Source: Enhydrobacter aerosaccus
GTDB taxonomy: Bacteria; Pseudomonadota; Alphaproteobacteria; Reyranellales; Reyranellaceae
DNA: 64,000 nt
Assembly: GCA_903839865.1 (NCBI GenBank)
Contig: CAIMEE010000420.1
Coordinates: 1-64,000, forward strand
Reading direction: 5' to 3'
Shown here piece after piece: positions 1 through 64,000 of the stretch; the first letter of the stretch is position 1; each line of letters opens with the position of its first letter. The notes under the pieces were generated by a model. The model made no database searches. It was given only the letters and a program-made list of their open reading frames with translations, and was not told the DNA's origin. Position numbers and translations under genes: made by a program.

Positions 1-226
1 AGTCGGCGTCAGTCATCGGGCTCTCGACCGAGACGGTGATCGGCACGGTGTTGCCGTTCTCGATCAGCGGCGGCACGTCGAGTTTCACTTTGCCCACACG
101 CAGTTCCTTGCCGCCTGTCACCTCCTTGATCAGCTCCGCGAGCGCCTCAGGCGTCGCGCGCGCGGCGTCGAACGGCAGCAGCACTACCGCGGCCGCTCCC
201 AGCAGGAACCTGCGTCTCTCGGCCAC
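1..226 (-). CDS. soxY: Thiosulfate oxidation carrier protein SoxY, N-terminal part (truncated by window edge)
   Basis: Translation from GTG at 226: VAERRRFLLGAAAVVLLPFDAARATPEALAELIKEVTGGKELRVGKVKLDVPPLIENGNTVPITVSVESPMTDAD; Tat-like leader and SoxY N-terminal motifs; directly follows soxX. Confidence 0.88.
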   Translation of the reverse strand, partial: MAERRRFLLGAAAVVLLPFDAARATPEALAELIKEVTGGKELRVGKVKLDVPPLIENGNTVPITVSVESPMTDAD

Positions 227-229
227 CGG

Positions 230-673
230 CTACTCCTTCAACGTCATGAGATAGGCCACGACATCCTCGATTTGATCGGCGCTCAGGATGGTCTTGCCCT
301 CGTAGGCCTTCGCTACCCGCTGCAAGCGGTCGAGCCGATAATAGGGCGGCATGATGGTGTCGGGAACGAGGCGCGACGGATTGACAAGCCGCATCCGAAG
401 CTGGCCCGGTGTGTTGCGCGCGCCGGCGCCGGCGAGGCTGGGCGCGAGATTGCCCTGCAGCGGCTGCTCCGGGAACGGTCCGCTGTGGCAGAGCAGGCAA
501 AGACCGACGGTGCGATTGGCCACGATCGCGCGGCCGCGCTCTGCGTCGCCCGGCTGGCCGCTCAGCGAGTCGGGAATCGCATCGCCTGCGATCGCATAGG
601 TGCGCAGCTCCTGCGCCGAGACGCCGGCGGCCGTCAGGGCAAAGGCCACAGCCAGTGACGCGGCGATCCTCAT
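230..673 (-). CDS. soxX: Sulfur oxidation c-type cytochrome SoxX
   Basis: MRIAASLAVAFALTAAGVSAQ signal peptide, CLLCH haem motif, NLAPSLAGAGARNTPGQLRMRLVNPSR...IMPPYYR...IEDVVAYLMTL; start overlaps upstream stop (ATGA). Confidence 0.9.
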   Translation of the reverse strand: MRIAASLAVAFALTAAGVSAQELRTYAIAGDAIPDSLSGQPGDAERGRAIVANRTVGLCLLCHSGPFPEQPLQGNLAPSLAGAGARNTPGQLRMRLVNPSRLVPDTIMPPYYRLDRLQRVAKAYEGKTILSADQIEDVVAYLMTLKE

Positions 674-1947
674 CCGAACACCTCTCTGGTGATCGTGCCG
701 AACCAGCGCCCGGCCTCCCCGGCCTCGTGCACCTGCACGGACGCGTCGGCGTCGAGCGCCGTCGTGTTGGTCGAACCCGGAATCTCGATCAGCTGGCCCT
801 TGTCCGGGCGAAAGACGCTGGTCGTGCGAATGGCCTGCCCAGGCGCCACGAAGCTGTAGCAGGTGTTGGTGAGCTGCAGTTCGTCGGGCGCGCGGCCCGC
901 CAGCCGGGCGACGATCGCCGCGGCGCAGACCTTGCCTTGCGCGGCGGCGATAAAGGCCGACTTGGAAACGCCGCTGATCAGCGTCGCGTCGCCCAGCACG
1001 TGGATGTCCTTCTGCAAGGTAGACTCGAACGCGATCGGCTCGACCGTGCACCAGCCGGTGCGATCGGCGACGCCCGCACTGGCGGCGATGGCAGAGGCCT
1101 TCTGCGGCGGTATCACGTTGGCCACGGCCACTTTGTATTTCTCGAAGTCGGTGACGAGGGTCATCGTCGAGGGATCGACCGAGGTGACGTTGCCGCCCTG
1201 GCTGAGCGGCACGCGCTCGACGATTCCCGCATACAGCTTGGTCCAAGCCTGCTCGAACAGGCGCTGCATCGAGAACTGATCCTTGGCGTCGAGCAGCAGC
1301 AGCTTCGACTTCGGCTTCTTCGTCTTGAGATAGTGGGCGATCAGGCAGGCGCGCTCGTAGGCGCCGGGCGGGCAGCGCGTAGGATTGGCGGAGACGGCCA
1401 TGCCGACCGTACCGCCATCTTCCATCGCCTCGAGCTGGCGGCGCAGCAACGCGATCTGCGCCCCGCCCTTCCACGCATGCGGCATCTTCTCGGAGGCGGC
1501 CTCGGTGTATCCGGACAGCGCGGTCCAGATGAGATCGACGCCGGGCGCCAACACGAGCTTGTCATATGGGAGCTTCGTGCCGTCACCCACCGTGACCGTC
1601 TTCGCTGCAGGATCGACGGCGGTCGCGACCGTCTGCGCGAGGGCGACGCCGTCCTTCACGACGGCGTCGTACCCGAACTGCTGTTGCGAAAGAGTACGAA
1701 CGCCTCCCAGCACATCGTTGCTGAAGGGGTAGGCGGTGAAGAGTTTCTCCGGCTCGATCAGAGTAACGGAGAGCTTCGGGTCGAGTCGCTTCAGGCTGCG
1801 GGCGCAGAGCGTGCCCGCAAAACCGCCGCCTACGATGACGATGCGACTCGATGTCTGGGCACGCGCGACGAACGGCGCCCCGAGGGACGCCCCCAAAGAC
1901 CCCGTCGCAATCGCGAGGAAGCGCCGACGTCCCGATCGCGGAAGCAG
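670..1947 (-). CDS. FAD-dependent sulfide dehydrogenase, flavocytochrome c (FccB/SoxF) type; start codon uncertain (CTG at 1947 or TTG at 1896)
   Basis: RIVIVGGGFAGTLCARSLKRLDP FAD-binding motif, ...KLFTAYPFSNDVLGG...; a Tat motif RSGRRRFLAIATG lies upstream of the TTG start. Confidence 0.85.
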   Translation of the reverse strand: MLPRSGRRRFLAIATGSLGASLGAPFVARAQTSSRIVIVGGGFAGTLCARSLKRLDPKLSVTLIEPEKLFTAYPFSNDVLGGVRTLSQQQFGYDAVVKDGVALAQTVATAVDPAAKTVTVGDGTKLPYDKLVLAPGVDLIWTALSGYTEAASEKMPHAWKGGAQIALLRRQLEAMEDGGTVGMAVSANPTRCPPGAYERACLIAHYLKTKKPKSKLLLLDAKDQFSMQRLFEQAWTKLYAGIVERVPLSQGGNVTSVDPSTMTLVTDFEKYKVAVANVIPPQKASAIAASAGVADRTGWCTVEPIAFESTLQKDIHVLGDATLISGVSKSAFIAAAQGKVCAAAIVARLAGRAPDELQLTNTCYSFVAPGQAIRTTSVFRPDKGQLIEIPGSTNTTALDADASVQVHEAGEAGRWFGTITREVFG

Positions 1948-4125
1948 CTAGGCACCCTTTTTCAGCTCGTTGTTCATCAGCGGCAGCTCGCGCACGCGCT
2001 TGCCGGTCGCCTTGTAGATGGCATTCAGCACCGAAGGCGCCGCCACCGCAATGGTGGGCTCGCCGACGCCGCCCCAGAAGCCGCCGGAGCCCACGATCAC
2101 CGTCTCGACCTCGGGCATCTCGTCCATGCGCATGACGTTGTAGCTGTCGAAGTTGGTCTGCTCGACGACGCCGTTCTTCACGGTGATCTCGCCGTACAGC
2201 GCGGCCGACAGGCCGTAGACGAACGAGCCCGCGACCTGGCGCTCGATCAGCCACGGATTGACGGCGTAGCCGGGATCGGTGGCCGCCGTGATCTTGTGGA
2301 TCTTGAGCACGCCGTCGGGATTGACCGACACTTCGGCGACGCCGGCCACGTAGGAGCCGTACCCCATCACCTGGGCGATGCCGTGGAAGTGCCCCTGCGG
2401 CAGCGGCTTGCCGTATCCCGCCTTGTCGCACGCGGCCTTCAGCACGGCGGCGTACTTGGGCTTGAGCAGCTTCAGGCGGAACTCGAGCGGGTCCTTGCCT
2501 GCGGCCTCCGCCAGCTCGTCCATGAAGCTTTCCATGTAGACGGCGTTCTGGTTCACGTTCACGCCGCGCCAGAAGCCCGCCATCAGATGGGGGTTGCGCA
2601 TGGCGTGATCGATCAGAAGGTTCGGCACGTTGTAGCCGTAGGCCGCCTCCGGGCCGCTCGCCATGAGACCCTGGAACGTCGCGGGATCCATGCCGCTCTG
2701 CAGGCTTTGCGGCGCCAGCGACGCCAGGATCGACTGGCCCGAGATGCGCACGTGCAGCCCGACCAGGTTGCCGTCCTTGTCGAGGCCGCCGGTCATCTTG
2801 CACATGGTCGTCGGGTGGTAGAGGCCCTGCTGCATGTCTTCTTCGCGCGACCACACCAGCTTGACCGGCGTGCCCGGCATCTGCTTGGCGACCAGCACCG
2901 CCTGACGCACATAGTCGGCGCGCCCGCGACGGCCGAACCCGCCGCCCAGCATCATCTTGTAGACGTCGCACTTGGCGACCGGCAGGTCGGCTGCTTCGGA
3001 CGCGGCGGCGAGCGCCGCCTCGCCGTTCTGCGTGCCGCACCACACCTCGCACTTGTCGGTCGTCCACAGCGCCGTCGCATTCAGCGGCTCCATCGGCGCG
3101 TGGTTCTGCCACGGGAAGGCATAGGTCGCCTCGACCTTCTTGGCGGCGCCGTCGATCGCGGTCTTGGCGTCACCGACCTTGTTGCCGATGTAGGTCTCGG
3201 TGGCGGTCAGGCCTTCCTTGAGCATCGCCACGACGTCGGACTGCTGGATGTCGCCCAACTTGCCGACGTCCCATTCGATGGGAAGAGCGGCGAGCGCCGT
3301 GCGTGCGCTCCAGTAGGTATCGGCCACCACGACAACAGCGTTGCCGTCGATCGACACGACTTTCTTCACGCCCGGCATCTTCTCGATCTTGGCCGCGTCG
3401 AAGCTCTTGAGCTTGCCGCCGCGCACCGGGCACGCCTTGACCGCGCCGGTCAGCATGTTCGGCAGCTTCACGTCGATGCCGTACATCTGCTTGCCGTTGA
3501 CCTTCTCCAGGGTGTCGAGGCGATGGATCGGCTTGCCGATCACCTTCCAGTCCTTGGGATCCTTGAGCGGTATTTCCTTGGGCGGCTCGAGCTTGGCCGC
3601 GGCCGAGGCGAGATGGCCGTAGGGGAGCTTCTTGCCCGAGCTGTGCGTAACGACGCCGTTGGATGCCGTGCATTCGGCCGCCGGCACTTTCCACTCCGCC
3701 GCCGCCGCCGCTATCAACATCATGCGCGCGGCAGCGCCGCCTTCACGGACATACTGCTGGCTCTCGCGGATGCCGCGCGAGCCCCCGGTCGAATAGTTCT
3801 TCCAGACGCGGTTGCGCCGCACGTTCTCGCCCGGGGTCGGGTATTCGGTCGTAATCTTGGTCCAGTCGCATTCGAGCTCTTCCGCCACCATCTGGCAGAG
3901 CCCGGTCAGCGTGCCCTGGCCCATCTCGGAGCGGGCGATGCGGATCACCACCTTGTCGTCGGGATGGATCACGACCCAGGCGTTCACCTCCTGCACCTCG
4001 GCAGCCATCGCGGGCGCATAGGGGAAGGAGAAGGCGAGCGAGAAGCCGCCGGTGGCGGCTGCGGTGCCGACGAGGAAATTGCGCCGATTCATGGAATTGG
4101 AGCCGAGAGAGGTCTGGATTGTCAT
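1948..4125 (-). CDS. Xanthine dehydrogenase family protein molybdopterin-binding subunit (isoquinoline 1-oxidoreductase beta-like)
   Basis: Tat leader MNRRNFLVGTAAATGG; GGGFGRRGRADYVRQAV, MEPLNATA, GQNxN-type motifs; paired with 2Fe-2S subunit. Confidence 0.92.
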   Translation of the reverse strand: MTIQTSLGSNSMNRRNFLVGTAAATGGFSLAFSFPYAPAMAAEVQEVNAWVVIHPDDKVVIRIARSEMGQGTLTGLCQMVAEELECDWTKITTEYPTPGENVRRNRVWKNYSTGGSRGIRESQQYVREGGAAARMMLIAAAAAEWKVPAAECTASNGVVTHSSGKKLPYGHLASAAAKLEPPKEIPLKDPKDWKVIGKPIHRLDTLEKVNGKQMYGIDVKLPNMLTGAVKACPVRGGKLKSFDAAKIEKMPGVKKVVSIDGNAVVVVADTYWSARTALAALPIEWDVGKLGDIQQSDVVAMLKEGLTATETYIGNKVGDAKTAIDGAAKKVEATYAFPWQNHAPMEPLNATALWTTDKCEVWCGTQNGEAALAAASEAADLPVAKCDVYKMMLGGGFGRRGRADYVRQAVLVAKQMPGTPVKLVWSREEDMQQGLYHPTTMCKMTGGLDKDGNLVGLHVRISGQSILASLAPQSLQSGMDPATFQGLMASGPEAAYGYNVPNLLIDHAMRNPHLMAGFWRGVNVNQNAVYMESFMDELAEAAGKDPLEFRLKLLKPKYAAVLKAACDKAGYGKPLPQGHFHGIAQVMGYGSYVAGVAEVSVNPDGVLKIHKITAATDPGYAVNPWLIERQVAGSFVYGLSAALYGEITVKNGVVEQTNFDSYNVMRMDEMPEVETVIVGSGGFWGGVGEPTIAVAAPSVLNAIYKATGKRVRELPLMNNELKKGA

Positions 4126-4140
4126 GCGTGCACCCTCCCC

Positions 4141-4590
4141 TTAGGCCTTGGCCGCGGCGTGGATGGCTTCGCGGATCTGCTTGTAGGTGCCGCAGCGGCA
4201 GATGTTGGTCATCGCCGCGTCGATGTCGGCATCAGTGGGATTGGGCTTGGCGGCGAGCAGCGCTGTGGCCGCCATGATCATGCCGCTCTGGCAGTAGCCA
4301 CATTGCGGCACGTCGAGCGCTACCCAGGCGGCCTGGATCTTGTTCAGCTTGTCGCCGTCGGCGATGCCCTCGATCGTCGTGATCTTGCGGCCGCCGACGG
4401 AGTTCATCGGCACCTGGCAGGAGCGCGTCGGCACGCCGTCGATGTGCACGGTGCAGGCGCCGCACTGGGCGATGCCGCAGCCGTACTTGGTGCCGGTCAT
4501 GCCGAGCGTGTCGCGCAGCACCCAGAGCAGCGGCGTCCGCGGATCGACCTTGGCGTCTACCGACTTGCCGTTGATGTTGAGAACAGCCAT
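4141..4590 (-). CDS. (2Fe-2S)-binding protein, small subunit of molybdenum hydroxylase (IorA/CoxS-like)
   Basis: [16 protein letters not shown] and [12 protein letters not shown]...[15 protein letters not shown] motifs. Confidence 0.95.
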
Positions 4591-4686
4591 GCGCGACCCC
4601 CCGTGAAATGCGTAGGGTGTGAGACTACCTCGCTATCCCCTTCCGGAATAGCGCAGGACCCACACTCACGCAGGTGTGATGGCGGC

Positions 4687-6012
4687 TCAGGCCAGAGTTG
4701 CCTCGAAGACGCGGCGATAGTTGCCCCCGAGGATTTTCGCCGTCTCCTCGGCGTTGAAACGCTCGCGCAACGCGGCGGCGAGTTGCGGCATTTCATTGTA
4801 GTCCTCGATCGTGCTGCCACCGGGCAGCCCCAGCAGGTCGGTGCCGACGCCCACTCCATCGACGCCCACGACGTCGGCCATGCGCGCCATGCCTTGCGCC
4901 CAGGACTTGAACGTTCCGAAGATCTGCTTGATCGGCCAGATTCCGATCACCCCGCCGGTTCCGGCGATGGCGCGGGCGTGGTCGGGAGTGATGAGGCGGG
5001 TCCAGGCCTGGGGTTTTTCCGTAAGCGAGGTGTGCGACAGCACCAGCGGCTTGGCAGTGACTTGGGCGGCCATCTTCACCAGCTCGAACGTGCCATGCGC
5101 CACGTCGACGACAATTCCGCGCTGATTGCAGCGGCGAACAACCTCGGCGCCGAACGGCGTCAATCCGCCCTTCTCCGCGGGCTCGGTCTGGATGTCGCCG
5201 AGTTCGTTGACCCGATAGTGCGTAAGCTGCAGATGCCGCAGCCCGAACTTGTCGTAAGCCTCGTCGAGGCGCTCGATCTTGCCTTCGAGAAAGTCGGCGC
5301 CTTCGGCCGACACGATCACCGAAGGGCGTTCCGGCGTAGCCGCACGCAGCTCGGCCGCGGTCCGCACCATGCCGAGGCCCTGCTCGCGCACAACTCGTTG
5401 CAGTCGCGAGAACGCACGCTTGCTGTACTCGTAGAGTTCGCCGGGATTGGCGCTACGAAACGGCCTGATCCGCCCGCTGGTGATCTGCGTGGTTGGCGAG
5501 TCGGCCACAATGGCAAGACAGAGCGTGGAAACGCCGCCCTGGCGCATCGGCTGCGCCACCGGCGTGACGTCGGGATTGCTGCCGACAAACAGCAGTTTGC
5601 CGGCATGGCTGTGCATATCGATCGTCGGCACGACGGGCTGGGCCAGCGACGGCACAGGCAGGCAGATGAGCGGGCTGGCGGCCAGCAAATGGCGCCGCCT
5701 GATCCCGCCGACGGTCCTGACGCCGCGCAGCTGGTAGCGCCACTGATCGTTGTCGTCGGCTTCGACATGCAACGTGCCAGACAGGCGCAGCGCGCCGGCG
5801 GTGAGATCGATCTCACGTTCGGCGAAGACCTCGATCACCGCCAGGCGATTGGCCGGCACGCATCCGGCGCAGCAATTGGCCTCGGCCATGAGAAGAAAAT
5901 AGTCGGACCGCACGGTGCCGAGAGCGGCCGTCGGCCATCCCGTCACTTCGACTATCTTGCCGTGCGCCCTGTCGGCACGCGGCGTTCCAAGATCATGCCA
6001 CGAAAGTCTCAT
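4687..6012 (-). CDS. Membrane dipeptidase (peptidase M19) with an extra ~100-aa N-terminal domain
   Basis: C-terminal TIDMHSHAGKL...VSAEGADFLEG...LTHYRVNELGD...VLSHTS...VGVGTDLLGLPGG; N-terminal IVEVTGWP...FLLMAEANCCAGCVP...WRYQLRGVR domain; internal RRRHLLAASPLICLPVPSLAQ. Confidence 0.85.
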   Translation of the reverse strand: MRLSWHDLGTPRADRAHGKIVEVTGWPTAALGTVRSDYFLLMAEANCCAGCVPANRLAVIEVFAEREIDLTAGALRLSGTLHVEADDNDQWRYQLRGVRTVGGIRRRHLLAASPLICLPVPSLAQPVVPTIDMHSHAGKLLFVGSNPDVTPVAQPMRQGGVSTLCLAIVADSPTTQITSGRIRPFRSANPGELYEYSKRAFSRLQRVVREQGLGMVRTAAELRAATPERPSVIVSAEGADFLEGKIERLDEAYDKFGLRHLQLTHYRVNELGDIQTEPAEKGGLTPFGAEVVRRCNQRGIVVDVAHGTFELVKMAAQVTAKPLVLSHTSLTEKPQAWTRLITPDHARAIAGTGGVIGIWPIKQIFGTFKSWAQGMARMADVVGVDGVGVGTDLLGLPGGSTIEDYNEMPQLAAALRERFNAEETAKILGGNYRRVFEATLA

Positions 6013-6021
6013 CGGCTCTCC

Positions 6022-7080
6022 CTAGAGCTTGGGAGGCGGATAATAAGGCCTTTCACCCAAGGCGTGCACGCGCTTCCAGAACTCGGGCCCGGAGGCCTTG
6101 CCCACTTCGTCGAGGTCGGCGGCCTGGCGCCACAGGCTCCACGAGTCGGGATGGAGCCTGCTCGCCTCGGCCATCTGCAGGTCGCCTTCGGCTGCACGGC
6201 CATGGGCGCGCAGCCACACACCGAGTCGGAAATGTGCGCGGGCGGCCGCGATCTCCGGCGTCACCTTCGGCAGATTCGCACGGGCTGCATTTTCAGGCAG
6301 CGCGTGCTTGCCGGCGGTCACCCAGGCGCGCACGGCGTCCATATAGGCCACCCGTGCGGCAAGTCGTTCTTCCTGTGCCTGTGGCGACATGGTGCGGGTC
6401 TTGAGATCCATGCCCCGGAAATGATCGGTCGAGCCCGCCGTCTCGGGCGGCCGCACGATCTTGCCTTGCTCGTCAATCCAGATCGCCTGCGGGACATTCA
6501 CGAGATTGTAGAGATCCTCGAGCTGATGATCGGCATCGATGAGCTGCCAGTAATCGGACTTCGCCTGCTCGATCCACGGCCGCGCGTGCTCGGCGCCGCG
6601 GCTTTCTTCCGCGACCGCCACCACCATGAAACCCTTGTCCTTAAGGTCGCTGTAGAGCTGCTGCCACACGGGCAAGTCGAACCTGCAGCCTCACCAACTG
6701 GCCCAGGTCGCGAGGAATACCTTTTTACCTCGCAAGGTCGAGAGCTTGCGTGGCGTGCCGTCGACATCGGGCAACGTAAAGTCTGGCGCCTCGAGGCCTT
6801 CGAGCGCGGCGTTGCGCTCTTCCGGCGGCGCGCCCAGCGCCCACACGTCGCGCGTTTCGCTCGACACGACGGGACCGCCCAGCTTCTTCCAGAACGCCGC
6901 GAGGTCGACTTCCTTGGCGCCGACGGCCGAGGCCGGCAGCGGCACGCAGAGATCGTCGCGGCACATGCCTTCGGGCTTCAGGGTCCAGCCCGTCACCTTC
7001 TCGGCATCGGCCGGACTCATCCAGAGCCCGTCGCGCGCAGCGACGTCGAACTCGGCAAGCGGCGTCAGGATCTTGGTCAT
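6022..7080 (-). CDS. Putative selenocysteine-containing thioredoxin-fold protein (TGA at 6691-6693 read as Sec; WASWUGC motif)
   Basis: ORFs 6691..7080 and 6022..6675 are in the same frame, separated by one TGA; the joined product ...LEAPDFTLPDVDGTPRKLSTLRGKKVFLATWASW-U-GCRFDLPVWQQLYSDLKDKGFMVVAVAEE... is a continuous ResA/AhpC-like fold with TGA at the catalytic Cys position. Confidence 0.82.
6657..6689 (-). promoter_or_regulatory. Candidate bacterial SECIS element downstream of the in-frame TGA
   Basis: Inner stem UGCC (6674-6671) / GGCA (6665-6662) with loop CGUGU (G in loop position 2), 17-29 nt after UGA; outer stem GCUGC (6689-6685) / GCAGC (6661-6657). Confidence 0.45.
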
Positions 7081-8711
7081 TTGGGCACCGAAATGGTCAC
7101 TTCCTTGGAGGTGATGAACTCCAACAGCACGGGAACGCCCTTCTTGGTCTGCTCCATGCCGCGCTTGATCGCCGGGATGATGTCCTCGGGCTTGGTCACC
7201 CTTTCGCCGTAGCCGCCGAAGGCGCGCGCCATGGCGGCGTAGTCGCCGGAGATGTCGGTCGAGCGATACTTCTCGGTCGAGACCTGCATGATGTGCAGCT
7301 CGATCGCCATCGAGAAGTTGTTGAGCAGGATCGACATGATCGGAATGCGCTCGCGCACCGCGGTCTCGAAGTCCATTCCGGTGAAGCCGATCGCGGCATC
7401 GCCCCAGACGTTGATGCAGAGCTTGTCCGGCATCGCGAGCTTGGCGCCCATGGCGAGGCCCAGGCCATAGCCCAGCTGCGTGGTCTTGCCCCAGCCGATG
7501 TAGGTGTGCGGCGCCGTCGTCTTCCAGAACGGCGAAAGCTGGTCGCGCGGGCTGCCGGCGTCATGGGTGATGATCGTGTTGGCGACGTCGACAGTGTTCT
7601 GCAGGTCCCACAGCACGCGATAGGGATTGAGCGGTGCCTCGTTGTTGGTGAGCTTCGGCATCCACTCCTTGAGCCACGCGTCGGCCATCGGCTTGATCTC
7701 GGCCGCGACAGGCGCGGCATCGCGCTTCTTGCCGCCCACGAGCTTGGAGCACTCGTCGATCATCGCACGCAGCGCGAGCTTGGCGTCGCCGATCAGACCG
7801 TACTGGCAGCGTACGTCCTTGTTCAGATGATTGGGATCGAGCGTCGTGTGGATCACCGTCTTTCCCTTCGGCATCGAGATGCCGAAGTTGGTTTCGGTGA
7901 ACGAGCAGCCGATGCCGAACAGCACGTCGCAATGGTCGAGGAAGTGGCGCACCGCCTTCGGATAGGCACGGCCGCCCGAGCCCAGCGCCAGCGGGTGCGT
8001 CTCGTCGAACGAGCTCTTGCCCTGCAGCGACGTGCAGACAGGAATGGCCAGCAGCTCGGCCAGCTCCTTCAGCTCGGCATAGGCCTCGGCCCAGTGCACG
8101 CCATGGCCGGCATAGATCACCGGCCGCTTGGCCGCGACCAGCACCTTGGCCGCCGCTTTCACGGCGGCGGGATCGGGACCGTACTTGGTGGCGATCACCG
8201 GCTCGTAGGTCAGCGGATCGGGCGCGTCCTCGCCGTTGGCCTCGGCCGGAAACTCGATGATCACCGGCGAGCCGCGGCCGTTGCGCAGCAGGCTGAAGGC
8301 CCGGCGCATGATGTTCTCGATCTCCTTGCCCGAGGTGATGGGCTCGGCGTGCTTGGCGACATGGGCCATGGTGAGCGTCGAGTTGAAATTGGGCGGCACG
8401 TGCGCGATGCGGCGCGGATAACCGGCCGGAATGACCAGCAGCGGCACTGATTCGCCGAACGCCTGCGCCACGCCGCCGTAGGCGTTCTCGGAACCCGGGC
8501 CGCTCTGCATGCAGAACACGCCCATCTTGCGGCCCTTGGTCAGGCGCGACATGGCGTCAGCCATGTGCAGGCCGATACGCTCCTGGCGCACGATGATCGG
8601 GCGGATGTCGAGCGCCGCGCAGTGTTCGATCAGGTGGTTGACGGGGTAGGCGAAGAGATACTCGACGCCCTCACGCTTCAGGATTTCGGCGATCGCCGGT
8701 CCGGTCTTCAT
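7077..8711 (-). CDS. Thiamine pyrophosphate-requiring enzyme (acetolactate synthase-like)
   Basis: KTGPAIAEILKREGVEYLFAYPVN, QERIGLHMADAMSR, SGPGSENAYGGVAQAF, WGDAAIGFTGMDFETAVRERIPIMSILLNN (TPP motif); overlaps the redoxin start by 4 nt. Confidence 0.92.
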   Translation of the reverse strand: MKTGPAIAEILKREGVEYLFAYPVNHLIEHCAALDIRPIIVRQERIGLHMADAMSRLTKGRKMGVFCMQSGPGSENAYGGVAQAFGESVPLLVIPAGYPRRIAHVPPNFNSTLTMAHVAKHAEPITSGKEIENIMRRAFSLLRNGRGSPVIIEFPAEANGEDAPDPLTYEPVIATKYGPDPAAVKAAAKVLVAAKRPVIYAGHGVHWAEAYAELKELAELLAIPVCTSLQGKSSFDETHPLALGSGGRAYPKAVRHFLDHCDVLFGIGCSFTETNFGISMPKGKTVIHTTLDPNHLNKDVRCQYGLIGDAKLALRAMIDECSKLVGGKKRDAAPVAAEIKPMADAWLKEWMPKLTNNEAPLNPYRVLWDLQNTVDVANTIITHDAGSPRDQLSPFWKTTAPHTYIGWGKTTQLGYGLGLAMGAKLAMPDKLCINVWGDAAIGFTGMDFETAVRERIPIMSILLNNFSMAIELHIMQVSTEKYRSTDISGDYAAMARAFGGYGERVTKPEDIIPAIKRGMEQTKKGVPVLLEFITSKEVTISVPK

Positions 8712-8729
8712 TTGCGTTTCCCCGATTTA

Positions 8730-9911
8730 TTACTTGTTAAGTTCCTTCATCGCGCTGTCGAGCCCGCCCAACGTCAGCGGGAACATGCGGTTGGAGCTCA
8801 GCTGCTGCAGCAGCTGGATCGACGGCGTGTAGCTCCAGTGCCGTTCCGGTACCGGGTTCAGCCACACCATGCTGCGATAGGTGTCCGAGACTCGCTGGAT
8901 CCAGGTCTGGCCCGACTCCTCGTTCCAGTGCTCCACCGAGCCGCCCGGATAGGCGATCTCGTACGGGCTCATCGAGGCGTCGCCCACGAACAGGATCTTG
9001 TAGTCGGGCGGATAGGTATGGAGCATCTGCGCCGTCGAGAAGGTGTCGACGTGGCGGCGGCGGTTGTCCTTCCACAGCTTCTCGTAGAGGCAGTTGTGGA
9101 AATAGAAGAACTCGAGGTGCTTGAACTCCGAGCGCGCCGCCGAGAACAGCTCCTCGCAGACGCGGATGTGCGCATCCATCGAGCCGCCGATGTCGAACAG
9201 GATCAGGAGCTTCACCTTGTTGCGCCGCTCCGGCACCATCTTGATGTCGAGGTAGCCCGCGTTGCGCGCCGTCGAGCGGATCGTGTCGGGCATGTCGAGC
9301 TCGACCTCGGCGCCCTCGCGCGCGAACTTGCGCAGCCGCCGCAGCGCGATCTTGATGTTGCGCGTGCCGATCTCGACGGTGTCGTCGAGGTTCTTGTACT
9401 CGCGCTTGTCCCACACCTTCACGGCGCGACCTTCGCGGCCCTTGTCCTGGCCGATGCGCACGCCCTCGGGATTGAAGCCGAACGCGCCGAACGGCGAGGT
9501 GCCGGCGGTGCCAATCCACTTGCTGCCGCCCTGGTGGCGCTTCTGCTGTTCCTCGAGACGCTTCTTCAGCGTCTCCATCAGCTTCTCCCAGCCGCCCATC
9601 GACTCGATCTGCTTCTTCTCCTCTTCGGTCAGAAGCTTCTCGGCCAGCTTGCGCAGCCACTCCTCCGGGATTTCGGCCTGCGTGCCCTCACCCACCGGAT
9701 TCTCGAGGCCCTTGAAGACGTTGCCGAACACCTTGTCGAACTTGTCGAGGTTGCGCTCGTCCTTCACCAGGATGGCGCGCGCCAGGTAATAGAAGTCGTC
9801 GACGCTGAAGTCGGACACGCCTTTGTCCATGCCTTCCATCAGCGCCAGGTACTCCTTGATGGAGACCGGCACCTTGGCCTGACGCAGCTCGAGGAAGAAG
9901 TTCACGAACAT
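8730..9911 (-). CDS. VWA domain-containing protein (CoxE-like)
   Basis: LILFDIGGSMDAHIRVCEELFSAAR; adjacent to MoxR-type AAA ATPase. Confidence 0.88.
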   Translation of the reverse strand: MFVNFFLELRQAKVPVSIKEYLALMEGMDKGVSDFSVDDFYYLARAILVKDERNLDKFDKVFGNVFKGLENPVGEGTQAEIPEEWLRKLAEKLLTEEEKKQIESMGGWEKLMETLKKRLEEQQKRHQGGSKWIGTAGTSPFGAFGFNPEGVRIGQDKGREGRAVKVWDKREYKNLDDTVEIGTRNIKIALRRLRKFAREGAEVELDMPDTIRSTARNAGYLDIKMVPERRNKVKLLILFDIGGSMDAHIRVCEELFSAARSEFKHLEFFYFHNCLYEKLWKDNRRRHVDTFSTAQMLHTYPPDYKILFVGDASMSPYEIAYPGGSVEHWNEESGQTWIQRVSDTYRSMVWLNPVPERHWSYTPSIQLLQQLSSNRMFPLTLGGLDSAMKELNK

Positions 9912-9923
9912 CGCGCCGCTCCC

Positions 9924-10775
9924 TTAGGTGGTGCGCTGCTCCCGCCGCGCCATGAAGGCCAGGCGCTCGAACAGATGGACATCCTGCTCGTTCTTGAGCA
10001 GCGCGCCGTGCAGCGGCGGGATCAGCTGCTTGCTGTCCTTCGAGCGCAGCGACTCCGGCGACATGTCCTCGACCATCAGGAGTTTCAGCCAGTCGAGCAG
10101 TTCCGACGTCGACGGCTTCTTCTTGAGGCCCGGCACTTCCCGGATGTCGTAAAAAACGTTCAGCGCCTCGCGCAACAGGTTCTTCTGCAGGTCGGGGAAG
10201 TGGACGTCGACGATTTCGGTCATCGTCTCGCGGTCGGGGAAGCGGATGTAGTGGAAGAAGCAGCGGCGCAGGAAGGCGTCCGGCAGTTCCTTCTCGTTGT
10301 TCGAGGTGATCATCACGATCGGACGCTGCTCGGCCTTGATCGTCTGCTGCGTCTCGTAGACGTAGAACTGCATGCGATCGAGCTCGAGCAGGAGATCGTT
10401 CGGGAATTCGATATCGGCCTTGTCGATTTCGTCGATCAGCAGGATCGGGCGGTTGGGGGCGGTGAAGGCCTCCCACATCTTGCCGCGCTTGATGTAGTTG
10501 CCGATGTCCTTCACGCGCTCGTCGCCAAGCTGGCTGTCGCGCAGGCGCGAGACGGCGTCGTATTCATAGAGACCCTGCTGGGCCTTGGTGGTCGACTTGA
10601 TGTGCCACTCGATGATCGGCGCGTTCAGCGCCTTGGCAACCTCATGTGCCAGCACGGTCTTGCCGGTACCCGGCTCGCCCTTGATGAGCAGCGGCCGCTC
10701 GAGAGCGATCGCCGCGTTCACGGCGACGCGCAGGTCGTCGCTGGCGACATAGGAATCGGTACCGGTAAATTTCAT
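9924..10775 (-). CDS. MoxR-family AAA ATPase (CoxD-like)
   Basis: LLIKGEPGTGKTVLAHEVA Walker A, ILLIDEIDKADIEFPNDLLLELD Walker B, VMITSNNEKELPDAFLRRCFFHYI. Confidence 0.93.
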   Translation of the reverse strand: MKFTGTDSYVASDDLRVAVNAAIALERPLLIKGEPGTGKTVLAHEVAKALNAPIIEWHIKSTTKAQQGLYEYDAVSRLRDSQLGDERVKDIGNYIKRGKMWEAFTAPNRPILLIDEIDKADIEFPNDLLLELDRMQFYVYETQQTIKAEQRPIVMITSNNEKELPDAFLRRCFFHYIRFPDRETMTEIVDVHFPDLQKNLLREALNVFYDIREVPGLKKKPSTSELLDWLKLLMVEDMSPESLRSKDSKQLIPPLHGALLKNEQDVHLFERLAFMARREQRTT

Positions 10776-10817
10776 GATGCAAAATCCAAGTTCACAGGGT
10801 GGCGTTCACCCTAGAGG

Positions 10818-11543
10818 TCACCCGCCTGCCCTGACAATGAAATAGACAATCGCGGCCGACGCAATCAGCAGCGAAATCGCTAGGCGTCCGGAGGCAAATG
10901 CCAACCGCGGTGCGGGTTTGCCAGGCGGCACGACATCCTCGACCGGCTTCCGGCCGGTGAGCATCGCGCCCACAAGATTGTGCCGCTTCCAAACGAGGTA
11001 GGTGAGCACCGCCACCACGTGCAACGCGGCCAGGACGAGCAACACATTTATCCAGTAGTGGTGGAAGATCGTGGCCTTCTCGATCACCGCTTCGCTGGCC
11101 TTGCTGGCCAGCGGGCCGCTGATCATGCCGGTGTCCGTGTCGGCCGAGAACAGCCCCGTGCCCGCCTGCGCCAGCACCGCCAGGATCAGGACCACGACCA
11201 TGGCGCCGCCCATGGCGTTGTGACCGGCGTCGTAGGGGCCGTGTTTGCCGAGCAGCTCGCGCAGATGGGCGAGGGCGGCCATGGGCCCCTTCACGAAGTT
11301 CGAGAAGCGCGCGGTGGTGCTGCCGACGAAGCCCCAGGCGATGCGGAAGATCAGCAGGGTGAGGATCGCGTACCCCGACCAGAAGTGGAACTTCATCCAG
11401 TCGCCGGCCCAGTGGCCGGTGAAATAGGACACGACCATCAAAAGCACGAGGGTCCAGTGGAACAGCCGGACCGGAAGGTCCCAGACCCTGATTTTAGTGC
11501 CGCTTTTGCCCGCCATGACGCCCCCGATTTCACGCACTATCAC
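10818..11543 (-). CDS. Cytochrome b/b6 domain-containing protein (cytochrome b561-like)
   Basis: IRVWDLPVRLFHWTLVLLMVVSYFTGHW, HFWSGYAILTLLIFRIAWGFVGS, HHYWINVLLVLAALHVVAVL. Confidence 0.9.
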   Translation of the reverse strand: MIVREIGGVMAGKSGTKIRVWDLPVRLFHWTLVLLMVVSYFTGHWAGDWMKFHFWSGYAILTLLIFRIAWGFVGSTTARFSNFVKGPMAALAHLRELLGKHGPYDAGHNAMGGAMVVVLILAVLAQAGTGLFSADTDTGMISGPLASKASEAVIEKATIFHHYWINVLLVLAALHVVAVLTYLVWKRHNLVGAMLTGRKPVEDVVPPGKPAPRLAFASGRLAISLLIASAAIVYFIVRAGG

Positions 11544-11649
11544 TCACTACTACACGCAGTCGTGACAGGAAATTCCCTGCGTCACTGTTCGTTTTGGCGC
11601 GAACCTCTGCAACAAATAGGCCCGAGGCAAATAAACAGGGGATGCTTTT

Positions 11650-12108
11650 ATGCTGAAGAAGACTGTTGTGATGGCTGTGGTCGGCGCGATTGCTGCCGGT
11701 GCGCTGGTGAGCGGTGCGACGATCGCGTTCGCGCAGGCCGACGTGATCAAGGCGCGCCAGGATAACCGCAAGGCGACGGGCCCCGAGATGCGGGCCATCA
11801 AGGCGATCGTCGATGCCAAGGGCGACGTCAAGGATATCGGAAAGCACGCCGCCAAGCTCAAGGAGCTCGAGATCGCGTTCGGCAAGATGTTCCCGGCCGG
11901 CTCCGACAAGGGCGAGACCAAGGCCCTGCCGACGGTGTGGAGCGACAAGGCCGGCTTCGATAAGGCCGGGATGAACGCCCAGGCCGCCTACGACAAGCTG
12001 GCGATGGCCGCGGGTTCGGGCGACATGGCAGCGACTGCCGCGGCGTTCGGCGATGTCGGCAAGGCCTGCGGTGCCTGCCACACCACCTATCGCGCCAAGG
12101 CGAACTAA
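11650..12108 (+). CDS. Cytochrome c (c'/c-556 type)
   Basis: Signal peptide; C-terminal CGACHTTYRAK haem motif; divergent from cytochrome b gene. Confidence 0.93.
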   Translation: MLKKTVVMAVVGAIAAGALVSGATIAFAQADVIKARQDNRKATGPEMRAIKAIVDAKGDVKDIGKHAAKLKELEIAFGKMFPAGSDKGETKALPTVWSDKAGFDKAGMNAQAAYDKLAMAAGSGDMAATAAAFGDVGKACGACHTTYRAKAN

Positions 12109-12141
12109 TCTCCTAAATCCGGCCGTTTCGGCGGCTACGAG

Positions 12142-12173
12142 AAAGGCGACGGCTCAACCCGTCGCCTTTTTCT
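12142..12173 (+). terminator. Rho-independent terminator downstream of cytochrome c
   Basis: AAAGGCGACGGGTTGAGCC-type stem: aaaggcgacgg-ctcaa-cccgtcgcctttttc. Confidence 0.75.
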
Positions 12174-12194
12174 TTGCCTGCGATCCCAAAGGAA

Positions 12195-12292
12195 AGGCCG
12201 GTCGTCTGGGGAACGACCGGCCTCCTCTGATGCCCGTGACTGGGGGTGGGAAGGTAACGAAGAAGCCTTGGGTTCTTGGGGAAGGAGGCTTC
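12195..12292. repeat. Multi-hairpin element, copy 1
   Basis: Perfect 10-bp stem AGGCCGGTCG/CGACCGGCCT with loop TCTGGGGAA, then GAAGCCT/AGGCTTC hairpin with G-rich loop; same architecture at 13235..13348. Confidence 0.75.
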
Positions 12293-12312
12293 GTCGTGGT
12301 GGCCTAAACGAG

Positions 12313-12963
12313 TTAGGCCACCGCCACGGGCTGTGCGGGAACTGTAAGCGCCTGAAGCACGATGGCTTCGGCGGTGAAGCGCCAGGTGCGCGACGCATGG
12401 ATCGGCGAGAGGCGAAGCTGCTCGCGCATGTTCATCCAGCTGTCGAGACCAAAGGCGAGATCAAGAGAGTCGAGAACGAGATCGCGCGAACTGGGATCGA
12501 GATTGCCGAGTTCGGTCGAGAACCACGCCGCAATACGCTCGCGCAAGACCTTGCGCAACTGCGCGACACCCAAGCCGACCGCCGGCGCCACGCTGCGCAC
12601 GCGCTCGGCGAAGTGCCACACCGGCAGCCACTGCTCGAACAGCTCGGAGCGATCCGACACGAGCAGATCGATGCGGTTGCTGAGCGATGCCGCGGTGTCG
12701 ATCGACTGGCTGCCGTCGAACGCGCGGGAGACCGCGAGATCGAAGGCGGCGGCGTAAAGATCGGCAAGATTGGTGAAGTGCTGGAAGAGCGCCCGGCTCG
12801 AAACGCCGGCGATGGTGGCGATCGCGGCAGACGTCGGTTCGACGTCGCCCGCCTGGATCAGATCCAGAGTCGCCTGGATCAAGCCCTGCCGTGTCCGCAG
12901 GCCGCGCACGATGCGACCGTCCTGAGACCGCGATACATCAAGCGGGAATCCGATAATTTTCAT
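12313..12963 (-). CDS. TetR/AcrR family transcriptional regulator
   Basis: TRQGLIQATLDLIQAGDVEPTSAAIATIAGVSSRALFQHFTNLADLYAAAF HTH. Confidence 0.9.
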   Translation of the reverse strand: MKIIGFPLDVSRSQDGRIVRGLRTRQGLIQATLDLIQAGDVEPTSAAIATIAGVSSRALFQHFTNLADLYAAAFDLAVSRAFDGSQSIDTAASLSNRIDLLVSDRSELFEQWLPVWHFAERVRSVAPAVGLGVAQLRKVLRERIAAWFSTELGNLDPSSRDLVLDSLDLAFGLDSWMNMREQLRLSPIHASRTWRFTAEAIVLQALTVPAQPVAVA

Positions 12964-12990
12964 ATTAAAACCAATGGAATAAGAATGTAT

Positions 12991-13008
12991 TTAATGTCGC
13001 CACATTAA
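12991..13008. promoter_or_regulatory. Palindromic operator upstream of tetR gene
   Basis: TTAATGT-CGCC-ACATTAA perfect 7-bp inverted repeat, 28 nt upstream of the tetR start codon. Confidence 0.65.
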
Positions 13009-13234
13009 CATGGCCGCTTTCCTCTGTAACTTGCAAAAATGCATATCTCGGCAAAAATGATGGCTGATTTTGCTGCACTTTTTTTTCCAGATAGGCGTTT
13101 ATCGAGTATCTGAAGCTGCAGTCAACCAGCAATAATAGAGGCTGTCGATTCCAAAACCGCGGTTTTCCTCCGCTTTCCCGAGCGACAGTGTCGCAACGTG
13201 TCCCACGCAGGAATCAGGAGCCCAGACGTACGAA

Positions 13235-13348
13235 AGGCCGGTCGCTTGGGGAACGACCGGCCTTCCTTAGGTACCCGCCTGGGTGTGGGATTATCGAAGC
13301 CTTGGGGTGTGTGGGAAGGGGGCTTCGATGAACGGCTTGGGGAGCCGT
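13235..13348. repeat. Multi-hairpin element, copy 2
   Basis: AGGCCGGTCG/CGACCGGCCT with loop CTTGGGGAA; TCGAAGCC/GGCTTCGA; ACGGCT/AGCCGT with loop TGGGG. Confidence 0.75.
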
Positions 13349-13810
13349 CGGCGGGTATTGGGAAACTTGGGTGGTGTGGCGCGCTCTCCATTGGGGCGCC
13401 GCCGGATCTCGATGATAAAAGCCTTTCGAATATGAATTAAATCGCTGAAGTCGTTCTCTAATGATCAGAACTTACCCTAGCTGAGCCGGAAGTGTTAGTT
13501 GCAAAAATGCATATCTGAGTTGGCGCAATGCTCGTGATTCCTAAGATTTAGTGGGGCTTGTTGACATCAGATAGTCAAAAAAGGGCATTCACGACTCGCG
13601 CAAAATAGCTCTTTTTTCTTATTTTTTCTTTTTTTAACAATAACTTAGATTGTATTCATAAGATATGAGTGTCGCTTATGCAATGCAAATTGATTTAAGA
13701 TCGTCCTGGAAGCGACAAAGCGTAGGTACCGACGGCTTCAAGCGACGGGACAGCGGATTTTACGGCCTTCTTGCGACGAAGGCGGGACGTCGTGTTTCAG
13801 GCCCAATTCC

Positions 13811-14359
13811 ATGCTAGACGGTCGCGCGTTTGGTCCCTGGCGACCTCTTTTCGGGAGTCCGTTCGTGCATTTTCTCCGCTCCGTCCGCGCCACGCTCGTT
13901 GCCTCTCCCGCCCTTCTCGTCCTGGCCATCGCCACTCAGGCCTTCGCGGGCATCGAAGGTGGCGTGAAGGCCGTCCAGGCCAACGACATGCCGCTCGCCG
14001 AGAAGGAGTTGACGCCGCTGGCGAAGGAACGCGACCCGCGCGCGCAATTCCTTCTTGGCCTCTATGTATACGGCAATCCGAATTCGAAGCTGTTCGATCT
14101 CACCAAGGCCGCGCCCCTGCTGCTCGATTGTTCCGAACGCGGATATCCGCCGGCCATGATTCCGCTCGCCGGCGCCTATGCCGACGGCAAGGGCGTGCCG
14201 AAGAGCATGTACGACTCGTACAAGTGGCTGCTGATCGCCGACCGCTGGAACGCCCCCAACGTCGCGCCGCTGCTCGAGCAGGTGGGCAAGGAGCTGAAGC
14301 CCGAGGAAATCGAAAAGGCCAAGGCCGAAGCGTTGGCCTTCACCTTCAAGACGAAATGA
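13811..14359 (+). CDS. Sel1-repeat (TPR-like) secreted protein; start may be further downstream
   Basis: Signal peptide-like LLVLAIATQAFA; KAVQANDMPLAEKELTPLAKERDPRAQFLLGLY...AYADGKGVPKS. Confidence 0.8.
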   Translation: MLDGRAFGPWRPLFGSPFVHFLRSVRATLVASPALLVLAIATQAFAGIEGGVKAVQANDMPLAEKELTPLAKERDPRAQFLLGLYVYGNPNSKLFDLTKAAPLLLDCSERGYPPAMIPLAGAYADGKGVPKSMYDSYKWLLIADRWNAPNVAPLLEQVGKELKPEEIEKAKAEALAFTFKTK

Positions 14360-15597
14360 TCGGCACGCGCGCCGCGCGAGCTGCGGCGCGGTCGTTCGGG
14401 GTGCTGCTGCTTGCGGGAGCGCTCGCCGCCGGTGCAAGCGCGCAGACACAATCGGACGACCGTCGCTACTCGCCGCCGTTGCGCGAGGCGATCGCGGCCT
14501 ACCGCGCAGGCGATCTCGACACGGCCGAGAAAGCCCTGCGGACCTACGCCGCCGGCGATCCGGACGCCGAGGCCTGGCTGGGCGCAGTGCTGATCGACAG
14601 GGGCAAGAATCGCGAGGCGATGAAGGCGCTCCAGCATGCCGCCGATGGCGGATCGAGCGAGGCCAATCATCGGCTGGGACTGGTCTTCGCCGAGGGCCAG
14701 GCAGGCATGCCACGCAATAACGAGCGTGGCGCCGAATATTTCGAGAAGGCCGCCACTGCCGGCCACCGCCGCGCCCAGATCAATCTCGGCATCCTTTATC
14801 TGCGTGGCCAGGGCGTGAAGCGCGACCTGGTGCAGGCGCGGGCGTGGCTCGAGAAGGCCGCCGCCACAGACGATCCGAGTGCGCTCTACACGCTCGGCCG
14901 CGCCATGGAAGAGCGCGATGAGACGATCGCGGCCGACTCGATCCGCGCCGCCGATCTCTACCGCCGCGCCGCCGAGAAGGGGCATGCGCTCGCGGCACTG
15001 CGCTATGGTCTCGCCATGGTCGATGGCATTGGCGTCAAGCGCGACCCCAACGGCGCCCAGACCTGGTTGCTGCAGGCCAACGACAGCGGCGTACCGGAAG
15101 CCGCCCTGGCGCTGGGCGACCTCTCGGCGCGCACACCCGCGTCGCGCGACAAGGAAGCCAACACCCGGATCGTCGAACGCGCGGTGAGCTGGTACGAAGT
15201 CGCGGCCAAGGCCGGCGTCCCCTCGGCACAGTTCAAGCTCGCCAATGCCTACTTCGCCGGTGCCGGCATCGCGCGAGACCCTGTGCAGGCGCTCGCCTGG
15301 TACGGCCGCGCGGCGCAACAGGGCCTGCCCGAGGCCGAGAACGCGTTCGGCGTGATGCTGATGGGCGGCGTCGCCGGCGCACCGGATGCGATGGAGGGGT
15401 ACAAGTGGCTTCTGCTGGCCGAAGCCGGCGGCTATCCCGACGCGCGGGTGGTGCGCGAGAAGGCGAAAGGGCAGATCTCGCCCAAGGACGTCGCCCAGGC
15501 CGAGAAGCTGGCCAAGGCCTTCAAGCCCACGCTCGAGCGCCCGATCGACGATTCGATCCAGCGGATCATGCCACCTCGCCCACCTGCCAAGCCGTGA
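14356..15597 (+). CDS. Sel1-repeat-containing (SLR/TPR) protein
   Basis: Start overlaps previous stop (ATGA); repeated units such as RAQINLGILYLRGQGVKRDLVQARAWLEKAA and HALAALRYGLAMVDGIGVKRDP. Confidence 0.9.
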   Translation: MIGTRAARAAARSFGVLLLAGALAAGASAQTQSDDRRYSPPLREAIAAYRAGDLDTAEKALRTYAAGDPDAEAWLGAVLIDRGKNREAMKALQHAADGGSSEANHRLGLVFAEGQAGMPRNNERGAEYFEKAATAGHRRAQINLGILYLRGQGVKRDLVQARAWLEKAAATDDPSALYTLGRAMEERDETIAADSIRAADLYRRAAEKGHALAALRYGLAMVDGIGVKRDPNGAQTWLLQANDSGVPEAALALGDLSARTPASRDKEANTRIVERAVSWYEVAAKAGVPSAQFKLANAYFAGAGIARDPVQALAWYGRAAQQGLPEAENAFGVMLMGGVAGAPDAMEGYKWLLLAEAGGYPDARVVREKAKGQISPKDVAQAEKLAKAFKPTLERPIDDSIQRIMPPRPPAKP

Positions 15598-16070
15598 CGG
15601 AAGGCGCCTCGTCCGCGCCTCTCCCCCGCCAGGCGCGTCCCGACATCACCCTTGCCGTCTGCCGCGGCGCCTGCCGCCTGATGCGCCAGGCAGGCCACTC
15701 CGTGCTGCTGGAAATGCCCCTGCCCGACGGCCGACGCGCCGACATCTTCGCCGTGGCCCGCGACGGCTCCCTCACCATCGTGGAAACCAAATCCTCGATC
15801 GAGGACTGGCGGGTCGACGACAAATGGCCGGACTATCTCAACTGGTGCGACCTGCTCTATGTCGCCGTGCCGGTCGACTTTCCGCAGCACCTGATCCCTG
15901 AAGAGATCGGCCTAATCGTGGCCGACGCCTACGGCGGCGAGATCCTGCGCCACCCCCCGCGCCGCCCGATCGTCGCGGCCCGCCGCAAGTCGCTGCTGAT
16001 CGATTGCGCGCGGCTGGCATCGGAGCGTCTGGCGCGGCTCGAAGATCCCGACTTCGTCGAGCGCCTTTAG
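15594..16070 (+). CDS. MmcB family DNA repair protein
   Basis: GTG start; ADIFAVARDGSLTIVETKSSIEDWRVDDKWPDYLNWCDLLYVAVP. Confidence 0.88.
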   Translation: MTEGASSAPLPRQARPDITLAVCRGACRLMRQAGHSVLLEMPLPDGRRADIFAVARDGSLTIVETKSSIEDWRVDDKWPDYLNWCDLLYVAVPVDFPQHLIPEEIGLIVADAYGGEILRHPPRRPIVAARRKSLLIDCARLASERLARLEDPDFVERL

Positions 16071-18214
16071 GTCGAAGGACGTTCGTCCGCACGCGTCGCC
16101 TCGGCCATGCGGATGCGGGCGTAGGCCATGATCTCGGTCGGCGGGCCGACCCGCTCGATGCGCCCGTCCATGACCACTGCGACGCGATCGGCGATCGCCA
16201 GCGGCGCCAGGCGATGGGTAATCATGATCACCGTGCGGCCGCGGGTGTTGTTCTTGAGCTGGCGCAGCAGCTGCTCCTCGGTCGCGGGGTCGAGCGCGCT
16301 GGTCGCTTCGTCGAGGATCAGGATACGCGGGTTGCGGATCAGTGCGCGTGCGATCGACAGAAGCTGGCGCTGCCCGGTCGAGAGGCCACGGCCGCGCTCG
16401 CCGACGATCGTGTTGTACCCGTGCGGCAGGCGCTGGATGAACCCGTGGGCGCCAACGAACTTCGCCACCGTGACGACGCGGCTGGGATCCTTGTCGACCA
16501 CACCCATGGCGATGTTGTCGAGCACCGAGCCGGTGAAGAGCTGGACATCCTGCGGCACGCTGCCGATCTGGGCGCGCAGTTGTGCCGGCGGCATGTGCGC
16601 CACGTCGTTGCCGTCGACCAGCACGCGGCCAAGGGATGGCTGGAACAGGCCCTGGATCAGGTTGGCGATGGTCGTCTTGCCCGAGCCCGAGGGCCCCACG
16701 ATACCCAGGATCTCGCCGGCGGCGATCTCGAGGTCGGCGGCATGCAGGATCGCGGGCGCCCCGTCTTCGGGGCGATAGGTCACGCGCTCCAGGCTGATGG
16801 CGCCCGTGATCGGCGGCAAGGGCGCCAGCGCCCCGGGCTGGCTCTCGACCGGTTCGTGCATCAGCTCATCGATGCGCTGGAAGGCTGCGCGCACGGCCTG
16901 GAGCTGATGCCAGGCGGCCACCAGCTGTCGCATCGGCATGAGCGCCCGCATCGCCAGCATGTTGGCCGCAATCAGCCCGCCGACGGAGAGGTAGCCCGCC
17001 TCGATCTGGTGGACGCCGGCCACGATCAGCACCAGCGACGCCACGAGCTGCAGGATGCCCGAGGCGCTGGCGGCGATGTTGGCCAGGTGATTGACCCGGA
17101 AGTTGGTGGCGGCGGCCTGCTCGACCCGGGCTTGCCAGCGCCGTTCGACCTCCGCTTCGAGCCCCAGCGCCTTGATGGTCTGGGCGTTGGCCACCGTCTC
17201 GGTCAGGGTCGAGGCCTTGGCAGCGAGTGCCTGGAAATTGTCGTCGGTGAGTTGCCGCTGCGCGCGATGCGTGGCGAGAGAGACACCGATCAGCACCGGA
17301 ATGGCGAGCGCGGTGATCAGGCCCAGCATGGCGCTGACGGCGCACGCGGCCGCGAGGAACAGGACCACGAACGCAAGATCGATCGCGAGCGCCGGCATCT
17401 GGCCGGTGAAGAAGGCGCGCAGCACGTCGAGCTGGCGCAGGCGTTCGGCGATGACACCCGACGGTGTGCGCTCGAAGTGCCGATAAGGAAGCTGCATCAG
17501 GTGATGCACGACTTCGCCGCTCATTACGATGTCGAGCCGCGCCCCGGTGCGGGCGGACAGCCAGCCGCGCGCGACGCGCAACGCAAAGTCGAGCGCGTAC
17601 GCCGCCAGCACCGCGGCACTGAGCGCTGCCATCATCGTGGTGACCGTGTCGGCGCTGCCGCGTCCGATCACCCGGTTCAGGACCAGCATCATGAAGAGCG
17701 GCGTGACGAGCCCCAGCAGGTTGATAAGGAACGACGCGCCGGCCAGCTTCAGGATCACCGGCCGCACCTTGGCGGCGAGCGGCGCGTACCAGTCGACGCG
17801 CTGGCCCGGCACGACCGGCGGACGCAGCACCAGTGCGCGAGCGCCAAGCGCCTTCACATTCTGGACCGTCGTCTGCCAAACGCGGCCTTCGATCACGTCG
17901 AGCATGGTCCACTGCTCGCCGCGGCCGGACACCACGACATGGGCCATGCCGGAGGGGGCGACGACGGCAAAGGGGGTGGGCAATTCGTCGAGCGGTGCTG
18001 CGCCCAGGTCGAGCGCGCTCGCCTCGAGCCCCAGCTGGGCGCCCACTCTCAGGAAGCCCGCTTCGTCGAGGCCGCTCTCGGGAAGCGCCGCGAGACGGCG
18101 CACATCGGCCTCGCTCACCGGCCGACCGATCTGCTGGGCGACATAGAGCAGCGCCCGCATCAACGAGTCGATGGGGCGGGTCTCTGCGACGCCGGTATTT
18201 TCGAGGGGAGCCAT
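16067..18214 (-). CDS. Type I secretion system-type ABC permease/ATPase with N-terminal C39-like domain
   Basis: GIVGPSGSGKTTIANLIQG, LSTGQRQLLSIARALIRNPRILILDEATSALD; transmembrane domain; C39-like N-terminus without catalytic Cys. Confidence 0.92.
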   Translation of the reverse strand: MAPLENTGVAETRPIDSLMRALLYVAQQIGRPVSEADVRRLAALPESGLDEAGFLRVGAQLGLEASALDLGAAPLDELPTPFAVVAPSGMAHVVVSGRGEQWTMLDVIEGRVWQTTVQNVKALGARALVLRPPVVPGQRVDWYAPLAAKVRPVILKLAGASFLINLLGLVTPLFMMLVLNRVIGRGSADTVTTMMAALSAAVLAAYALDFALRVARGWLSARTGARLDIVMSGEVVHHLMQLPYRHFERTPSGVIAERLRQLDVLRAFFTGQMPALAIDLAFVVLFLAAACAVSAMLGLITALAIPVLIGVSLATHRAQRQLTDDNFQALAAKASTLTETVANAQTIKALGLEAEVERRWQARVEQAAATNFRVNHLANIAASASGILQLVASLVLIVAGVHQIEAGYLSVGGLIAANMLAMRALMPMRQLVAAWHQLQAVRAAFQRIDELMHEPVESQPGALAPLPPITGAISLERVTYRPEDGAPAILHAADLEIAAGEILGIVGPSGSGKTTIANLIQGLFQPSLGRVLVDGNDVAHMPPAQLRAQIGSVPQDVQLFTGSVLDNIAMGVVDKDPSRVVTVAKFVGAHGFIQRLPHGYNTIVGERGRGLSTGQRQLLSIARALIRNPRILILDEATSALDPATEEQLLRQLKNNTRGRTVIMITHRLAPLAIADRVAVVMDGRIERVGPPTEIMAYARIRMAEATRADERPST

Positions 18215-18301
18215 CCGCTACCTGCTCCAGCGGCGCGGGTGCCGCTGGAGAATCGTAGTGGAAATCGCCGTCAAATCAATCGATTGCGGCGAGACGTCCG
18301 C

Positions 18302-19588
18302 CTAGCGTGCGCCGAAGGCGCGCTTCAGCTCGGTCACGAGGTCGAGACGTTCCCAGGAGAAGCTGCCGTCCTTCTCGGGCTTGCGGCCAAAGTGACCGTA
18401 GGCCGCGGTCTTCTGGTAGATCGGCTTGTTGAGCTGCAAGCCACGACGAATGTTCGTCGGACGCAGCGGGAAGACGTCGGCCAGAACCTTCTCGAGTTTG
18501 CGCTCATCGACCTTGCCGGTGCCCTGGGTGTCGACATAGAGCGACATCGGATCGGCAACGCCGATCGCGTAGGCGACCTGGATCAGGCAACGGTCGGCGA
18601 GGCCGGCGGCAACGACGTTCTTGGCGAGGTAGCGCGCGGCATAGGCAGCCGAGCGGTCGACCTTGGTCGGGTCCTTGCCGGAGAAGGCGCCGCCGCCGTG
18701 CGGGGCGTAGCCGCCGTAGGTGTCGACGATGATCTTGCGGCCGGTCAGGCCGCAGTCGCCGTCGGGACCGCCGACCACGAAGTTGCCGGTCGGATTGCAG
18801 AAGAAGTCGGCCGTCTTCTTGGGCATCCAGCCCTTGGGCAGCGACTTCTCGACATGGCCCGTGATCATCTCGCGGATCATGCCCGAGTTGTACTTCTTGC
18901 CCTTGGCGTTGGTTTCACGGTGCTGCGTCGAGACGACCACCTTGGTGGCGCCGACGGCCTTGCCGTTCACGTAGCGCACGGTGACCTGGCTCTTGGCGTC
19001 GGGCTGCAGGTCGGCGAGCTCGCCCGAGCGGCGAGCCTTGCTCAGCACCTCGAGGATCTTGTGCGAGAAGAAGATCGGGGCCGGCATGAACGAGTTCTTC
19101 TCGTATTCCTCCGAATCGCGGCAGGCGAAGCCGAACATCAGGCCCTGGTCGCCTGCGCCTTCCTGCTCGCCGAGATTGCCGCCCTTTTTCTTGGCGTCGA
19201 CGCCCATCGCGATGTCGGGCGACTGGCCGTGCAGCAGCACCTCAACATCGGCGCCATGGAACGAGAAGCCGTCCTGATCGTAGCCGATGTCACGGACCAC
19301 ATCGCGCGCGATCTCGGTCAGGGCCTCACGGTTGACGACGGTGTGCTTGCCGAATTTCTTCATGAAGGGCGCCGAGGCGCGGCCTTCGCCGGCGATCACG
19401 ATCTTGTTCGTGGTGACCAGGGTTTCGCAGCCCAGGCGGGTATTGGTATGGCTGTCGTCGGCGATGCCGAGCTTGATGTCGTTGGCAATGAACGCATCGA
19501 GGATCGCGTCAGAGATCTGGTCGCTGACCTTGTCCGGATGGCCTTCGGAAACCGATTCGCTAGTAAACAGATAGTCTTTGAGCGCCAT
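18302..19588 (-). CDS. metK: S-adenosylmethionine synthetase
   Basis: [63 protein letters not shown]. Confidence 0.98.
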
Positions 19589-19769
19589 AGCACCCTCCAC
19601 CGATGTCACTGGACTCCGGGCAGGGCGGCAGGGCCGCCTACGTCCGGCTTAGCCTTTGTTTACGCGGTGGCAAGTCGTCCAAATCCGTCCGCGGCGGCGC
19701 CGGGTATCGACGCCGCGCCGCTAAAAACTCTACTTGGCGGTGGAAATCAAGAGGGGCGAGAGGGATGGA

Positions 19770-20225
19770 TCAGCGCCCCTTGCGACCGCCCAGGACCTCG
19801 GCATGGCTGGCGGCGCCCACGGCCTTGACCATTTCGAAGATACGCTTGCGTACACGGTTCTCGCGGATTTTGTAGTAGGCGCGCACCAGTTCGAGCGTCT
19901 CGCGCTTGATCAGGGGGTCTTTTTCCTGCTCGAACGGGGTGGAGGCCTCGCCGAACCCCTTTTTGCCGCGGCCCGACATCGGCCGTCCGGCCAGGGCGTT
20001 GGAGGGCATCTCGTCGAAAAAGTAGGAGACCGGCACGTCCAGAACCTTCGAGAATTCGAAGAGCCTGCTCGATCCGATGCGGTTGGAACCGCGCTCGTAC
20101 TTCTGAATTTGCTGGAAAGTGAGACCGACGGCGTTCCCGAGCTTCTCCTGGCTCATGCCCAGAAGTGTACGCCGTTGGCGCATGCGCGCACCCACATGAA
20201 CATCGACCGGATGTGATCTTGCCAT
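19770..20225 (-). CDS. XRE-family helix-turn-helix regulator
   Basis: VGARMRQRRTLLGMSQEKLGNAVGLTFQQIQKYERGSNRIGSSRLFEFSKVL. Confidence 0.93.
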   Translation of the reverse strand: MARSHPVDVHVGARMRQRRTLLGMSQEKLGNAVGLTFQQIQKYERGSNRIGSSRLFEFSKVLDVPVSYFFDEMPSNALAGRPMSGRGKKGFGEASTPFEQEKDPLIKRETLELVRAYYKIRENRVRKRIFEMVKAVGAASHAEVLGGRKGR

Positions 20226-20439
20226 GGCTGACGTGGTTCCTTTTGCCCTTGATTCTTCACAACGTCTGCGCGTGCTGCGAAATCACAACACGCCTGAAGT
20301 GCGCAAATCGGACCGAATCAGATGTGCATACATGCATATCTACTCGCCCTGAGTGCATATTACTTTACTGTTTCGAAAAAGGAATGCAAGCGAAGTTAGT
20401 ACGTTGAATTTGCACTAAATTCCTAGCCTGACGCCACTC

Positions 20440-21930
20440 TCAACTTTTGCGCTTTACACCCGCGCAAAGCCCCATCAGGACCAACACCGCCAGGACCGTC
20501 CAGTCGCGCCATCTAGAGTAGAAAGTTGCAACACGCGGTGGTGGTAGGACATGATCTATTACACCCTGTCTTTCCAGATCGAGCGACGCGAGCACCCGGC
20601 CGTAGGCATCGATCACGGCGGAGACACCGGTGTTGGCGGCGCGAACCATCGGCAGTCCTTCCTCGATGGCACGCAGGCGTGCGCTGGTGAGATGCTGGTA
20701 GGGACCGCTCGACGTGCCGAACCACGCATCGTTGGTGACATTGACCAGCCAGTACGGCCGCGCGCCCGGCCCCGTCACCGCCCCGGGAAAGATCGCCTCG
20801 TAGCAGATCGTCGGTGAAAATGGGGGCAGGCCCGGCAGCGCGAGCGTTACGAAGGAAGTGCCGACCTCGAACGAGCCGCGGCCGATCGCACCGCTGATCG
20901 GTGGAAACTCCTTGTGCCAGGGGATGTACTCGCCGAACGGCACGAGATGGACCTTGTCGTAGTACGCCCGGACCACAGCATTCGCGTCGATCGCCAGCAG
21001 GGAATTCCAGGCGCCGTCGGCGCGGTCCGCGGTGCCGCGGGCCATGCCGCCCAGCAGAAATCCGTTGGGCGGTGCGGCCGCGGCCATCGCCGGCAGGGCC
21101 GCCGACCCCGGCACGACGACGAAGGGCACGGCCGTCTCCGGCCACACGACGGCCGCCAGCCGCTCGAAGCCGGGACGCCGGCTGAGCTCGATCAGCTTCT
21201 GGAATTGCGCAGCGCGATCGTTGGCCGCCATCTTCTCCCGTTGCGGGACGTTGGGCTGGACAATGCGGATCACCGGTCCCGCAGATCCCTCGTCCGGCGC
21301 GGGCATCACGGCGAGACCCGCTCCACCGGCAGCGACGACAATCCCCAGCGCCACGATCGCCGCGCGCCAGCCGGCGGCCGGCGCTGCCAGGATCACGAAG
21401 GTGAGCGCGCCCATGCCGTAGACGCCGATCACGGCCGCACTCTGTAGAAGGGCCGGCGCGAAGGCCCAGACGTGACCCAGCGGATTCCAGGGAAGGCCGG
21501 TGAAGATGTGACCGCGCACCCACTCCGTCACCGTCCACAGGATCGCCAGCACCAGCAGCCGCCGGTAGCGGCTGTCGAGGTGAGGCCAACGTAGCGCCAG
21601 CCACCGCGCAGCACCGGCCGCCATCGCAGGGAAGACGCCCAGCACGACCGCGAGACCCAGCACGGCCGGCACGCCGAGCCAGGCGAAGTCGGCGGGCGGC
21701 ACGAAGAACGCTTCGGCCATCCAGTAGCAGCCGACAGCGAAATGGCCCCAGCCCCACGCCCAGGCTCGTAGGAAGGCAGCCTTGGGCGTCGGTGCGGCGT
21801 CCCAGTGGCGCACGAAGACCACGATGCCGACAACGCCGAGCGGCAGCCAGAACAACGGCGGCATCGCCAGCGCCGCGGCGACGCCGGCGAGGAACGCCGC
21901 GCCGTATATGCGCCAGGCGGGAGACTTCAT
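20440..21930 (-). CDS. lnt: Apolipoprotein N-acyltransferase
   Basis: WPETAVPFVV, YYDKVHLVPFGEYIPW, TICYEAIFPGAV, VNVTNDAWFGTSSGPYQHL. Confidence 0.96.
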   Translation of the reverse strand: MKSPAWRIYGAAFLAGVAAALAMPPLFWLPLGVVGIVVFVRHWDAAPTPKAAFLRAWAWGWGHFAVGCYWMAEAFFVPPADFAWLGVPAVLGLAVVLGVFPAMAAGAARWLALRWPHLDSRYRRLLVLAILWTVTEWVRGHIFTGLPWNPLGHVWAFAPALLQSAAVIGVYGMGALTFVILAAPAAGWRAAIVALGIVVAAGGAGLAVMPAPDEGSAGPVIRIVQPNVPQREKMAANDRAAQFQKLIELSRRPGFERLAAVVWPETAVPFVVVPGSAALPAMAAAAPPNGFLLGGMARGTADRADGAWNSLLAIDANAVVRAYYDKVHLVPFGEYIPWHKEFPPISGAIGRGSFEVGTSFVTLALPGLPPFSPTICYEAIFPGAVTGPGARPYWLVNVTNDAWFGTSSGPYQHLTSARLRAIEEGLPMVRAANTGVSAVIDAYGRVLASLDLERQGVIDHVLPPPRVATFYSRWRDWTVLAVLVLMGLCAGVKRKS

Positions 21931-21947
21931 CGCAGCGGTATGGGCGA

Positions 21948-22913
21948 TCAGGGCGCCGGCGGCGAGGAGACCGGCGGTCGCACGCGCAGGCGGCGGATGC
22001 GGCGGGGATCGACCTGCAAGATCTCGAACTCGACACCCGACGGATGGAGCACGACCTCGCCGCGCTCGGGGATGCGGCCGAGCAGCGAGAAGATCAGCCC
22101 GCCGACGGTGTCGACTTCGCGGCGCTCGTCTTCCGACACGACGGGGCCTATCTCCTGCTCCAGCAACTCGATCGGCGTGCGGCCGTTCATGTCGAGCGTG
22201 CCGTCGTTGCGGCGCGCCATGACCGGCGGTTGCGCCACGTCATGCTCGTCTTCGATCTCGCCCACGATCTCCTCGACCAGGTCCTCGATGGTGAGCAACC
22301 CGTCGGTACCGCCGAACTCGTCGACGACCAGCGCCATGTGCGTGCGTTGCCGGCGCATGTCGAGCAGCATGTCGAGCACGGGCATCGTCGGCGCCACGAA
22401 GACGACGCGGCGCAATATGTCGCGCAGATTGAATTTCTTGGCCGTGCCCCAGTAGACCAGCACGTCCTTGATGTGGACCATGCCGATCACGTCGTCGAGC
22501 GACTCCCGGTAGATCGGATAGCGCGAGTGCGCCTCGGTCTGGATCAGGCGCACGACCGCATCGATCGGCGTGTCGGCCGCGATGCCCACGATGTCGACAC
22601 GCGGCACCATGACGTCGCGTACGGTCTTGTCGCGCAGCTTCAGGATGTTGGCCAGCAACACGCGCTGGTCGTCGCTGATCGGCGTGTCGCTCTCGGGCGT
22701 CTCCTCGATCAGCTCCTCGATCGCCTCGCGCACCAGTTCGTTCTTGTCGCGCCGGCGCAGCTTGCGCACGAGGGCACGCCAGAAGCCGCCGCCAATGGGA
22801 AGACCGGGGGCGGAAGGTTCGGGGGTCGCACCGGAAGGTGCGGTTGGCACTTCTCCGGGCGATGTCGGGCTGCCGAGGCTCGTTTGTGGGCCTCGCGAGG
22901 TGGAGTCCGGCAT
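21948..22913 (-). CDS. Hemolysin family/CorC CBS-domain protein
   Basis: LRDKTVRDVMVPRVDIVGIAADTPI CBS domains, C-terminal CorC_HlyC domain. Confidence 0.92.
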   Translation of the reverse strand: MPDSTSRGPQTSLGSPTSPGEVPTAPSGATPEPSAPGLPIGGGFWRALVRKLRRRDKNELVREAIEELIEETPESDTPISDDQRVLLANILKLRDKTVRDVMVPRVDIVGIAADTPIDAVVRLIQTEAHSRYPIYRESLDDVIGMVHIKDVLVYWGTAKKFNLRDILRRVVFVAPTMPVLDMLLDMRRQRTHMALVVDEFGGTDGLLTIEDLVEEIVGEIEDEHDVAQPPVMARRNDGTLDMNGRTPIELLEQEIGPVVSEDERREVDTVGGLIFSLLGRIPERGEVVLHPSGVEFEILQVDPRRIRRLRVRPPVSSPPAP

Positions 22914-22963
22914 GGCTCTTAAGATAGGCTATCGGCCTTGCGTTGCAATGACGGAAGTTCCTG

Positions 22964-23794
22964 ATGCGTTCCTGTAGATTGCCCTCTGGCGCGGAAATGC
23001 CCGTTTTTGGCATCGGTACGTGGCGGATGGGCGAGAGCACGCGCCGCCGCGGCCAGGAGCTCGATGCCGTGCGCTACGCCCTCGACATCGGTTATCCGAT
23101 GATCGACACAGCCGAAATGTACGGCGACGGTGGCGCCGAGGAGATCGTGGGCGAGGCGATCAGGGACCGCAGGACACGGCCGTTCATCGTGAGCAAGGTT
23201 TACCCCCACAATGCCTCGTTGAGCGGCACGGTTGCGGCCTGCGAGCGCAGCCTGAAGCGCATGGGCATCGAGCGCATCGACCTCTACCTGCTGCACTGGC
23301 GCGGGGGCTCGCGGCTCGAGGATACGTTCACCGCCTTCCACAAGTTGAAGGCGGCAGGAAAGATCGGCGACTTCGGCGTCAGCAACTTCGATACCGACGA
23401 CATGGAAGACGCCGCGGAAGTCGACAAAGGACAGAACGGCAGCAACCAGATCCTTTACTGCCTGTCGCGGCGGGGTCCGGAGTTCGACCTGATCCCATGG
23501 ATGAAAAAGCGCGCGATCCCGCTGATGGCCTACTCGCCGCTCGATCAAGGCGGGCTGCTCGGCAAGGCGCCGCTCAAGAAGCTCGCGGCGGACGTTGGCT
23601 GCGCGCCGGCGCAGCTTGCTCTCGCGTGGCTGCTAGCCCAGCCGGGCGTGGTGACGATCCCGAAATCCTCAACGCGCGAACGCGTGAAGGAGAACTTCGG
23701 CGCGCTGGATGTGAAGCTGTCGCCCGACGTGATGGCCGCGCTCGACAAGGCGTTTCCATCGCCCAGGAGCAAGCAGTCGCTGCAGATGCTCTAG
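22964..23794 (+). CDS. Aldo/keto reductase
   Basis: FGIGTWRMGES, YPMIDTAEMYGDGGAEEIVGEAI, IDLYLLHWRG, IPKSSTRERVKENFGALD. Confidence 0.94.
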   Translation: MRSCRLPSGAEMPVFGIGTWRMGESTRRRGQELDAVRYALDIGYPMIDTAEMYGDGGAEEIVGEAIRDRRTRPFIVSKVYPHNASLSGTVAACERSLKRMGIERIDLYLLHWRGGSRLEDTFTAFHKLKAAGKIGDFGVSNFDTDDMEDAAEVDKGQNGSNQILYCLSRRGPEFDLIPWMKKRAIPLMAYSPLDQGGLLGKAPLKKLAADVGCAPAQLALAWLLAQPGVVTIPKSSTRERVKENFGALDVKLSPDVMAALDKAFPSPRSKQSLQML

Positions 23795-24258
23795 CGGACC
23801 TCGTACGGGTCGGCGATCCCAAGGCGTTTCAGGATGCGGCGCTCCAGCGCTTCCATGCGATCGGCGTCGGCGTCGCTGGTCTCGTGATCGTGTCCCAGCA
23901 GGTGGAGCGTGCCGTGCACCACGAGATGCACCAGGTGATCGGCCGGTGCCTTCTTCTGCTCCCGAGCCTCGCGCCATACCGTTTGCCGCGCCAGCACGAC
24001 GTCGCCCAGGAACGACTTCTCGCCGGACGGATAGGACAACACGTTGGTCGGCTTGTCCTTGCGGCGGTCCCGCTTGTTCAGCGCACGCACTGCCGCATCG
24101 TCTGCCAGCGCCACGGTGAGCGACTTGGCGCGGGCGCCGATCGCCACACGCGCGGCCTTGCGCACGAGGCGCTCGACGCCGGGCAGCGCCCGGCGCCACG
24201 CCGCGTCGAGCACGACGACGGTGCAGCTAGCGCCGGGCTTGCTGATCGCGCGCGTCAT
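23791..24258 (-). CDS. ybeY: Endoribonuclease YbeY
   Basis: LNKRDRRKDKPTNVLSYP...HLVVHGTLHLLGHDHE zinc motif. Confidence 0.95.
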   Translation of the reverse strand: MTRAISKPGASCTVVVLDAAWRRALPGVERLVRKAARVAIGARAKSLTVALADDAAVRALNKRDRRKDKPTNVLSYPSGEKSFLGDVVLARQTVWREAREQKKAPADHLVHLVVHGTLHLLGHDHETSDADADRMEALERRILKRLGIADPYEVR

Positions 24259-25180
24259 AGGCCTCGACGATGCGGGTCACCAGGTCGTGGCGCACCACAT
24301 CCTGCGAGGTGAGCCGCACGAAGCGGATGCCGTTCACGTTCTCCAGCGTCTCGATCGCATCGGTGAGGCCCGAGCGCTGGTTGTTCGGCAGGTCGGTCTG
24401 GCTCGGATCGCCGGTGATCACCATGCGCGAGCCCTCGCCCAGGCGCGTCAGGAACATGCGCATCTGCATCGGCGTGGTGTTCTGCGCTTCGTCGAGGATG
24501 ACGAAGCAGTGCGCGAGCGTGCGGCCGCGCATGAAAGCCAGCGGCGCGATCTCTATTTCGCCCGACTCCATGCGGTGCGCGATCTGCTCGGCCGGGATCA
24601 TGTCGTGCAGCGCGTCGTACAGCGGCCGCAGGTAGGGATCGATCTTTTCCTTGAGGTCGCCCGGCAGGAAGCCCAGCCGCTCCCCCGCCTCCACCGCCGG
24701 CCGCGACAGCACGATCCGCTCGACCTTGCCCGTAAGCAGCAGCGACACGCCCTGGGCCACGGCAAGATAGGTCTTGCCGCTGCCGGCCGGTCCCAGCGCG
24801 AACACCATGTCGCGCTCCCGCAGCGCCTGGAGATAGCCGCGCTGCCCGGGGGTGCGCGCGGCGATCGTGCGGCGGCGCGTGCGGATGCTCTCGCCGTCCA
24901 CGTTGCCGCTGTCGTCGCCGTTCTTGGCGAAGCGCACGGACGCCTCGACGTCGGCCATCTCGACCGACAGGCCACGCTTCAGCCGCTCGTAGAGGCCGGT
25001 CAGCGCCTTGCTCGCGACGGTCACCTCGTCGCCCTCGCCCGTCACGTCCATCTGGTTGCCGCGCGCGTTGAGCTGCGCGCCGGTGAGCGCCTCGATGCGG
25101 ACCAGGTTGGAATCGTGATGGCCGTAGAGCTGGGCGACCACCGAATTGTCGTCGAACGCCATCCGCTTGGTGATGCTCAC
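24227..25180 (-). CDS. PhoH family ATPase
   Basis: [59 protein letters not shown]. Confidence 0.96.
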
Positions 25181-26577
25181 GCGGCGACCTCATGCTGAAG
25201 CACGATCTCGCCGGAGAGGCTGTTGGCGTAACCTTCGATCAGGCGCGTCTCGACGATCCGGCCGATCAGGCGCGGCGAGCCTTGGGCATAAACCGACTGC
25301 AGCCACGGCGTCTTGCCGATCAGCTGGCCGGGCCGGCGGCCGGGCTCGGCGAACAACACCGGCACGATGCTGCCTGCCTTCGAGACGTTGAACGCGTGGG
25401 CGGTGCGGCCGAGCAGCGCCTGCAGCGCGGTCAGGCGGGCGACCTTCACGTTCTCCGGCACCTGCCCGTCCATCGCCGCTCCCGGGGTTCCGGGACGGCG
25501 GCTGTAGCGGAAGGAGTAAGCTCCGGCGAAGCCCACCTGTTCGATCAGCCGCATCGTATCGTCGAAGTCGGCATCGCTCTCGCCCGGGAAGCCGACAATG
25601 AAGTCGGACGACAGAGCGAGATCGGGCCGGGCCGTGCGCAGGCGGTCGGCCAGGCGCAGGAAGAGATCGCGCCCGTGCCCGCGGTTCATCGCTTCCAGGA
25701 TACGGTCTGATCCGGATTGCACCGGCAGATGCAGGTACGGCATCAGGTTCGGCACGCTGCCGTGCGCGGCGATCAGCTCGTCGTCCATGTCGCGTGGATG
25801 CGAGGTCATGTAGCGCAGGCGCGCCAGGCCATCGATCTCGGCGACCTCGCGGATCAGCCGCGCGAGCGACCAGGTCGAGCCGTCCGTAGCCTCGCCGTGA
25901 TAGGCGTTGACGTTCTGGCCGAGCAGCGTGATCTCGATCGCACCGGCCGCCACGAGCTGCCGCGCTTCGGCGATCACCGCCGCAACAGGCCGCGAATACT
26001 CCGCGCCGCGCGTGTAGGGCACGACGCAGAAGGTGCAGAACTTGTCGCAGCCTTCCTGGATCGACAGAAACGCCGAGCCGGCGCGGATGCCCTGCGGCGA
26101 CGGCATATGGTCGAACTTGCTTTCGGCCGGAAACTCGTTGTCGAGCACGCCGGCGCCCGGCAGGCGCTTGCCGGCCTTCACCATCGCGGTCTTGCGCTCG
26201 ACCTCGGCCAGCAGTTGCGGCAGGCGGTGATAGGCCTGCGGTCCCACGACGATGTCGACCGCGGGCTGGCGCTTCATGATTTCGGCGCCCTCGGCCTGGG
26301 CGACGCAGCCCGCCACGGCGATGGTGAGGTCGCGGCCCTCGGCCCGGCGCTCGTCCTTGGCGTCGCGCAGGCGGCCCAGCTCTGAATAGATCTTCTCCGA
26401 CGCATGCTCGCGGATGTGGCAGGTGTTCAGCACGACCAGGTCGGCCTGCTCCGGCGTCGACGCCAAGTCATAGCCCAGCGGCCGCAGGACGTCGGCCATG
26501 CGATCGGAGTCGTAGACGTTCATCTGGCACCCGTAGGTCCGGATGAAGACGTGCTTTCGGGCCTTTTCCGTGGTCAC
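25177..26577 (-). CDS. miaB: tRNA-2-methylthio-N6-dimethylallyladenosine synthase
   Basis: [35 protein letters not shown] radical SAM CxxxCxxC, TRAM domain. Confidence 0.97.
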
Positions 26578-26610
26578 GGAGCGGCTTCTATCACCCGCGT
26601 CGCAGGGGGT

Positions 26611-27453
26611 CTAGGCGGCGGCCTTATCGCGCTCGGACGGCTGCTTGGCGGGTGGCGGCAGCAATTCCAGCCGTCCGGTGTTGGCCGCCTGGACGCCCGA
26701 GGATACCTGGCGGAAGCAGTGCTCGGCGAGCTTCTTGCGGTCGCCCAGGGTATCGATGTCGATCGGCGGAAAGAACGTCACAACGGCCTCGGTGTCGCCC
26801 AGGCACACCATCTGCCAGAGGTGCGGCACGAGATCGAGATCGCCGAACCAGGCGAACAGCGGCCGCCAGTACCGCCCGAGCGGAATGCCGTCGAGCCGCG
26901 TGTAGGAGATCGCCACCGGCTGGACCACGATCGGCTTGTCGTTGCGGCGGAGCTGGGCCACGCCGAACAGCGCGCTGCGAAAGGGCAGCACGCGGGTGCC
27001 GTCGCTGCTGGTGCCCTCGGGGAACAGCAGCAGATTGTCGCCGGTGTTGAGCCGCCGCATCATCTCGTCGCGGCTGGCGCTGGTCTTGCCCGACGAGCGC
27101 TCGATGAAGATCGTGCGCTGCGCCTTGGCCAGCGTGGAAAAGAACGGCCAGGTCGCGACCTCGGCCTTGGCCACGAAGCTGCCCGGTACCAATCCGCCCA
27201 TCACCTCGATGTCGAGGTAGGAGACGTGATTGCAGACGAACAGCGTCGGCGTCACGCCCGAGCGAACGCCGTGCACATGAACCTTGATGCCCAGGATGAA
27301 GCAGACGGTGCGATGATAGGCGACCGGCATCCAGCGGATGACGGGTTGAATCCGCAGCAGCAACGCAAGTGCGTAGATCGGCAACAGCGCGAGCGTCAGC
27401 ATGACGTAGCTCACCAGCCTGAAGGTGCCGCGCAGGGGAGAGCCGATCCACAT
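26611..27453 (-). CDS. 1-acyl-sn-glycerol-3-phosphate acyltransferase (PlsC/OlsA-like)
   Basis: VCNHVSYLDIEVMGG (HxxxxD) and LLLFPEGTSSDGTRVLPFRSALF. Confidence 0.92.
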   Translation of the reverse strand: MWIGSPLRGTFRLVSYVMLTLALLPIYALALLLRIQPVIRWMPVAYHRTVCFILGIKVHVHGVRSGVTPTLFVCNHVSYLDIEVMGGLVPGSFVAKAEVATWPFFSTLAKAQRTIFIERSSGKTSASRDEMMRRLNTGDNLLLFPEGTSSDGTRVLPFRSALFGVAQLRRNDKPIVVQPVAISYTRLDGIPLGRYWRPLFAWFGDLDLVPHLWQMVCLGDTEAVVTFFPPIDIDTLGDRKKLAEHCFRQVSSGVQAANTGRLELLPPPAKQPSERDKAAA

Positions 27454-27479
27454 TGAGGGTGTGGCTGCGTCCCGTCCCG

Positions 27480-28319
27480 CTAGCGAACGCCGCGCTCGTA
27501 GTGACGGATGTACTTTTCCGTCACGAGCTCGGTCTTGACGATGATGAAGACGTCGGTCGAGTTGAACTCGCTGTCGATCACCGCGCCGTCGCCGACGAAG
27601 CCGCCCAGCCGCAGGTAGCCCTTGATGATCGGCGGGACCCGCGCCATCGCCCGGCGCGGGTCGAAGCTGTCGGGCGGCATCATGTTCATGTCGACGAAGC
27701 GCTCGGCCAGGGCACGTACGCGGATCTCGGGCGGCGCGAGATGGTTGTGATAGAGATAGGAGAAGGCCTGCGCATGCTGCGACGGATCGGTGCCGGGAAA
27801 GCTCGCGCACCCGAACATGACCTTGATGTCGTAGTGGTAGCAGTAGAGCGCGATGCCGCGCCAAAGCATCTGCATGGTCGCGGTGTTGCGCGCATCCTTG
27901 GCGACGCACGAACGCCCGAGTTCCAGCACCTCGCCAGGAAAGTCGATCATCTTCTGGATGTCGTATTCGGCCGCCGAATAGAAGCGGCCGGCGCGGGCGG
28001 CAGCTTCGCGGCGGATCAGGCGGTAGGTGCCGACGATGCCCTCCGGTCCGTCACCCCGACGGCGGTCGAGCACCAGCAAGTGATCGCAGACGCGATCGAA
28101 TTCATCGAAGTCACGGCGCTCCAGCGCCATTTCGGCCGAGGGTCTGGCCGCCATCTCCTCGTAGAAGACGCGGTAGCGTAGCGCCTGCGCGGCATCGATC
28201 TCGGCCGGCGTCTGGGCCAGCCGGACCTCGAAATCGCCGGCCACGACCTGAACGATCTCCCGATTGGAGATCGGCGGGCCTAGAAGCTCGGACTCGCTGT
28301 CAGCACGATCAATGCGCAT
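27480..28319 (-). CDS. GNAT family acyltransferase (OlsB-like, ornithine-ACP N-acyltransferase family)
   Basis: LRYRVFYEEMAARPSAEM...DEFDRVCDHLLVLD...VLELGRSCV; adjacent acyltransferase gene resembles olsBA order. Confidence 0.85.
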   Translation of the reverse strand: MRIDRADSESELLGPPISNREIVQVVAGDFEVRLAQTPAEIDAAQALRYRVFYEEMAARPSAEMALERRDFDEFDRVCDHLLVLDRRRGDGPEGIVGTYRLIRREAAARAGRFYSAAEYDIQKMIDFPGEVLELGRSCVAKDARNTATMQMLWRGIALYCYHYDIKVMFGCASFPGTDPSQHAQAFSYLYHNHLAPPEIRVRALAERFVDMNMMPPDSFDPRRAMARVPPIIKGYLRLGGFVGDGAVIDSEFNSTDVFIIVKTELVTEKYIRHYERGVR

Positions 28320-28363
28320 GGATCATCCGCGGGAGGGCATTATCTAGCGGGTACAAGACGCGT

Positions 28364-28816
28364 CTAGTCATTTTTGACGGTTTTTTGACGGTCGGCTTTG
28401 CCGTCGACCGGCACGCCGTAGAGCTCGAGCCGATGGCCGACGAGGCGGTAGCCGGCCTTTTCGGCGATCCGCCGCTGCAGCTCCTCGATCTCGTCGTTGT
28501 GGAACTCGATGACCTTGCCCGACTGAATGTCGATCAGGTGGTCGTGGTGTTCGTCGGGGGTTTCCTCGTAGCGCGCGCGGCCGTCGCCGAAGTCGTGCTT
28601 GGCAAGAATGCCGGCTTCCTCGAACAGGCGGACGGTGCGGTAGACCGTGGCGATCGAAATGTTGGCGTCGACCGTGGTCGCGCGCTTGTGCAACGCCTCG
28701 ACATCCGGATGATCGGACGATTCGGAGAGCACGCGCGCGATGACGCGGCGTTGATCGGTCATCTTGAGACCGCGTTCGGCGCAGAGCGCCTCGAGTTTTG
28801 AACGGCTATCGGGCAT
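28364..28816 (-). CDS. fur: Fur family transcriptional regulator
   Basis: MTDQRRVIARVL, ISIATVYRTVRLFEEAGI, DEHHDHLIDIQSGKVIEFHNDEIE. Confidence 0.92.
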   Translation of the reverse strand: MPDSRSKLEALCAERGLKMTDQRRVIARVLSESSDHPDVEALHKRATTVDANISIATVYRTVRLFEEAGILAKHDFGDGRARYEETPDEHHDHLIDIQSGKVIEFHNDEIEELQRRIAEKAGYRLVGHRLELYGVPVDGKADRQKTVKND

Positions 28817-28862
28817 GTGGGGGCACCCTACACCGGCGGGCAAACAGGGTATAGTTGGCCGC

Positions 28863-29126
28863 ATGCACAGCCCGACCTCTCCCGGCGACGCCGACCCGTC
28901 GCGCAGCGACCAGACGATCGATATCACGGGCGAGGTCTGTCCGATGACGTTTGTGCGCACAAAATTGCGGCTGGAGCGCATGCGCCCAGGCGAAGTCCTG
29001 AGCGTGCGGTTGCGCGGCGAAGAGCCGTTGCGCAACGTGCCGAAGGCGGCGCGCGATGAGGGCCACTGCATTTTGTGGATAATACCGGAGGGTAGTGACC
29101 ATATCGTGACTATCCGCCGGGCCTGA
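28863..29126 (+). CDS. TusA-family sulfurtransferase
   Basis: IDITGEVCPMTFVRTKLRLERMRPGEVLSV (CPxTFV motif). Confidence 0.9.
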   Translation: MHSPTSPGDADPSRSDQTIDITGEVCPMTFVRTKLRLERMRPGEVLSVRLRGEEPLRNVPKAARDEGHCILWIIPEGSDHIVTIRRA

Positions 29127-29586
29127 GCGCCAGCCGCATCACCAGAGCATCGGCATTTGGTCCCGTCCCGCGCTGGTAGTAGCCCGCCCGCCGCCCAACC
29201 ACGCGAAAATCTTTCTGCCCGTAGAGCGAGCAGGCCGCCGGGTTGTCGGCGCCCACTTCGAGGAACAGCGACGCCGCACCAGCGGCGCGGGCACGCTCGA
29301 TCACGGCCTCCAGCAAGGCGCGGCCGGCACCCTGTCGGCGATGCCCGGCATCGACGGCAATGGTGAGAAGCTCCGCCTCATCGGCCACCACGCGGCTGAG
29401 CGCGACGCCGATTTCCTTGCCGCCGGAAAGGAGAAACACGCCGTTCACGCCGGGCGAGGCGCAGAGTTCAGCCATGTCCTGCCGTGTCCAGGCGCGTTCG
29501 CCGAGCGGCGTGAAAGCCGCGCGATGAAGGGCGGACGCCAGGTCGAGGTCAGGCACGCCGAGTGGACGTCGCTCGAAGCCGGCCAT
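29110..29586 (-). CDS. rimI: Ribosomal protein S18-alanine N-acetyltransferase
   Basis: GNAT fold AELLTIAVDAGHRRQGAGRALLEAVIERARAAGAASLFLEVGADNPAACSLYGQKDF; adjacent to tsaB. Confidence 0.92.
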   Translation of the reverse strand: MAGFERRPLGVPDLDLASALHRAAFTPLGERAWTRQDMAELCASPGVNGVFLLSGGKEIGVALSRVVADEAELLTIAVDAGHRRQGAGRALLEAVIERARAAGAASLFLEVGADNPAACSLYGQKDFRVVGRRAGYYQRGTGPNADALVMRLALRPGG

Positions 29587-30254
29587 CAGTCGACGGTGCG
29601 GCGCACGCCGTCGGGCGTGGTGATGTTGACGCCACGCAGGTAGAGCGGCCGCGGCAGTCCTTCTGTCCGGTTACGTACGCGCCACTCCTCGACGCCCGCC
29701 TCGAGCGCGAGCCGTGCGAGCACGACGGGATCGGGCAAGCACACCTGCGCCCGCGCGTCCGGCAGCAACGGCGCCAGCCTGTCGGCTTCCAGCCCGACGA
29801 CGAGGCAAGGCCTGCCGGCCAGACGCGCGGCAAGGCCTTCGGTGGAAGTGACAAACGGGACAGCGTCACCTGCCCGAAGTGCGCAAAACCAGTCGCCGAG
29901 ATGACTGTCGATCGCAGCGACCGCAATTCGATCGCCCGTCTCCGCCTGGGCCAGCAGGCACGCCGTGGTGGCGATGCCCGCGAGCGGGATCCCCAGCGCC
30001 ACGGCAAGCCCGCGCGCGGTGGCAAGGCCCACGCGCACGCCGGTGAAGCTGCCCGGTCCCGTGGTGACGGCGATCAGCGACAGCGCGCGCTTGTCGACGC
30101 CGGCCTCCTGCATCGCCTCGGCGATGGCAGGCACCAGGCGCGCCGCCTGCTCCCGTCCCTCCTCGCGCCGGGCGGCCAGGATGACGCCGTCCCGCACGAC
30201 AGCGACACCGAGCCCCTGTACGGCGCAATCGAATGCAAGGACGACTTCAGTCAT
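29586..30254 (-). CDS. tsaB: tRNA threonylcarbamoyladenosine biosynthesis protein TsaB
   Basis: VLAFDCAVQGLGVAVVRDG; LIAVTTGPGSFTGVRVGLATARGLA. Confidence 0.95.
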   Translation of the reverse strand: MTEVVLAFDCAVQGLGVAVVRDGVILAARREEGREQAARLVPAIAEAMQEAGVDKRALSLIAVTTGPGSFTGVRVGLATARGLAVALGIPLAGIATTACLLAQAETGDRIAVAAIDSHLGDWFCALRAGDAVPFVTSTEGLAARLAGRPCLVVGLEADRLAPLLPDARAQVCLPDPVVLARLALEAGVEEWRVRNRTEGLPRPLYLRGVNITTPDGVRRTVD

Positions 30255-30265
30255 AGTCTGGGGTC

Positions 30266-30823
30266 ATGAAACTCGATCTGGTGGCGGTCGCTCCGCCCGA
30301 CTTCGATGTCGAAGTGAGCCTCGCGTATGCGACCGATGCCAATCTAACGGGCAAGCCGGTCTATCGGAATGCCGAATGCTGGCTGCACCGCGAGGCTGCG
30401 GAGAAGCTCCGGACCGCGATTGCGCTTGCCGTGCCGCTGGGCTACCGCCTGCGCATCTTCGATGCGCTCAGGCCCGTCGAGGCGCAGTGGGCGCTGTGGA
30501 ACGTCAATCCCGATCCCGAATTCCTGGCCGATCCGCGCCGCGGTTCGCCGCACTCGCGGGGCGTTGCGGTCGATCTCACGTTGATGGATCGCGAGGGCCG
30601 CGACCTCGACATGGGCACGGGCTTCGATGCCTTCACGCCGCTCTCGCATCACGGCCGCACCGATGTCTCCGCCGAGGCGCAACGCAATCGGCTCGTGCTG
30701 ATGGGCTTGATGACCACGGCGGGCTGGGACTTCTATCGCAATGAATGGTGGCACTATCAGCTCTTCGACGCGCGGCGCTATCCGCTCGTCTGCGACGCCG
30801 ATCTGCCCCGTCCGATGCTCTAG
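30266..30823 (+). CDS. D-alanyl-D-alanine dipeptidase (DdpX/VanX family)
   Basis: SPHSRGVAVDLTLMD (HxxxxxxD), EWWHYQL motif. Confidence 0.92.
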   Translation: MKLDLVAVAPPDFDVEVSLAYATDANLTGKPVYRNAECWLHREAAEKLRTAIALAVPLGYRLRIFDALRPVEAQWALWNVNPDPEFLADPRRGSPHSRGVAVDLTLMDREGRDLDMGTGFDAFTPLSHHGRTDVSAEAQRNRLVLMGLMTTAGWDFYRNEWWHYQLFDARRYPLVCDADLPRPML

Positions 30824-31956
30824 GGCTGGAAGCCCGAGAGCTGGGCGCTGTCGAAGTCGGTGAGCTTGTCCTCGCGCATCACCTGGCGCACGAACTGGAC
30901 GTAGCCCAGGCCGCGCTCGGAATAGCGCAGCAACTGGCCGATCAGCTTGTAGCCATCGGGGGTCTCGCCACGCTCGCGCATTGTGGCGCGCTCGTTGCGG
31001 AAGGCGGCATAGGCCGGATGCGTGTTGAGGTTGGTGACATAGGCCTCGGCCGCTTCGCCCACGTTGGCGAACGGTTGCGGCATGCCGGCGCCCGGCTTCC
31101 ACGATACCGAAACAGCATGCTGGCCGGCCGACTGGATCTGGCCGAACAGGGCGTTGCCGTTGCGCGCGGCGAACGACGTGCCCCAACCCGATTCGATGCC
31201 GCTCTGGGCGATCGCCATCGAGGGCGGCACGATGTCGACGCGGCGCAGGAGCTGCTCGATCTGGCCCTTGTCGACCTGGTCCATCGGCATCTCGTAGCGA
31301 TCGCCGAGCCGCGCCAGCCAGGCGCGGTCGAAGACGGTGAGGCTTTCCGGATTCTCGACGAACCGGTCGCGCACCTGGATGAGCTGCTCGCGGTCGATGA
31401 GGACGTGCTGATTGACGTCGAGGATCACCGGCAACAGCGCGGTGATGAACAGCATCTTGCGCTCGATGCCATCCTTGTTGCTGAGATCGGGCACGCGCTC
31501 GACCTTGATCGCGGGCACGCCAACGCCGACGCGCACGCTGTCGAGCGTATAGGCCTGCTCGCGGAAGAAGCCCGCCAGTTCCTCGGCGGTGCGCGGATTG
31601 ATGAATCGCGACTGCACCTGACGGCGCACGGCATTGCCCGGGGCCGCAAAGCGGCCGTGACCGCCGGCGATGTCGCGCACGTTGAAGGCGTTGGTGTCTT
31701 CGGCCGCCACATCCTGGTGGGCGGCCAGATCCTGGCGCACGAAAATCAGCGCCGAGGTGTCGGGGTTCGTGGGCGAGGTGAACTCAGGCAGGGGAAGCGC
31801 AGGCTGCTCGGCAACCTTCAAGTTCAGGAACGACGCGGGATCGATCGCAGCAAGGGGCTCGTTGAAGCCGACGCCGGTGAGGAGGACCGCCACCCAGGCG
31901 ACGGGAAAGGCGTAAAGTTTCCCGCGATCTAACGCAGGTTGAATCAGAAACCGCAT
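30820..31956 (-). CDS. Bax-like glucosaminidase domain-containing protein
   Basis: VPPSMAIAQSGIESGWGTSFAARNGNALFGQIQSAG...NLNTHPAYAAFRNERA. Confidence 0.88.
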   Translation of the reverse strand: MRFLIQPALDRGKLYAFPVAWVAVLLTGVGFNEPLAAIDPASFLNLKVAEQPALPLPEFTSPTNPDTSALIFVRQDLAAHQDVAAEDTNAFNVRDIAGGHGRFAAPGNAVRRQVQSRFINPRTAEELAGFFREQAYTLDSVRVGVGVPAIKVERVPDLSNKDGIERKMLFITALLPVILDVNQHVLIDREQLIQVRDRFVENPESLTVFDRAWLARLGDRYEMPMDQVDKGQIEQLLRRVDIVPPSMAIAQSGIESGWGTSFAARNGNALFGQIQSAGQHAVSVSWKPGAGMPQPFANVGEAAEAYVTNLNTHPAYAAFRNERATMRERGETPDGYKLIGQLLRYSERGLGYVQFVRQVMREDKLTDFDSAQLSGFQP

Positions 31957-32056
31957 GCTTTTCTCTTCGTTGTTGAGACGAACGATACCTGCACGCGGCC
32001 CCGGGGGCCGCGACACCACGCTCTACAAACGCTTGGACGCTTGACTGGCGGACGGC

Positions 32057-32611
32057 CTACTGGACCGCCTGCACTTCGACGACTTCCGGCACGTAGTGCT
32101 TCAGAAGGTTCTCAATTCCCATTTTCAGGGTGGCCGTCGAACTCGGGCAACCCGAGCACGAGCCCTGCATCTGCAGGTAGACCACGCCTTCGCGGAAGTC
32201 ATGGAACACGATATCGCCGCCGTCCTGCGCCACGGCCGGACGGATGCGGGTCTCGAGCAAATCCTTGATCTGGGCCACGACCTCGTCGTCGTCGGCCGAA
32301 GCATCGCCCGCGGACGGACCCGCCTCGCCGGCCAGCACGGGCTCGCCGGACGTGTAATGCTCCATGATGCCGCCCAGGATGGAAGGCTTCAGGATCTGCC
32401 AGTCCTTGTCGTCGGCCTTGGTCACGGTGACGAAGTCGGCGCCGAAGAACACGCGCTGGACGCCTTCCACGGCGAACAGGCGCTTGGCGAAGGGAGACGC
32501 GGCCGCCGTATCGGCGCCGGCGAAGTCCATCGTGCCCTTGTCCATGACCACGCGGCCGGGGAGGAACTTCAGGGTCGACGGGTTGGGGGTCTGCTCGGTC
32601 TGGATAAACAA
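32057..32611 (-). CDS. NifU family protein (Nfu-type Fe-S scaffold)
   Basis: MFIQTEQTPNPSTLKFLPG N-terminal domain; GSCSGCPSSTATLKMGIENLL CxxC. Confidence 0.96.
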   Translation of the reverse strand: MFIQTEQTPNPSTLKFLPGRVVMDKGTMDFAGADTAAASPFAKRLFAVEGVQRVFFGADFVTVTKADDKDWQILKPSILGGIMEHYTSGEPVLAGEAGPSAGDASADDDEVVAQIKDLLETRIRPAVAQDGGDIVFHDFREGVVYLQMQGSCSGCPSSTATLKMGIENLLKHYVPEVVEVQAVQ

Positions 32612-32862
32612 ACTGGCCTCCGAGGTGGGCCGGAAAGTGTCCGACCCTCAAAAGTGCCCGCTCGACGTAGGAACCGACGCCAGCCCGATCAAGATGATTC
32701 TTTGCTGGTTCTGTATAATAGTTATGGAAATTTCTATTATTCTTGTTTCATACAGGTTGATTAAGGGCGCTGACCTGAGAACGGGTCTCGTTCGCTAGGC
32801 GCTATGCAAAGCATGGTTCCGGGGAACCTTCCGCAAAAACGTCGCATAACTCCTTGCACTGA

Positions 32863-33333
32863 CTACGCAATTGCATCGACTTCGGCCTCAGTCAGACCGC
32901 CCGGCACGATGGTGAGCGGGATGCGCAAGAGGTTGCCGGCCTTGCCGATGAAGGCGGTGACCAGAGGGCCCGGCCCCTCGTTCGTAGACGAACTACCGAG
33001 CACCAGAACCGAGATCGAGCGGTCCTCGGCGATCAGTTTCAGGAGCTCGTCGCGGCTCTTGCCCTCGCGGATATGGATGGCGGGAGGCTGGCCGGTGAGG
33101 GTGGCGGCGGTTTCGGCATGGACGCCCACCACCTGCTCAGCCTGCTGGCGCGCTTCCTGGCGCATCAGGTCGGCGACGCCGCCCCACTGCTGGGTTTCGG
33201 GCGGATCCATCACATAAAGCAGCGCCACCCGGCCGCCGGTGCGCTTGGCCCGGCGGCAGGCATAACGCAGTGCCGTCCGCATTTCCGGGCTTTCGTCGAC
33301 GACGACCAGAAAGACGCGTGTGGATTCGGCCAT
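32863..33333 (-). CDS. Universal stress protein (UspA family)
   Basis: VFLVVVDESPEMRTALRYACRRAKRTGGRVALLYV; Usp-like C-terminus GSSSTNEGPGPLV. Confidence 0.9.
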   Translation of the reverse strand: MAESTRVFLVVVDESPEMRTALRYACRRAKRTGGRVALLYVMDPPETQQWGGVADLMRQEARQQAEQVVGVHAETAATLTGQPPAIHIREGKSRDELLKLIAEDRSISVLVLGSSSTNEGPGPLVTAFIGKAGNLLRIPLTIVPGGLTEAEVDAIA

Positions 33334-33354
33334 GGCTGGTCTCCCCCTCTTCTT

Positions 33355-34182
33355 CTAGAGCCGCCGCATCACGGCGCCGCCGATCCAGCCGACCAGCAGC
33401 GCCATCACGATGGCCCCCAATCCGTAAAGCTCGCCCTCGCGATTCGCCCAGCCGGCGAGTTGGGCATTGAAGCCCACCTTGGCGACCGGCAGCGGCCGGG
33501 AGATGGCCGCGACGATCTTGCCGTCGCGCAGGAGATAGGCCCGCACGTCGTAGACGCCCTCGGGCAGGCGCGACGGGAACGGCAGATCGACCCGGAACAG
33601 GCGGTTGGCCTGGATGGTCACCTGGCCGATGTCGGCCGGATATAGCCCTTCACGGCGCTTCACGTCGGTGAGGCCGATGCGGAACCGCGTGAGATCGCTG
33701 TCCTCGCGCGTGCCGACGGAGCGGACGCTCGACAGGCGGTCGGCCAGCGACAGGATTTCGCCGCCGGTGCCGCGCGCCAGCAGGCGCTGCAGCGGCTGGC
33801 TGGCCGCGATGTAGTAATAAGCCGGCACATCGTCGAACGCCTGGCGGCCGGTGTTGAGCCACAGGCCCAGGAACCGTTCCTTGCGCATCACCGTCTCGCG
33901 GGCGGGCGGTCCCTGGACGACCACGACCACCTCGCCCGGCGGGTCGAACATGCCGAACAGCAGCAGTTTCTCGCCCTGGAACGCCGAGGTGATCGACACC
34001 CGCCCGGCCGACAGATCCATCACCAGGTCGGGCGGCGTCACCGGCGCGCCGGGGTCCGGCAGGCGCGGCGCCGGCAGGGAGGACGGCGGCGGCGGAGGCG
34101 CAGGTTCCACACGCGGACCCTGGGCAAAGGCAGGGGCGCCCAGGCCGAGGCCCAGCGCCAGCAGGAGCGCGAGCCGCCTCAC
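33355..34182 (-). CDS. TIGR02186 family membrane protein
   Basis: GTG start overlapping tauE stop; signal peptide, DLVMDLSAGRVSITSAFQGEKLLLFGMFDPPGEVVVVVQGP. Confidence 0.88.
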   Translation of the reverse strand: MRRLALLLALGLGLGAPAFAQGPRVEPAPPPPPSSLPAPRLPDPGAPVTPPDLVMDLSAGRVSITSAFQGEKLLLFGMFDPPGEVVVVVQGPPARETVMRKERFLGLWLNTGRQAFDDVPAYYYIAASQPLQRLLARGTGGEILSLADRLSSVRSVGTREDSDLTRFRIGLTDVKRREGLYPADIGQVTIQANRLFRVDLPFPSRLPEGVYDVRAYLLRDGKIVAAISRPLPVAKVGFNAQLAGWANREGELYGLGAIVMALLVGWIGGAVMRRL

Positions 34183-35105
34183 TTCAGCACCTCGCGCAGG
34201 CCGATCGAATAGGGCGATCCGGGCGCGCGCAGCAGCTCGATCAACAGCTCGGCCGCCACCGCCAGGATCAGCACCGCCATCATCCCGCGCAGCACCACGC
34301 CCGGCAGCTTGGCGGCCAGCCGCGAGCCGATCGGGGCGCCGACCACGCCGCCCAGGATCAGCAGCAGCGCCAGCACCACGTCGACCGTGCCGTTGGTCGC
34401 CGACTGCAGGAAGGTGACGTTGGCCGCCACGAACAGGACCTGGAAGTTGGACGTTCCGATGACGACCGAGGTCGGCATGCCCAGCAGGTAGATCATCGCC
34501 GGCACCAGCACGAAGCCGCCGCCGACACCCAGCAGCGCCGAGAGAACGCCGATCAGGAAGCCCAGCCCGATCGGCAGCAGCGCGCTGATGTAGAGCTTCG
34601 ACTTGTAGAAGCGCATCTTCCACGGCAGGCGATGCACAAGATAGTGCTGGTGCAGCTTGCCGCGCGGCGCCTCGGGGTGACGCTTCTGCCGGAAGTACGT
34701 GCGCAGGCTCTCGAAGGACATCAGCCCGCCGATGGTCGAGAGCATCACCACGTAGAGGACGGCGATCACGAAATCGATCTGGCCGATGCGCTTGAGGTAC
34801 GTGAACAGGACCACACCGGCCGAGGAGCCCACGACGCCGCCCAGCAGCAGCACCAGCCCCATGCGCAGGTCGACGTTGCCGCGCCGCCACTGGACCTGCA
34901 GCGACGACACCGAATTGGCGATCACCTGGTTGGCCTGGCTGGCGACCGCGACGGCGGGCGGAATGCCGACGAAGATCAGCATCGGCGTCGCCAGGAACCC
35001 GCCGCCCACGCCGAACATTCCGGCCAGCAGGCCCGCCATGCCCCCCAGCCCGAGCAACAGGAAGACGTTGATCGATTGGCCGGCGATCGGGAGGTAGATC
35101 TCCAC
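34179..35105 (-). CDS. Sulfite exporter TauE/SafE family protein
   Basis: LGLGGMAGLLAGMFGVGGGFLATPMLIF and second GVGGGFVLVPAMIYLL repeat. Confidence 0.95.
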   Translation of the reverse strand: MEIYLPIAGQSINVFLLLGLGGMAGLLAGMFGVGGGFLATPMLIFVGIPPAVAVASQANQVIANSVSSLQVQWRRGNVDLRMGLVLLLGGVVGSSAGVVLFTYLKRIGQIDFVIAVLYVVMLSTIGGLMSFESLRTYFRQKRHPEAPRGKLHQHYLVHRLPWKMRFYKSKLYISALLPIGLGFLIGVLSALLGVGGGFVLVPAMIYLLGMPTSVVIGTSNFQVLFVAANVTFLQSATNGTVDVVLALLLILGGVVGAPIGSRLAAKLPGVVLRGMMAVLILAVAAELLIELLRAPGSPYSIGLREVLK

Positions 35106-35111
35106 GGCCGC

Positions 35112-36113
35112 CTACTTGATCAGGATCGAGCTGAGCTCGCGCAGCTGGGTGCGGGCGCGCAGCAGGTAGAAGCCCTGCGCGGCCAGGTGATTGGGGATCA
35201 GGAAGGCGTCGGGATAGCCGTTCCACACCACCCACGGCTCGAGCTGGGCGGCGATGCGAAAGGTCTCGACGGTCTGCTGCCACGAGGCCATCAGGCCCTT
35301 TTCCTTGATGATCGTCTCGAAGTCGTGTCCGAGCTCGCGCATCAGCAGGTAGTTGGCGTAGAGCCGGCCCTTGTTGAAATAGAAGATGTCGTCGCAGTGC
35401 GTGTCGAACAGGTTGCCGGCCTGCTCGATGATGTGCTGGTCGATCACGGCCGAATCGGAGCCATGGTCGTTGGCGATGCGGTCGATCAGCGCCTGCAGAT
35501 TGTCCGAGCGGCGCTCGAACACCGCCTGCCCCGAGGCCAGCCGCTTGTTGTAGGCCACGAGCTTGTCGCGGCCGGCGCGGTACTTCTGCGCCGAGGTGGC
35601 CGACGGCCAGATCGAGACGCTGGGCTGCCAGATCCAGATGTTGGGCTGTTCGTTCAGGAAGCCGCGCGCCTGCTCGAGGTCGCGGTCGGTCTGGCTCGAG
35701 CCGCGCGTGCGGCCCAGCTGGTCCATCAGCTCGGTCGAGAAGCGGCCCATCGCCGCCATGATGCCGCGCTGGAAGTTGGGCATGTTGTCGAGAATGCCGG
35801 CCGGCATGAAGAACGGCTGCATCGGCGTCCAGCTGTGGACGTCGACCTCGCGGGTCACCAGGTCGGCTGCGATCGCCACCGCCCGGCTCTCGCCCGCGGC
35901 CACGCCGTTGGGCTTGAACTGCGGATCGTCGTCGATGTTCTCGACGATCGTGGCACCCAGTGGATAATAAAGGACGAACAGCGCCACCAGCGCGATCACG
36001 ATCCAGCGCCACCGCCAGCGGCTCACACCAAGAACCGGCCTGCGAAAACGGATCGACCGCCACCACGCCTTTTTGGGAGGTGGCGGCGCGTTATCGTCGG
36101 GAGCGAACGTCAT
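35112..36113 (-). CDS. DUF2333 family protein
   Basis: YYPLGATIVENIDDDPQF...SRAVAIAADLVTREVDVHSWTPMQPFFMPAGILDNMPNFQRG. Confidence 0.88.
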   Translation of the reverse strand: MTFAPDDNAPPPPKKAWWRSIRFRRPVLGVSRWRWRWIVIALVALFVLYYPLGATIVENIDDDPQFKPNGVAAGESRAVAIAADLVTREVDVHSWTPMQPFFMPAGILDNMPNFQRGIMAAMGRFSTELMDQLGRTRGSSQTDRDLEQARGFLNEQPNIWIWQPSVSIWPSATSAQKYRAGRDKLVAYNKRLASGQAVFERRSDNLQALIDRIANDHGSDSAVIDQHIIEQAGNLFDTHCDDIFYFNKGRLYANYLLMRELGHDFETIIKEKGLMASWQQTVETFRIAAQLEPWVVWNGYPDAFLIPNHLAAQGFYLLRARTQLRELSSILIK

Positions 36114-36154
36114 GATGCACAGTACATCAGTCGCCGCGGTGATACAGTAAAGCC

Positions 36155-37111
36155 ATGGCACTCGACTCCGAATCGCAACGTCTCATTGACCTCATGGCCG
36201 CGGCGAACCGCCCGGCCTGGAACACGCTCACACCGCAGGCCGCGCGCGAGCTTTATCTCTCGCTGCGCCCGGCCGGACAGGGACCGATCCCCGACGGCAT
36301 CTCGATCACCAACCGCAAGATACCGGGCAAAGAGGGCGGTTCCGTGTCGGTCCGGCTGTATCGCCCCGACAAGCTCTCGCCCGAGGCCAGGCTGCCCGGC
36401 CTGCTCTATGCGCACGGCGGCGGCTGGGTATTCGGCAACCTCGACAGCCACGACGTGCTCTGCGCCCAACTCGCGATCGAGGCCGGGATCGCGGTGATGG
36501 CGGTCGATTATCGCCTGGCGCCCGAGACCCGCTTCCCGGGCGCCTTCGACGACGTGGTGAGCGGCCTCACGTGGCTGGCGGCCAACGGCCCCTCGGTCGG
36601 CATCGACCCCAACAAGCTCGCGGTCGGCGGCGACTCGGCCGGCGGCAACCTCGCGGCAGCCGTGGCGATCTGGGCGCGCGACAACAAGGGGCCGAAGCTC
36701 CGGATGCAGCTCTTGGCCTATCCCGTGACCGACATCGTGGCGCGAACGGAGTCGTACAAGAGCTTCGCCGACGGCTACGGGCTGAACGCCGCCACGATGG
36801 AGTGGTTCATCGACCACTACACGCCCGACAAGACAATGCGCGGCGACTGGCGGGTCTCGCCGATCCGCGCCCAGTCGCTGGCCGGCCTGCCGCCCGCGCT
36901 GGTCGTGACCGCGGGCTACGATCCGCTGCGCGACGAAGGCCGCGCCTATGCCTGGCGCCTGCAGCAGGACGGCACGGTGGCCGATCTCGTGGAGTTCGGC
37001 GGCATGCTGCATGGCTTCCTCAGCTCGCCGATGCTGCTGCATGGCGCGCGGCGCGGCACCAGCCTGTGCGCGGCGGCGCTGCGCGAGGCGCTGGTCCTCA
37101 GGGCCCAGTAA
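36155..37111 (+). CDS. Alpha/beta hydrolase (HSL-like family)
   Basis: LLYAHGGGWVFGNLDSHD, VGGDSAGGNLAAAVAI, HGF catalytic region. Confidence 0.95.
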   Translation: MALDSESQRLIDLMAAANRPAWNTLTPQAARELYLSLRPAGQGPIPDGISITNRKIPGKEGGSVSVRLYRPDKLSPEARLPGLLYAHGGGWVFGNLDSHDVLCAQLAIEAGIAVMAVDYRLAPETRFPGAFDDVVSGLTWLAANGPSVGIDPNKLAVGGDSAGGNLAAAVAIWARDNKGPKLRMQLLAYPVTDIVARTESYKSFADGYGLNAATMEWFIDHYTPDKTMRGDWRVSPIRAQSLAGLPPALVVTAGYDPLRDEGRAYAWRLQQDGTVADLVEFGGMLHGFLSSPMLLHGARRGTSLCAAALREALVLRAQ

Positions 37112-37114
37112 CGA

Positions 37115-38002
37115 TCAGCCGAGCTTGGCCTGCCGGTCGAGCCACTGGGCAAAGAGCTGCGTCTCGCGGCCGGTGCCGGGCGCGCAGCCGTAGTACATCG
37201 GCGGCAACGGCAGGCGCAGCTTGGGCAGCGGACAGACCAGCCGGCCCTGGGTCACGTCGGTGCCGAGCAGCGAGCGTGCGGTGATCGCGAAGCCCAGCCC
37301 ATCGACCGCGGCCTGCATCACGATGTGCGAGTGATCGAACTGCAGCCGCCCGGCCGGCCGCAGCCGGGGCGAGCCGACGTGCGTCTTCCAGTCGTCCCAG
37401 TCCTGCTTGCGCGTCTTCACCACCAGCAGCGTGTGCTGCGCCAGCGACCGCAGGTCCGCGATCGGCTTCTTCTTCAGGAGCTTGGGCGCCGCTACCACCA
37501 GCAGCTCGTCCTCGAGGAAGGGCTGCGCCTTCACGGCACTGGGCCAGCCCTCGACGCCGCGGCGGATCGCGATGTCGAACGGCTCGGGCGCCCGCGCGGG
37601 CGGCGCGAGGCTGGTGATCAGCTGCGGCGCGATGCCGGGATGATGCGCCACGAAATCGGGCAGGCGCGGGATCAGCCAGCGCACCGAGAAGGACGTGCGT
37701 GAGTTGATCCGCACCGCGCGCACCGGGGCGCGGCCCGTCACCGCGCGCTGGGCGGCGGCGATCTGCTCCATCGCGGGCTGCGCGTCGGCGTAGAGCTGCT
37801 GGCCCTCGGCGGTAAGCACGACCTGCCGGACCTGGCGCTCGAACAGCGCCACGCCCAGATGCTCCTCCAGTGCGCGCACCTGCCGGCTCACCGCGCCATG
37901 CGTGACGCCGAGCTCGACGGCGGCGCGGGAGAAACTGAGGTGGCGCGCGGCCACGAGGAACATGCGCAGCGCATTGAGCGGCGGAAGGCTGCCGGGCTTC
38001 AT
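37115..38002 (-). CDS. LysR family transcriptional regulator (GcvA-like)
   Basis: LPPLNALRMFLVAARHLSFSRAAVELGVTHGAVSRQVRALEEHLGVALFER. Confidence 0.95.
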   Translation of the reverse strand: MKPGSLPPLNALRMFLVAARHLSFSRAAVELGVTHGAVSRQVRALEEHLGVALFERQVRQVVLTAEGQQLYADAQPAMEQIAAAQRAVTGRAPVRAVRINSRTSFSVRWLIPRLPDFVAHHPGIAPQLITSLAPPARAPEPFDIAIRRGVEGWPSAVKAQPFLEDELLVVAAPKLLKKKPIADLRSLAQHTLLVVKTRKQDWDDWKTHVGSPRLRPAGRLQFDHSHIVMQAAVDGLGFAITARSLLGTDVTQGRLVCPLPKLRLPLPPMYYGCAPGTGRETQLFAQWLDRQAKLG

Positions 38003-38077
38003 GTGTGAGCTTTTATCACGCGTGCGCGGATTTCACATCGTTTGTCACGGGACTGTAACGGGCCGAGATTGCCCGCC

Positions 38078-39220
38078 ATGTCCGCGTCCGTTGCCGAGCC
38101 GCCTCAGTCTTCCTTCTCCGCCGACAAAGCGGCCCGCCATTCGGCCATCGCGCTCGCCCTCGCGCTCCCCTCCGACACCTGCCTCTACCTGCTGCTGCCG
38201 ATGTTCGCGTCGCAGTTCGGCGTCAGCCTGTTCGAGGTGGGCGTGCTGCTGGCCGCCAACCGCCTGATCCGCATCGTGGGCTACGGCTACATCGCCCGCT
38301 TCTACGCAAGACGCGGCGACCGGCCGACCGACACGATGGCGGTGATCGCCGCGGCGACTGCCTCGCTGGGCTACGCCACGCTCTCGGGCGTCTGGCTGCT
38401 GCTGCCGTTCCGCCTGCTGTGGGGACTGGCCTTCGCGGCGATGAACATCTCGACGCTCTCGATGGCCACCGCCGACCCGCAGGGCGCATCGAAGCGCAAC
38501 GGCCGTTCGCGCGCGATCATTGCGCTCGGACCCACGCTCGCGCTGCCGGCGGCGGCGCTGTTGGCCGAGCAGTTCGAGCTCGGGCCGCGCGCGATCTTCT
38601 TCGTGCTGACGCCGGTGGCGCTGATCGGCCTCTTCGCCGCGCGCCGGCTGCCGTCGCTGCCGCATCCGGTCTCGTCGCAGCGCAAGCTGAAGCTCCCCGG
38701 CAGCCTCGACATCTGGTCGTTCCTCGAGGGCTTCACGCTCGACGGGCTGTTCATCGTGGGCCTGGGCTATCTCGGCAAGGACCTGCTGCCGGGCGGCGCG
38801 GTGATGGCGGCGGCGCTGCTGCTGGCGCTGCGCTATTTCTGCGAGATCGTGCTGTCGCCGCTGGGCGGCCACCTAGCCGAGCGCTTCGGCCCGGAGCGCC
38901 TGCTGGTGACGCTGTCGCTGCTCACGACCGTGGTGCTGGTGGGCTTCGGCGCGGGCTGGATCTTCACCGGCGCCGCGCTGATCGTCGTGCTGCGCGCGCT
39001 GCAGATCCCGCTGATCGCGCCGATCGTGGCCAGGCGCACGCCGGGCCCAGGTCGTGTCCAGGCGCTCGCCGCCCGCGCGGTGTGGCGCGACATCGGCGCC
39101 GGCACCGGCCCGATGATCGCGGGCCTGCTGCTGCCGATCCTGCCGAGCTTCTGGATCTACGCGGTGTCGGCCACGCTGCTCGCGCTGTCGGCGGTGGCGT
39201 GCGTGCGGGGGCGGAACTAG
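38078..39220 (+). CDS. MFS transporter
   Basis: Multiple TM segments; YGYIARFYARRGDRPTD loop; divergent from lysR. Confidence 0.88.
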   Translation: MSASVAEPPQSSFSADKAARHSAIALALALPSDTCLYLLLPMFASQFGVSLFEVGVLLAANRLIRIVGYGYIARFYARRGDRPTDTMAVIAAATASLGYATLSGVWLLLPFRLLWGLAFAAMNISTLSMATADPQGASKRNGRSRAIIALGPTLALPAAALLAEQFELGPRAIFFVLTPVALIGLFAARRLPSLPHPVSSQRKLKLPGSLDIWSFLEGFTLDGLFIVGLGYLGKDLLPGGAVMAAALLLALRYFCEIVLSPLGGHLAERFGPERLLVTLSLLTTVVLVGFGAGWIFTGAALIVVLRALQIPLIAPIVARRTPGPGRVQALAARAVWRDIGAGTGPMIAGLLLPILPSFWIYAVSATLLALSAVACVRGRN

Positions 39221-39234
39221 CGGCCGGGTACAGA

Positions 39235-39819
39235 ATGGCCGGGCAATCGGTCGCAGAACGTCTGCAGCGCTTCTTTGTTGGCAGGGGCGTCGTGCCGGTC
39301 GAAAAGGGACCGATGATCGACGCGCCTCTCGGCCTCGCCAACGTCCTCACTGTCATATTTGCCGTCTCGTGCCTCTCGATCATGGCGGCTCAGGCGCGCG
39401 CCGGCATCGTGCGGACCTGGCGCCTGGCGATGCCCGCCGTCTTCGCCGCCGTCGTGGCGATCGTGCTGCTGGCCGGCGTGTTCGAGGCGACGCTGGCGCA
39501 CGACGGCGAGTGGCTGGCGTGCCTCGTGCTGGGCGGCCTGATCGGCCGTACCTGCGGCCGCAGCGTGTCCGTCGAGATCGACCGCATCTGGGGCCTCGTC
39601 CGCGTGTCGCGCACCCTCGACGATGTCGCGGCCGGCGTGGGCCTGGTCATCGTGTCGTTCGTCGACTTCGCCTCGGCCGCGCTGCGCTCGCCCGTGATCC
39701 ACCCGGTGCACGTCGCCGCCGCCGCAGCACTGTGCGCAGGCTTCATCGGCTTCCGCGCCATCGGGATCATGGCGCGCTCGAGCCACGCCACGCACGTGGA
39801 GCTGCACGGGCAGCGGTGA
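39235..39819 (+). CDS. Hypothetical membrane protein (start may be 39313)
   Basis: Several hydrophobic segments in frame: LANVLTVIFAVSCLSIMAA, LAMPAVFAAVVAIVLLAGVF. Confidence 0.5.
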   Translation: MAGQSVAERLQRFFVGRGVVPVEKGPMIDAPLGLANVLTVIFAVSCLSIMAAQARAGIVRTWRLAMPAVFAAVVAIVLLAGVFEATLAHDGEWLACLVLGGLIGRTCGRSVSVEIDRIWGLVRVSRTLDDVAAGVGLVIVSFVDFASAALRSPVIHPVHVAAAAALCAGFIGFRAIGIMARSSHATHVELHGQR

Positions 39820-39834
39820 GGGGCCACCCCGTCA

Positions 39835-40485
39835 TCAGTTGAAATCCCGATTGTGGGTGGGTGGATCGCGGGCCTGCAGCGCCTTCTCGATCCATCCGAC
39901 CGGTTCGAGCACGCCCTCGCGTTGCGCACGGCCCAGGATGGCAATCAGCGCCTCGTCGCTGCCGAGGGACTTGCGCCATTTGCCGAGCAGTGCGCGACAG
40001 GCGGTGTCGGGTTTGCCCGAGGTGCGCCTCAGCCAATCGAGTCCTTCCCTGAAAACCACGGTGGCGAGATCGCCACCCGAAGCTTTAGCTTCGGAAGAAG
40101 GTGATGGTGAAGGTGATGGGTTGGCGTTCTGTTGACGCGCGGCGGCACTTCTGTTGCCCGCCCGAACCTTGGCCTGCTGGTTCTCCGTCGCACGTTCGTA
40201 TTCGTCGGTGAGACGTTCATGTCGCCACACGCCGTCGGCCACGGTGAACAGGGCCGCAAGCCTGCTGCGGTTCTGCTGCCACTCCTCGGGCGACAGGCGA
40301 ACGATCGCCGCCAGCTCCTCGTCGTCGTCGGGCAGCGAACCGCCGGATTTCCAGGCGGTCGCCAGCAACAGGAAATAAGCACCGTGCTGGGTGGTGTTGA
40401 GACGCCAGGTCTCGGCGAGGTGATCGCCGATGAACACGGGCATCCAGATGTCGGTCTTGGGTTTGCGCTTGGGGTTCATCCCCAT
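39835..40485 (-). CDS. DUF1376/YdaU-like domain protein (phage replication-type)
   Basis: DIWMPVFIGDHLAETWRLNTTQHGAYFLLLATAWKSGGSLPDDDEELAAIVRLSPEEW. Confidence 0.85.
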   Translation of the reverse strand: MGMNPKRKPKTDIWMPVFIGDHLAETWRLNTTQHGAYFLLLATAWKSGGSLPDDDEELAAIVRLSPEEWQQNRSRLAALFTVADGVWRHERLTDEYERATENQQAKVRAGNRSAAARQQNANPSPSPSPSSEAKASGGDLATVVFREGLDWLRRTSGKPDTACRALLGKWRKSLGSDEALIAILGRAQREGVLEPVGWIEKALQARDPPTHNRDFN

Positions 40486-40747
40486 TTTATAAACCCGGTC
40501 GGGCGATCCAACCGATTACGGTCGTTACTGGAGCCAAAACGCCGGCCCGCCTGAAACGGAAGGATCCGAGAACCGGGCGCCCGCAGCCTGGCCGGGGCCT
40601 CCACCGAATAGAATCCGGGCCTTTGACGACCTCTCCAACCCCATGGGCTACGCCATGGTTCTGCTAGAGTGGATGGAGCAGGAGCATCGCGACTGGTTCT
40701 GGCGGTGTTGCCGGAGTGGGCATGAGCTGTGAGGTAGACGTCTTCGG

Positions 40748-41020
40748 ATGAGTCGCTTGATTGTCAGGCTCCTTGCGATCGTCTTCGTCACGCCCTTGGC
40801 CGTGCTGGTCGTTCACGCCTGCCTCATTCCCTTCAGGCCCGTCTCCGTGACTCTGGGTTTCGTGCCGGCGATCGTCATCGTCCTCATTTCCGCCAGTCTT
40901 GCCTTCTCCGTCATCAGGGAGTCGACGAACCGGTTCGCGGCAGGTTTCGGCGCCTTCATCGTCGCCGCGGTTACCCTCTTTCTCTCCGTCTTGCTGCTCG
41001 TCGCCGCCTGGGGCTCGTAG
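40748..41020 (+). CDS. Small hypothetical membrane protein
   Basis: Three hydrophobic segments in 90 aa. Confidence 0.5.
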   Translation: MSRLIVRLLAIVFVTPLAVLVVHACLIPFRPVSVTLGFVPAIVIVLISASLAFSVIRESTNRFAAGFGAFIVAAVTLFLSVLLLVAAWGS

Positions 41021-41031
41021 GCGCGAAAGAA

Positions 41032-41071
41032 CTGCCCGAAGTGCGGAAAGTCTTTTGCGCACTTCGGGCAG
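41032..41071. repeat. Perfect 14-bp inverted repeat (strong hairpin)
   Basis: CTGCCCGAAGTGCG - 12 nt loop - CGCACTTCGGGCAG. Confidence 0.8.
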
Positions 41072-41131
41072 CTCTCGCGGCCCGGTGCATCGCCCCTTGA
41101 TATTTCCAATCCATTTCCATATTGATTCCAT

Positions 41132-41563
41132 ATGGAAATATCATCCGACACCGCCGCCCTCGCAGCCCTGCGCCTGTTCCAGGCGAGCGCCCGGTTCGAG
41201 GAGAAGTTCAACTCCGCCCTGGGCTCGATCCACGGGCTGTCGCTGAAGGACGCGCTGCTGCTGCGCTACGTGGCCGACGCCGAGGGCGGGCGGCTGAGCC
41301 GCATCGAGCTGGCCAAGCTGCTGTCCGTCAGCCCGTCGACCGTCACGCGCACCACGGCGCCGCTCGAGAAGCGCGGGCTGCTGGGCCGCGAGAGCCACGC
41401 CCACGACGCGCGCTTTGCCTATGTCGTGCTGACCAAGGCGGGCAAACGCGCCGTGGCCGACGCGGAGGCCTCGTTCGCGCGTCTCGCGGCGGATCTCTTC
41501 CGCGACCGCTGGAAGCCGGCCGAGATCGAGACGCTGGGCAGCCTGCTGGGGAGGCTCGCATGA
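41132..41563 (+). CDS. MarR family transcriptional regulator
   Basis: LLRYVADAEGGRLSRIELAKLLSVSPSTVTRTTAPLEKRGLLGRESHAHDARFAYVVLTKAG wHTH. Confidence 0.93.
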   Translation: MEISSDTAALAALRLFQASARFEEKFNSALGSIHGLSLKDALLLRYVADAEGGRLSRIELAKLLSVSPSTVTRTTAPLEKRGLLGRESHAHDARFAYVVLTKAGKRAVADAEASFARLAADLFRDRWKPAEIETLGSLLGRLA

Positions 41564-42078
41564 GTGCCGCCGTGACCTTCCACCTCCTCGCGGGCGGCGT
41601 CGGCGCCGGCAAGACGACCCATGCGCTGGCCCTCTGCCGCGAGCTGGGCGCGATGCACTTCTCGATCGACGACTGGATGGTGAAGCTGTTCGGTCCCGAC
41701 GCGCGCCAATCGCCAGACCAGCCGCGGCAGTTGTCGTGGATCGTCGAGCGCACCGGGCGCTGCGAGCGCCACATCGAGGCCATGGCGCTGGCGCTCGGGC
41801 GGCTGGGCGTCTCCTCGGTGCTCGACACCGGCCTGCTGCGCGCCGACAAGCGCCGCGCGCTGGCCCAGGCCGCGCGGACCGCCGGCTACGGCGTGAAGCT
41901 GCATTTCGTAGACGTGCCGGCCGACGAGCGCTGGCGGCGGGTGAGCGCCCGCAACGAGCAGCAGGGCGAGACCTATCGCGTCACGGTCACGCGGCCGATG
42001 TTCGATTTCATCGAGACGATCTGGCAGCCGCCGGACGCCGAAGAGATGGAAGACATGGCAGGTGTCAGGCTAGGGTAG
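41560..42078 (+). CDS. AAA/P-loop kinase-like ATP-binding protein
   Basis: FHLLAGGVGAGKTTHALALCRELG Walker A; ATG overlapping marR stop. Confidence 0.88.
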   Translation: MSAAVTFHLLAGGVGAGKTTHALALCRELGAMHFSIDDWMVKLFGPDARQSPDQPRQLSWIVERTGRCERHIEAMALALGRLGVSSVLDTGLLRADKRRALAQAARTAGYGVKLHFVDVPADERWRRVSARNEQQGETYRVTVTRPMFDFIETIWQPPDAEEMEDMAGVRLG

Positions 42079-42081
42079 CGC

Positions 42082-42801
42082 ATGACGGCCCCTGCCGACG
42101 ACGACGACGACCGACCGGAGCGCGAACCCGCCAGCCTGCGCAACCAGTGGCTGACGTGGCTGCTCGCCACGGTCGGGATGGCGATCTATGCCGGCGGCGC
42201 GGAGATCGAGGCCCGCACCGAAAGCGAGACGCTGCGCCTCGTGGCGGGCAACGAGGTCGTGCTCGACATAACGCGCCTGTTCGGCAATCCGCTGCAGCTC
42301 GATATGGATGTGCGCACGCCGGGCTGTGCCGCGCGGCCGGATGGCGTCGCGATGATGGCCGCGGTCGCGCCGCCGCGCGACGGGCTGCTGCGACTGAAGC
42401 CCGACGCCAGCGCGCGCTTCGAGGTCCAGGGCGCGGACGGACGGCCGGTGATCTTCGAGCTGATGCCCCCGACCGGCAGCTGCATCGGCATGCTGCGGCG
42501 TCTCACGACCAACCTCGCGGTCGAGCCCGGCGTCTATCGCTGGCCGCCGCCGTTCGACATGCCGCAAGTCATGCTGGAACCCGGCTTCAACAGCGTGCGC
42601 GTGAAGGTGCAGAGGGTCGACAAGGCGATCGAAGGGCAGCAGGCCCAGCTCTACGCGCTGGCCTCGGTGCGCGTGACCGGCTCGCAGCCCAACGTCGACT
42701 GGCTGTGGCCCGCCATCTTCATCGACATGCTGTTCCCGTTCACCCAGGCGATCTGGCTCGCGGTGCTGCTCTGGAAGACCGCCCGCGCGCGGCGCGCGTA
42801 G
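42082..42801 (+). CDS. Hypothetical membrane-anchored protein
   Basis: TM segments near both ends; no recognised domain. Confidence 0.65.
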   Translation: MTAPADDDDDRPEREPASLRNQWLTWLLATVGMAIYAGGAEIEARTESETLRLVAGNEVVLDITRLFGNPLQLDMDVRTPGCAARPDGVAMMAAVAPPRDGLLRLKPDASARFEVQGADGRPVIFELMPPTGSCIGMLRRLTTNLAVEPGVYRWPPPFDMPQVMLEPGFNSVRVKVQRVDKAIEGQQAQLYALASVRVTGSQPNVDWLWPAIFIDMLFPFTQAIWLAVLLWKTARARRA

Positions 42802-42819
42802 GAGCGGGGAGCCGCGGCA

Positions 42820-43386
42820 ATGTCGAAGGCTCCATTGCGTTCTGCCCTGCTCGCTCTGATGCTGTGCGGCTGGCCCTGGCTGTCGCACGCCCAGGCTCCG
42901 GCCGAGCGGCTGATCGCGCCCGTCCCGCCCGACTACAGGCCCGCCGGCAAGGTCTCGGCGCCAGGCAGCATCGTCGAGATCTTCCGGCCGCCCGGCCAGA
43001 CCGACGACAACTGGACGAACCAGCTGATGGTCCAGACGTCCAGGGACAGGGTGAAAGCGGATCCGTCCGACGTGTTGCGCGGGATAGAGAAGACATTCGC
43101 CGCCTCGTGCGCGGAGCCTGCGCCCGCCACGACCGCGCCCGGCAAGGTGAACGGCTACGCGACGGCCACGACACTGTTCAAGTGCCCGCGGGTGACGGCC
43201 ACCGGCAAGCCGGAGACGTCCCTGGTGCATGCGATCGCGGGCAACGACCATATGTACATCGTCCATCAGGCGATGCGGCGCGCGCACACGCCCGACGTGC
43301 TGAAGCAGATGATCCGGTATCTGGGAACGGTGACCGTGTGCGACGACCGGGCGTCGGGCCATCCCTGCCCGGCGCAGAAACCCTGA
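42820..43386 (+). CDS. Hypothetical secreted protein
   Basis: Signal peptide LRSALLALMLCGWPWLSHAQA. Confidence 0.7.
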   Translation: MSKAPLRSALLALMLCGWPWLSHAQAPAERLIAPVPPDYRPAGKVSAPGSIVEIFRPPGQTDDNWTNQLMVQTSRDRVKADPSDVLRGIEKTFAASCAEPAPATTAPGKVNGYATATTLFKCPRVTATGKPETSLVHAIAGNDHMYIVHQAMRRAHTPDVLKQMIRYLGTVTVCDDRASGHPCPAQKP

Positions 43387-43414
43387 GGCGGGCGATCGCT
43401 AGCCCGCCGGGCTT

Positions 43415-43648
43415 TTAGCCTTCGACCGTCTCGGGCTTGGCGGCCTTTGCGGCCTTGGGAGCCTTCGGTTCCTTGGGCGCCTTCGGCACCTTTTCCTTCT
43501 TCACCTTGACCGGCTTGCGCTTCTCGAGCTCGGCGTCGCAGAGCGCCACGACGTCCGGCATCTCGCGGTCTTCGGCGTTCTTACGAAGGTTCTTGATCTG
43601 ATCGACCGCGAGTGCGGCGATCGTATCGGCCGTCGGCTTCCATGCCAA
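43415..43648 (-). CDS. Small hypothetical protein with Lys/Ala/Pro-rich tail
   Basis: MAWKPTADTIAALAVDQIKNLRKNAEDREMPDVVALCDAELEKRKPVKVKKEKVPKAPKEPKAPKAAKAAKPETVEG. Confidence 0.7.
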   Translation of the reverse strand: MAWKPTADTIAALAVDQIKNLRKNAEDREMPDVVALCDAELEKRKPVKVKKEKVPKAPKEPKAPKAAKAAKPETVEG

Positions 43649-43659
43649 TTTCTTGTCCC

Positions 43660-44436
43660 TTACCTGAATACATCTTTGCGGTGGCGCACTTCGGCGAACA
43701 CCTCGATCGGATCCTTGCCCGTCATGCCGACGGCCTTCTGCAGCGACGGAACATCGGCGCGCAGGAATGGATTGGTCTGCTTTTCTTCGCCCAGCAGGCT
43801 CGGCACCGTGGCCTCGCCCTTCGCCCGTGCCGCATCGATCGCGGCCGAGCGCTCCATGAGTTTCACATTATCAGTCTCGATGGTCACCGCAAAGCGCGCG
43901 TTCGACTGGGTGTACTCGTGGGCGCAGTAGACCCGCATGTCGTCGGCCAGGCCCTTGAGGCGGGCGAGCGAGCCCCAGAACTGGGTGGGCGTGCCCTCGA
44001 ACATCTTGCCGCAACCCAGCGCAAACAGCGTGTCGCCGCAGAACAGCGCCTTCTCCTCGTTGAAGGCATAGGCGCAGTGGCCGACCGTATGGCCGGGCAC
44101 GAAGATCACCTCGGCCGTGGCCTCGCCGAAGCGGAAGCGGTCGCCGTCGTCCACCGTGACGTCGATGCCCGGGATGCGGGCGCGGTCCTTGGCCAGGCCC
44201 ACGATGGTGCAGCCGGTGGCGTTCTTGATCTCCAGGTTGCCGCCGACATGGTCGCCATGGTGATGGGTGTTCAGGATATGGGTGATCTTCCAGTTGCGCT
44301 TCTGCGCCTCGGCCAGCACCGGGGCGGCCACGGCGGGGTCGACCACGCCGACGCAGCCCGACTGCGGCTCGCGCATCAGCCACACGTAATTGTCGTTCAG
44401 GACGGGGATACGGACGATATCGAGGGTGGTGCTCAT
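43660..44436 (-). CDS. gloB: Hydroxyacylglutathione hydrolase
   Basis: LNTHHHGDHVGGN (THxHxDH), FVPGHTVGHCAYAF, FCGDTLFALGCGKMFEG. Confidence 0.96.
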   Translation of the reverse strand: MSTTLDIVRIPVLNDNYVWLMREPQSGCVGVVDPAVAAPVLAEAQKRNWKITHILNTHHHGDHVGGNLEIKNATGCTIVGLAKDRARIPGIDVTVDDGDRFRFGEATAEVIFVPGHTVGHCAYAFNEEKALFCGDTLFALGCGKMFEGTPTQFWGSLARLKGLADDMRVYCAHEYTQSNARFAVTIETDNVKLMERSAAIDAARAKGEATVPSLLGEEKQTNPFLRADVPSLQKAVGMTGKDPIEVFAEVRHRKDVFR

Positions 44437-44532
44437 GATGCGCGAAACTAGCAGGGCTGGCCCGCGCCCGCCACGCCGCTCGGCGCCCTCCCTATTGTCG
44501 CTTCCCGACCCCCCTTTTGCTAGGATTGAGGC

Positions 44533-45306
44533 ATGTGGACCGACGTTCTCGACCTCAACGAGTTCTACAGCCGCCCGCTCGGGCAGATGACCGTGCGCCT
44601 GCTGCGCGCGCGCCTGCGCGACATGTGGCCGAGCGTGAAGGGCGAGACCGTGCTGGGCCTGGGCTATGCCACCCCCTTCCTGCGGCCCTTCATGGAGGAG
44701 GCCGGCCGGACGCTGGCCTTCATGCCGGCCCCCCAGGGCGTGACCCGGTGGCCGCGCAAGGGCCCCAACCTCACCGCTTTCGTCGAGGAAATGGACCTGC
44801 CGCTGCCCGACCGCTCGGTCGACCGAGTGCTGCTGGTCCATGCCGTCGAGAACACCGAGCAGATCAGGCCCTTCCTGCGCGAGATCTGGCGGGTGATGGC
44901 CGACGGCGGCCGCCTGGTCAGCGTGGTGCCGACCCGTGCCGGCCTGTGGTCCCAGCTCGACCGCTCGCCCTTCTACCAGGGCCATCCCTATTCGCCCGGC
45001 CAGGTCGCCAACCTGCTGCGCGCCAACATGTTCGCGCCGCTGCGCCAGGGCCGTGCGCTCTACATGCCGCCCACCCATTCGCGCCTGGCGCTGCGCATGG
45101 CGCCCGCGGTCGAACGCTTCGGCCAGCGCTGGCTCGGCCGCTTCGCCGGCGTCTCGGTGATCGAATCGGGCAAGCAGCTCTACGCCGGCATCGCCGAGCG
45201 CACCTCGAACGAGGTGGTGACCGTGCGGCCCAAGCTCCGCATCGCCGCCTCCCGCGACACCCACATCGCCGCCCGTAACGAGGACGGGGAAGCCCCCGCC
45301 TCCTGA
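44533..45306 (+). CDS. Class I SAM-dependent methyltransferase domain protein
   Basis: GETVLGLGYATPFLRPF, LPLPDRSVDRVLLVHAVENTEQIRPFLREIWRVMADGGRLVSVVPTRAG. Confidence 0.88.
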   Translation: MWTDVLDLNEFYSRPLGQMTVRLLRARLRDMWPSVKGETVLGLGYATPFLRPFMEEAGRTLAFMPAPQGVTRWPRKGPNLTAFVEEMDLPLPDRSVDRVLLVHAVENTEQIRPFLREIWRVMADGGRLVSVVPTRAGLWSQLDRSPFYQGHPYSPGQVANLLRANMFAPLRQGRALYMPPTHSRLALRMAPAVERFGQRWLGRFAGVSVIESGKQLYAGIAERTSNEVVTVRPKLRIAASRDTHIAARNEDGEAPAS

Positions 45307-46238
45307 TGCCGGTTTCCCCCAACGTCATCGCCCTGATCGGTTTCGGCGAGGCAGGGTCCGCCATCGCGCGCGGGCTCGCGGCCGAAGGCGGCTGGCGCGG
45401 TGTTTCCAGGCCCGGTGACAACGCTCCGCGCCGCGTGATCGCGATCGACACCGCTTTGGACAAGGACGCGCGCGGCACGGCGCTGGGCAAGGAGGCCCGC
45501 CGCCTCGATGTCGCCATATCCGCCGACTACACCACCACTCTTTCCGAAGCCGACCTCGTGATCTGCGCCGTGCAGGGCGAGTTCGCGCGAGATGCCGCAC
45601 TTTCGGCAGCTCCCTTGCTGAAGAAGGGCGCGCTCTATCTCGACCTCTGCACCGTCACGGGCAAGATGTCGGAAGAAGATCGCTCCGAGATCGGCAAAGG
45701 CGCCGGCCACTACATCGACGTGGCGGTGATGGGCGGCTTCTTCTCGTCGGGCATCAAGGCGCAGATGCTGGTCGCGGGCGACGGCGCCGAGCCGCTGGTG
45801 ACATGGATGAACCAGAACGGCTTCGTGGCGAGCTATCTCGGCCCCAAGCCCGGCAGCGCCTCGGCGGTGAAGATGATGCGCTCGGTGATCGTGAAGGGCA
45901 TCGAGGCGCTGGCGGTCGAGTCCTTCGTCGCGGCGGAGCGCCAGGGAATATTGCCGGAAGTGTTGGCCTGCCTGGGCGACATCGACGCGCGCACCTTCGC
46001 GGGCTCGCTCAAGATGCTGATGCAGACGCATATCGTGCACGCGCATCGCCGCTGGGAGGAGATGGGCCTGGTGGCGCGCACCCTGCGCGAGACCGGCGTC
46101 GAGCCGCTGATGACGGAAGCCATCGAGAAGAGCCATCGCCGCACCGTCGACGCGCACGTGGCCCCCGCCGACGGCAAGGTGCCCAGCGTCGAAGAGGCGC
46201 TCAGGATTCTCTCCGAGAAGGTGGTCCGTGGCCGGTGA
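45306..46238 (+). CDS. NAD(P)-dependent oxidoreductase (6-phosphogluconate dehydrogenase-like, DUF1932)
   Basis: ALIGFGEAGSAIARGLAAEG; KGALYLDLCTVTGKMSEEDR; PGSASAVKMMRSVIVKGIEAL. Confidence 0.9.
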   Translation: MPVSPNVIALIGFGEAGSAIARGLAAEGGWRGVSRPGDNAPRRVIAIDTALDKDARGTALGKEARRLDVAISADYTTTLSEADLVICAVQGEFARDAALSAAPLLKKGALYLDLCTVTGKMSEEDRSEIGKGAGHYIDVAVMGGFFSSGIKAQMLVAGDGAEPLVTWMNQNGFVASYLGPKPGSASAVKMMRSVIVKGIEALAVESFVAAERQGILPEVLACLGDIDARTFAGSLKMLMQTHIVHAHRRWEEMGLVARTLRETGVEPLMTEAIEKSHRRTVDAHVAPADGKVPSVEEALRILSEKVVRGR

Positions 46239-46716
46239 TGTCTTCGATCAGCTCGTGACCTTGCTGAGCGACGCCAAGGCGAAGTTCCGCGTCATCGAGC
46301 ACGAGGCCGAGGGCAAGTCGGAGGCGATCAGCGCCATCCGCGGCAACCGTCCCGAACAGGCGGCCAAGGCCATGGTTCTCGACGTGCGGGGCGGCGGCGG
46401 CGGCAAGCGGCCGGTGCTGGCGATCCTGCCGGGCTCGAGCAAGCTCGACTTCGCCGCGGTCGCGGCCCTGTTCGATGCCAGGAAGTGCGGCTTCGCGAGC
46501 CCTGAGACCGCGCAGGAACTGACCGGTTGCGTCATGGGCGCGGTGCCGCCCTTCGCGCTCAATCCCGCCTTGTCGATCGTGGTCGAGGAAGCCTTGCTGG
46601 CCAACGAGTCGCTGTTCTTCAACGCCGGCCGCCTCGACCGGTCGATGGAACTCGACACGAAGGACTGGATCGCTGTGGCAAAGCCGCGCGTGGCCAGGAT
46701 CACGCCCCGGGCGTAG
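46228..46716 (+). CDS. YbaK/EbsC family aminoacyl-tRNA deacylase
   Basis: RVIEHEAEGKSEAISAIRGN...AKAMVLDV...TGCVMGAVPPFAL. Confidence 0.92.
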   Translation: MAGDVFDQLVTLLSDAKAKFRVIEHEAEGKSEAISAIRGNRPEQAAKAMVLDVRGGGGGKRPVLAILPGSSKLDFAAVAALFDARKCGFASPETAQELTGCVMGAVPPFALNPALSIVVEEALLANESLFFNAGRLDRSMELDTKDWIAVAKPRVARITPRA

Positions 46717-46725
46717 CCTTCCCTC

Positions 46726-47454
46726 ATGAACCTCGCCCGCTGGACCCGCGAAGTCCGACCGATCGCGATCGCGCTCGGCCTCGTGCTGGTCGTACGCACC
46801 GTCGTCGCCGAGCCCTACCAGGTGCCCTCGCCTTCCATGGTGCCGACGTTGCTGACCGGCGACGAATTGATCGGCAGCAAGTTCGCCTACGGCTTCAGCA
46901 AATACTCCCTGCCGCTGGGCTCCCTGCCGGATTTCGAGGGCCGCCTGTTCGACCGCGCGCCGGAACGCGGCGACGTCATCGTCTTCCGCCTGCCGCGCGA
47001 TCCCGCCACGACCTACGTGAAGCGCTTGATCGGCCTGCCCGGCGACCGCATCCAGATGCAGAAGGGCCGTCTCTACATCAACGGCGCCGTGGTGCCGCGC
47101 CGCGAAGTCCGCGCCTACGAAGGCGCCACGCTCTATGTCGAGACCCTGCCGACACGGGACGGGAGCTCCCGCGAACACGAGCTGATCGAGTCCTCCGACA
47201 CCGACCGCTACGACGACACTCCGGTCTACGAGGTGCCCGCCCGGCACTACTTCATGATGGGCGACAACCGGGACAACTCGCTCGACAGCCGCATCGCCGC
47301 CGCCGACGGCGGCGTGGGCTTCGTGCCGCTGGAGAACCTGGTGGCGCGCGCCGACCGGCTGCTGATGTCGACCGATCCCAGCGTCGGCTGGTTAGACGTC
47401 GCGCACTGGGGCCACGCCTTCCGCCTCGACCGCTTCTTCGCGCGCATCAACTGA
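46726..47454 (+). CDS. lepB: Signal peptidase I
   Basis: PYQVPSPSMVPTLLTGDELIGSKFAYG, RGDVIVFRLPRDPATTYVKRLIGLPGDRIQM, YFMMGDNRDNSLDSR. Confidence 0.97.
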   Translation: MNLARWTREVRPIAIALGLVLVVRTVVAEPYQVPSPSMVPTLLTGDELIGSKFAYGFSKYSLPLGSLPDFEGRLFDRAPERGDVIVFRLPRDPATTYVKRLIGLPGDRIQMQKGRLYINGAVVPRREVRAYEGATLYVETLPTRDGSSREHELIESSDTDRYDDTPVYEVPARHYFMMGDNRDNSLDSRIAAADGGVGFVPLENLVARADRLLMSTDPSVGWLDVAHWGHAFRLDRFFARIN

Positions 47455-47458
47455 GCCA

Positions 47459-47902
47459 ATGACCGACTGGCGTTTCGGCCCGGCGAGCGAAGCCGACTTC
47501 GAGCCGCTGCTGGCGCTGCGCATGGAGGTGATGCGCGCGCATCTCGAACGCGTGGGCCGCTTCACCCCCGAACGCTCGCGCGCCGTCTTCCGCGGCCACT
47601 TCGACGAGCCCGGCCTGCGCCTGATCCTGGTCGAGGACGAGCTGGCCGGCTGCGTCGGCTTCCGCGTCGCGCCCGACCACGTGATGCTCGACTCTTTCTA
47701 CCTCGCGACCCGCCTCCAGAACGGTGGGCTGGGCTCCGAGATCTGCAAGGCGCTGCTCGCCGAGTCGGACGCCTTGGGCAAACCGATGCGCCTCGAAGTC
47801 CTGAAGCAAAGCCCCGCCAACCGCTTCTATCTCCGCCACGGCTTCACGCCGATCGGCGAAGGCGCCCACGACGTGATGTTCGAGCGGAAGCTTCCGACCT
47901 GA
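47459..47902 (+). CDS. GNAT family N-acetyltransferase
   Basis: LDSFYLATRLQNGGLGSEICKALLAESDALGKPMRLEVLKQSPANRFYLRHGF. Confidence 0.9.
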   Translation: MTDWRFGPASEADFEPLLALRMEVMRAHLERVGRFTPERSRAVFRGHFDEPGLRLILVEDELAGCVGFRVAPDHVMLDSFYLATRLQNGGLGSEICKALLAESDALGKPMRLEVLKQSPANRFYLRHGFTPIGEGAHDVMFERKLPT

Positions 47903-47921
47903 CTTCCCGCAATTCCGGCAG

Positions 47922-48527
47922 CTAGTCCCTTCGCAGCATGAACACCGCCTGTTCGCCGAACAGGTTGGCGAGTGGCGGGGGCATGCGGATGGGGCGGCTG
48001 GTGCGGTTCAGGACCACGGCGCGCTCGAGGGTGACGCCCATCTCGCGGCACAGCGCGCGGAAGTCGTCGATCGAGCAGAGATGGATGTTGGGCGTGTCGT
48101 ACCACTTGTAGGGCAGCGACGGCGTGTTGGGCATGCGGCCGCCAAAGACGAGCCGCAGCCGCACCTGCCAGTGAGCGAAGTTCGGAAACGACACGATGGC
48201 GCGCTTGCCGACCCGCAGCATCTGCTCGAGCACGGCCCGCGGATCGCGCGTGGCCTGGAGCGTCTGGCTCAGGATCACGTAGTCGAAGGCGCTGTCGGGA
48301 TAGTCGAACAGGTCGGTGTCGGCATTGCCCTGAATCACCGACAGACCGTTGGCCACGCAGGCGTTCACGCCGGCCTGGCTGAGCTCCATGCCGCGCGCAT
48401 CGACCCGCTTGAAGTTCACCAGATAGGCCAGCAGCGCACCGTCGCCGCAGCCGACGTCGAGCGCGCGGCCGCCCGGCTCGACCATGTCGGCGATGAGCTG
48501 GAGATCGACGCGGATGGCGTTGCTCAT
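47922..48527 (-). CDS. metW: Methionine biosynthesis protein MetW
   Basis: [16 protein letters not shown]...[53 protein letters not shown]; overlaps metX. Confidence 0.97.
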
Positions 48528-49696
48528 TTCAGTCCCCCGGCCAATCCTCTGGCATTGGCCGCACCTTGCAGGAAGCCGCTGAGCGTGCGGAACATCTCGG
48601 GCTCGTCGAGCAGGAAGGCGTCGTGGCCCTTGTCGCTCTCGACCTCGACGAACGAGACGTTGGCCGCAGCCGCGTTCAGCGCATGCACGACGGCACGGCT
48701 CTCGCGCGTCGGGAACAGCCAGTCCGAGGTGAAACTCATCAGGCAGAAGCGCGTCGCCGAGCCCTTGAAGGCGTTGGCCAGGACGCCGCCATGCGCTTCG
48801 GCCAGGTCGAAGTAATCCATGGCGCGCGTGATGTAGAGATAGGAGTTGGCGTCGAAGCGGTCGACGAAGGTCGAGCCCTGGTGGCGCAGGTAGCTCTCGA
48901 CCTGAAAGTCGGCGTCGAAGCCGAAGCCCACGGCGTCGCGGTTCTGCAGGGCGCGGCCGAACTTGCGCTGCAGCGCCTGCTCCGAAAGATAGGTGATGTG
49001 CGCGGTCATGCGCGCGACGGCCAGGCCGCGCTCGGGCGCGGTGTCGTGCAGGCGATAGTCGCCGCCCCGCCATTCGGGATCGGCCATGATCGCCTGGCGG
49101 CCGACCTCGTGGAACGCGATGTTCTGCGCGCTGTGCCGCGCCGCGGTCGCGATCGGCACGGCGGAGAAGAGGCGCTTCGGGAAGCTCGCCGCCCATTCCA
49201 GCACCTGCATGCCGCCCATAGACCCGCCAATCGCGCAGAAGAGATCGGGAATGCCCAGGTGATCGAGAAGCGCCGCCTGCGCCCGCACCATGTCGGCGAT
49301 GGTGACCACCGGAAAGCGCAGGTTCCACGGCTGCCTGGCAACCGGGTCGTGCGCCAGCGGCCCCGTGCTGCCGAGGCAGCCGCCCAGCACGTTGGTGCAG
49401 ATGATGAAGTAACGCGCGGGATCGAGGATCCTTCCCGGCCCGACGATGCTCTCCCACCAGCCGTCCTTGCCGGTGACGGGATTGCGGTCGGCCACGAACT
49501 GGTCGCCCGTCAGCGCATGGCAGATCAGCACGGCGTTCGACTTGTCGGCGTTCAGCGTGCCGTAGGTCTGGTAAGCGATGCGAAAGGGTCCGAGATCGAC
49601 GCCGCAGTCGAGCCGCATCGGCCGGTCCACGCCCAGGACCGCGTGGCGGCATTGGGCCAGCGCCTTGCTCTCTGCGTCGGTGAGATCGTCGAACAC
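48524..49696 (-). CDS. metX: Homoserine O-acetyltransferase
   Basis: [43 protein letters not shown]. Confidence 0.97.
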
Positions 49697-49710
49697 GTCG
49701 ATGCTCCAAA

Positions 49711-49746
49711 CGAAAAACCCCCGACCGTCGGTCGGGGGCTTTTTCG
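49711..49746 (-). terminator. Intrinsic terminator in metX leader (riboswitch expression platform)
   Basis: AAAAAGCCCCCGACCGACGGTCGGGGGTTTTTCG; ends about 15 nt before the metX ATG. Confidence 0.85.
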
Positions 49747-49752
49747 AGCACT

Positions 49753-49808
49753 CCGACCTTTTAGCGAGGATTAACGTGGCCGCAAGCCGGTCGGCTCAAA
49801 TTCCACGG
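49753..49808 (-). promoter_or_regulatory. SAM-II (SAM-alpha) riboswitch aptamer upstream of metX
   Basis: Minus strand CCGTGGAATTTGAGCCGACCGGCTTGCGGCCACGTTAATCCTCGCTAAAAGGTCGG resembles the SAM-II core (GTGG..ATTTGAGCCG..CGGCTTGC.GCCACGTTAA..CGCTAAAA), followed by a terminator. Confidence 0.88.
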
Positions 49809-49875
49809 AGGCGGACTCTATACGGGCGGACCGGCCTTTACGCAAGGCCCCCCAACGTGTATCGCCGCTCGTTCC

Positions 49876-50727
49876 ATGGACACATCCAACCTCGACACCC
49901 TGCGCCAGGAAATCGACGCCATCGACGGCGATCTCCATGGGCTGATCCGTCGCCGCGCGACGCTGGTCGGTGAGATCGCGGCCGCCAAGCCGCCCGGGGG
50001 AATCTCCTTCCGTCCCGGCCGCGAGGCGCAGGTCCTGCGCAAGCGCCTGGCCGCCCACGAGGGCAAATTTCCGGCAACCGCCGTCTATCGCATGTGGCGC
50101 GAGATGATGAGCACCTTCGCGCTGATGCAGACGCCCGCGCTCAAGATCGCGGTCTGCCGCCCGGCCGACCAGGCCGGCTACTGGGATCTCGCGCGTGACC
50201 ATTTCGGCTGTCAGATCCCCCTGGTCGCCCACGAGTCGCCCCTACAGGTGCTGGCCGCCGTGCGCGCCGACGCCGCCACCATCGGTGTCGTGCCGGCCGC
50301 GATCGAAGCCGACACCGCGCCGTGGTGGCCACTGCTGGCCAGCGGCGAGGCGACCCTGCCCAACATTGTGGGCAAGCTGCCGTTCCTCGTCATGCCCAAC
50401 GCCCGCGTGCGGGGTATTTCGGCGCTTCTACTGGCCCGGATGGAGCCCGAGGAAAGCGGTGACGACCGTGCGCTGGTGTCGCTGGAATCGATCACCGGCC
50501 TCAGCCGCGACCGCATCTCCGCCGCCCTCGAAAAGGCCGGCCTGCCCGCCTTTACATCGGCGCTGGACCAGATTGTGCGCGGCGTGCATCACTATCTGAT
50601 CGAGCTGCCGGGCGTGATCGCCGATGGCGACAAGCGTCTGCGCGGGCTCGAGGCGGCCCTGGGGCTGGAGAACGGCAGGGTTGCCGCGATCGGCGCCTAT
50701 GCCGTGCCCGCAACGCCGCGGACCTGA
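49876..50727 (+). CDS. Chorismate mutase (N-terminal CM type II, C-terminal prephenate dehydratase-like region)
   Basis: LDTLRQEIDAIDGDLHGLIRRRATLVGEIAAAK...YRMWREMMS; followed by hisC and tyrC. Confidence 0.88.
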   Translation: MDTSNLDTLRQEIDAIDGDLHGLIRRRATLVGEIAAAKPPGGISFRPGREAQVLRKRLAAHEGKFPATAVYRMWREMMSTFALMQTPALKIAVCRPADQAGYWDLARDHFGCQIPLVAHESPLQVLAAVRADAATIGVVPAAIEADTAPWWPLLASGEATLPNIVGKLPFLVMPNARVRGISALLLARMEPEESGDDRALVSLESITGLSRDRISAALEKAGLPAFTSALDQIVRGVHHYLIELPGVIADGDKRLRGLEAALGLENGRVAAIGAYAVPATPRT

Positions 50728-50749
50728 TCGTTTTCTGACGGAGAGAGAT

Positions 50750-51844
50750 ATGACGGCGCTGAAGCCGCGTCCGGGCATCATGCAGATCGCCCCCTATGTG
50801 CCCGGCAAGGACTCGGTCGACGGCAAGGAGCCGGTGGCAAAACTCTCGTCGAACGAGAGCGCGCTCGGTCCCTCGCCCAAGGCGATGGCGGCCTACGCCA
50901 AGGCGGCACCCGACCTGCATCGCTATCCCGACGGCGGCACCGAGAAGCTGCGCGCGGCGATCGGCAAGCATTACGGCCTCGATCCGGCGCGCATCATCTG
51001 CGGCACCGGCTCCGACGAGCTGCTCAACCTGTTGGTCCGCGCCTACTGCGGACCGGGCGACGAGCTGCTCTACAGCCAGTACGGCTTCCTGATGTATCCG
51101 ATCAACGCGCTGGGCGTGGGCGCCACGCCCGTGGCTGCGCCGGAGAAGAACTTCCGCACCGACGTCGACGCGATGATCGCCGCCATCACCGACAAGACGC
51201 GTCTTGTGGCGCTGGTCAATCCGAACAATCCGACCGGTAGCTACATCACCAGGGACGAGGTGCGCCGCCTGCACAAGGCGATCCCGAAGAACGTGCTGCT
51301 GCAGATCGATGCGGCCTACGCCGAATACGTCACCAAGGACGACTACGAGTCGGGCATCGAGCTGGTCGACCGGGCCGAGAACGTCGTCATGACGCGCACC
51401 TTCTCCAAGATCTACGGTCTGGGTGCTTTGCGCATCGGCTGGATGTACGGCCCCGCCGGCGTCATCGACGTGATCAACCGGCTGCGCCAGCCGTTCAACG
51501 TCAACCAGCCGGCGCAGGCCGCCGCGATAGCGGCACTCGAGGACGTCGAGCACAGCAAGGCCGCCCGCGCCAACAATGAGAAGCAGCTGGCCTGGCTCAC
51601 CGCCGAACTGATCAAGCTGGGCCTCAAGCCGCTGCCCAGCGTCGGCAACTTCGTGGCCGTGAGCTTCGGCTCCGCCGACCGCGCGACGGCCGCCAACGAC
51701 TGGCTGATGCGCGACGGGCTGATCCCGCGCATGATCGCGGGTTACGGCATGCCGGAGTACCTGCGCATCACCATCGGCACCGAGAAGGAAATGAAGCTGG
51801 TGCAGGACAGCCTGGCGCGCTTCGTCGGCAAGAACAGCAAATGA
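50750..51844 (+). CDS. hisC: Histidinol-phosphate aminotransferase
   Basis: KLSSNESALGPSPKAM...NPNNPTGSYI...TRTFSKIYGLGALRIGWMYG. Confidence 0.95.
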   Translation: MTALKPRPGIMQIAPYVPGKDSVDGKEPVAKLSSNESALGPSPKAMAAYAKAAPDLHRYPDGGTEKLRAAIGKHYGLDPARIICGTGSDELLNLLVRAYCGPGDELLYSQYGFLMYPINALGVGATPVAAPEKNFRTDVDAMIAAITDKTRLVALVNPNNPTGSYITRDEVRRLHKAIPKNVLLQIDAAYAEYVTKDDYESGIELVDRAENVVMTRTFSKIYGLGALRIGWMYGPAGVIDVINRLRQPFNVNQPAQAAAIAALEDVEHSKAARANNEKQLAWLTAELIKLGLKPLPSVGNFVAVSFGSADRATAANDWLMRDGLIPRMIAGYGMPEYLRITIGTEKEMKLVQDSLARFVGKNSK

Positions 51845-52725
51845 GTGGACCTCTGTTCAACAAGATCGCGCTGATCGGCATCGGCCTGATCGGCGGATCG
51901 ATCGCGCTCGAGGCGCGCAAGCGCGGTCTCGCCAACAAGATCGTGGCGGCAACGCGCAAGGCGGAGACGGCGGAGATCGCCAACAAGCTGAAGCTGGTCG
52001 ATCACTGCGGCACCGATCTCGCGGCCGCCGTCGAGGATGCCGACCTCGTCATCGTCTGCACCCCGGTCGGCGCCTGCGGGCCCGCGACGGCTGCGATCGC
52101 GTCGAAGCTCAAGCCCGGCAGCATCATCTCCGACGTGGGCTCGGTGAAGCAGACGGTGATCGCCGACATGCTGCCGCACATTCCGAAGGGCGTGCACTTC
52201 GTGCCGGCCCATCCAGTCGCCGGCACCGAGAATTCCGGCCCCGAGGCAGCGCTGCTCGACCTGTTCCAGGGCCGCTGGTGCATCCTGACGCCGCTGCCCG
52301 ACAGCGATGCCGCCGCCGTCGACAAGCTCGAGACCTTCTGGAAGGCGCTGGGCAGCCTGGTCAACCGCATCGACCCGGCCGACCATGACCGCATCCTCGC
52401 CATCACCTCGCACCTGCCGCATCTCATCGCCTACACGATCGTGGGCACCGCTGACGACCTGGGCGGCCACCTGAACAGCGAAGTGCTGAAATACGCCGCC
52501 GGCGGCTTCCGCGACTTCACGCGCATCGCGGCTTCCGATCCCACCATGTGGCGCGACATCTTCATGAACAACCGCGAGGCCGTCCTCGAGGTGATCCAGC
52601 GCTTCCAGGAAGACCTCTTCTACCTGCAGCGCGCCATCCGCTGGGGCGAGGGCGACAAGCTGTTCGACCTGTTCACGCGCACCCGCGACATCCGCCGCGC
52701 GCTGATCCACCTCAACCAGGCGTAG
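51841..52725 (+). CDS. tyrC: Prephenate/arogenate dehydrogenase
   Basis: IALIGIGLIGGSIALEARKRGL, VPAHPVAGTENSGPEAA, ITSHLPHLIAYTIV. Confidence 0.94.
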   Translation: MSGPLFNKIALIGIGLIGGSIALEARKRGLANKIVAATRKAETAEIANKLKLVDHCGTDLAAAVEDADLVIVCTPVGACGPATAAIASKLKPGSIISDVGSVKQTVIADMLPHIPKGVHFVPAHPVAGTENSGPEAALLDLFQGRWCILTPLPDSDAAAVDKLETFWKALGSLVNRIDPADHDRILAITSHLPHLIAYTIVGTADDLGGHLNSEVLKYAAGGFRDFTRIAASDPTMWRDIFMNNREAVLEVIQRFQEDLFYLQRAIRWGEGDKLFDLFTRTRDIRRALIHLNQA

Positions 52726-52728
52726 ACA

Positions 52729-53256
52729 CTGACGGATCGGCCCCTCTGGGTTTTCGCCTACGGCTCGCTGATGTGGAATCCGGGCTTCAAGCCCCCGGAG
52801 ACACAGCCCGCGCGGCTGCACGGCTTCCACCGCGCCTTCTGCATCTACTCCGAGCACTATCGCGGCACGCCGAAGAAGCCCGGGCTGATCCTGGGCCTGC
52901 TCGCGGGCGGCTCGTGCCGCGGCCTCGCCCACCGGCTGCCGGCTGCCTCCTACGACAAAGTTCGGCGCTATCTCTGGCAGCGCGAGATCGAGAACGACGG
53001 TGTCTACGTCGAGGAGATCCGCACGCTCCATCTGGCCGACGGGCGTGCCGTGCCGTCGCTGGTCTATCTTGCCGACAGGGCGCATCGCCAGTTCGCCGGC
53101 AAGCTGCCGCTCGCACGGTCGATCGCGCTGGTGCGCCAGGGCAAGGGCGCGACCGGCAGCAATATCGACTATGTCAGGAACACGCTCGCGCACATGCACG
53201 AGCTGGGACTACGCGACAGGACGCTCGAAGAACTGGCGCGGCGCGCCAGCCTCTAG
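52729..53256 (+). CDS. Gamma-glutamylcyclotransferase (ChaC family); predicted CTG start
   Basis: LTDRPLWVFAYGSLMWNPGF; the essential FAYGSL loop precedes the first ATG (52771); LGLLAGGSCRGLAHRLP. Confidence 0.85.
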   Translation: MTDRPLWVFAYGSLMWNPGFKPPETQPARLHGFHRAFCIYSEHYRGTPKKPGLILGLLAGGSCRGLAHRLPAASYDKVRRYLWQREIENDGVYVEEIRTLHLADGRAVPSLVYLADRAHRQFAGKLPLARSIALVRQGKGATGSNIDYVRNTLAHMHELGLRDRTLEELARRASL

Positions 53257-53880
53257 TTAGTGCGCGTCGTTGAAGATCGCCTTCATGATGAAACGCCATT
53301 CCTCGCGCGCCTGCTCGACGGTGAGGCCCAGCCGCTCGCGCAGCACGATCCAGGTCTCGGGCGTCAGCGCGACGGAGAGCGCGTTCAGCGTATGCTCGCG
53401 CTTCTCGCCGGGCAGCGCCGAGAGTTCCGGGCCAAAGGTGTCGGCGATCTGCGCGCGATTGCCGGAATAGAGGCTCACGATCCTGGCCGCGGCATCGGCC
53501 GAACGGCGTTGCAGGGTCTGGATGAACGTCCACATCGGCCGCACCGTCTCGTAGCGTTCGGCGCGATGATCGACGACGACGCCGATGCGCTGGTCGAGCG
53601 GCCACTGGCGGTTGATCTCGGGGTGCCCGCCGGTGACCGTCGTCAGCACGCGCCCGAGGACCGCGACGTAGAGTTCGGCGGTGTCGGCGAAATGCTGGAA
53701 CACGGTGCGCGCCGAAACGCCGGCGAGCTTGGCGATATCGCGGACGATCGGCGCCACTTCGCCATCCAAGGCGAGCGTCTGGGTGGAGGCAACGATGGCC
53801 TCGCGCGTCCGAGCGACGCGGTCGCCGCGCGCGGCATGCTGCGGGACTGCCTGCAGTTCAGATGTCGACAGTGCGTCCAT
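53257..53880 (-). CDS. TetR/AcrR family transcriptional regulator
   Basis: TREAIVASTQTLALDGEVAPIVRDIAKLAGVSARTVFQHFADTAELYVAV HTH; C-terminal similarity to the 12313..12963 regulator. Confidence 0.9.
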   Translation of the reverse strand: MDALSTSELQAVPQHAARGDRVARTREAIVASTQTLALDGEVAPIVRDIAKLAGVSARTVFQHFADTAELYVAVLGRVLTTVTGGHPEINRQWPLDQRIGVVVDHRAERYETVRPMWTFIQTLQRRSADAAARIVSLYSGNRAQIADTFGPELSALPGEKREHTLNALSVALTPETWIVLRERLGLTVEQAREEWRFIMKAIFNDAH

Positions 53881-54020
53881 TCTCTCTACCCCTGCGAGCG
53901 GCCCCTCTTGACGCGGAGCCTTACTCTTTGCGTACGAGCGGTGACACGATTTCGGTAATCTGCTGTACGTAATCTAACTGAGAAACGTGTATGCGCTGAA
54001 GCACTATAAGTGCATTTCCG

Positions 54021-54067
54021 CGTAAGCAATTCGTAAGCAAGCCGTTCGTAAGTAAGCTTTGCGTAAG
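54021..54067. repeat. Four direct CGTAAG repeats upstream of metC
   Basis: CGTAAG at 54021, 54032, 54047 and 54062. Confidence 0.7.
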
Positions 54068-54080
54068 GTACGATAATCGC

Positions 54081-55235
54081 ATGACAAAGAAGACCGTTTC
54101 CGCCGCTTCGCTCGCCGCCCAGGCCATGGGCTGGATCGATCCCGTCACCAGGGCCGTGGTGCCGCCGATCCATATGGCGAGCACCTATCTGCGCGACGAG
54201 GACAATGGTTACAGTTCCGGACGTATCTATGCGCGCGCCGACAATCCAACCTTCGACCAGGCCGAGACCACGCTCGCCGCCCTCGAAGGCGGCGCGAAAG
54301 CGCTGATTTTCTCCTCGGGCATGAGTGCCGCGACCGCTTGCTTCCTGGCGCTCGCACCCGGCGACCATGTCGTGGTGCCGAAGGTCATGTACTGGTCGCT
54401 GCGCAACTGGCTTGCGACATTTGCGACCAACTGGGGCCTCAAGGTCGAGTTCGTCGACGCAGACAGGACCGATGCGATTGCCGCGGCGGTGAAGAAAGGC
54501 GTGACGAAGCTGGTGTGGCTCGAGACGCCGGCCAATCCGACCTGGGCCCTCAGCGACATCGCCGCCGCCGCCGAGATCGCGCACAAGGCGGGCGCGCTTT
54601 TAGGCGTGGATTCGACCGTAGCAACGCCAGTGCTGACGCGGCCGATCGAACACGGCGCCGACATCGTCATGCATTCGGCCACCAAGTATCTCAACGGCCA
54701 TTCCGACATCATCGCGGGCGCGCTGGTCGGCGCGCGCGACGACGATCACTGGAAGAAGCTGCGCGCCATCCGCGCGCAGCTGGGTACGATCCTGGGCCAG
54801 ACCGAAGCGTGGCTGCTGATGCGCGGCATGCGCACGCTCTACCCGCGCGTCGCCTGGGCCTGCCGCTCGGCGCAGTCGCTGGCCGAGAAGTTCGCGGCGC
54901 ACCCTATGATCGAGGAGGTGCTCTATCCCGGCCTGCCGTCGTTCGCGGGCCATGCCGTGGCCAGGAAGCAGATGACGAACGGCTTCGGCGGCATGCTGTC
55001 GGTACGCATCAAGGGCGGCGAGCGCGCCGCCATCGCCACCGCCGCGCGGGTCGAGCTGTGGAAGCGCGCCACGTCGCTGGGCGGCGTCGAGAGCCTGATC
55101 GAGCACCGCGCCAGCATCGAGGGGCCCGGCACGCCCTGCCCGCCCGATCTTCTCCGGCTTTCCGTGGGTGTCGAGGAGAGCGCCGACCTGTTCGAGGATC
55201 TCGACCAAGCCTTGAAGCGTGCGCACAACGCCTAG
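54081..55235 (+). CDS. metC: Cystathionine beta-lyase (trans-sulfuration PLP enzyme family)
   Basis: YARADNPTFDQAETTLAALEGGAKALIFSSGMSAATA, VMHSATKYLNGHSDIIAGALV PLP-Lys motif. Confidence 0.92.
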   Translation: MTKKTVSAASLAAQAMGWIDPVTRAVVPPIHMASTYLRDEDNGYSSGRIYARADNPTFDQAETTLAALEGGAKALIFSSGMSAATACFLALAPGDHVVVPKVMYWSLRNWLATFATNWGLKVEFVDADRTDAIAAAVKKGVTKLVWLETPANPTWALSDIAAAAEIAHKAGALLGVDSTVATPVLTRPIEHGADIVMHSATKYLNGHSDIIAGALVGARDDDHWKKLRAIRAQLGTILGQTEAWLLMRGMRTLYPRVAWACRSAQSLAEKFAAHPMIEEVLYPGLPSFAGHAVARKQMTNGFGGMLSVRIKGGERAAIATAARVELWKRATSLGGVESLIEHRASIEGPGTPCPPDLLRLSVGVEESADLFEDLDQALKRAHNA

Positions 55236-56200
55236 AGTCCGAGAGAGAAGCCCTCGCGCAGGGGATCGTCGGCGTCGAAGCGGAACGTCGCTTCGCCCGT
55301 CATATGCGCAATACCGCCGACCTCGACGATCACCGATTTGCGCGGGCCCACGGCCGGGCCGTCGCGCAGCGCCGTGCCGGTGAAGATCGAGCCGGTGCAG
55401 CTCTCGAAGCGACTCTCCTGCCCGAGCTTCGCCTGCCGGCGCATGACCTGCAGCGCCATGCGCGCCGACACGCCGCTGCCGGTCGGGCTGCGATCGATCT
55501 GGCGGCCCGCGAAGATGCAGACGTTGCGGCTGGGCGACACTGCGCCGTCGGTCAGGATCGTGCCGTAGAGATAGGCGAGATCGGGCTCGGACAGATGCTC
55601 GATCGGAATGGCCTTGGCGGCCGCCAGCGCAATCTCCTCGCCGGCATCGACGATCGCGCGCATTGGCGAGCTACGCAGGTCGAGGCCGATCGAATCGGCG
55701 GACAGGAAGGCGTAGAAGGCGCCGCCATAGGCGATGTCGACCGTCACAGGCCCCCAGGTCGCGGTCGGCGCCACGCGGTCGAGCGCATAGACGAACGACG
55801 GCACGCTCTCGAAGCGCACCCAGCCCTGCCTGTCGACATTGGCCACCACCAGCCCGCACGGACATTGCAGGCGCACCGTCGGGCCCGGCACCCGGCCGCT
55901 CTCGACCGCCCAGCGCGCGAGCGCGATGGTGGCGTGGCCGCACATGGTCGAGTAGCCCTCGTTGTGCATGAACAGCACGGCGAGATCGGCCTCGGGATGA
56001 TCGGGCTCGACCAACAGCGCGCCATACATGCCGTCGTGGCCGCGCGGCTCCAGCATCAGGCCGCGCCTGAGGTGATCGTGCTTCTCCAGGCATTCGCGCC
56101 GCTTGCCCAGCAACGTAGGCGCCGTGAGCTTCGGCCATCCCTCGACGATGATGCGCGTCGGCTCGCCGCCGGTGTGCATCTCCACCGTGGAGACGATCAT
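55232..56200 (-). CDS. Proline racemase family; likely trans-3-hydroxy-L-proline dehydratase
   Basis: EMHTGGEPTRI, STMCGHATIALARWAVE (first Cys present), IDRSPTGSGVSARMAL (second catalytic Cys replaced by Thr). Confidence 0.9.
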   Translation of the reverse strand: MIVSTVEMHTGGEPTRIIVEGWPKLTAPTLLGKRRECLEKHDHLRRGLMLEPRGHDGMYGALLVEPDHPEADLAVLFMHNEGYSTMCGHATIALARWAVESGRVPGPTVRLQCPCGLVVANVDRQGWVRFESVPSFVYALDRVAPTATWGPVTVDIAYGGAFYAFLSADSIGLDLRSSPMRAIVDAGEEIALAAAKAIPIEHLSEPDLAYLYGTILTDGAVSPSRNVCIFAGRQIDRSPTGSGVSARMALQVMRRQAKLGQESRFESCTGSIFTGTALRDGPAVGPRKSVIVEVGGIAHMTGEATFRFDADDPLREGFSLGL

Positions 56201-57345
56201 CCGAAGGCCTTGCCGAGGCCCGCGCCGATGCGCTCGTTCATCATCTCGATCGAGCCGTCGGTGTAGGCCGCGATCTTGGCGCCCGCGAGATGACGCGACA
56301 GCGGATAGTCGGCGCGCAAGCCATTGGCGCCCATCGCCTGAATACAGTCGGCGATGCGCTGCACCGCCATGTCGGTGGCGAATTTCTTGGCGTAGGCCGC
56401 GGGCATCACCGCGTCGCCGCCGGTGTCGATGAGGCGGGCGGCGCGATAGGTGAGCAGCCGCGCCGCTTCGAGATCGGTCGCGGCATCGGCCAGTTTCCAG
56501 CGCACGCCCTGATGCTCGATCACCGGCTGGCCGAAGCTCTTGCGCTGCTGCGTGTAGCGCACCGCGGTTTCGAGGCTGGCCTGCAGCATGCCGCAGCACA
56601 TCGCGGCCACATACGCCCGCGCGCCGTTGATGCCCGCCAGCGCGGCCTTGAAGCCTTCACCGGCGGGCTTCAGCAAGGCCTCGTCGGGCGCGATGTAATC
56701 GACGAGACGAAAACCGCCGACGCCGATCGCGTGGCCGCCGTGCAGCTCGAACGGCTTCTCGCGATGGAAGCCCGGACGCTCGGCCTCGATCGCGAAGCAG
56801 GCGATGCCGCGATAGCCCTGCGCCTTGTCGGTCTGGGCATAGGCGATCGACAGGCCCGCCACCGCGGCATTGGTGATCCAGGCCTTGGCGCCGTTCAGCT
56901 TCCATCCGCAGTCGACCTTGACCGCCGTCATCTCGAGGCCGCCGAAATCGCTGCCGACATTGGGCTCGCTCAGGCCCGCGCAGCCGATCACCTCGCCGGT
57001 GAGCATGCGCGGCAGCAGGCGCGCCACATGGGCGGGCGCGCCGTCGCGGGCAAAGCGCGCGCAGGCGTTGTGATGGTTGATCATCGCGAAGGCGAAAGCG
57101 AAGTCGGCCTTCGCGATCTCCTCGAAAGCGCGCAGCTTGCAGGAAAACGACAGCCCCTGCCCGCCGTGCTTCTTCGCCAGTTCGATCGTGTTGAGGCTGG
57201 CGGCGCAGCCCGCCCGGATGGTCTCCAGCGGATAGTGCCGCTCCCATTCCCAGCGCGCGGCATGGTGCGCCACATGCTCCGCGGCAAAGGCCTTCGCCCG
57301 CGCGACGACGGAAAGTTCCTCGGGGGTCAGGAATTCATCCAGCAT
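56197..57345 (-). CDS. Acyl-CoA dehydrogenase family protein
   Basis: IGCAGLSEPNVGSDFGGLEMTAVKV...GAKAWITNAAVAG...QRKSFGQPVIEHQGVRWKLADAATDLEAARLLTYRAA. Confidence 0.95.
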   Translation of the reverse strand: MLDEFLTPEELSVVARAKAFAAEHVAHHAARWEWERHYPLETIRAGCAASLNTIELAKKHGGQGLSFSCKLRAFEEIAKADFAFAFAMINHHNACARFARDGAPAHVARLLPRMLTGEVIGCAGLSEPNVGSDFGGLEMTAVKVDCGWKLNGAKAWITNAAVAGLSIAYAQTDKAQGYRGIACFAIEAERPGFHREKPFELHGGHAIGVGGFRLVDYIAPDEALLKPAGEGFKAALAGINGARAYVAAMCCGMLQASLETAVRYTQQRKSFGQPVIEHQGVRWKLADAATDLEAARLLTYRAARLIDTGGDAVMPAAYAKKFATDMAVQRIADCIQAMGANGLRADYPLSRHLAGAKIAAYTDGSIEMMNERIGAGLGKAFG

Positions 57346-57402
57346 TTGCCTGAGATACACGATTGGACCCGTGACGCAACCGCGGGCTAGAATATCCGCG
57401 AT

Positions 57403-57477
<75 letters not shown>

Positions 57478-57507
57478 ACAATCTTTCAGGCAGGAAGCGT
57501 CGTCATC

Positions 57508-58848
57508 ATGGATTCCGTCGTTGCGATGCCGGTCGCGGCCGGCGGCGATTTCGCTTCCGACGCGGCGGCCTTCTCCGCTTACTGGCTGCAGGCCAATGCG
57601 CGGCTGAAACGGCTGCCGCCCAAGGCCCAGCGCGACGCCGCCGCGGCCGATATTGCCGACATCATCAAGCAGGCGAGCCGCGACGCGCGCTTCATGTTCC
57701 TGCGCCGCCATGCCCGCACGCTCTACGACCGGCTGACCGACAACCGCCGCAAGTTCGTTCGCATCGAGCGGCTGGTCTACGACGCGGCCGAGCTGGTGCC
57801 GGGCCTCGTGCCCAGCCGCGCCGAAGTCGCCGCCGAAGGCCAACTCAGGCAGTCCGAAAAGGAAGGCCATGAGATCGACCAGGGCATTCTCTTTAACCAG
57901 CTGCTGGCCGATCCCGAGGCCGGCATGCATCTCTGCCATGCGATGCTGCTGCCGCGCGAAGAATCGGCGGAGGCGCTGGCCAAGTTCCTGCGCGACGGAC
58001 GGCTCGATCTCGGCAGCGCCAAGGTCGAGCGCCGCGGCAAGGCAGCCGTCCTCCTGCTCGCCAACCCGCGATTCCTGAACTCCGAAGATGCCTCTACCCA
58101 GATCGCGACCGAGATCGGCGCCGACGTCTGCACTCTCGATCCGCAGAGCAAGGTCGCCGTCCTGCGCGGCGATGTTGTCCCGGAAGGCAAGTATGCCGGC
58201 CGGCGCGTGTTCAATGCCGGCATCAACCTCACGCACCTCTATTACGGCCGCATCCCGTTCCTGTGGTTCCTGATCCGCGACCTCGGATTCGTGAACAAGA
58301 TGACGCGCGGCCTCGCCTATCCAAAAGTGTCGCCGGACGAAGTCTCGGGCGATTCGATCGAGAAGATCTGGATCTCGGCGGTGGAAACCTTCGCGATCGG
58401 CGGCGGCTGCCAGATCCTGCTGGCGACCGACTTCAACATCGCCGCGAAGGACGCCTACATGACGCTGCCCGCCCGCAAGGAAGGCATCATTCCGGCGATG
58501 GCCAACCTCAGGCTGGCACGTTTCGTCGGCGACCGGCTTGCACGCCAGGCGATCATGTACGAGCGCCGCTTCGAGTGCGATTCGGAGGAAGGCCGGCTGA
58601 TCTGCGACGAGGTCGTGGCGCCCGAGGACATCGAGACGACCATCGACCGCGTGGCCGAGCGCATCACGGGCTCGGGCGCGGTCGGCGCCATCGGCAACCG
58701 CCGCGCGCTCCGTTTTTCCGTCGAGCCGCTCGACACGTTCCGGCGCTACGCCGCGCTCTATGCCCGCGAGCAGGCCTACTGCCACTTCAGCCCGGCACTG
58801 ATCGACAATCTCGAGCATTACTGGAACGCCCAGAACAAGACCGCCTAG
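57508..58848 (+). CDS. Enoyl-CoA hydratase/isomerase superfamily, DpgC-like (cofactor-independent oxygenase relative)
   Basis: Long N-terminal helical extension, then AIGGGCQILLATDFNIAAKDAYMTLPARKEGIIPAMANLRLARFVGDRLARQAIMYERRFECDSEEGRLICDEVV. Confidence 0.85.
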   Translation: MDSVVAMPVAAGGDFASDAAAFSAYWLQANARLKRLPPKAQRDAAAADIADIIKQASRDARFMFLRRHARTLYDRLTDNRRKFVRIERLVYDAAELVPGLVPSRAEVAAEGQLRQSEKEGHEIDQGILFNQLLADPEAGMHLCHAMLLPREESAEALAKFLRDGRLDLGSAKVERRGKAAVLLLANPRFLNSEDASTQIATEIGADVCTLDPQSKVAVLRGDVVPEGKYAGRRVFNAGINLTHLYYGRIPFLWFLIRDLGFVNKMTRGLAYPKVSPDEVSGDSIEKIWISAVETFAIGGGCQILLATDFNIAAKDAYMTLPARKEGIIPAMANLRLARFVGDRLARQAIMYERRFECDSEEGRLICDEVVAPEDIETTIDRVAERITGSGAVGAIGNRRALRFSVEPLDTFRRYAALYAREQAYCHFSPALIDNLEHYWNAQNKTA

Positions 58849-59045
58849 ATCCTTGAATCCTGCCGGCGCGTTCCCATGTCCTCGCGTTGAGGAGACGCTG
58901 CACGGTGGGGCAGATCGAAGGGGGCGGATCAAGCAGGCGGTGATATCGCCCAGCGATGGGAGACGGGAGTTAGCGCAATTAGCGCTACCCCGCTACCCCT
59001 CCCTCTCGCCGTTTTTCCCGTTATCTGAACGGGCAAGCCTCCAGG

Positions 59046-59573
59046 TCAGTCGGCGATCACGATCGCCACGCCGTCCCGCGCCAGAACTTCAAGACGCTGC
59101 CGCACATCGTTCGCGATGGACGTGGCAAGACCCAGCGTCGGCTGATCGAGCAGCAGAAGGCGCGGCCGGTCGACCATGGCGCGTGCGAGCGCCAGCATCT
59201 GCTGCTGGCCCCCCGACAACAGCCACGCCCGCGCACCGGGCCGCTCCGCGAGCATCGGAAACAGCGCCAGCATCTCGGCCACGCGGTGCCGCCTCTCGCG
59301 GGCCGGCAGCGACGACGCGGCCTCGATATTCTCGCGCACCGTCAGGCTCGCAAAGACGCGCCGTCCAGCCGGGACGTAGCCGACACCCAGCCGCACCCTT
59401 TGTTCGACTGGAAGGGCGGAAACGTCTCTTCCAAACAACATCACTGCACCGGGGCGAAAGCCCATGACCGTTTCGAGCACAGCGGTCTTCCGTGCGCTGT
59501 CCTCGCCCGGCAGCACCGCAATCTCGCCGGCCGCGACCGAAAGCGCGCCCATGGAAAGCGCGGGCGCGCTCAT
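59046..59573 (-). CDS. LivF-like ABC ATPase, shortened and with degenerate Walker motifs
   Basis: GEDSARKT in place of GxxxxGK[ST], LLSGGQQQMLALARAM signature intact, LLLLDQPTLGL (Walker B Glu to Gln), ends at VAIVIAD. Confidence 0.8.
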   Translation of the reverse strand: MSAPALSMGALSVAAGEIAVLPGEDSARKTAVLETVMGFRPGAVMLFGRDVSALPVEQRVRLGVGYVPAGRRVFASLTVRENIEAASSLPARERRHRVAEMLALFPMLAERPGARAWLLSGGQQQMLALARAMVDRPRLLLLDQPTLGLATSIANDVRQRLEVLARDGVAIVIAD

Positions 59574-61000
59574 GCCACCACCCGGCCGCGATCGAGGGCA
59601 ATCATGCGGTCGCAGATCTTCGACAGGAGCTCGGTGTCATGGTCGACGATCAACACGCCGTAACCCGCCGTCCGCAGGTGACCGAGCAACGCCACGAGCT
59701 CGGCCTGCTCCGCGGCATTGGCGCCGGCCAGCGGCTCGTCGAACAGCAGGAAGGTGGCACCGCTGGCGACGGCGCGCGCGATGCCCGCCAACCGGCTTTC
59801 CCCCGGCAACGGCGTCTGGAAGGTGCGCAATATTCCCCGCCGGGCGATGACATGCGGCGGCAGGCGTTCGAGCGGCCGGCCGTCGAGCTCGATCGTTCCG
59901 CCATCGGCGCGCTCGAGGCCGGAGATCACGTTGAGCACCGTCGTCTTGCCCGAGCCGTTCGGCCCGATCAGGCCCACGATCTCCCCGCGCTCGACGGCGA
60001 ACGACACGCCGGACAGGGCTTCCACGCCACCGAACCTCTTGCTCACGCCCCGCAGGACAAGATGCCGGCCGCTGGTCGACGGCATCAGGCGATCGGGCAT
60101 CTGCGGCGGCCGGGCGGCCGGCGCCGGATCGATCAGGCCGGCGATCCCCTGCGGTGCAAACAGAGCGACGGCGAGTGTGGCCAGCGCATAGGCCAGCAGC
60201 CAGGCGCCATTCAACTCGCGGAACAGTTCCGGCAGGCAGACCGCGATCGCGGCGCCCACCACGGCCCCCATCGGATGACGCGCCCCGCCCAGCACGACCG
60301 ACGTCAGGCACAGCAGCATGATGGGAAATCCCGTCACATCGGGAGAGACAACACCACTCACGGCGGCCGCGCCACCGCCCGCCAATCCCGCCGCCGCGCC
60401 GCCCAACACGAACGCCGAGAAGCGCCACAGTTGCACGTCGATGCCGAGCGTGGCGGCAACCAGCGGCGCTTCGCGAATCAGCCTCGCCGCTTCCTCGCGC
60501 CGGCCCGCGAAGTAGTACGCCTGCGCCAGCACAATTGTGACGAGGCAGAGCCAGACGCCCAGCATCAATGTCACGCCGCGCGGCAATGACGATCCGAAAC
60601 CAACAATTCCATTGGCCCCGCCGGTGATGCTTTCGGCGTGGATCGCAACGAGGTTGACCAGCGACGCGAGCGCGAGCGTCGCCAGCGCAAAGGAATGCGA
60701 CTGCAGGCGCAGGATCGGCACGGCGACGATCGCGGCGACAACTACAGCCGCCAGCGCCGCCGCGACGAAGGCGAACGATCCCAATGCCGGCGCCGTGAGC
60801 GCGACCGCGTAGGCACCGACACCGAACAGGGCGCCTTGCGCGAGGTTGAGCCCGCCCAGCTGGCCGAACACGCGCTGATAGCCCACGCCCATCAACGCGT
60901 AGATGCCGACCAGGGTCACTAGACGCTGGCCGAACGGCGGCAGCAGGAAGGGCGCGACCAGCGGCGGCAGGACCAGCAGGACGATCCAGTACCAGCGCAT
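59570..61000 (-). CDS. Branched-chain amino acid ABC transporter permease/ATPase fusion (LivM-LivG)
   Basis: LivM TM region (GLNLAQGALFGVGAYAVALT; HSFALATLALASL) fused to ATPase LRGVSKRFGGVEALSGVSFAVERGEIVGLIGPNGSGKTT...LLFDEPLAGAN. Confidence 0.9.
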   Translation of the reverse strand: MRWYWIVLLVLPPLVAPFLLPPFGQRLVTLVGIYALMGVGYQRVFGQLGGLNLAQGALFGVGAYAVALTAPALGSFAFVAAALAAVVVAAIVAVPILRLQSHSFALATLALASLVNLVAIHAESITGGANGIVGFGSSLPRGVTLMLGVWLCLVTIVLAQAYYFAGRREEAARLIREAPLVAATLGIDVQLWRFSAFVLGGAAAGLAGGGAAAVSGVVSPDVTGFPIMLLCLTSVVLGGARHPMGAVVGAAIAVCLPELFRELNGAWLLAYALATLAVALFAPQGIAGLIDPAPAARPPQMPDRLMPSTSGRHLVLRGVSKRFGGVEALSGVSFAVERGEIVGLIGPNGSGKTTVLNVISGLERADGGTIELDGRPLERLPPHVIARRGILRTFQTPLPGESRLAGIARAVASGATFLLFDEPLAGANAAEQAELVALLGHLRTAGYGVLIVDHDTELLSKICDRMIALDRGRVVA

Positions 61001-61004
61001 CGGC

Positions 61005-61835
61005 CTAGGCCCGCCGTCCCACGGGCTCGCCGAACAGCCCCTGTGGCCGCAGGCTGAGCACGGCCAGCACCGCGACGTAGAGCGCAGCCGAGGCCCAGGC
61101 ATCGCCCAGCCACGACGAGACCAGGGTCTCGAACACGCCGATGCCCAAGGCGCCCAGCAGCGCGCCGGGGACGCTGCCCCAGCCTCCCAACGCCACAGCG
61201 ATATAGGCGCGCAGCATGTGGCCACCGCCCTCGGTCGGCACGACGAGGAACTGATGCCCCAGCAACTGGCCGGCGACACCGGCCAGGGCCCCGGCGAGCG
61301 CGAGGGAGAGAACGATGTAGCGATCGACCGGAATGCCCGAGGCGCGCGCGGCATAGCGATCGGACGCGACGGCCCGCATGCGCCGTCCGACCTGGGTGCG
61401 TTCGAGCAGGAACCAGACGGCCGCGATCAGCAGCGCGCCCAGGATCACGATGGCAAGCGGCTGGCGGCCGACGCTCAGCCCCGCGATCTCGACGGCGCCG
61501 ATGCCGGCCAGCGGCGGCGCGGTGCGCGGCGCATTGCCCATCGCAAGCAGCAGACTTTGCTCGATGATCGCCGCCAGCGCGATGGTGGCGACGAACGTCG
61601 CTTCCGGCGGCCGGCGCAACAGCGGCAGAATCGCCACCCGTGCCGCGATGACGCCAGCGACACCGAGGACGACCATCACCAGCGGCAGGAGAAGCGGCCC
61701 GGACAGCCCGGTCCACAGGTCGGCCAGCACCGCGACCGCACCGCCCAGCACGACGAGGCCGCCGTGCGCGAAGTTCACGGCACCCGAAGCATTCAACGCC
61801 AGCACGAAACCCAGCGCCACCAGCGCATAGGCCAT
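61005..61835 (-). CDS. Branched-chain amino acid ABC transporter permease (LivH)
   Basis: LALNASGAVNFAHGGLVVLGG; GQLLGHQFLVVPTEGGGHMLRAYIAVALGGWGSVPGALLGAL. Confidence 0.92.
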   Translation of the reverse strand: MAYALVALGFVLALNASGAVNFAHGGLVVLGGAVAVLADLWTGLSGPLLLPLVMVVLGVAGVIAARVAILPLLRRPPEATFVATIALAAIIEQSLLLAMGNAPRTAPPLAGIGAVEIAGLSVGRQPLAIVILGALLIAAVWFLLERTQVGRRMRAVASDRYAARASGIPVDRYIVLSLALAGALAGVAGQLLGHQFLVVPTEGGGHMLRAYIAVALGGWGSVPGALLGALGIGVFETLVSSWLGDAWASAALYVAVLAVLSLRPQGLFGEPVGRRA

Positions 61836-61883
61836 GCCCAGCGCCAGCGCGTTCAGGAGCAGTTGGAACGTCAGCAGTGGAGA

Positions 61884-62489
61884 CTAATGCTCTTTGGGCG
61901 CGTGCTTGCCCAGGATGCGCTGCAAGGTGCGGCGATGCATGTTCAGCCGCCGCGCCGTCTCCGAGACGTTGCGGTCGCACTGCTCGAACACGCGCTGGAT
62001 ATGCTCCCACCGCACGCGGTCGGCCGACATCGGATTGCTGGGCGGCGGCGGCAGCTTGCGGCCGTGCGCGTTCAGCGCCTGCTCGATCGCATCGGCGTCG
62101 GCGGGCTTGGCGAGATAGTCGACGGCGCCTTCCTTAACGGCGGCGACCGCGGTCGCGATGTTGCCGTAGCCGGTCAGGACGACGATGCGGATGTCGGGCC
62201 GCGCCTGACGCAGCGGCTGCACCAGTTCCAGCCCGTTGCCGTCGCCGAGACGAAGATCGAGCACCGCGAAGGCGGGCGGCCGCACGGTCTGCGCCAGCGC
62301 CTCGGCCACCGAGCCGACCGCAGTCACGATGAAGCCGCGCAGTTCGAGCGCGCGCGCAATCCGATTGCGGAACGCCGCGTCGTCGTCGGCAATCAGCAGC
62401 GTCCGTTCCTTGCTGGCAGTCGTGCCCGCAAGTGCGGGGGAAACCGGACGGCTGGCGCCTGTGTCCTGGGTCATGGGGACTCCTTCCAC
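61884..62489 (-). CDS. regA: ActR/PrrA/RegA family redox response regulator
   Basis: LLIADDDAAFRNRIARALELRGF, VLDLRLGDGNGLELV, VVLTGYGNIATAVAAVKEGAVDYLAKPAD, Fis-type HTH RNVSETARRLNMHRRTLQRILGKHAPKE. Confidence 0.94.
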   Translation of the reverse strand: MEGVPMTQDTGASRPVSPALAGTTASKERTLLIADDDAAFRNRIARALELRGFIVTAVGSVAEALAQTVRPPAFAVLDLRLGDGNGLELVQPLRQARPDIRIVVLTGYGNIATAVAAVKEGAVDYLAKPADADAIEQALNAHGRKLPPPPSNPMSADRVRWEHIQRVFEQCDRNVSETARRLNMHRRTLQRILGKHAPKEH

Positions 62490-62497
62490 ATTGGCCG

Positions 62498-63826
62498 CTA
62501 TGTAGCCTTGAAGACGGGATTTGGCCAGCGCACGGCCACGGCGGCACCGCCCTCAGCGGAACGGCGGTTGCCGAAAATGACGGTCGCGCCGGTGCGTTCC
62601 AGCAGCGTCTTGGCGATGAAAACGCCCAGTCCCATATGGCCTTCCTCGCCCTGCCGGGTCGAAATGAAGGGCGTGCCCAGCTCGTCCAGCAGAGCTTCCG
62701 AAAAGCCCGGCCCATCGTCTGACACCTCGACCTCCGCCCATTCGGTCGTCCAGCGCGTGGCGATGTGGATTTCGCGGCGGGCAAAGGAGATCGCATTCTG
62801 GACGATGTTTCCCACCCCCTGCATGATCTCGGGACTGCGCACCTGGATCGGTGCGGTCGTCGGCGCGCCCTCGGCGATCGGCCCGGCTTCGAAGGTGATG
62901 GTGATGTTGTCGGAGCGATAGTTCGCTGCCGCCGCCTCGATCAGCGCCGGCAGCGGCACGAGCGTATAGAACTCCGAGAAATCGCCGGCAGGATCGACGG
63001 ACAGGCGTGCCAGGATCGTGCGGCAGCGCTCGGACTCAGAGGACAGCAACTCGACATCCTCGCGCAGCGGATCGTCGGCCTCGACCTCGCGCAACATTTC
63101 CTTGGCGACCACGGCGATGGTCGAGAGCGGCGTGCCCAGCTCGTGCGCCGCGGCAGCCGCGAGCGCGCCCAGCGACGACATGCGCTGCTCCTGCGCGAGT
63201 GCCGACTGCGCCGCCGCCAGCGCGTCGCTCATCTGCCGCCCCTCTTCCGCGAGCCGCCAGCCGTAGAGCGTGATCAGCAGGGTCGTGAGCGTGAGACCCG
63301 CCCACACACCCGCCTGGTAGATGTCCGGGAAATTCGGCGCCGGTCCCAGCCAGGGCAACGGCTGATGCACGAGGCCCAGCACGCCGATGCTGACGATCGT
63401 GAGCAGGGTGAGCGCGATGTTGCTGAGCAGCGAGAGCACGGTGGCACCGATCGCGACCGGCGCCAGCAGCAGCAGCGCGAACGGATTGATCAGACCGCCG
63501 GTGAGATAGAGCAGCACCGCGAGCTGCACCACGTCGAAGGCGAGGAAGACCGTCGCCTCGCGGTCGTCGATGCGGGCGGACGCGGGCCGGCCGAGGCTCA
63601 CCGCGAGATTGAGCAGGGCCGAGAGCGCGATGGTGCCGCCGGCCGGCAGCAGCGGCAGCGTGAAGCCCAGCCCCCAGTGGACGACGGATGCAGTGAAGAA
63701 CTGCCCGCCGACGGCCGCCCAGCGCATCAGCACGAGCGCGCGCAGGCGGACGCCACCTCGCGGCGGCAGGGTCGGGCTGGCGGTCCCGACGACGGACGGC
63801 GCGGTCACTCCGGCGCGCGCCGCCAC
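62498..63826 (-). CDS. regB: ActS/PrrB/RegB family redox-sensing histidine kinase
   Basis: GGLINPFALLLLAPVAIGA quinone-site-like motif, AAAAHELGTPLSTIAVVAKEM H-box, SESERCRTILARLS conserved Cys. Confidence 0.94.
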   Translation of the reverse strand: MAARAGVTAPSVVGTASPTLPPRGGVRLRALVLMRWAAVGGQFFTASVVHWGLGFTLPLLPAGGTIALSALLNLAVSLGRPASARIDDREATVFLAFDVVQLAVLLYLTGGLINPFALLLLAPVAIGATVLSLLSNIALTLLTIVSIGVLGLVHQPLPWLGPAPNFPDIYQAGVWAGLTLTTLLITLYGWRLAEEGRQMSDALAAAQSALAQEQRMSSLGALAAAAAHELGTPLSTIAVVAKEMLREVEADDPLREDVELLSSESERCRTILARLSVDPAGDFSEFYTLVPLPALIEAAAANYRSDNITITFEAGPIAEGAPTTAPIQVRSPEIMQGVGNIVQNAISFARREIHIATRWTTEWAEVEVSDDGPGFSEALLDELGTPFISTRQGEEGHMGLGVFIAKTLLERTGATVIFGNRRSAEGGAAVAVRWPNPVFKAT

Positions 63827-63829
63827 GTT

Positions 63830-64000
63830 CTACTCCTCGATCATGAGGTGCTTGCGATGCACCGTGATGAAGAGCGGGATCTTGCGCTGCTTCTTGCGGT
63901 CGGGCGGTTCCTTCACCAGCCGGCCGATCTCGCCCAGGATGAGACCGGTGATCGTGGGCAGCGGCAGCTCGCGCGCCTCGTCGAGCTTCACCCAGCGGAT
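63830..64000 (-). CDS. NUDIX hydrolase C-terminal fragment (truncated by window edge)
   Basis: IRWVKLDEARELPLPTITGLILGEIGRLVKEPPDRKKQRKIPLFITVHRKHLMIEE. Confidence 0.6.
   Translation of the reverse strand: MRWVKLDEARELPLPTITGLILGEIGRLVKEPPDRKKQRKIPLFITVHRKHLMIEE

Follow-up and report, generated by a model that had tools for sequence, protein, structure and literature searches.

A predicted M19 dipeptidase with a DUF3299-like OB domain ahead of an internal Tat-like signal

Architecture and conservation of the fusion protein

The 64,000-nucleotide stretch of Enhydrobacter aerosaccus DNA analyzed here (the window) encodes a 441-amino acid protein in which an OB-fold domain is joined, in one reading frame, to a predicted M19 dipeptidase through a segment that reads as a Tat-type signal. 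We infer, with a probability of roughly 0.7, that the gene yields one precursor, that its OB domain remains cytoplasmic as an oversized n-region, that the internal Tat signal exports the dipeptidase, and that cleavage then separates the two parts. A preliminary description of this DNA had proposed the same order of parts (Cys-rich N-terminal domain, Tat-like signal in mid-protein, M19 dipeptidase), and all of the residues that it quoted were found in the ORF running from 6012 to 4687. The features of the gene are as follows.

4687..6012, minus strand: fusion gene (DUF3299-like OB domain, internal Tat-like signal and M19 dipeptidase), 441 aa, ATG start
6016..6023, minus strand: Shine-Dalgarno-like AGGGAGAG, which overlaps the stop of the selenoprotein gene upstream
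5710..6012, minus strand: N-terminal domain, aa 1-101, five-stranded OB fold, remote DUF3299 relative (AlphaFold, Foldseek, profile search, hhalign)
5860..5874, minus strand: CCxxC motif, C47-C48-A-G-C51 (sequence)
5641..5703, minus strand: internal Tat-like signal, aa 104-124, with RRR, an uncharged hydrophobic stretch and a predicted signal peptidase I site, SLA|Q (sequence)
5692..5697, minus strand: codons of the invariant twin arginine, R106-R107 (ortholog alignment)
4699..5625, minus strand: M19 dipeptidase domain, aa 130-438 (Pfam PF01244, PDB sequence matches, alignment)

The Shine-Dalgarno-like stretch (AGGGAG) lies directly 5' of the ATG of the fusion ORF, and a similar purine-rich stretch is also present 5' of many orthologues.

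About 40 of 65 members of the genus, among them the isolate Enhydrobacter aerosaccus ATCC 27094, encode these parts in the same order and in one frame, as do other genera of the same family, families f2, f58, f62 and f94 of the class, and one genome from another class of the phylum (L142). Because it is conserved across several bacterial families, the placement of a domain before the signal is a real, if slightly odd, protein design. A frame or sequencing error that joined two genes has nothing to recommend it except the odd architecture and the draft state of the window's genome (622 contigs); given the identical frame in dozens of independent assemblies, one of them an isolate genome, we rejected both such an error and a pseudogene, and consider the chance of error practically negligible. 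In keeping with the preliminary description, orthologues retain the signal at the junction and show no frame error. A frameshift within the N-terminal domain, near a contig end, interrupts the fusion gene at L037/L039 (G004:C8) and reflects either a pseudogene or an assembly error.

The N-terminal domain is a diverged relative of DUF3299

The N-terminal domain had been called uncharacterized, which holds insofar as amino acids 1-106 of the window protein have no Pfam match at E<=1 and the domain has no match in NCBIfam, but not with respect to remote homology. The preliminary description had suggested modeling the N-terminal residues; an AlphaFold model of the domain, built from 12 sequences, is a five-stranded OB-fold beta-barrel (pLDDT 81) whose top PDB match in Foldseek is 4hsp, the DUF3299 protein PA4066 (E=4.7e-4, probability 1.00, TMq 0.63), with most of the other good matches also being OB-fold proteins. 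A profile made from fused and stand-alone relatives retrieves 4hsp by sequence as well (E=2.1e-7), and hhalign of the domain against the stand-alone relative L066 gave a probability of 97.9. The gathering cut-off of Pfam DUF3299 (PF11736), which is 22, is passed by the stand-alone relatives L066, L072 and L074, with L075 falling just short, whereas the two fused relatives tested scored below it (L036, 20.9 bits; L136, 16.1 bits). Thus, on the strength of the structural and profile matches to 4hsp, the domain is a diverged DUF3299 relative, although the window's copy falls below Pfam detection and so stands formally outside the family.

The domain shares with DUF3299 (PF11736; ZrgE, PA4066/4hsp) the OB fold, the sequence profile and conserved Gly, Cys and Gly positions. 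It differs in having CCxxC where DUF3299 has CPFC or CPFH, in its location before a Tat signal, and in starting at residue 1 with no secretion signal of its own, whereas the stand-alone relatives begin with one. Across 21 diverse sequences of the wider family, the second Cys of CCxxC is invariant, and the last is replaced by His in L061, L074 and L075; such interchange of Cys and His suggests that the site binds metal, not that it forms a disulfide. DUF3299 was mentioned only in passing in the papers found by our literature search. In Vibrio it corresponds to ZrgE, a protein of unknown function in the Zur-regulated zinc operon zrgABCDE (PMC9817125).

The C-terminal part is a predicted M19 dipeptidase

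By sequence, the remainder of the protein belongs to the M19 dipeptidases. Pfam Peptidase_M19 was matched at amino acids 153-437 (E=1e-46, 160 bits against a cut-off of 26), and the PDB sequence matches of the fusion protein are bacterial and human renal dipeptidases. H134-x-H136, E237, H306, H327, R339 and D392 are invariant in the alignment of orthologues, and four of these residues (E237, H306, H327 and D392) line up with motifs of the renal dipeptidases. What the fusion protein has in common with renal-type M19 membrane dipeptidases (PF01244) is therefore the C-terminal 290 amino acids with the catalytic Glu, His and Asp positions; what sets it apart is the OB domain before the signal and a first metal motif of HxH (H134, H136), where DPEP1 and the classical M19 enzymes have HxD. 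This HxH motif (aa 132-136; 5605-5619, minus strand) is invariant throughout the subfamily alignment. A full-length AlphaFold model had a mean pLDDT of 73.5 and dropped to values <50 in the Cys loop and across the signal, a confidence too low to show contacts between the domains.

The buried segment has the properties of a Tat signal

Amino acids 104-125 of the fusion protein, IRRRHLLAASPLICLPVPSLAQ, read as a Tat-type signal. Among 47 aligned genes of the genus, the twin arginine at the junction is present in all 47, the uncharged run that follows has a median length of 20 residues, and a signal peptidase I-like AxA[QDE] site is found in 36; the window protein has SLA|Q. The h-region is short, Pro-rich and moderately hydropathic (best 17-residue mean of 1.5). 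In three proteins from other families (L060, L063 and L142), the same internal signal carries a lipobox (LAAC). The median dN of the segment relative to the dS of the gene was 0.31, as compared to 0.32 for the dipeptidase and 0.45 for the N-terminal domain, values from a method that is crude at this G+C content and of which only the comparison among the three parts counts.

When 577 ORFs of >=150 aa (342 kb) were scanned as a control, 15 internal Tat-like signals were found, 12 of them in this gene family. The scanned DNA consisted of the window and further long stretches, which over-represent this locus; hence, the scan shows that such signals are rare outside this gene family and does not give a genome-wide rate. 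The Tat models of Pfam and NCBIfam matched neither the isolated segments nor the N-terminal signals of L107 and L135, which are clearly of the Tat type. The genome encodes TatC. The segment thus has the twin arginine, the uncharged h-region and the cleavage site of a Tat substrate, but starts at amino acid 104, and only in certain relatives from family f58 is the signal N-terminal.

These relatives, from three genomes (L104, L107 and L135), encode the same dipeptidase without the N-terminal domain, beginning directly at the signal. Each gene opens with a GTG, which overlaps the selenoprotein stop codon upstream, and the L107 protein has the N-terminus VRFTRRAFLGGG...; the signal of L104 has RQ in place of RR. 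Three lines, namely the conserved twin arginine, uncharged run and AxA[QDE] site, the lipobox variants, and the domain-less relatives that start at this point, argue that the buried segment is a genuine Tat-type signal, with export by Tat being putative. The domain-less relatives are the most telling of the three.

A gene of the same genus as these f58 relatives (L134) retains the N-terminal domain behind the same GTG. In a phylogenetic tree, the fused subfamily is grouped (96/94) with the three domain-less f58 genes nested inside it, and at least three changes are needed on the tree, for example one gain and two losses. Because of this nesting, the most likely history is that the fusion is old, with the N-terminal domain having been added early and later removed in L104, L107 and L135, leaving an ordinary N-terminal signal. 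The existence of both domain-less f58 dipeptidases and stand-alone versions of the domain bears out the earlier suggestion that two separate units were fused, the former boundary between them being marked by a Tat-type signal.

A probable single precursor with proposed export from an internal signal

The preliminary description had offered internal translation initiation as the alternative to fusion, which would give a separate exported dipeptidase beside the long form. It had also stated that no ATG or GTG lies near the junction, and this is correct: the one codon in frame there that resembles a start is a TTG directly 3' of the arginines. Some orthologues (e.g., L061 and L142) do have an ATG, GTG or TTG near the junction, as internal initiation would require; however, no start codon position is common to the 42 junctions compared, 11 of the 42, including that of the window, have none of these three codons from the last OB strand up to the twin arginine, and initiation at the ATG or TTG codons just after the arginines would discard them. 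On these grounds, a single precursor is the simplest reading, and we regard internal initiation as very unlikely. Alternatively, the signal may be an uncleaved anchor, making the protein a type II inner-membrane protein with the OB domain inside and the dipeptidase outside on one chain. Non-cleaved N-terminal Tat signals are known in Rieske proteins (PMC5449189), and the hydrophobic stretch could span the membrane and tie the OB domain to the enzyme; the short, Pro-rich and only moderately hydropathic h-region, the frequency of AxA[QDE] and the lipobox in other families speak against such an anchor, and it seems unlikely. Finally, the fusion could have locked the dipeptidase in the cytoplasm, where the whole protein would work and the signal would be a dead relic. 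M19 dipeptidases can be cytoplasmic, and a folded domain before the signal may block export. Yet the twin arginine, uncharged run and cleavage site have been kept over long divergence, and variation between lipobox and non-lipobox forms in other families would not be expected of a relic, which makes this explanation improbable.

According to the reading that we prefer, the gene would be translated into one precursor whose first 100 residues fold as a small OB domain of DUF3299 descent, whose next 20 residues would be a genuine Tat signal, now internal, and whose remainder would be a zinc-type M19 dipeptidase. With the internal twin arginine bound by the Tat translocon, the OB domain would be left in the cytoplasm in the manner of an oversized n-region, and the folded dipeptidase would pass through Tat to the periplasm. 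Signal peptidase I, or lipoprotein signal peptidase in the lipobox variants, would then separate the OB domain from the dipeptidase. The Tat dependence, topology and cleavage that we infer have to be set against three observations: known internal Tat signals come after membrane-spanning helices, DUF3299 relatives are normally secreted, making a cytoplasmic copy unexpected, and the domain-less relative L104 has RQ.

There is precedent for the handling of internal signals by Tat in actinobacterial Rieske and related proteins (PMC7317946, PMC5449189). Like the fusion protein, the internal-Tat proteins (actinobacterial Rieske, Sco3746-type Mo proteins and polyferredoxins; PMC5449189) have a twin-arginine signal far from the N-terminus, followed by a folded metal-dependent domain, but their signals are preceded by two or four Sec-inserted helices rather than by a soluble domain. 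A short literature search found no precedent for a soluble domain directly before a Tat signal. If the dipeptidase is exported as we propose, a soluble folded domain can directly precede a natural Tat signal without membrane helices, which would bear on the way in which signals enter and are threaded through the Tat translocon. It would also place in the cytoplasm a domain of the DUF3299 type, and this family is known chiefly from a zinc operon under Zur control.

A more speculative guess assigns the OB domain and its Cys/His cluster a role before export, either in supplying the dipeptidase with metal or in checking the enzyme while it is still cytoplasmic; the Cys/His pattern and the zinc-operon link offer some support for this. 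In its fuller form, in which the domain would be a built-in maturation or gatekeeping module that loads metal or shields the signal until folding, then stays in the cytoplasm after cleavage, we hold this idea to be doubtful. If true, the domain would be a cis-acting counterpart of separate Tat proofreading chaperones. Redox enzyme maturation proteins, which bind Tat signals (PMC3316669), share with it the idea of cytoplasmic maturation before export; they are separate chaperones whereas the OB domain is fused in cis, and the comparison is purely a functional one. Within one genus, matched genes with and without the domain follow the same start codon, and this makes the role of the domain directly testable.

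Genomic neighborhood and loss of the fusion gene

The neighbors of the fusion gene in the window are as follows.

6022..7080, minus strand: upstream neighbor, ResA-like WAxxUGC selenoprotein with in-frame TGA at 6691-6693 (NF041054, synteny)
4141..4590, minus strand: downstream neighbor, 2Fe-2S subunit of a xanthine-dehydrogenase-type molybdoenzyme (profile match, synteny)
1948..4125, minus strand: downstream neighbor, molybdenum subunit of the same molybdoenzyme, with an ordinary N-terminal Tat signal (NRRNFLVG)

The usual gene order in the genus is TPP enzyme, WAxxUGC selenoprotein, fusion gene, and small and large molybdoenzyme subunits. The selenoprotein scored 289 bits against NF041054, just below the cut-off of 300. 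Its selenocysteine TGA is invariant in all of the genus and f58 relatives read, and is kept even where the fusion gene has been lost; the genome also has a tRNA-Sec match of 71 bits. A literature search for WAxxUGC returned nothing.

The proposal that the Cys-rich domain is a redox or metal partner of the selenoprotein is weakly supported. The selenoprotein gene does adjoin the dipeptidase gene in the genus and in f58. However, no selenoprotein was found within the flanks read around fused genes outside the genus and f58, and the f58 dipeptidases that lack the N-terminal domain are likewise coupled to it. For both reasons, we rejected such a partnership as the reason for the N-terminal domain; the selenoprotein is a frequent neighbor of the dipeptidase.

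Several members of the genus have deletion remnants between the selenoprotein gene and the next gene, showing that the fusion gene itself is dispensable. The remnants differ among the losses seen: L092 9449-9612 (G016), L129 (G082), L116 (G073), L123 (G080) and L125 (G033). In G016, for example, the neighboring genes are intact, and between them ~25 codons from the start of the gene run almost directly into the last ~27.

A sister M19 group in family f62 (L137-L141), 43-45% identical, has predicted N-termini that begin MDCCGH.... In L137 and L141 this is followed by TRRHWMWG, such that a tiny Cys-rich stretch stands before a Tat-like signal, perhaps in parallel to the CCxxC domain.
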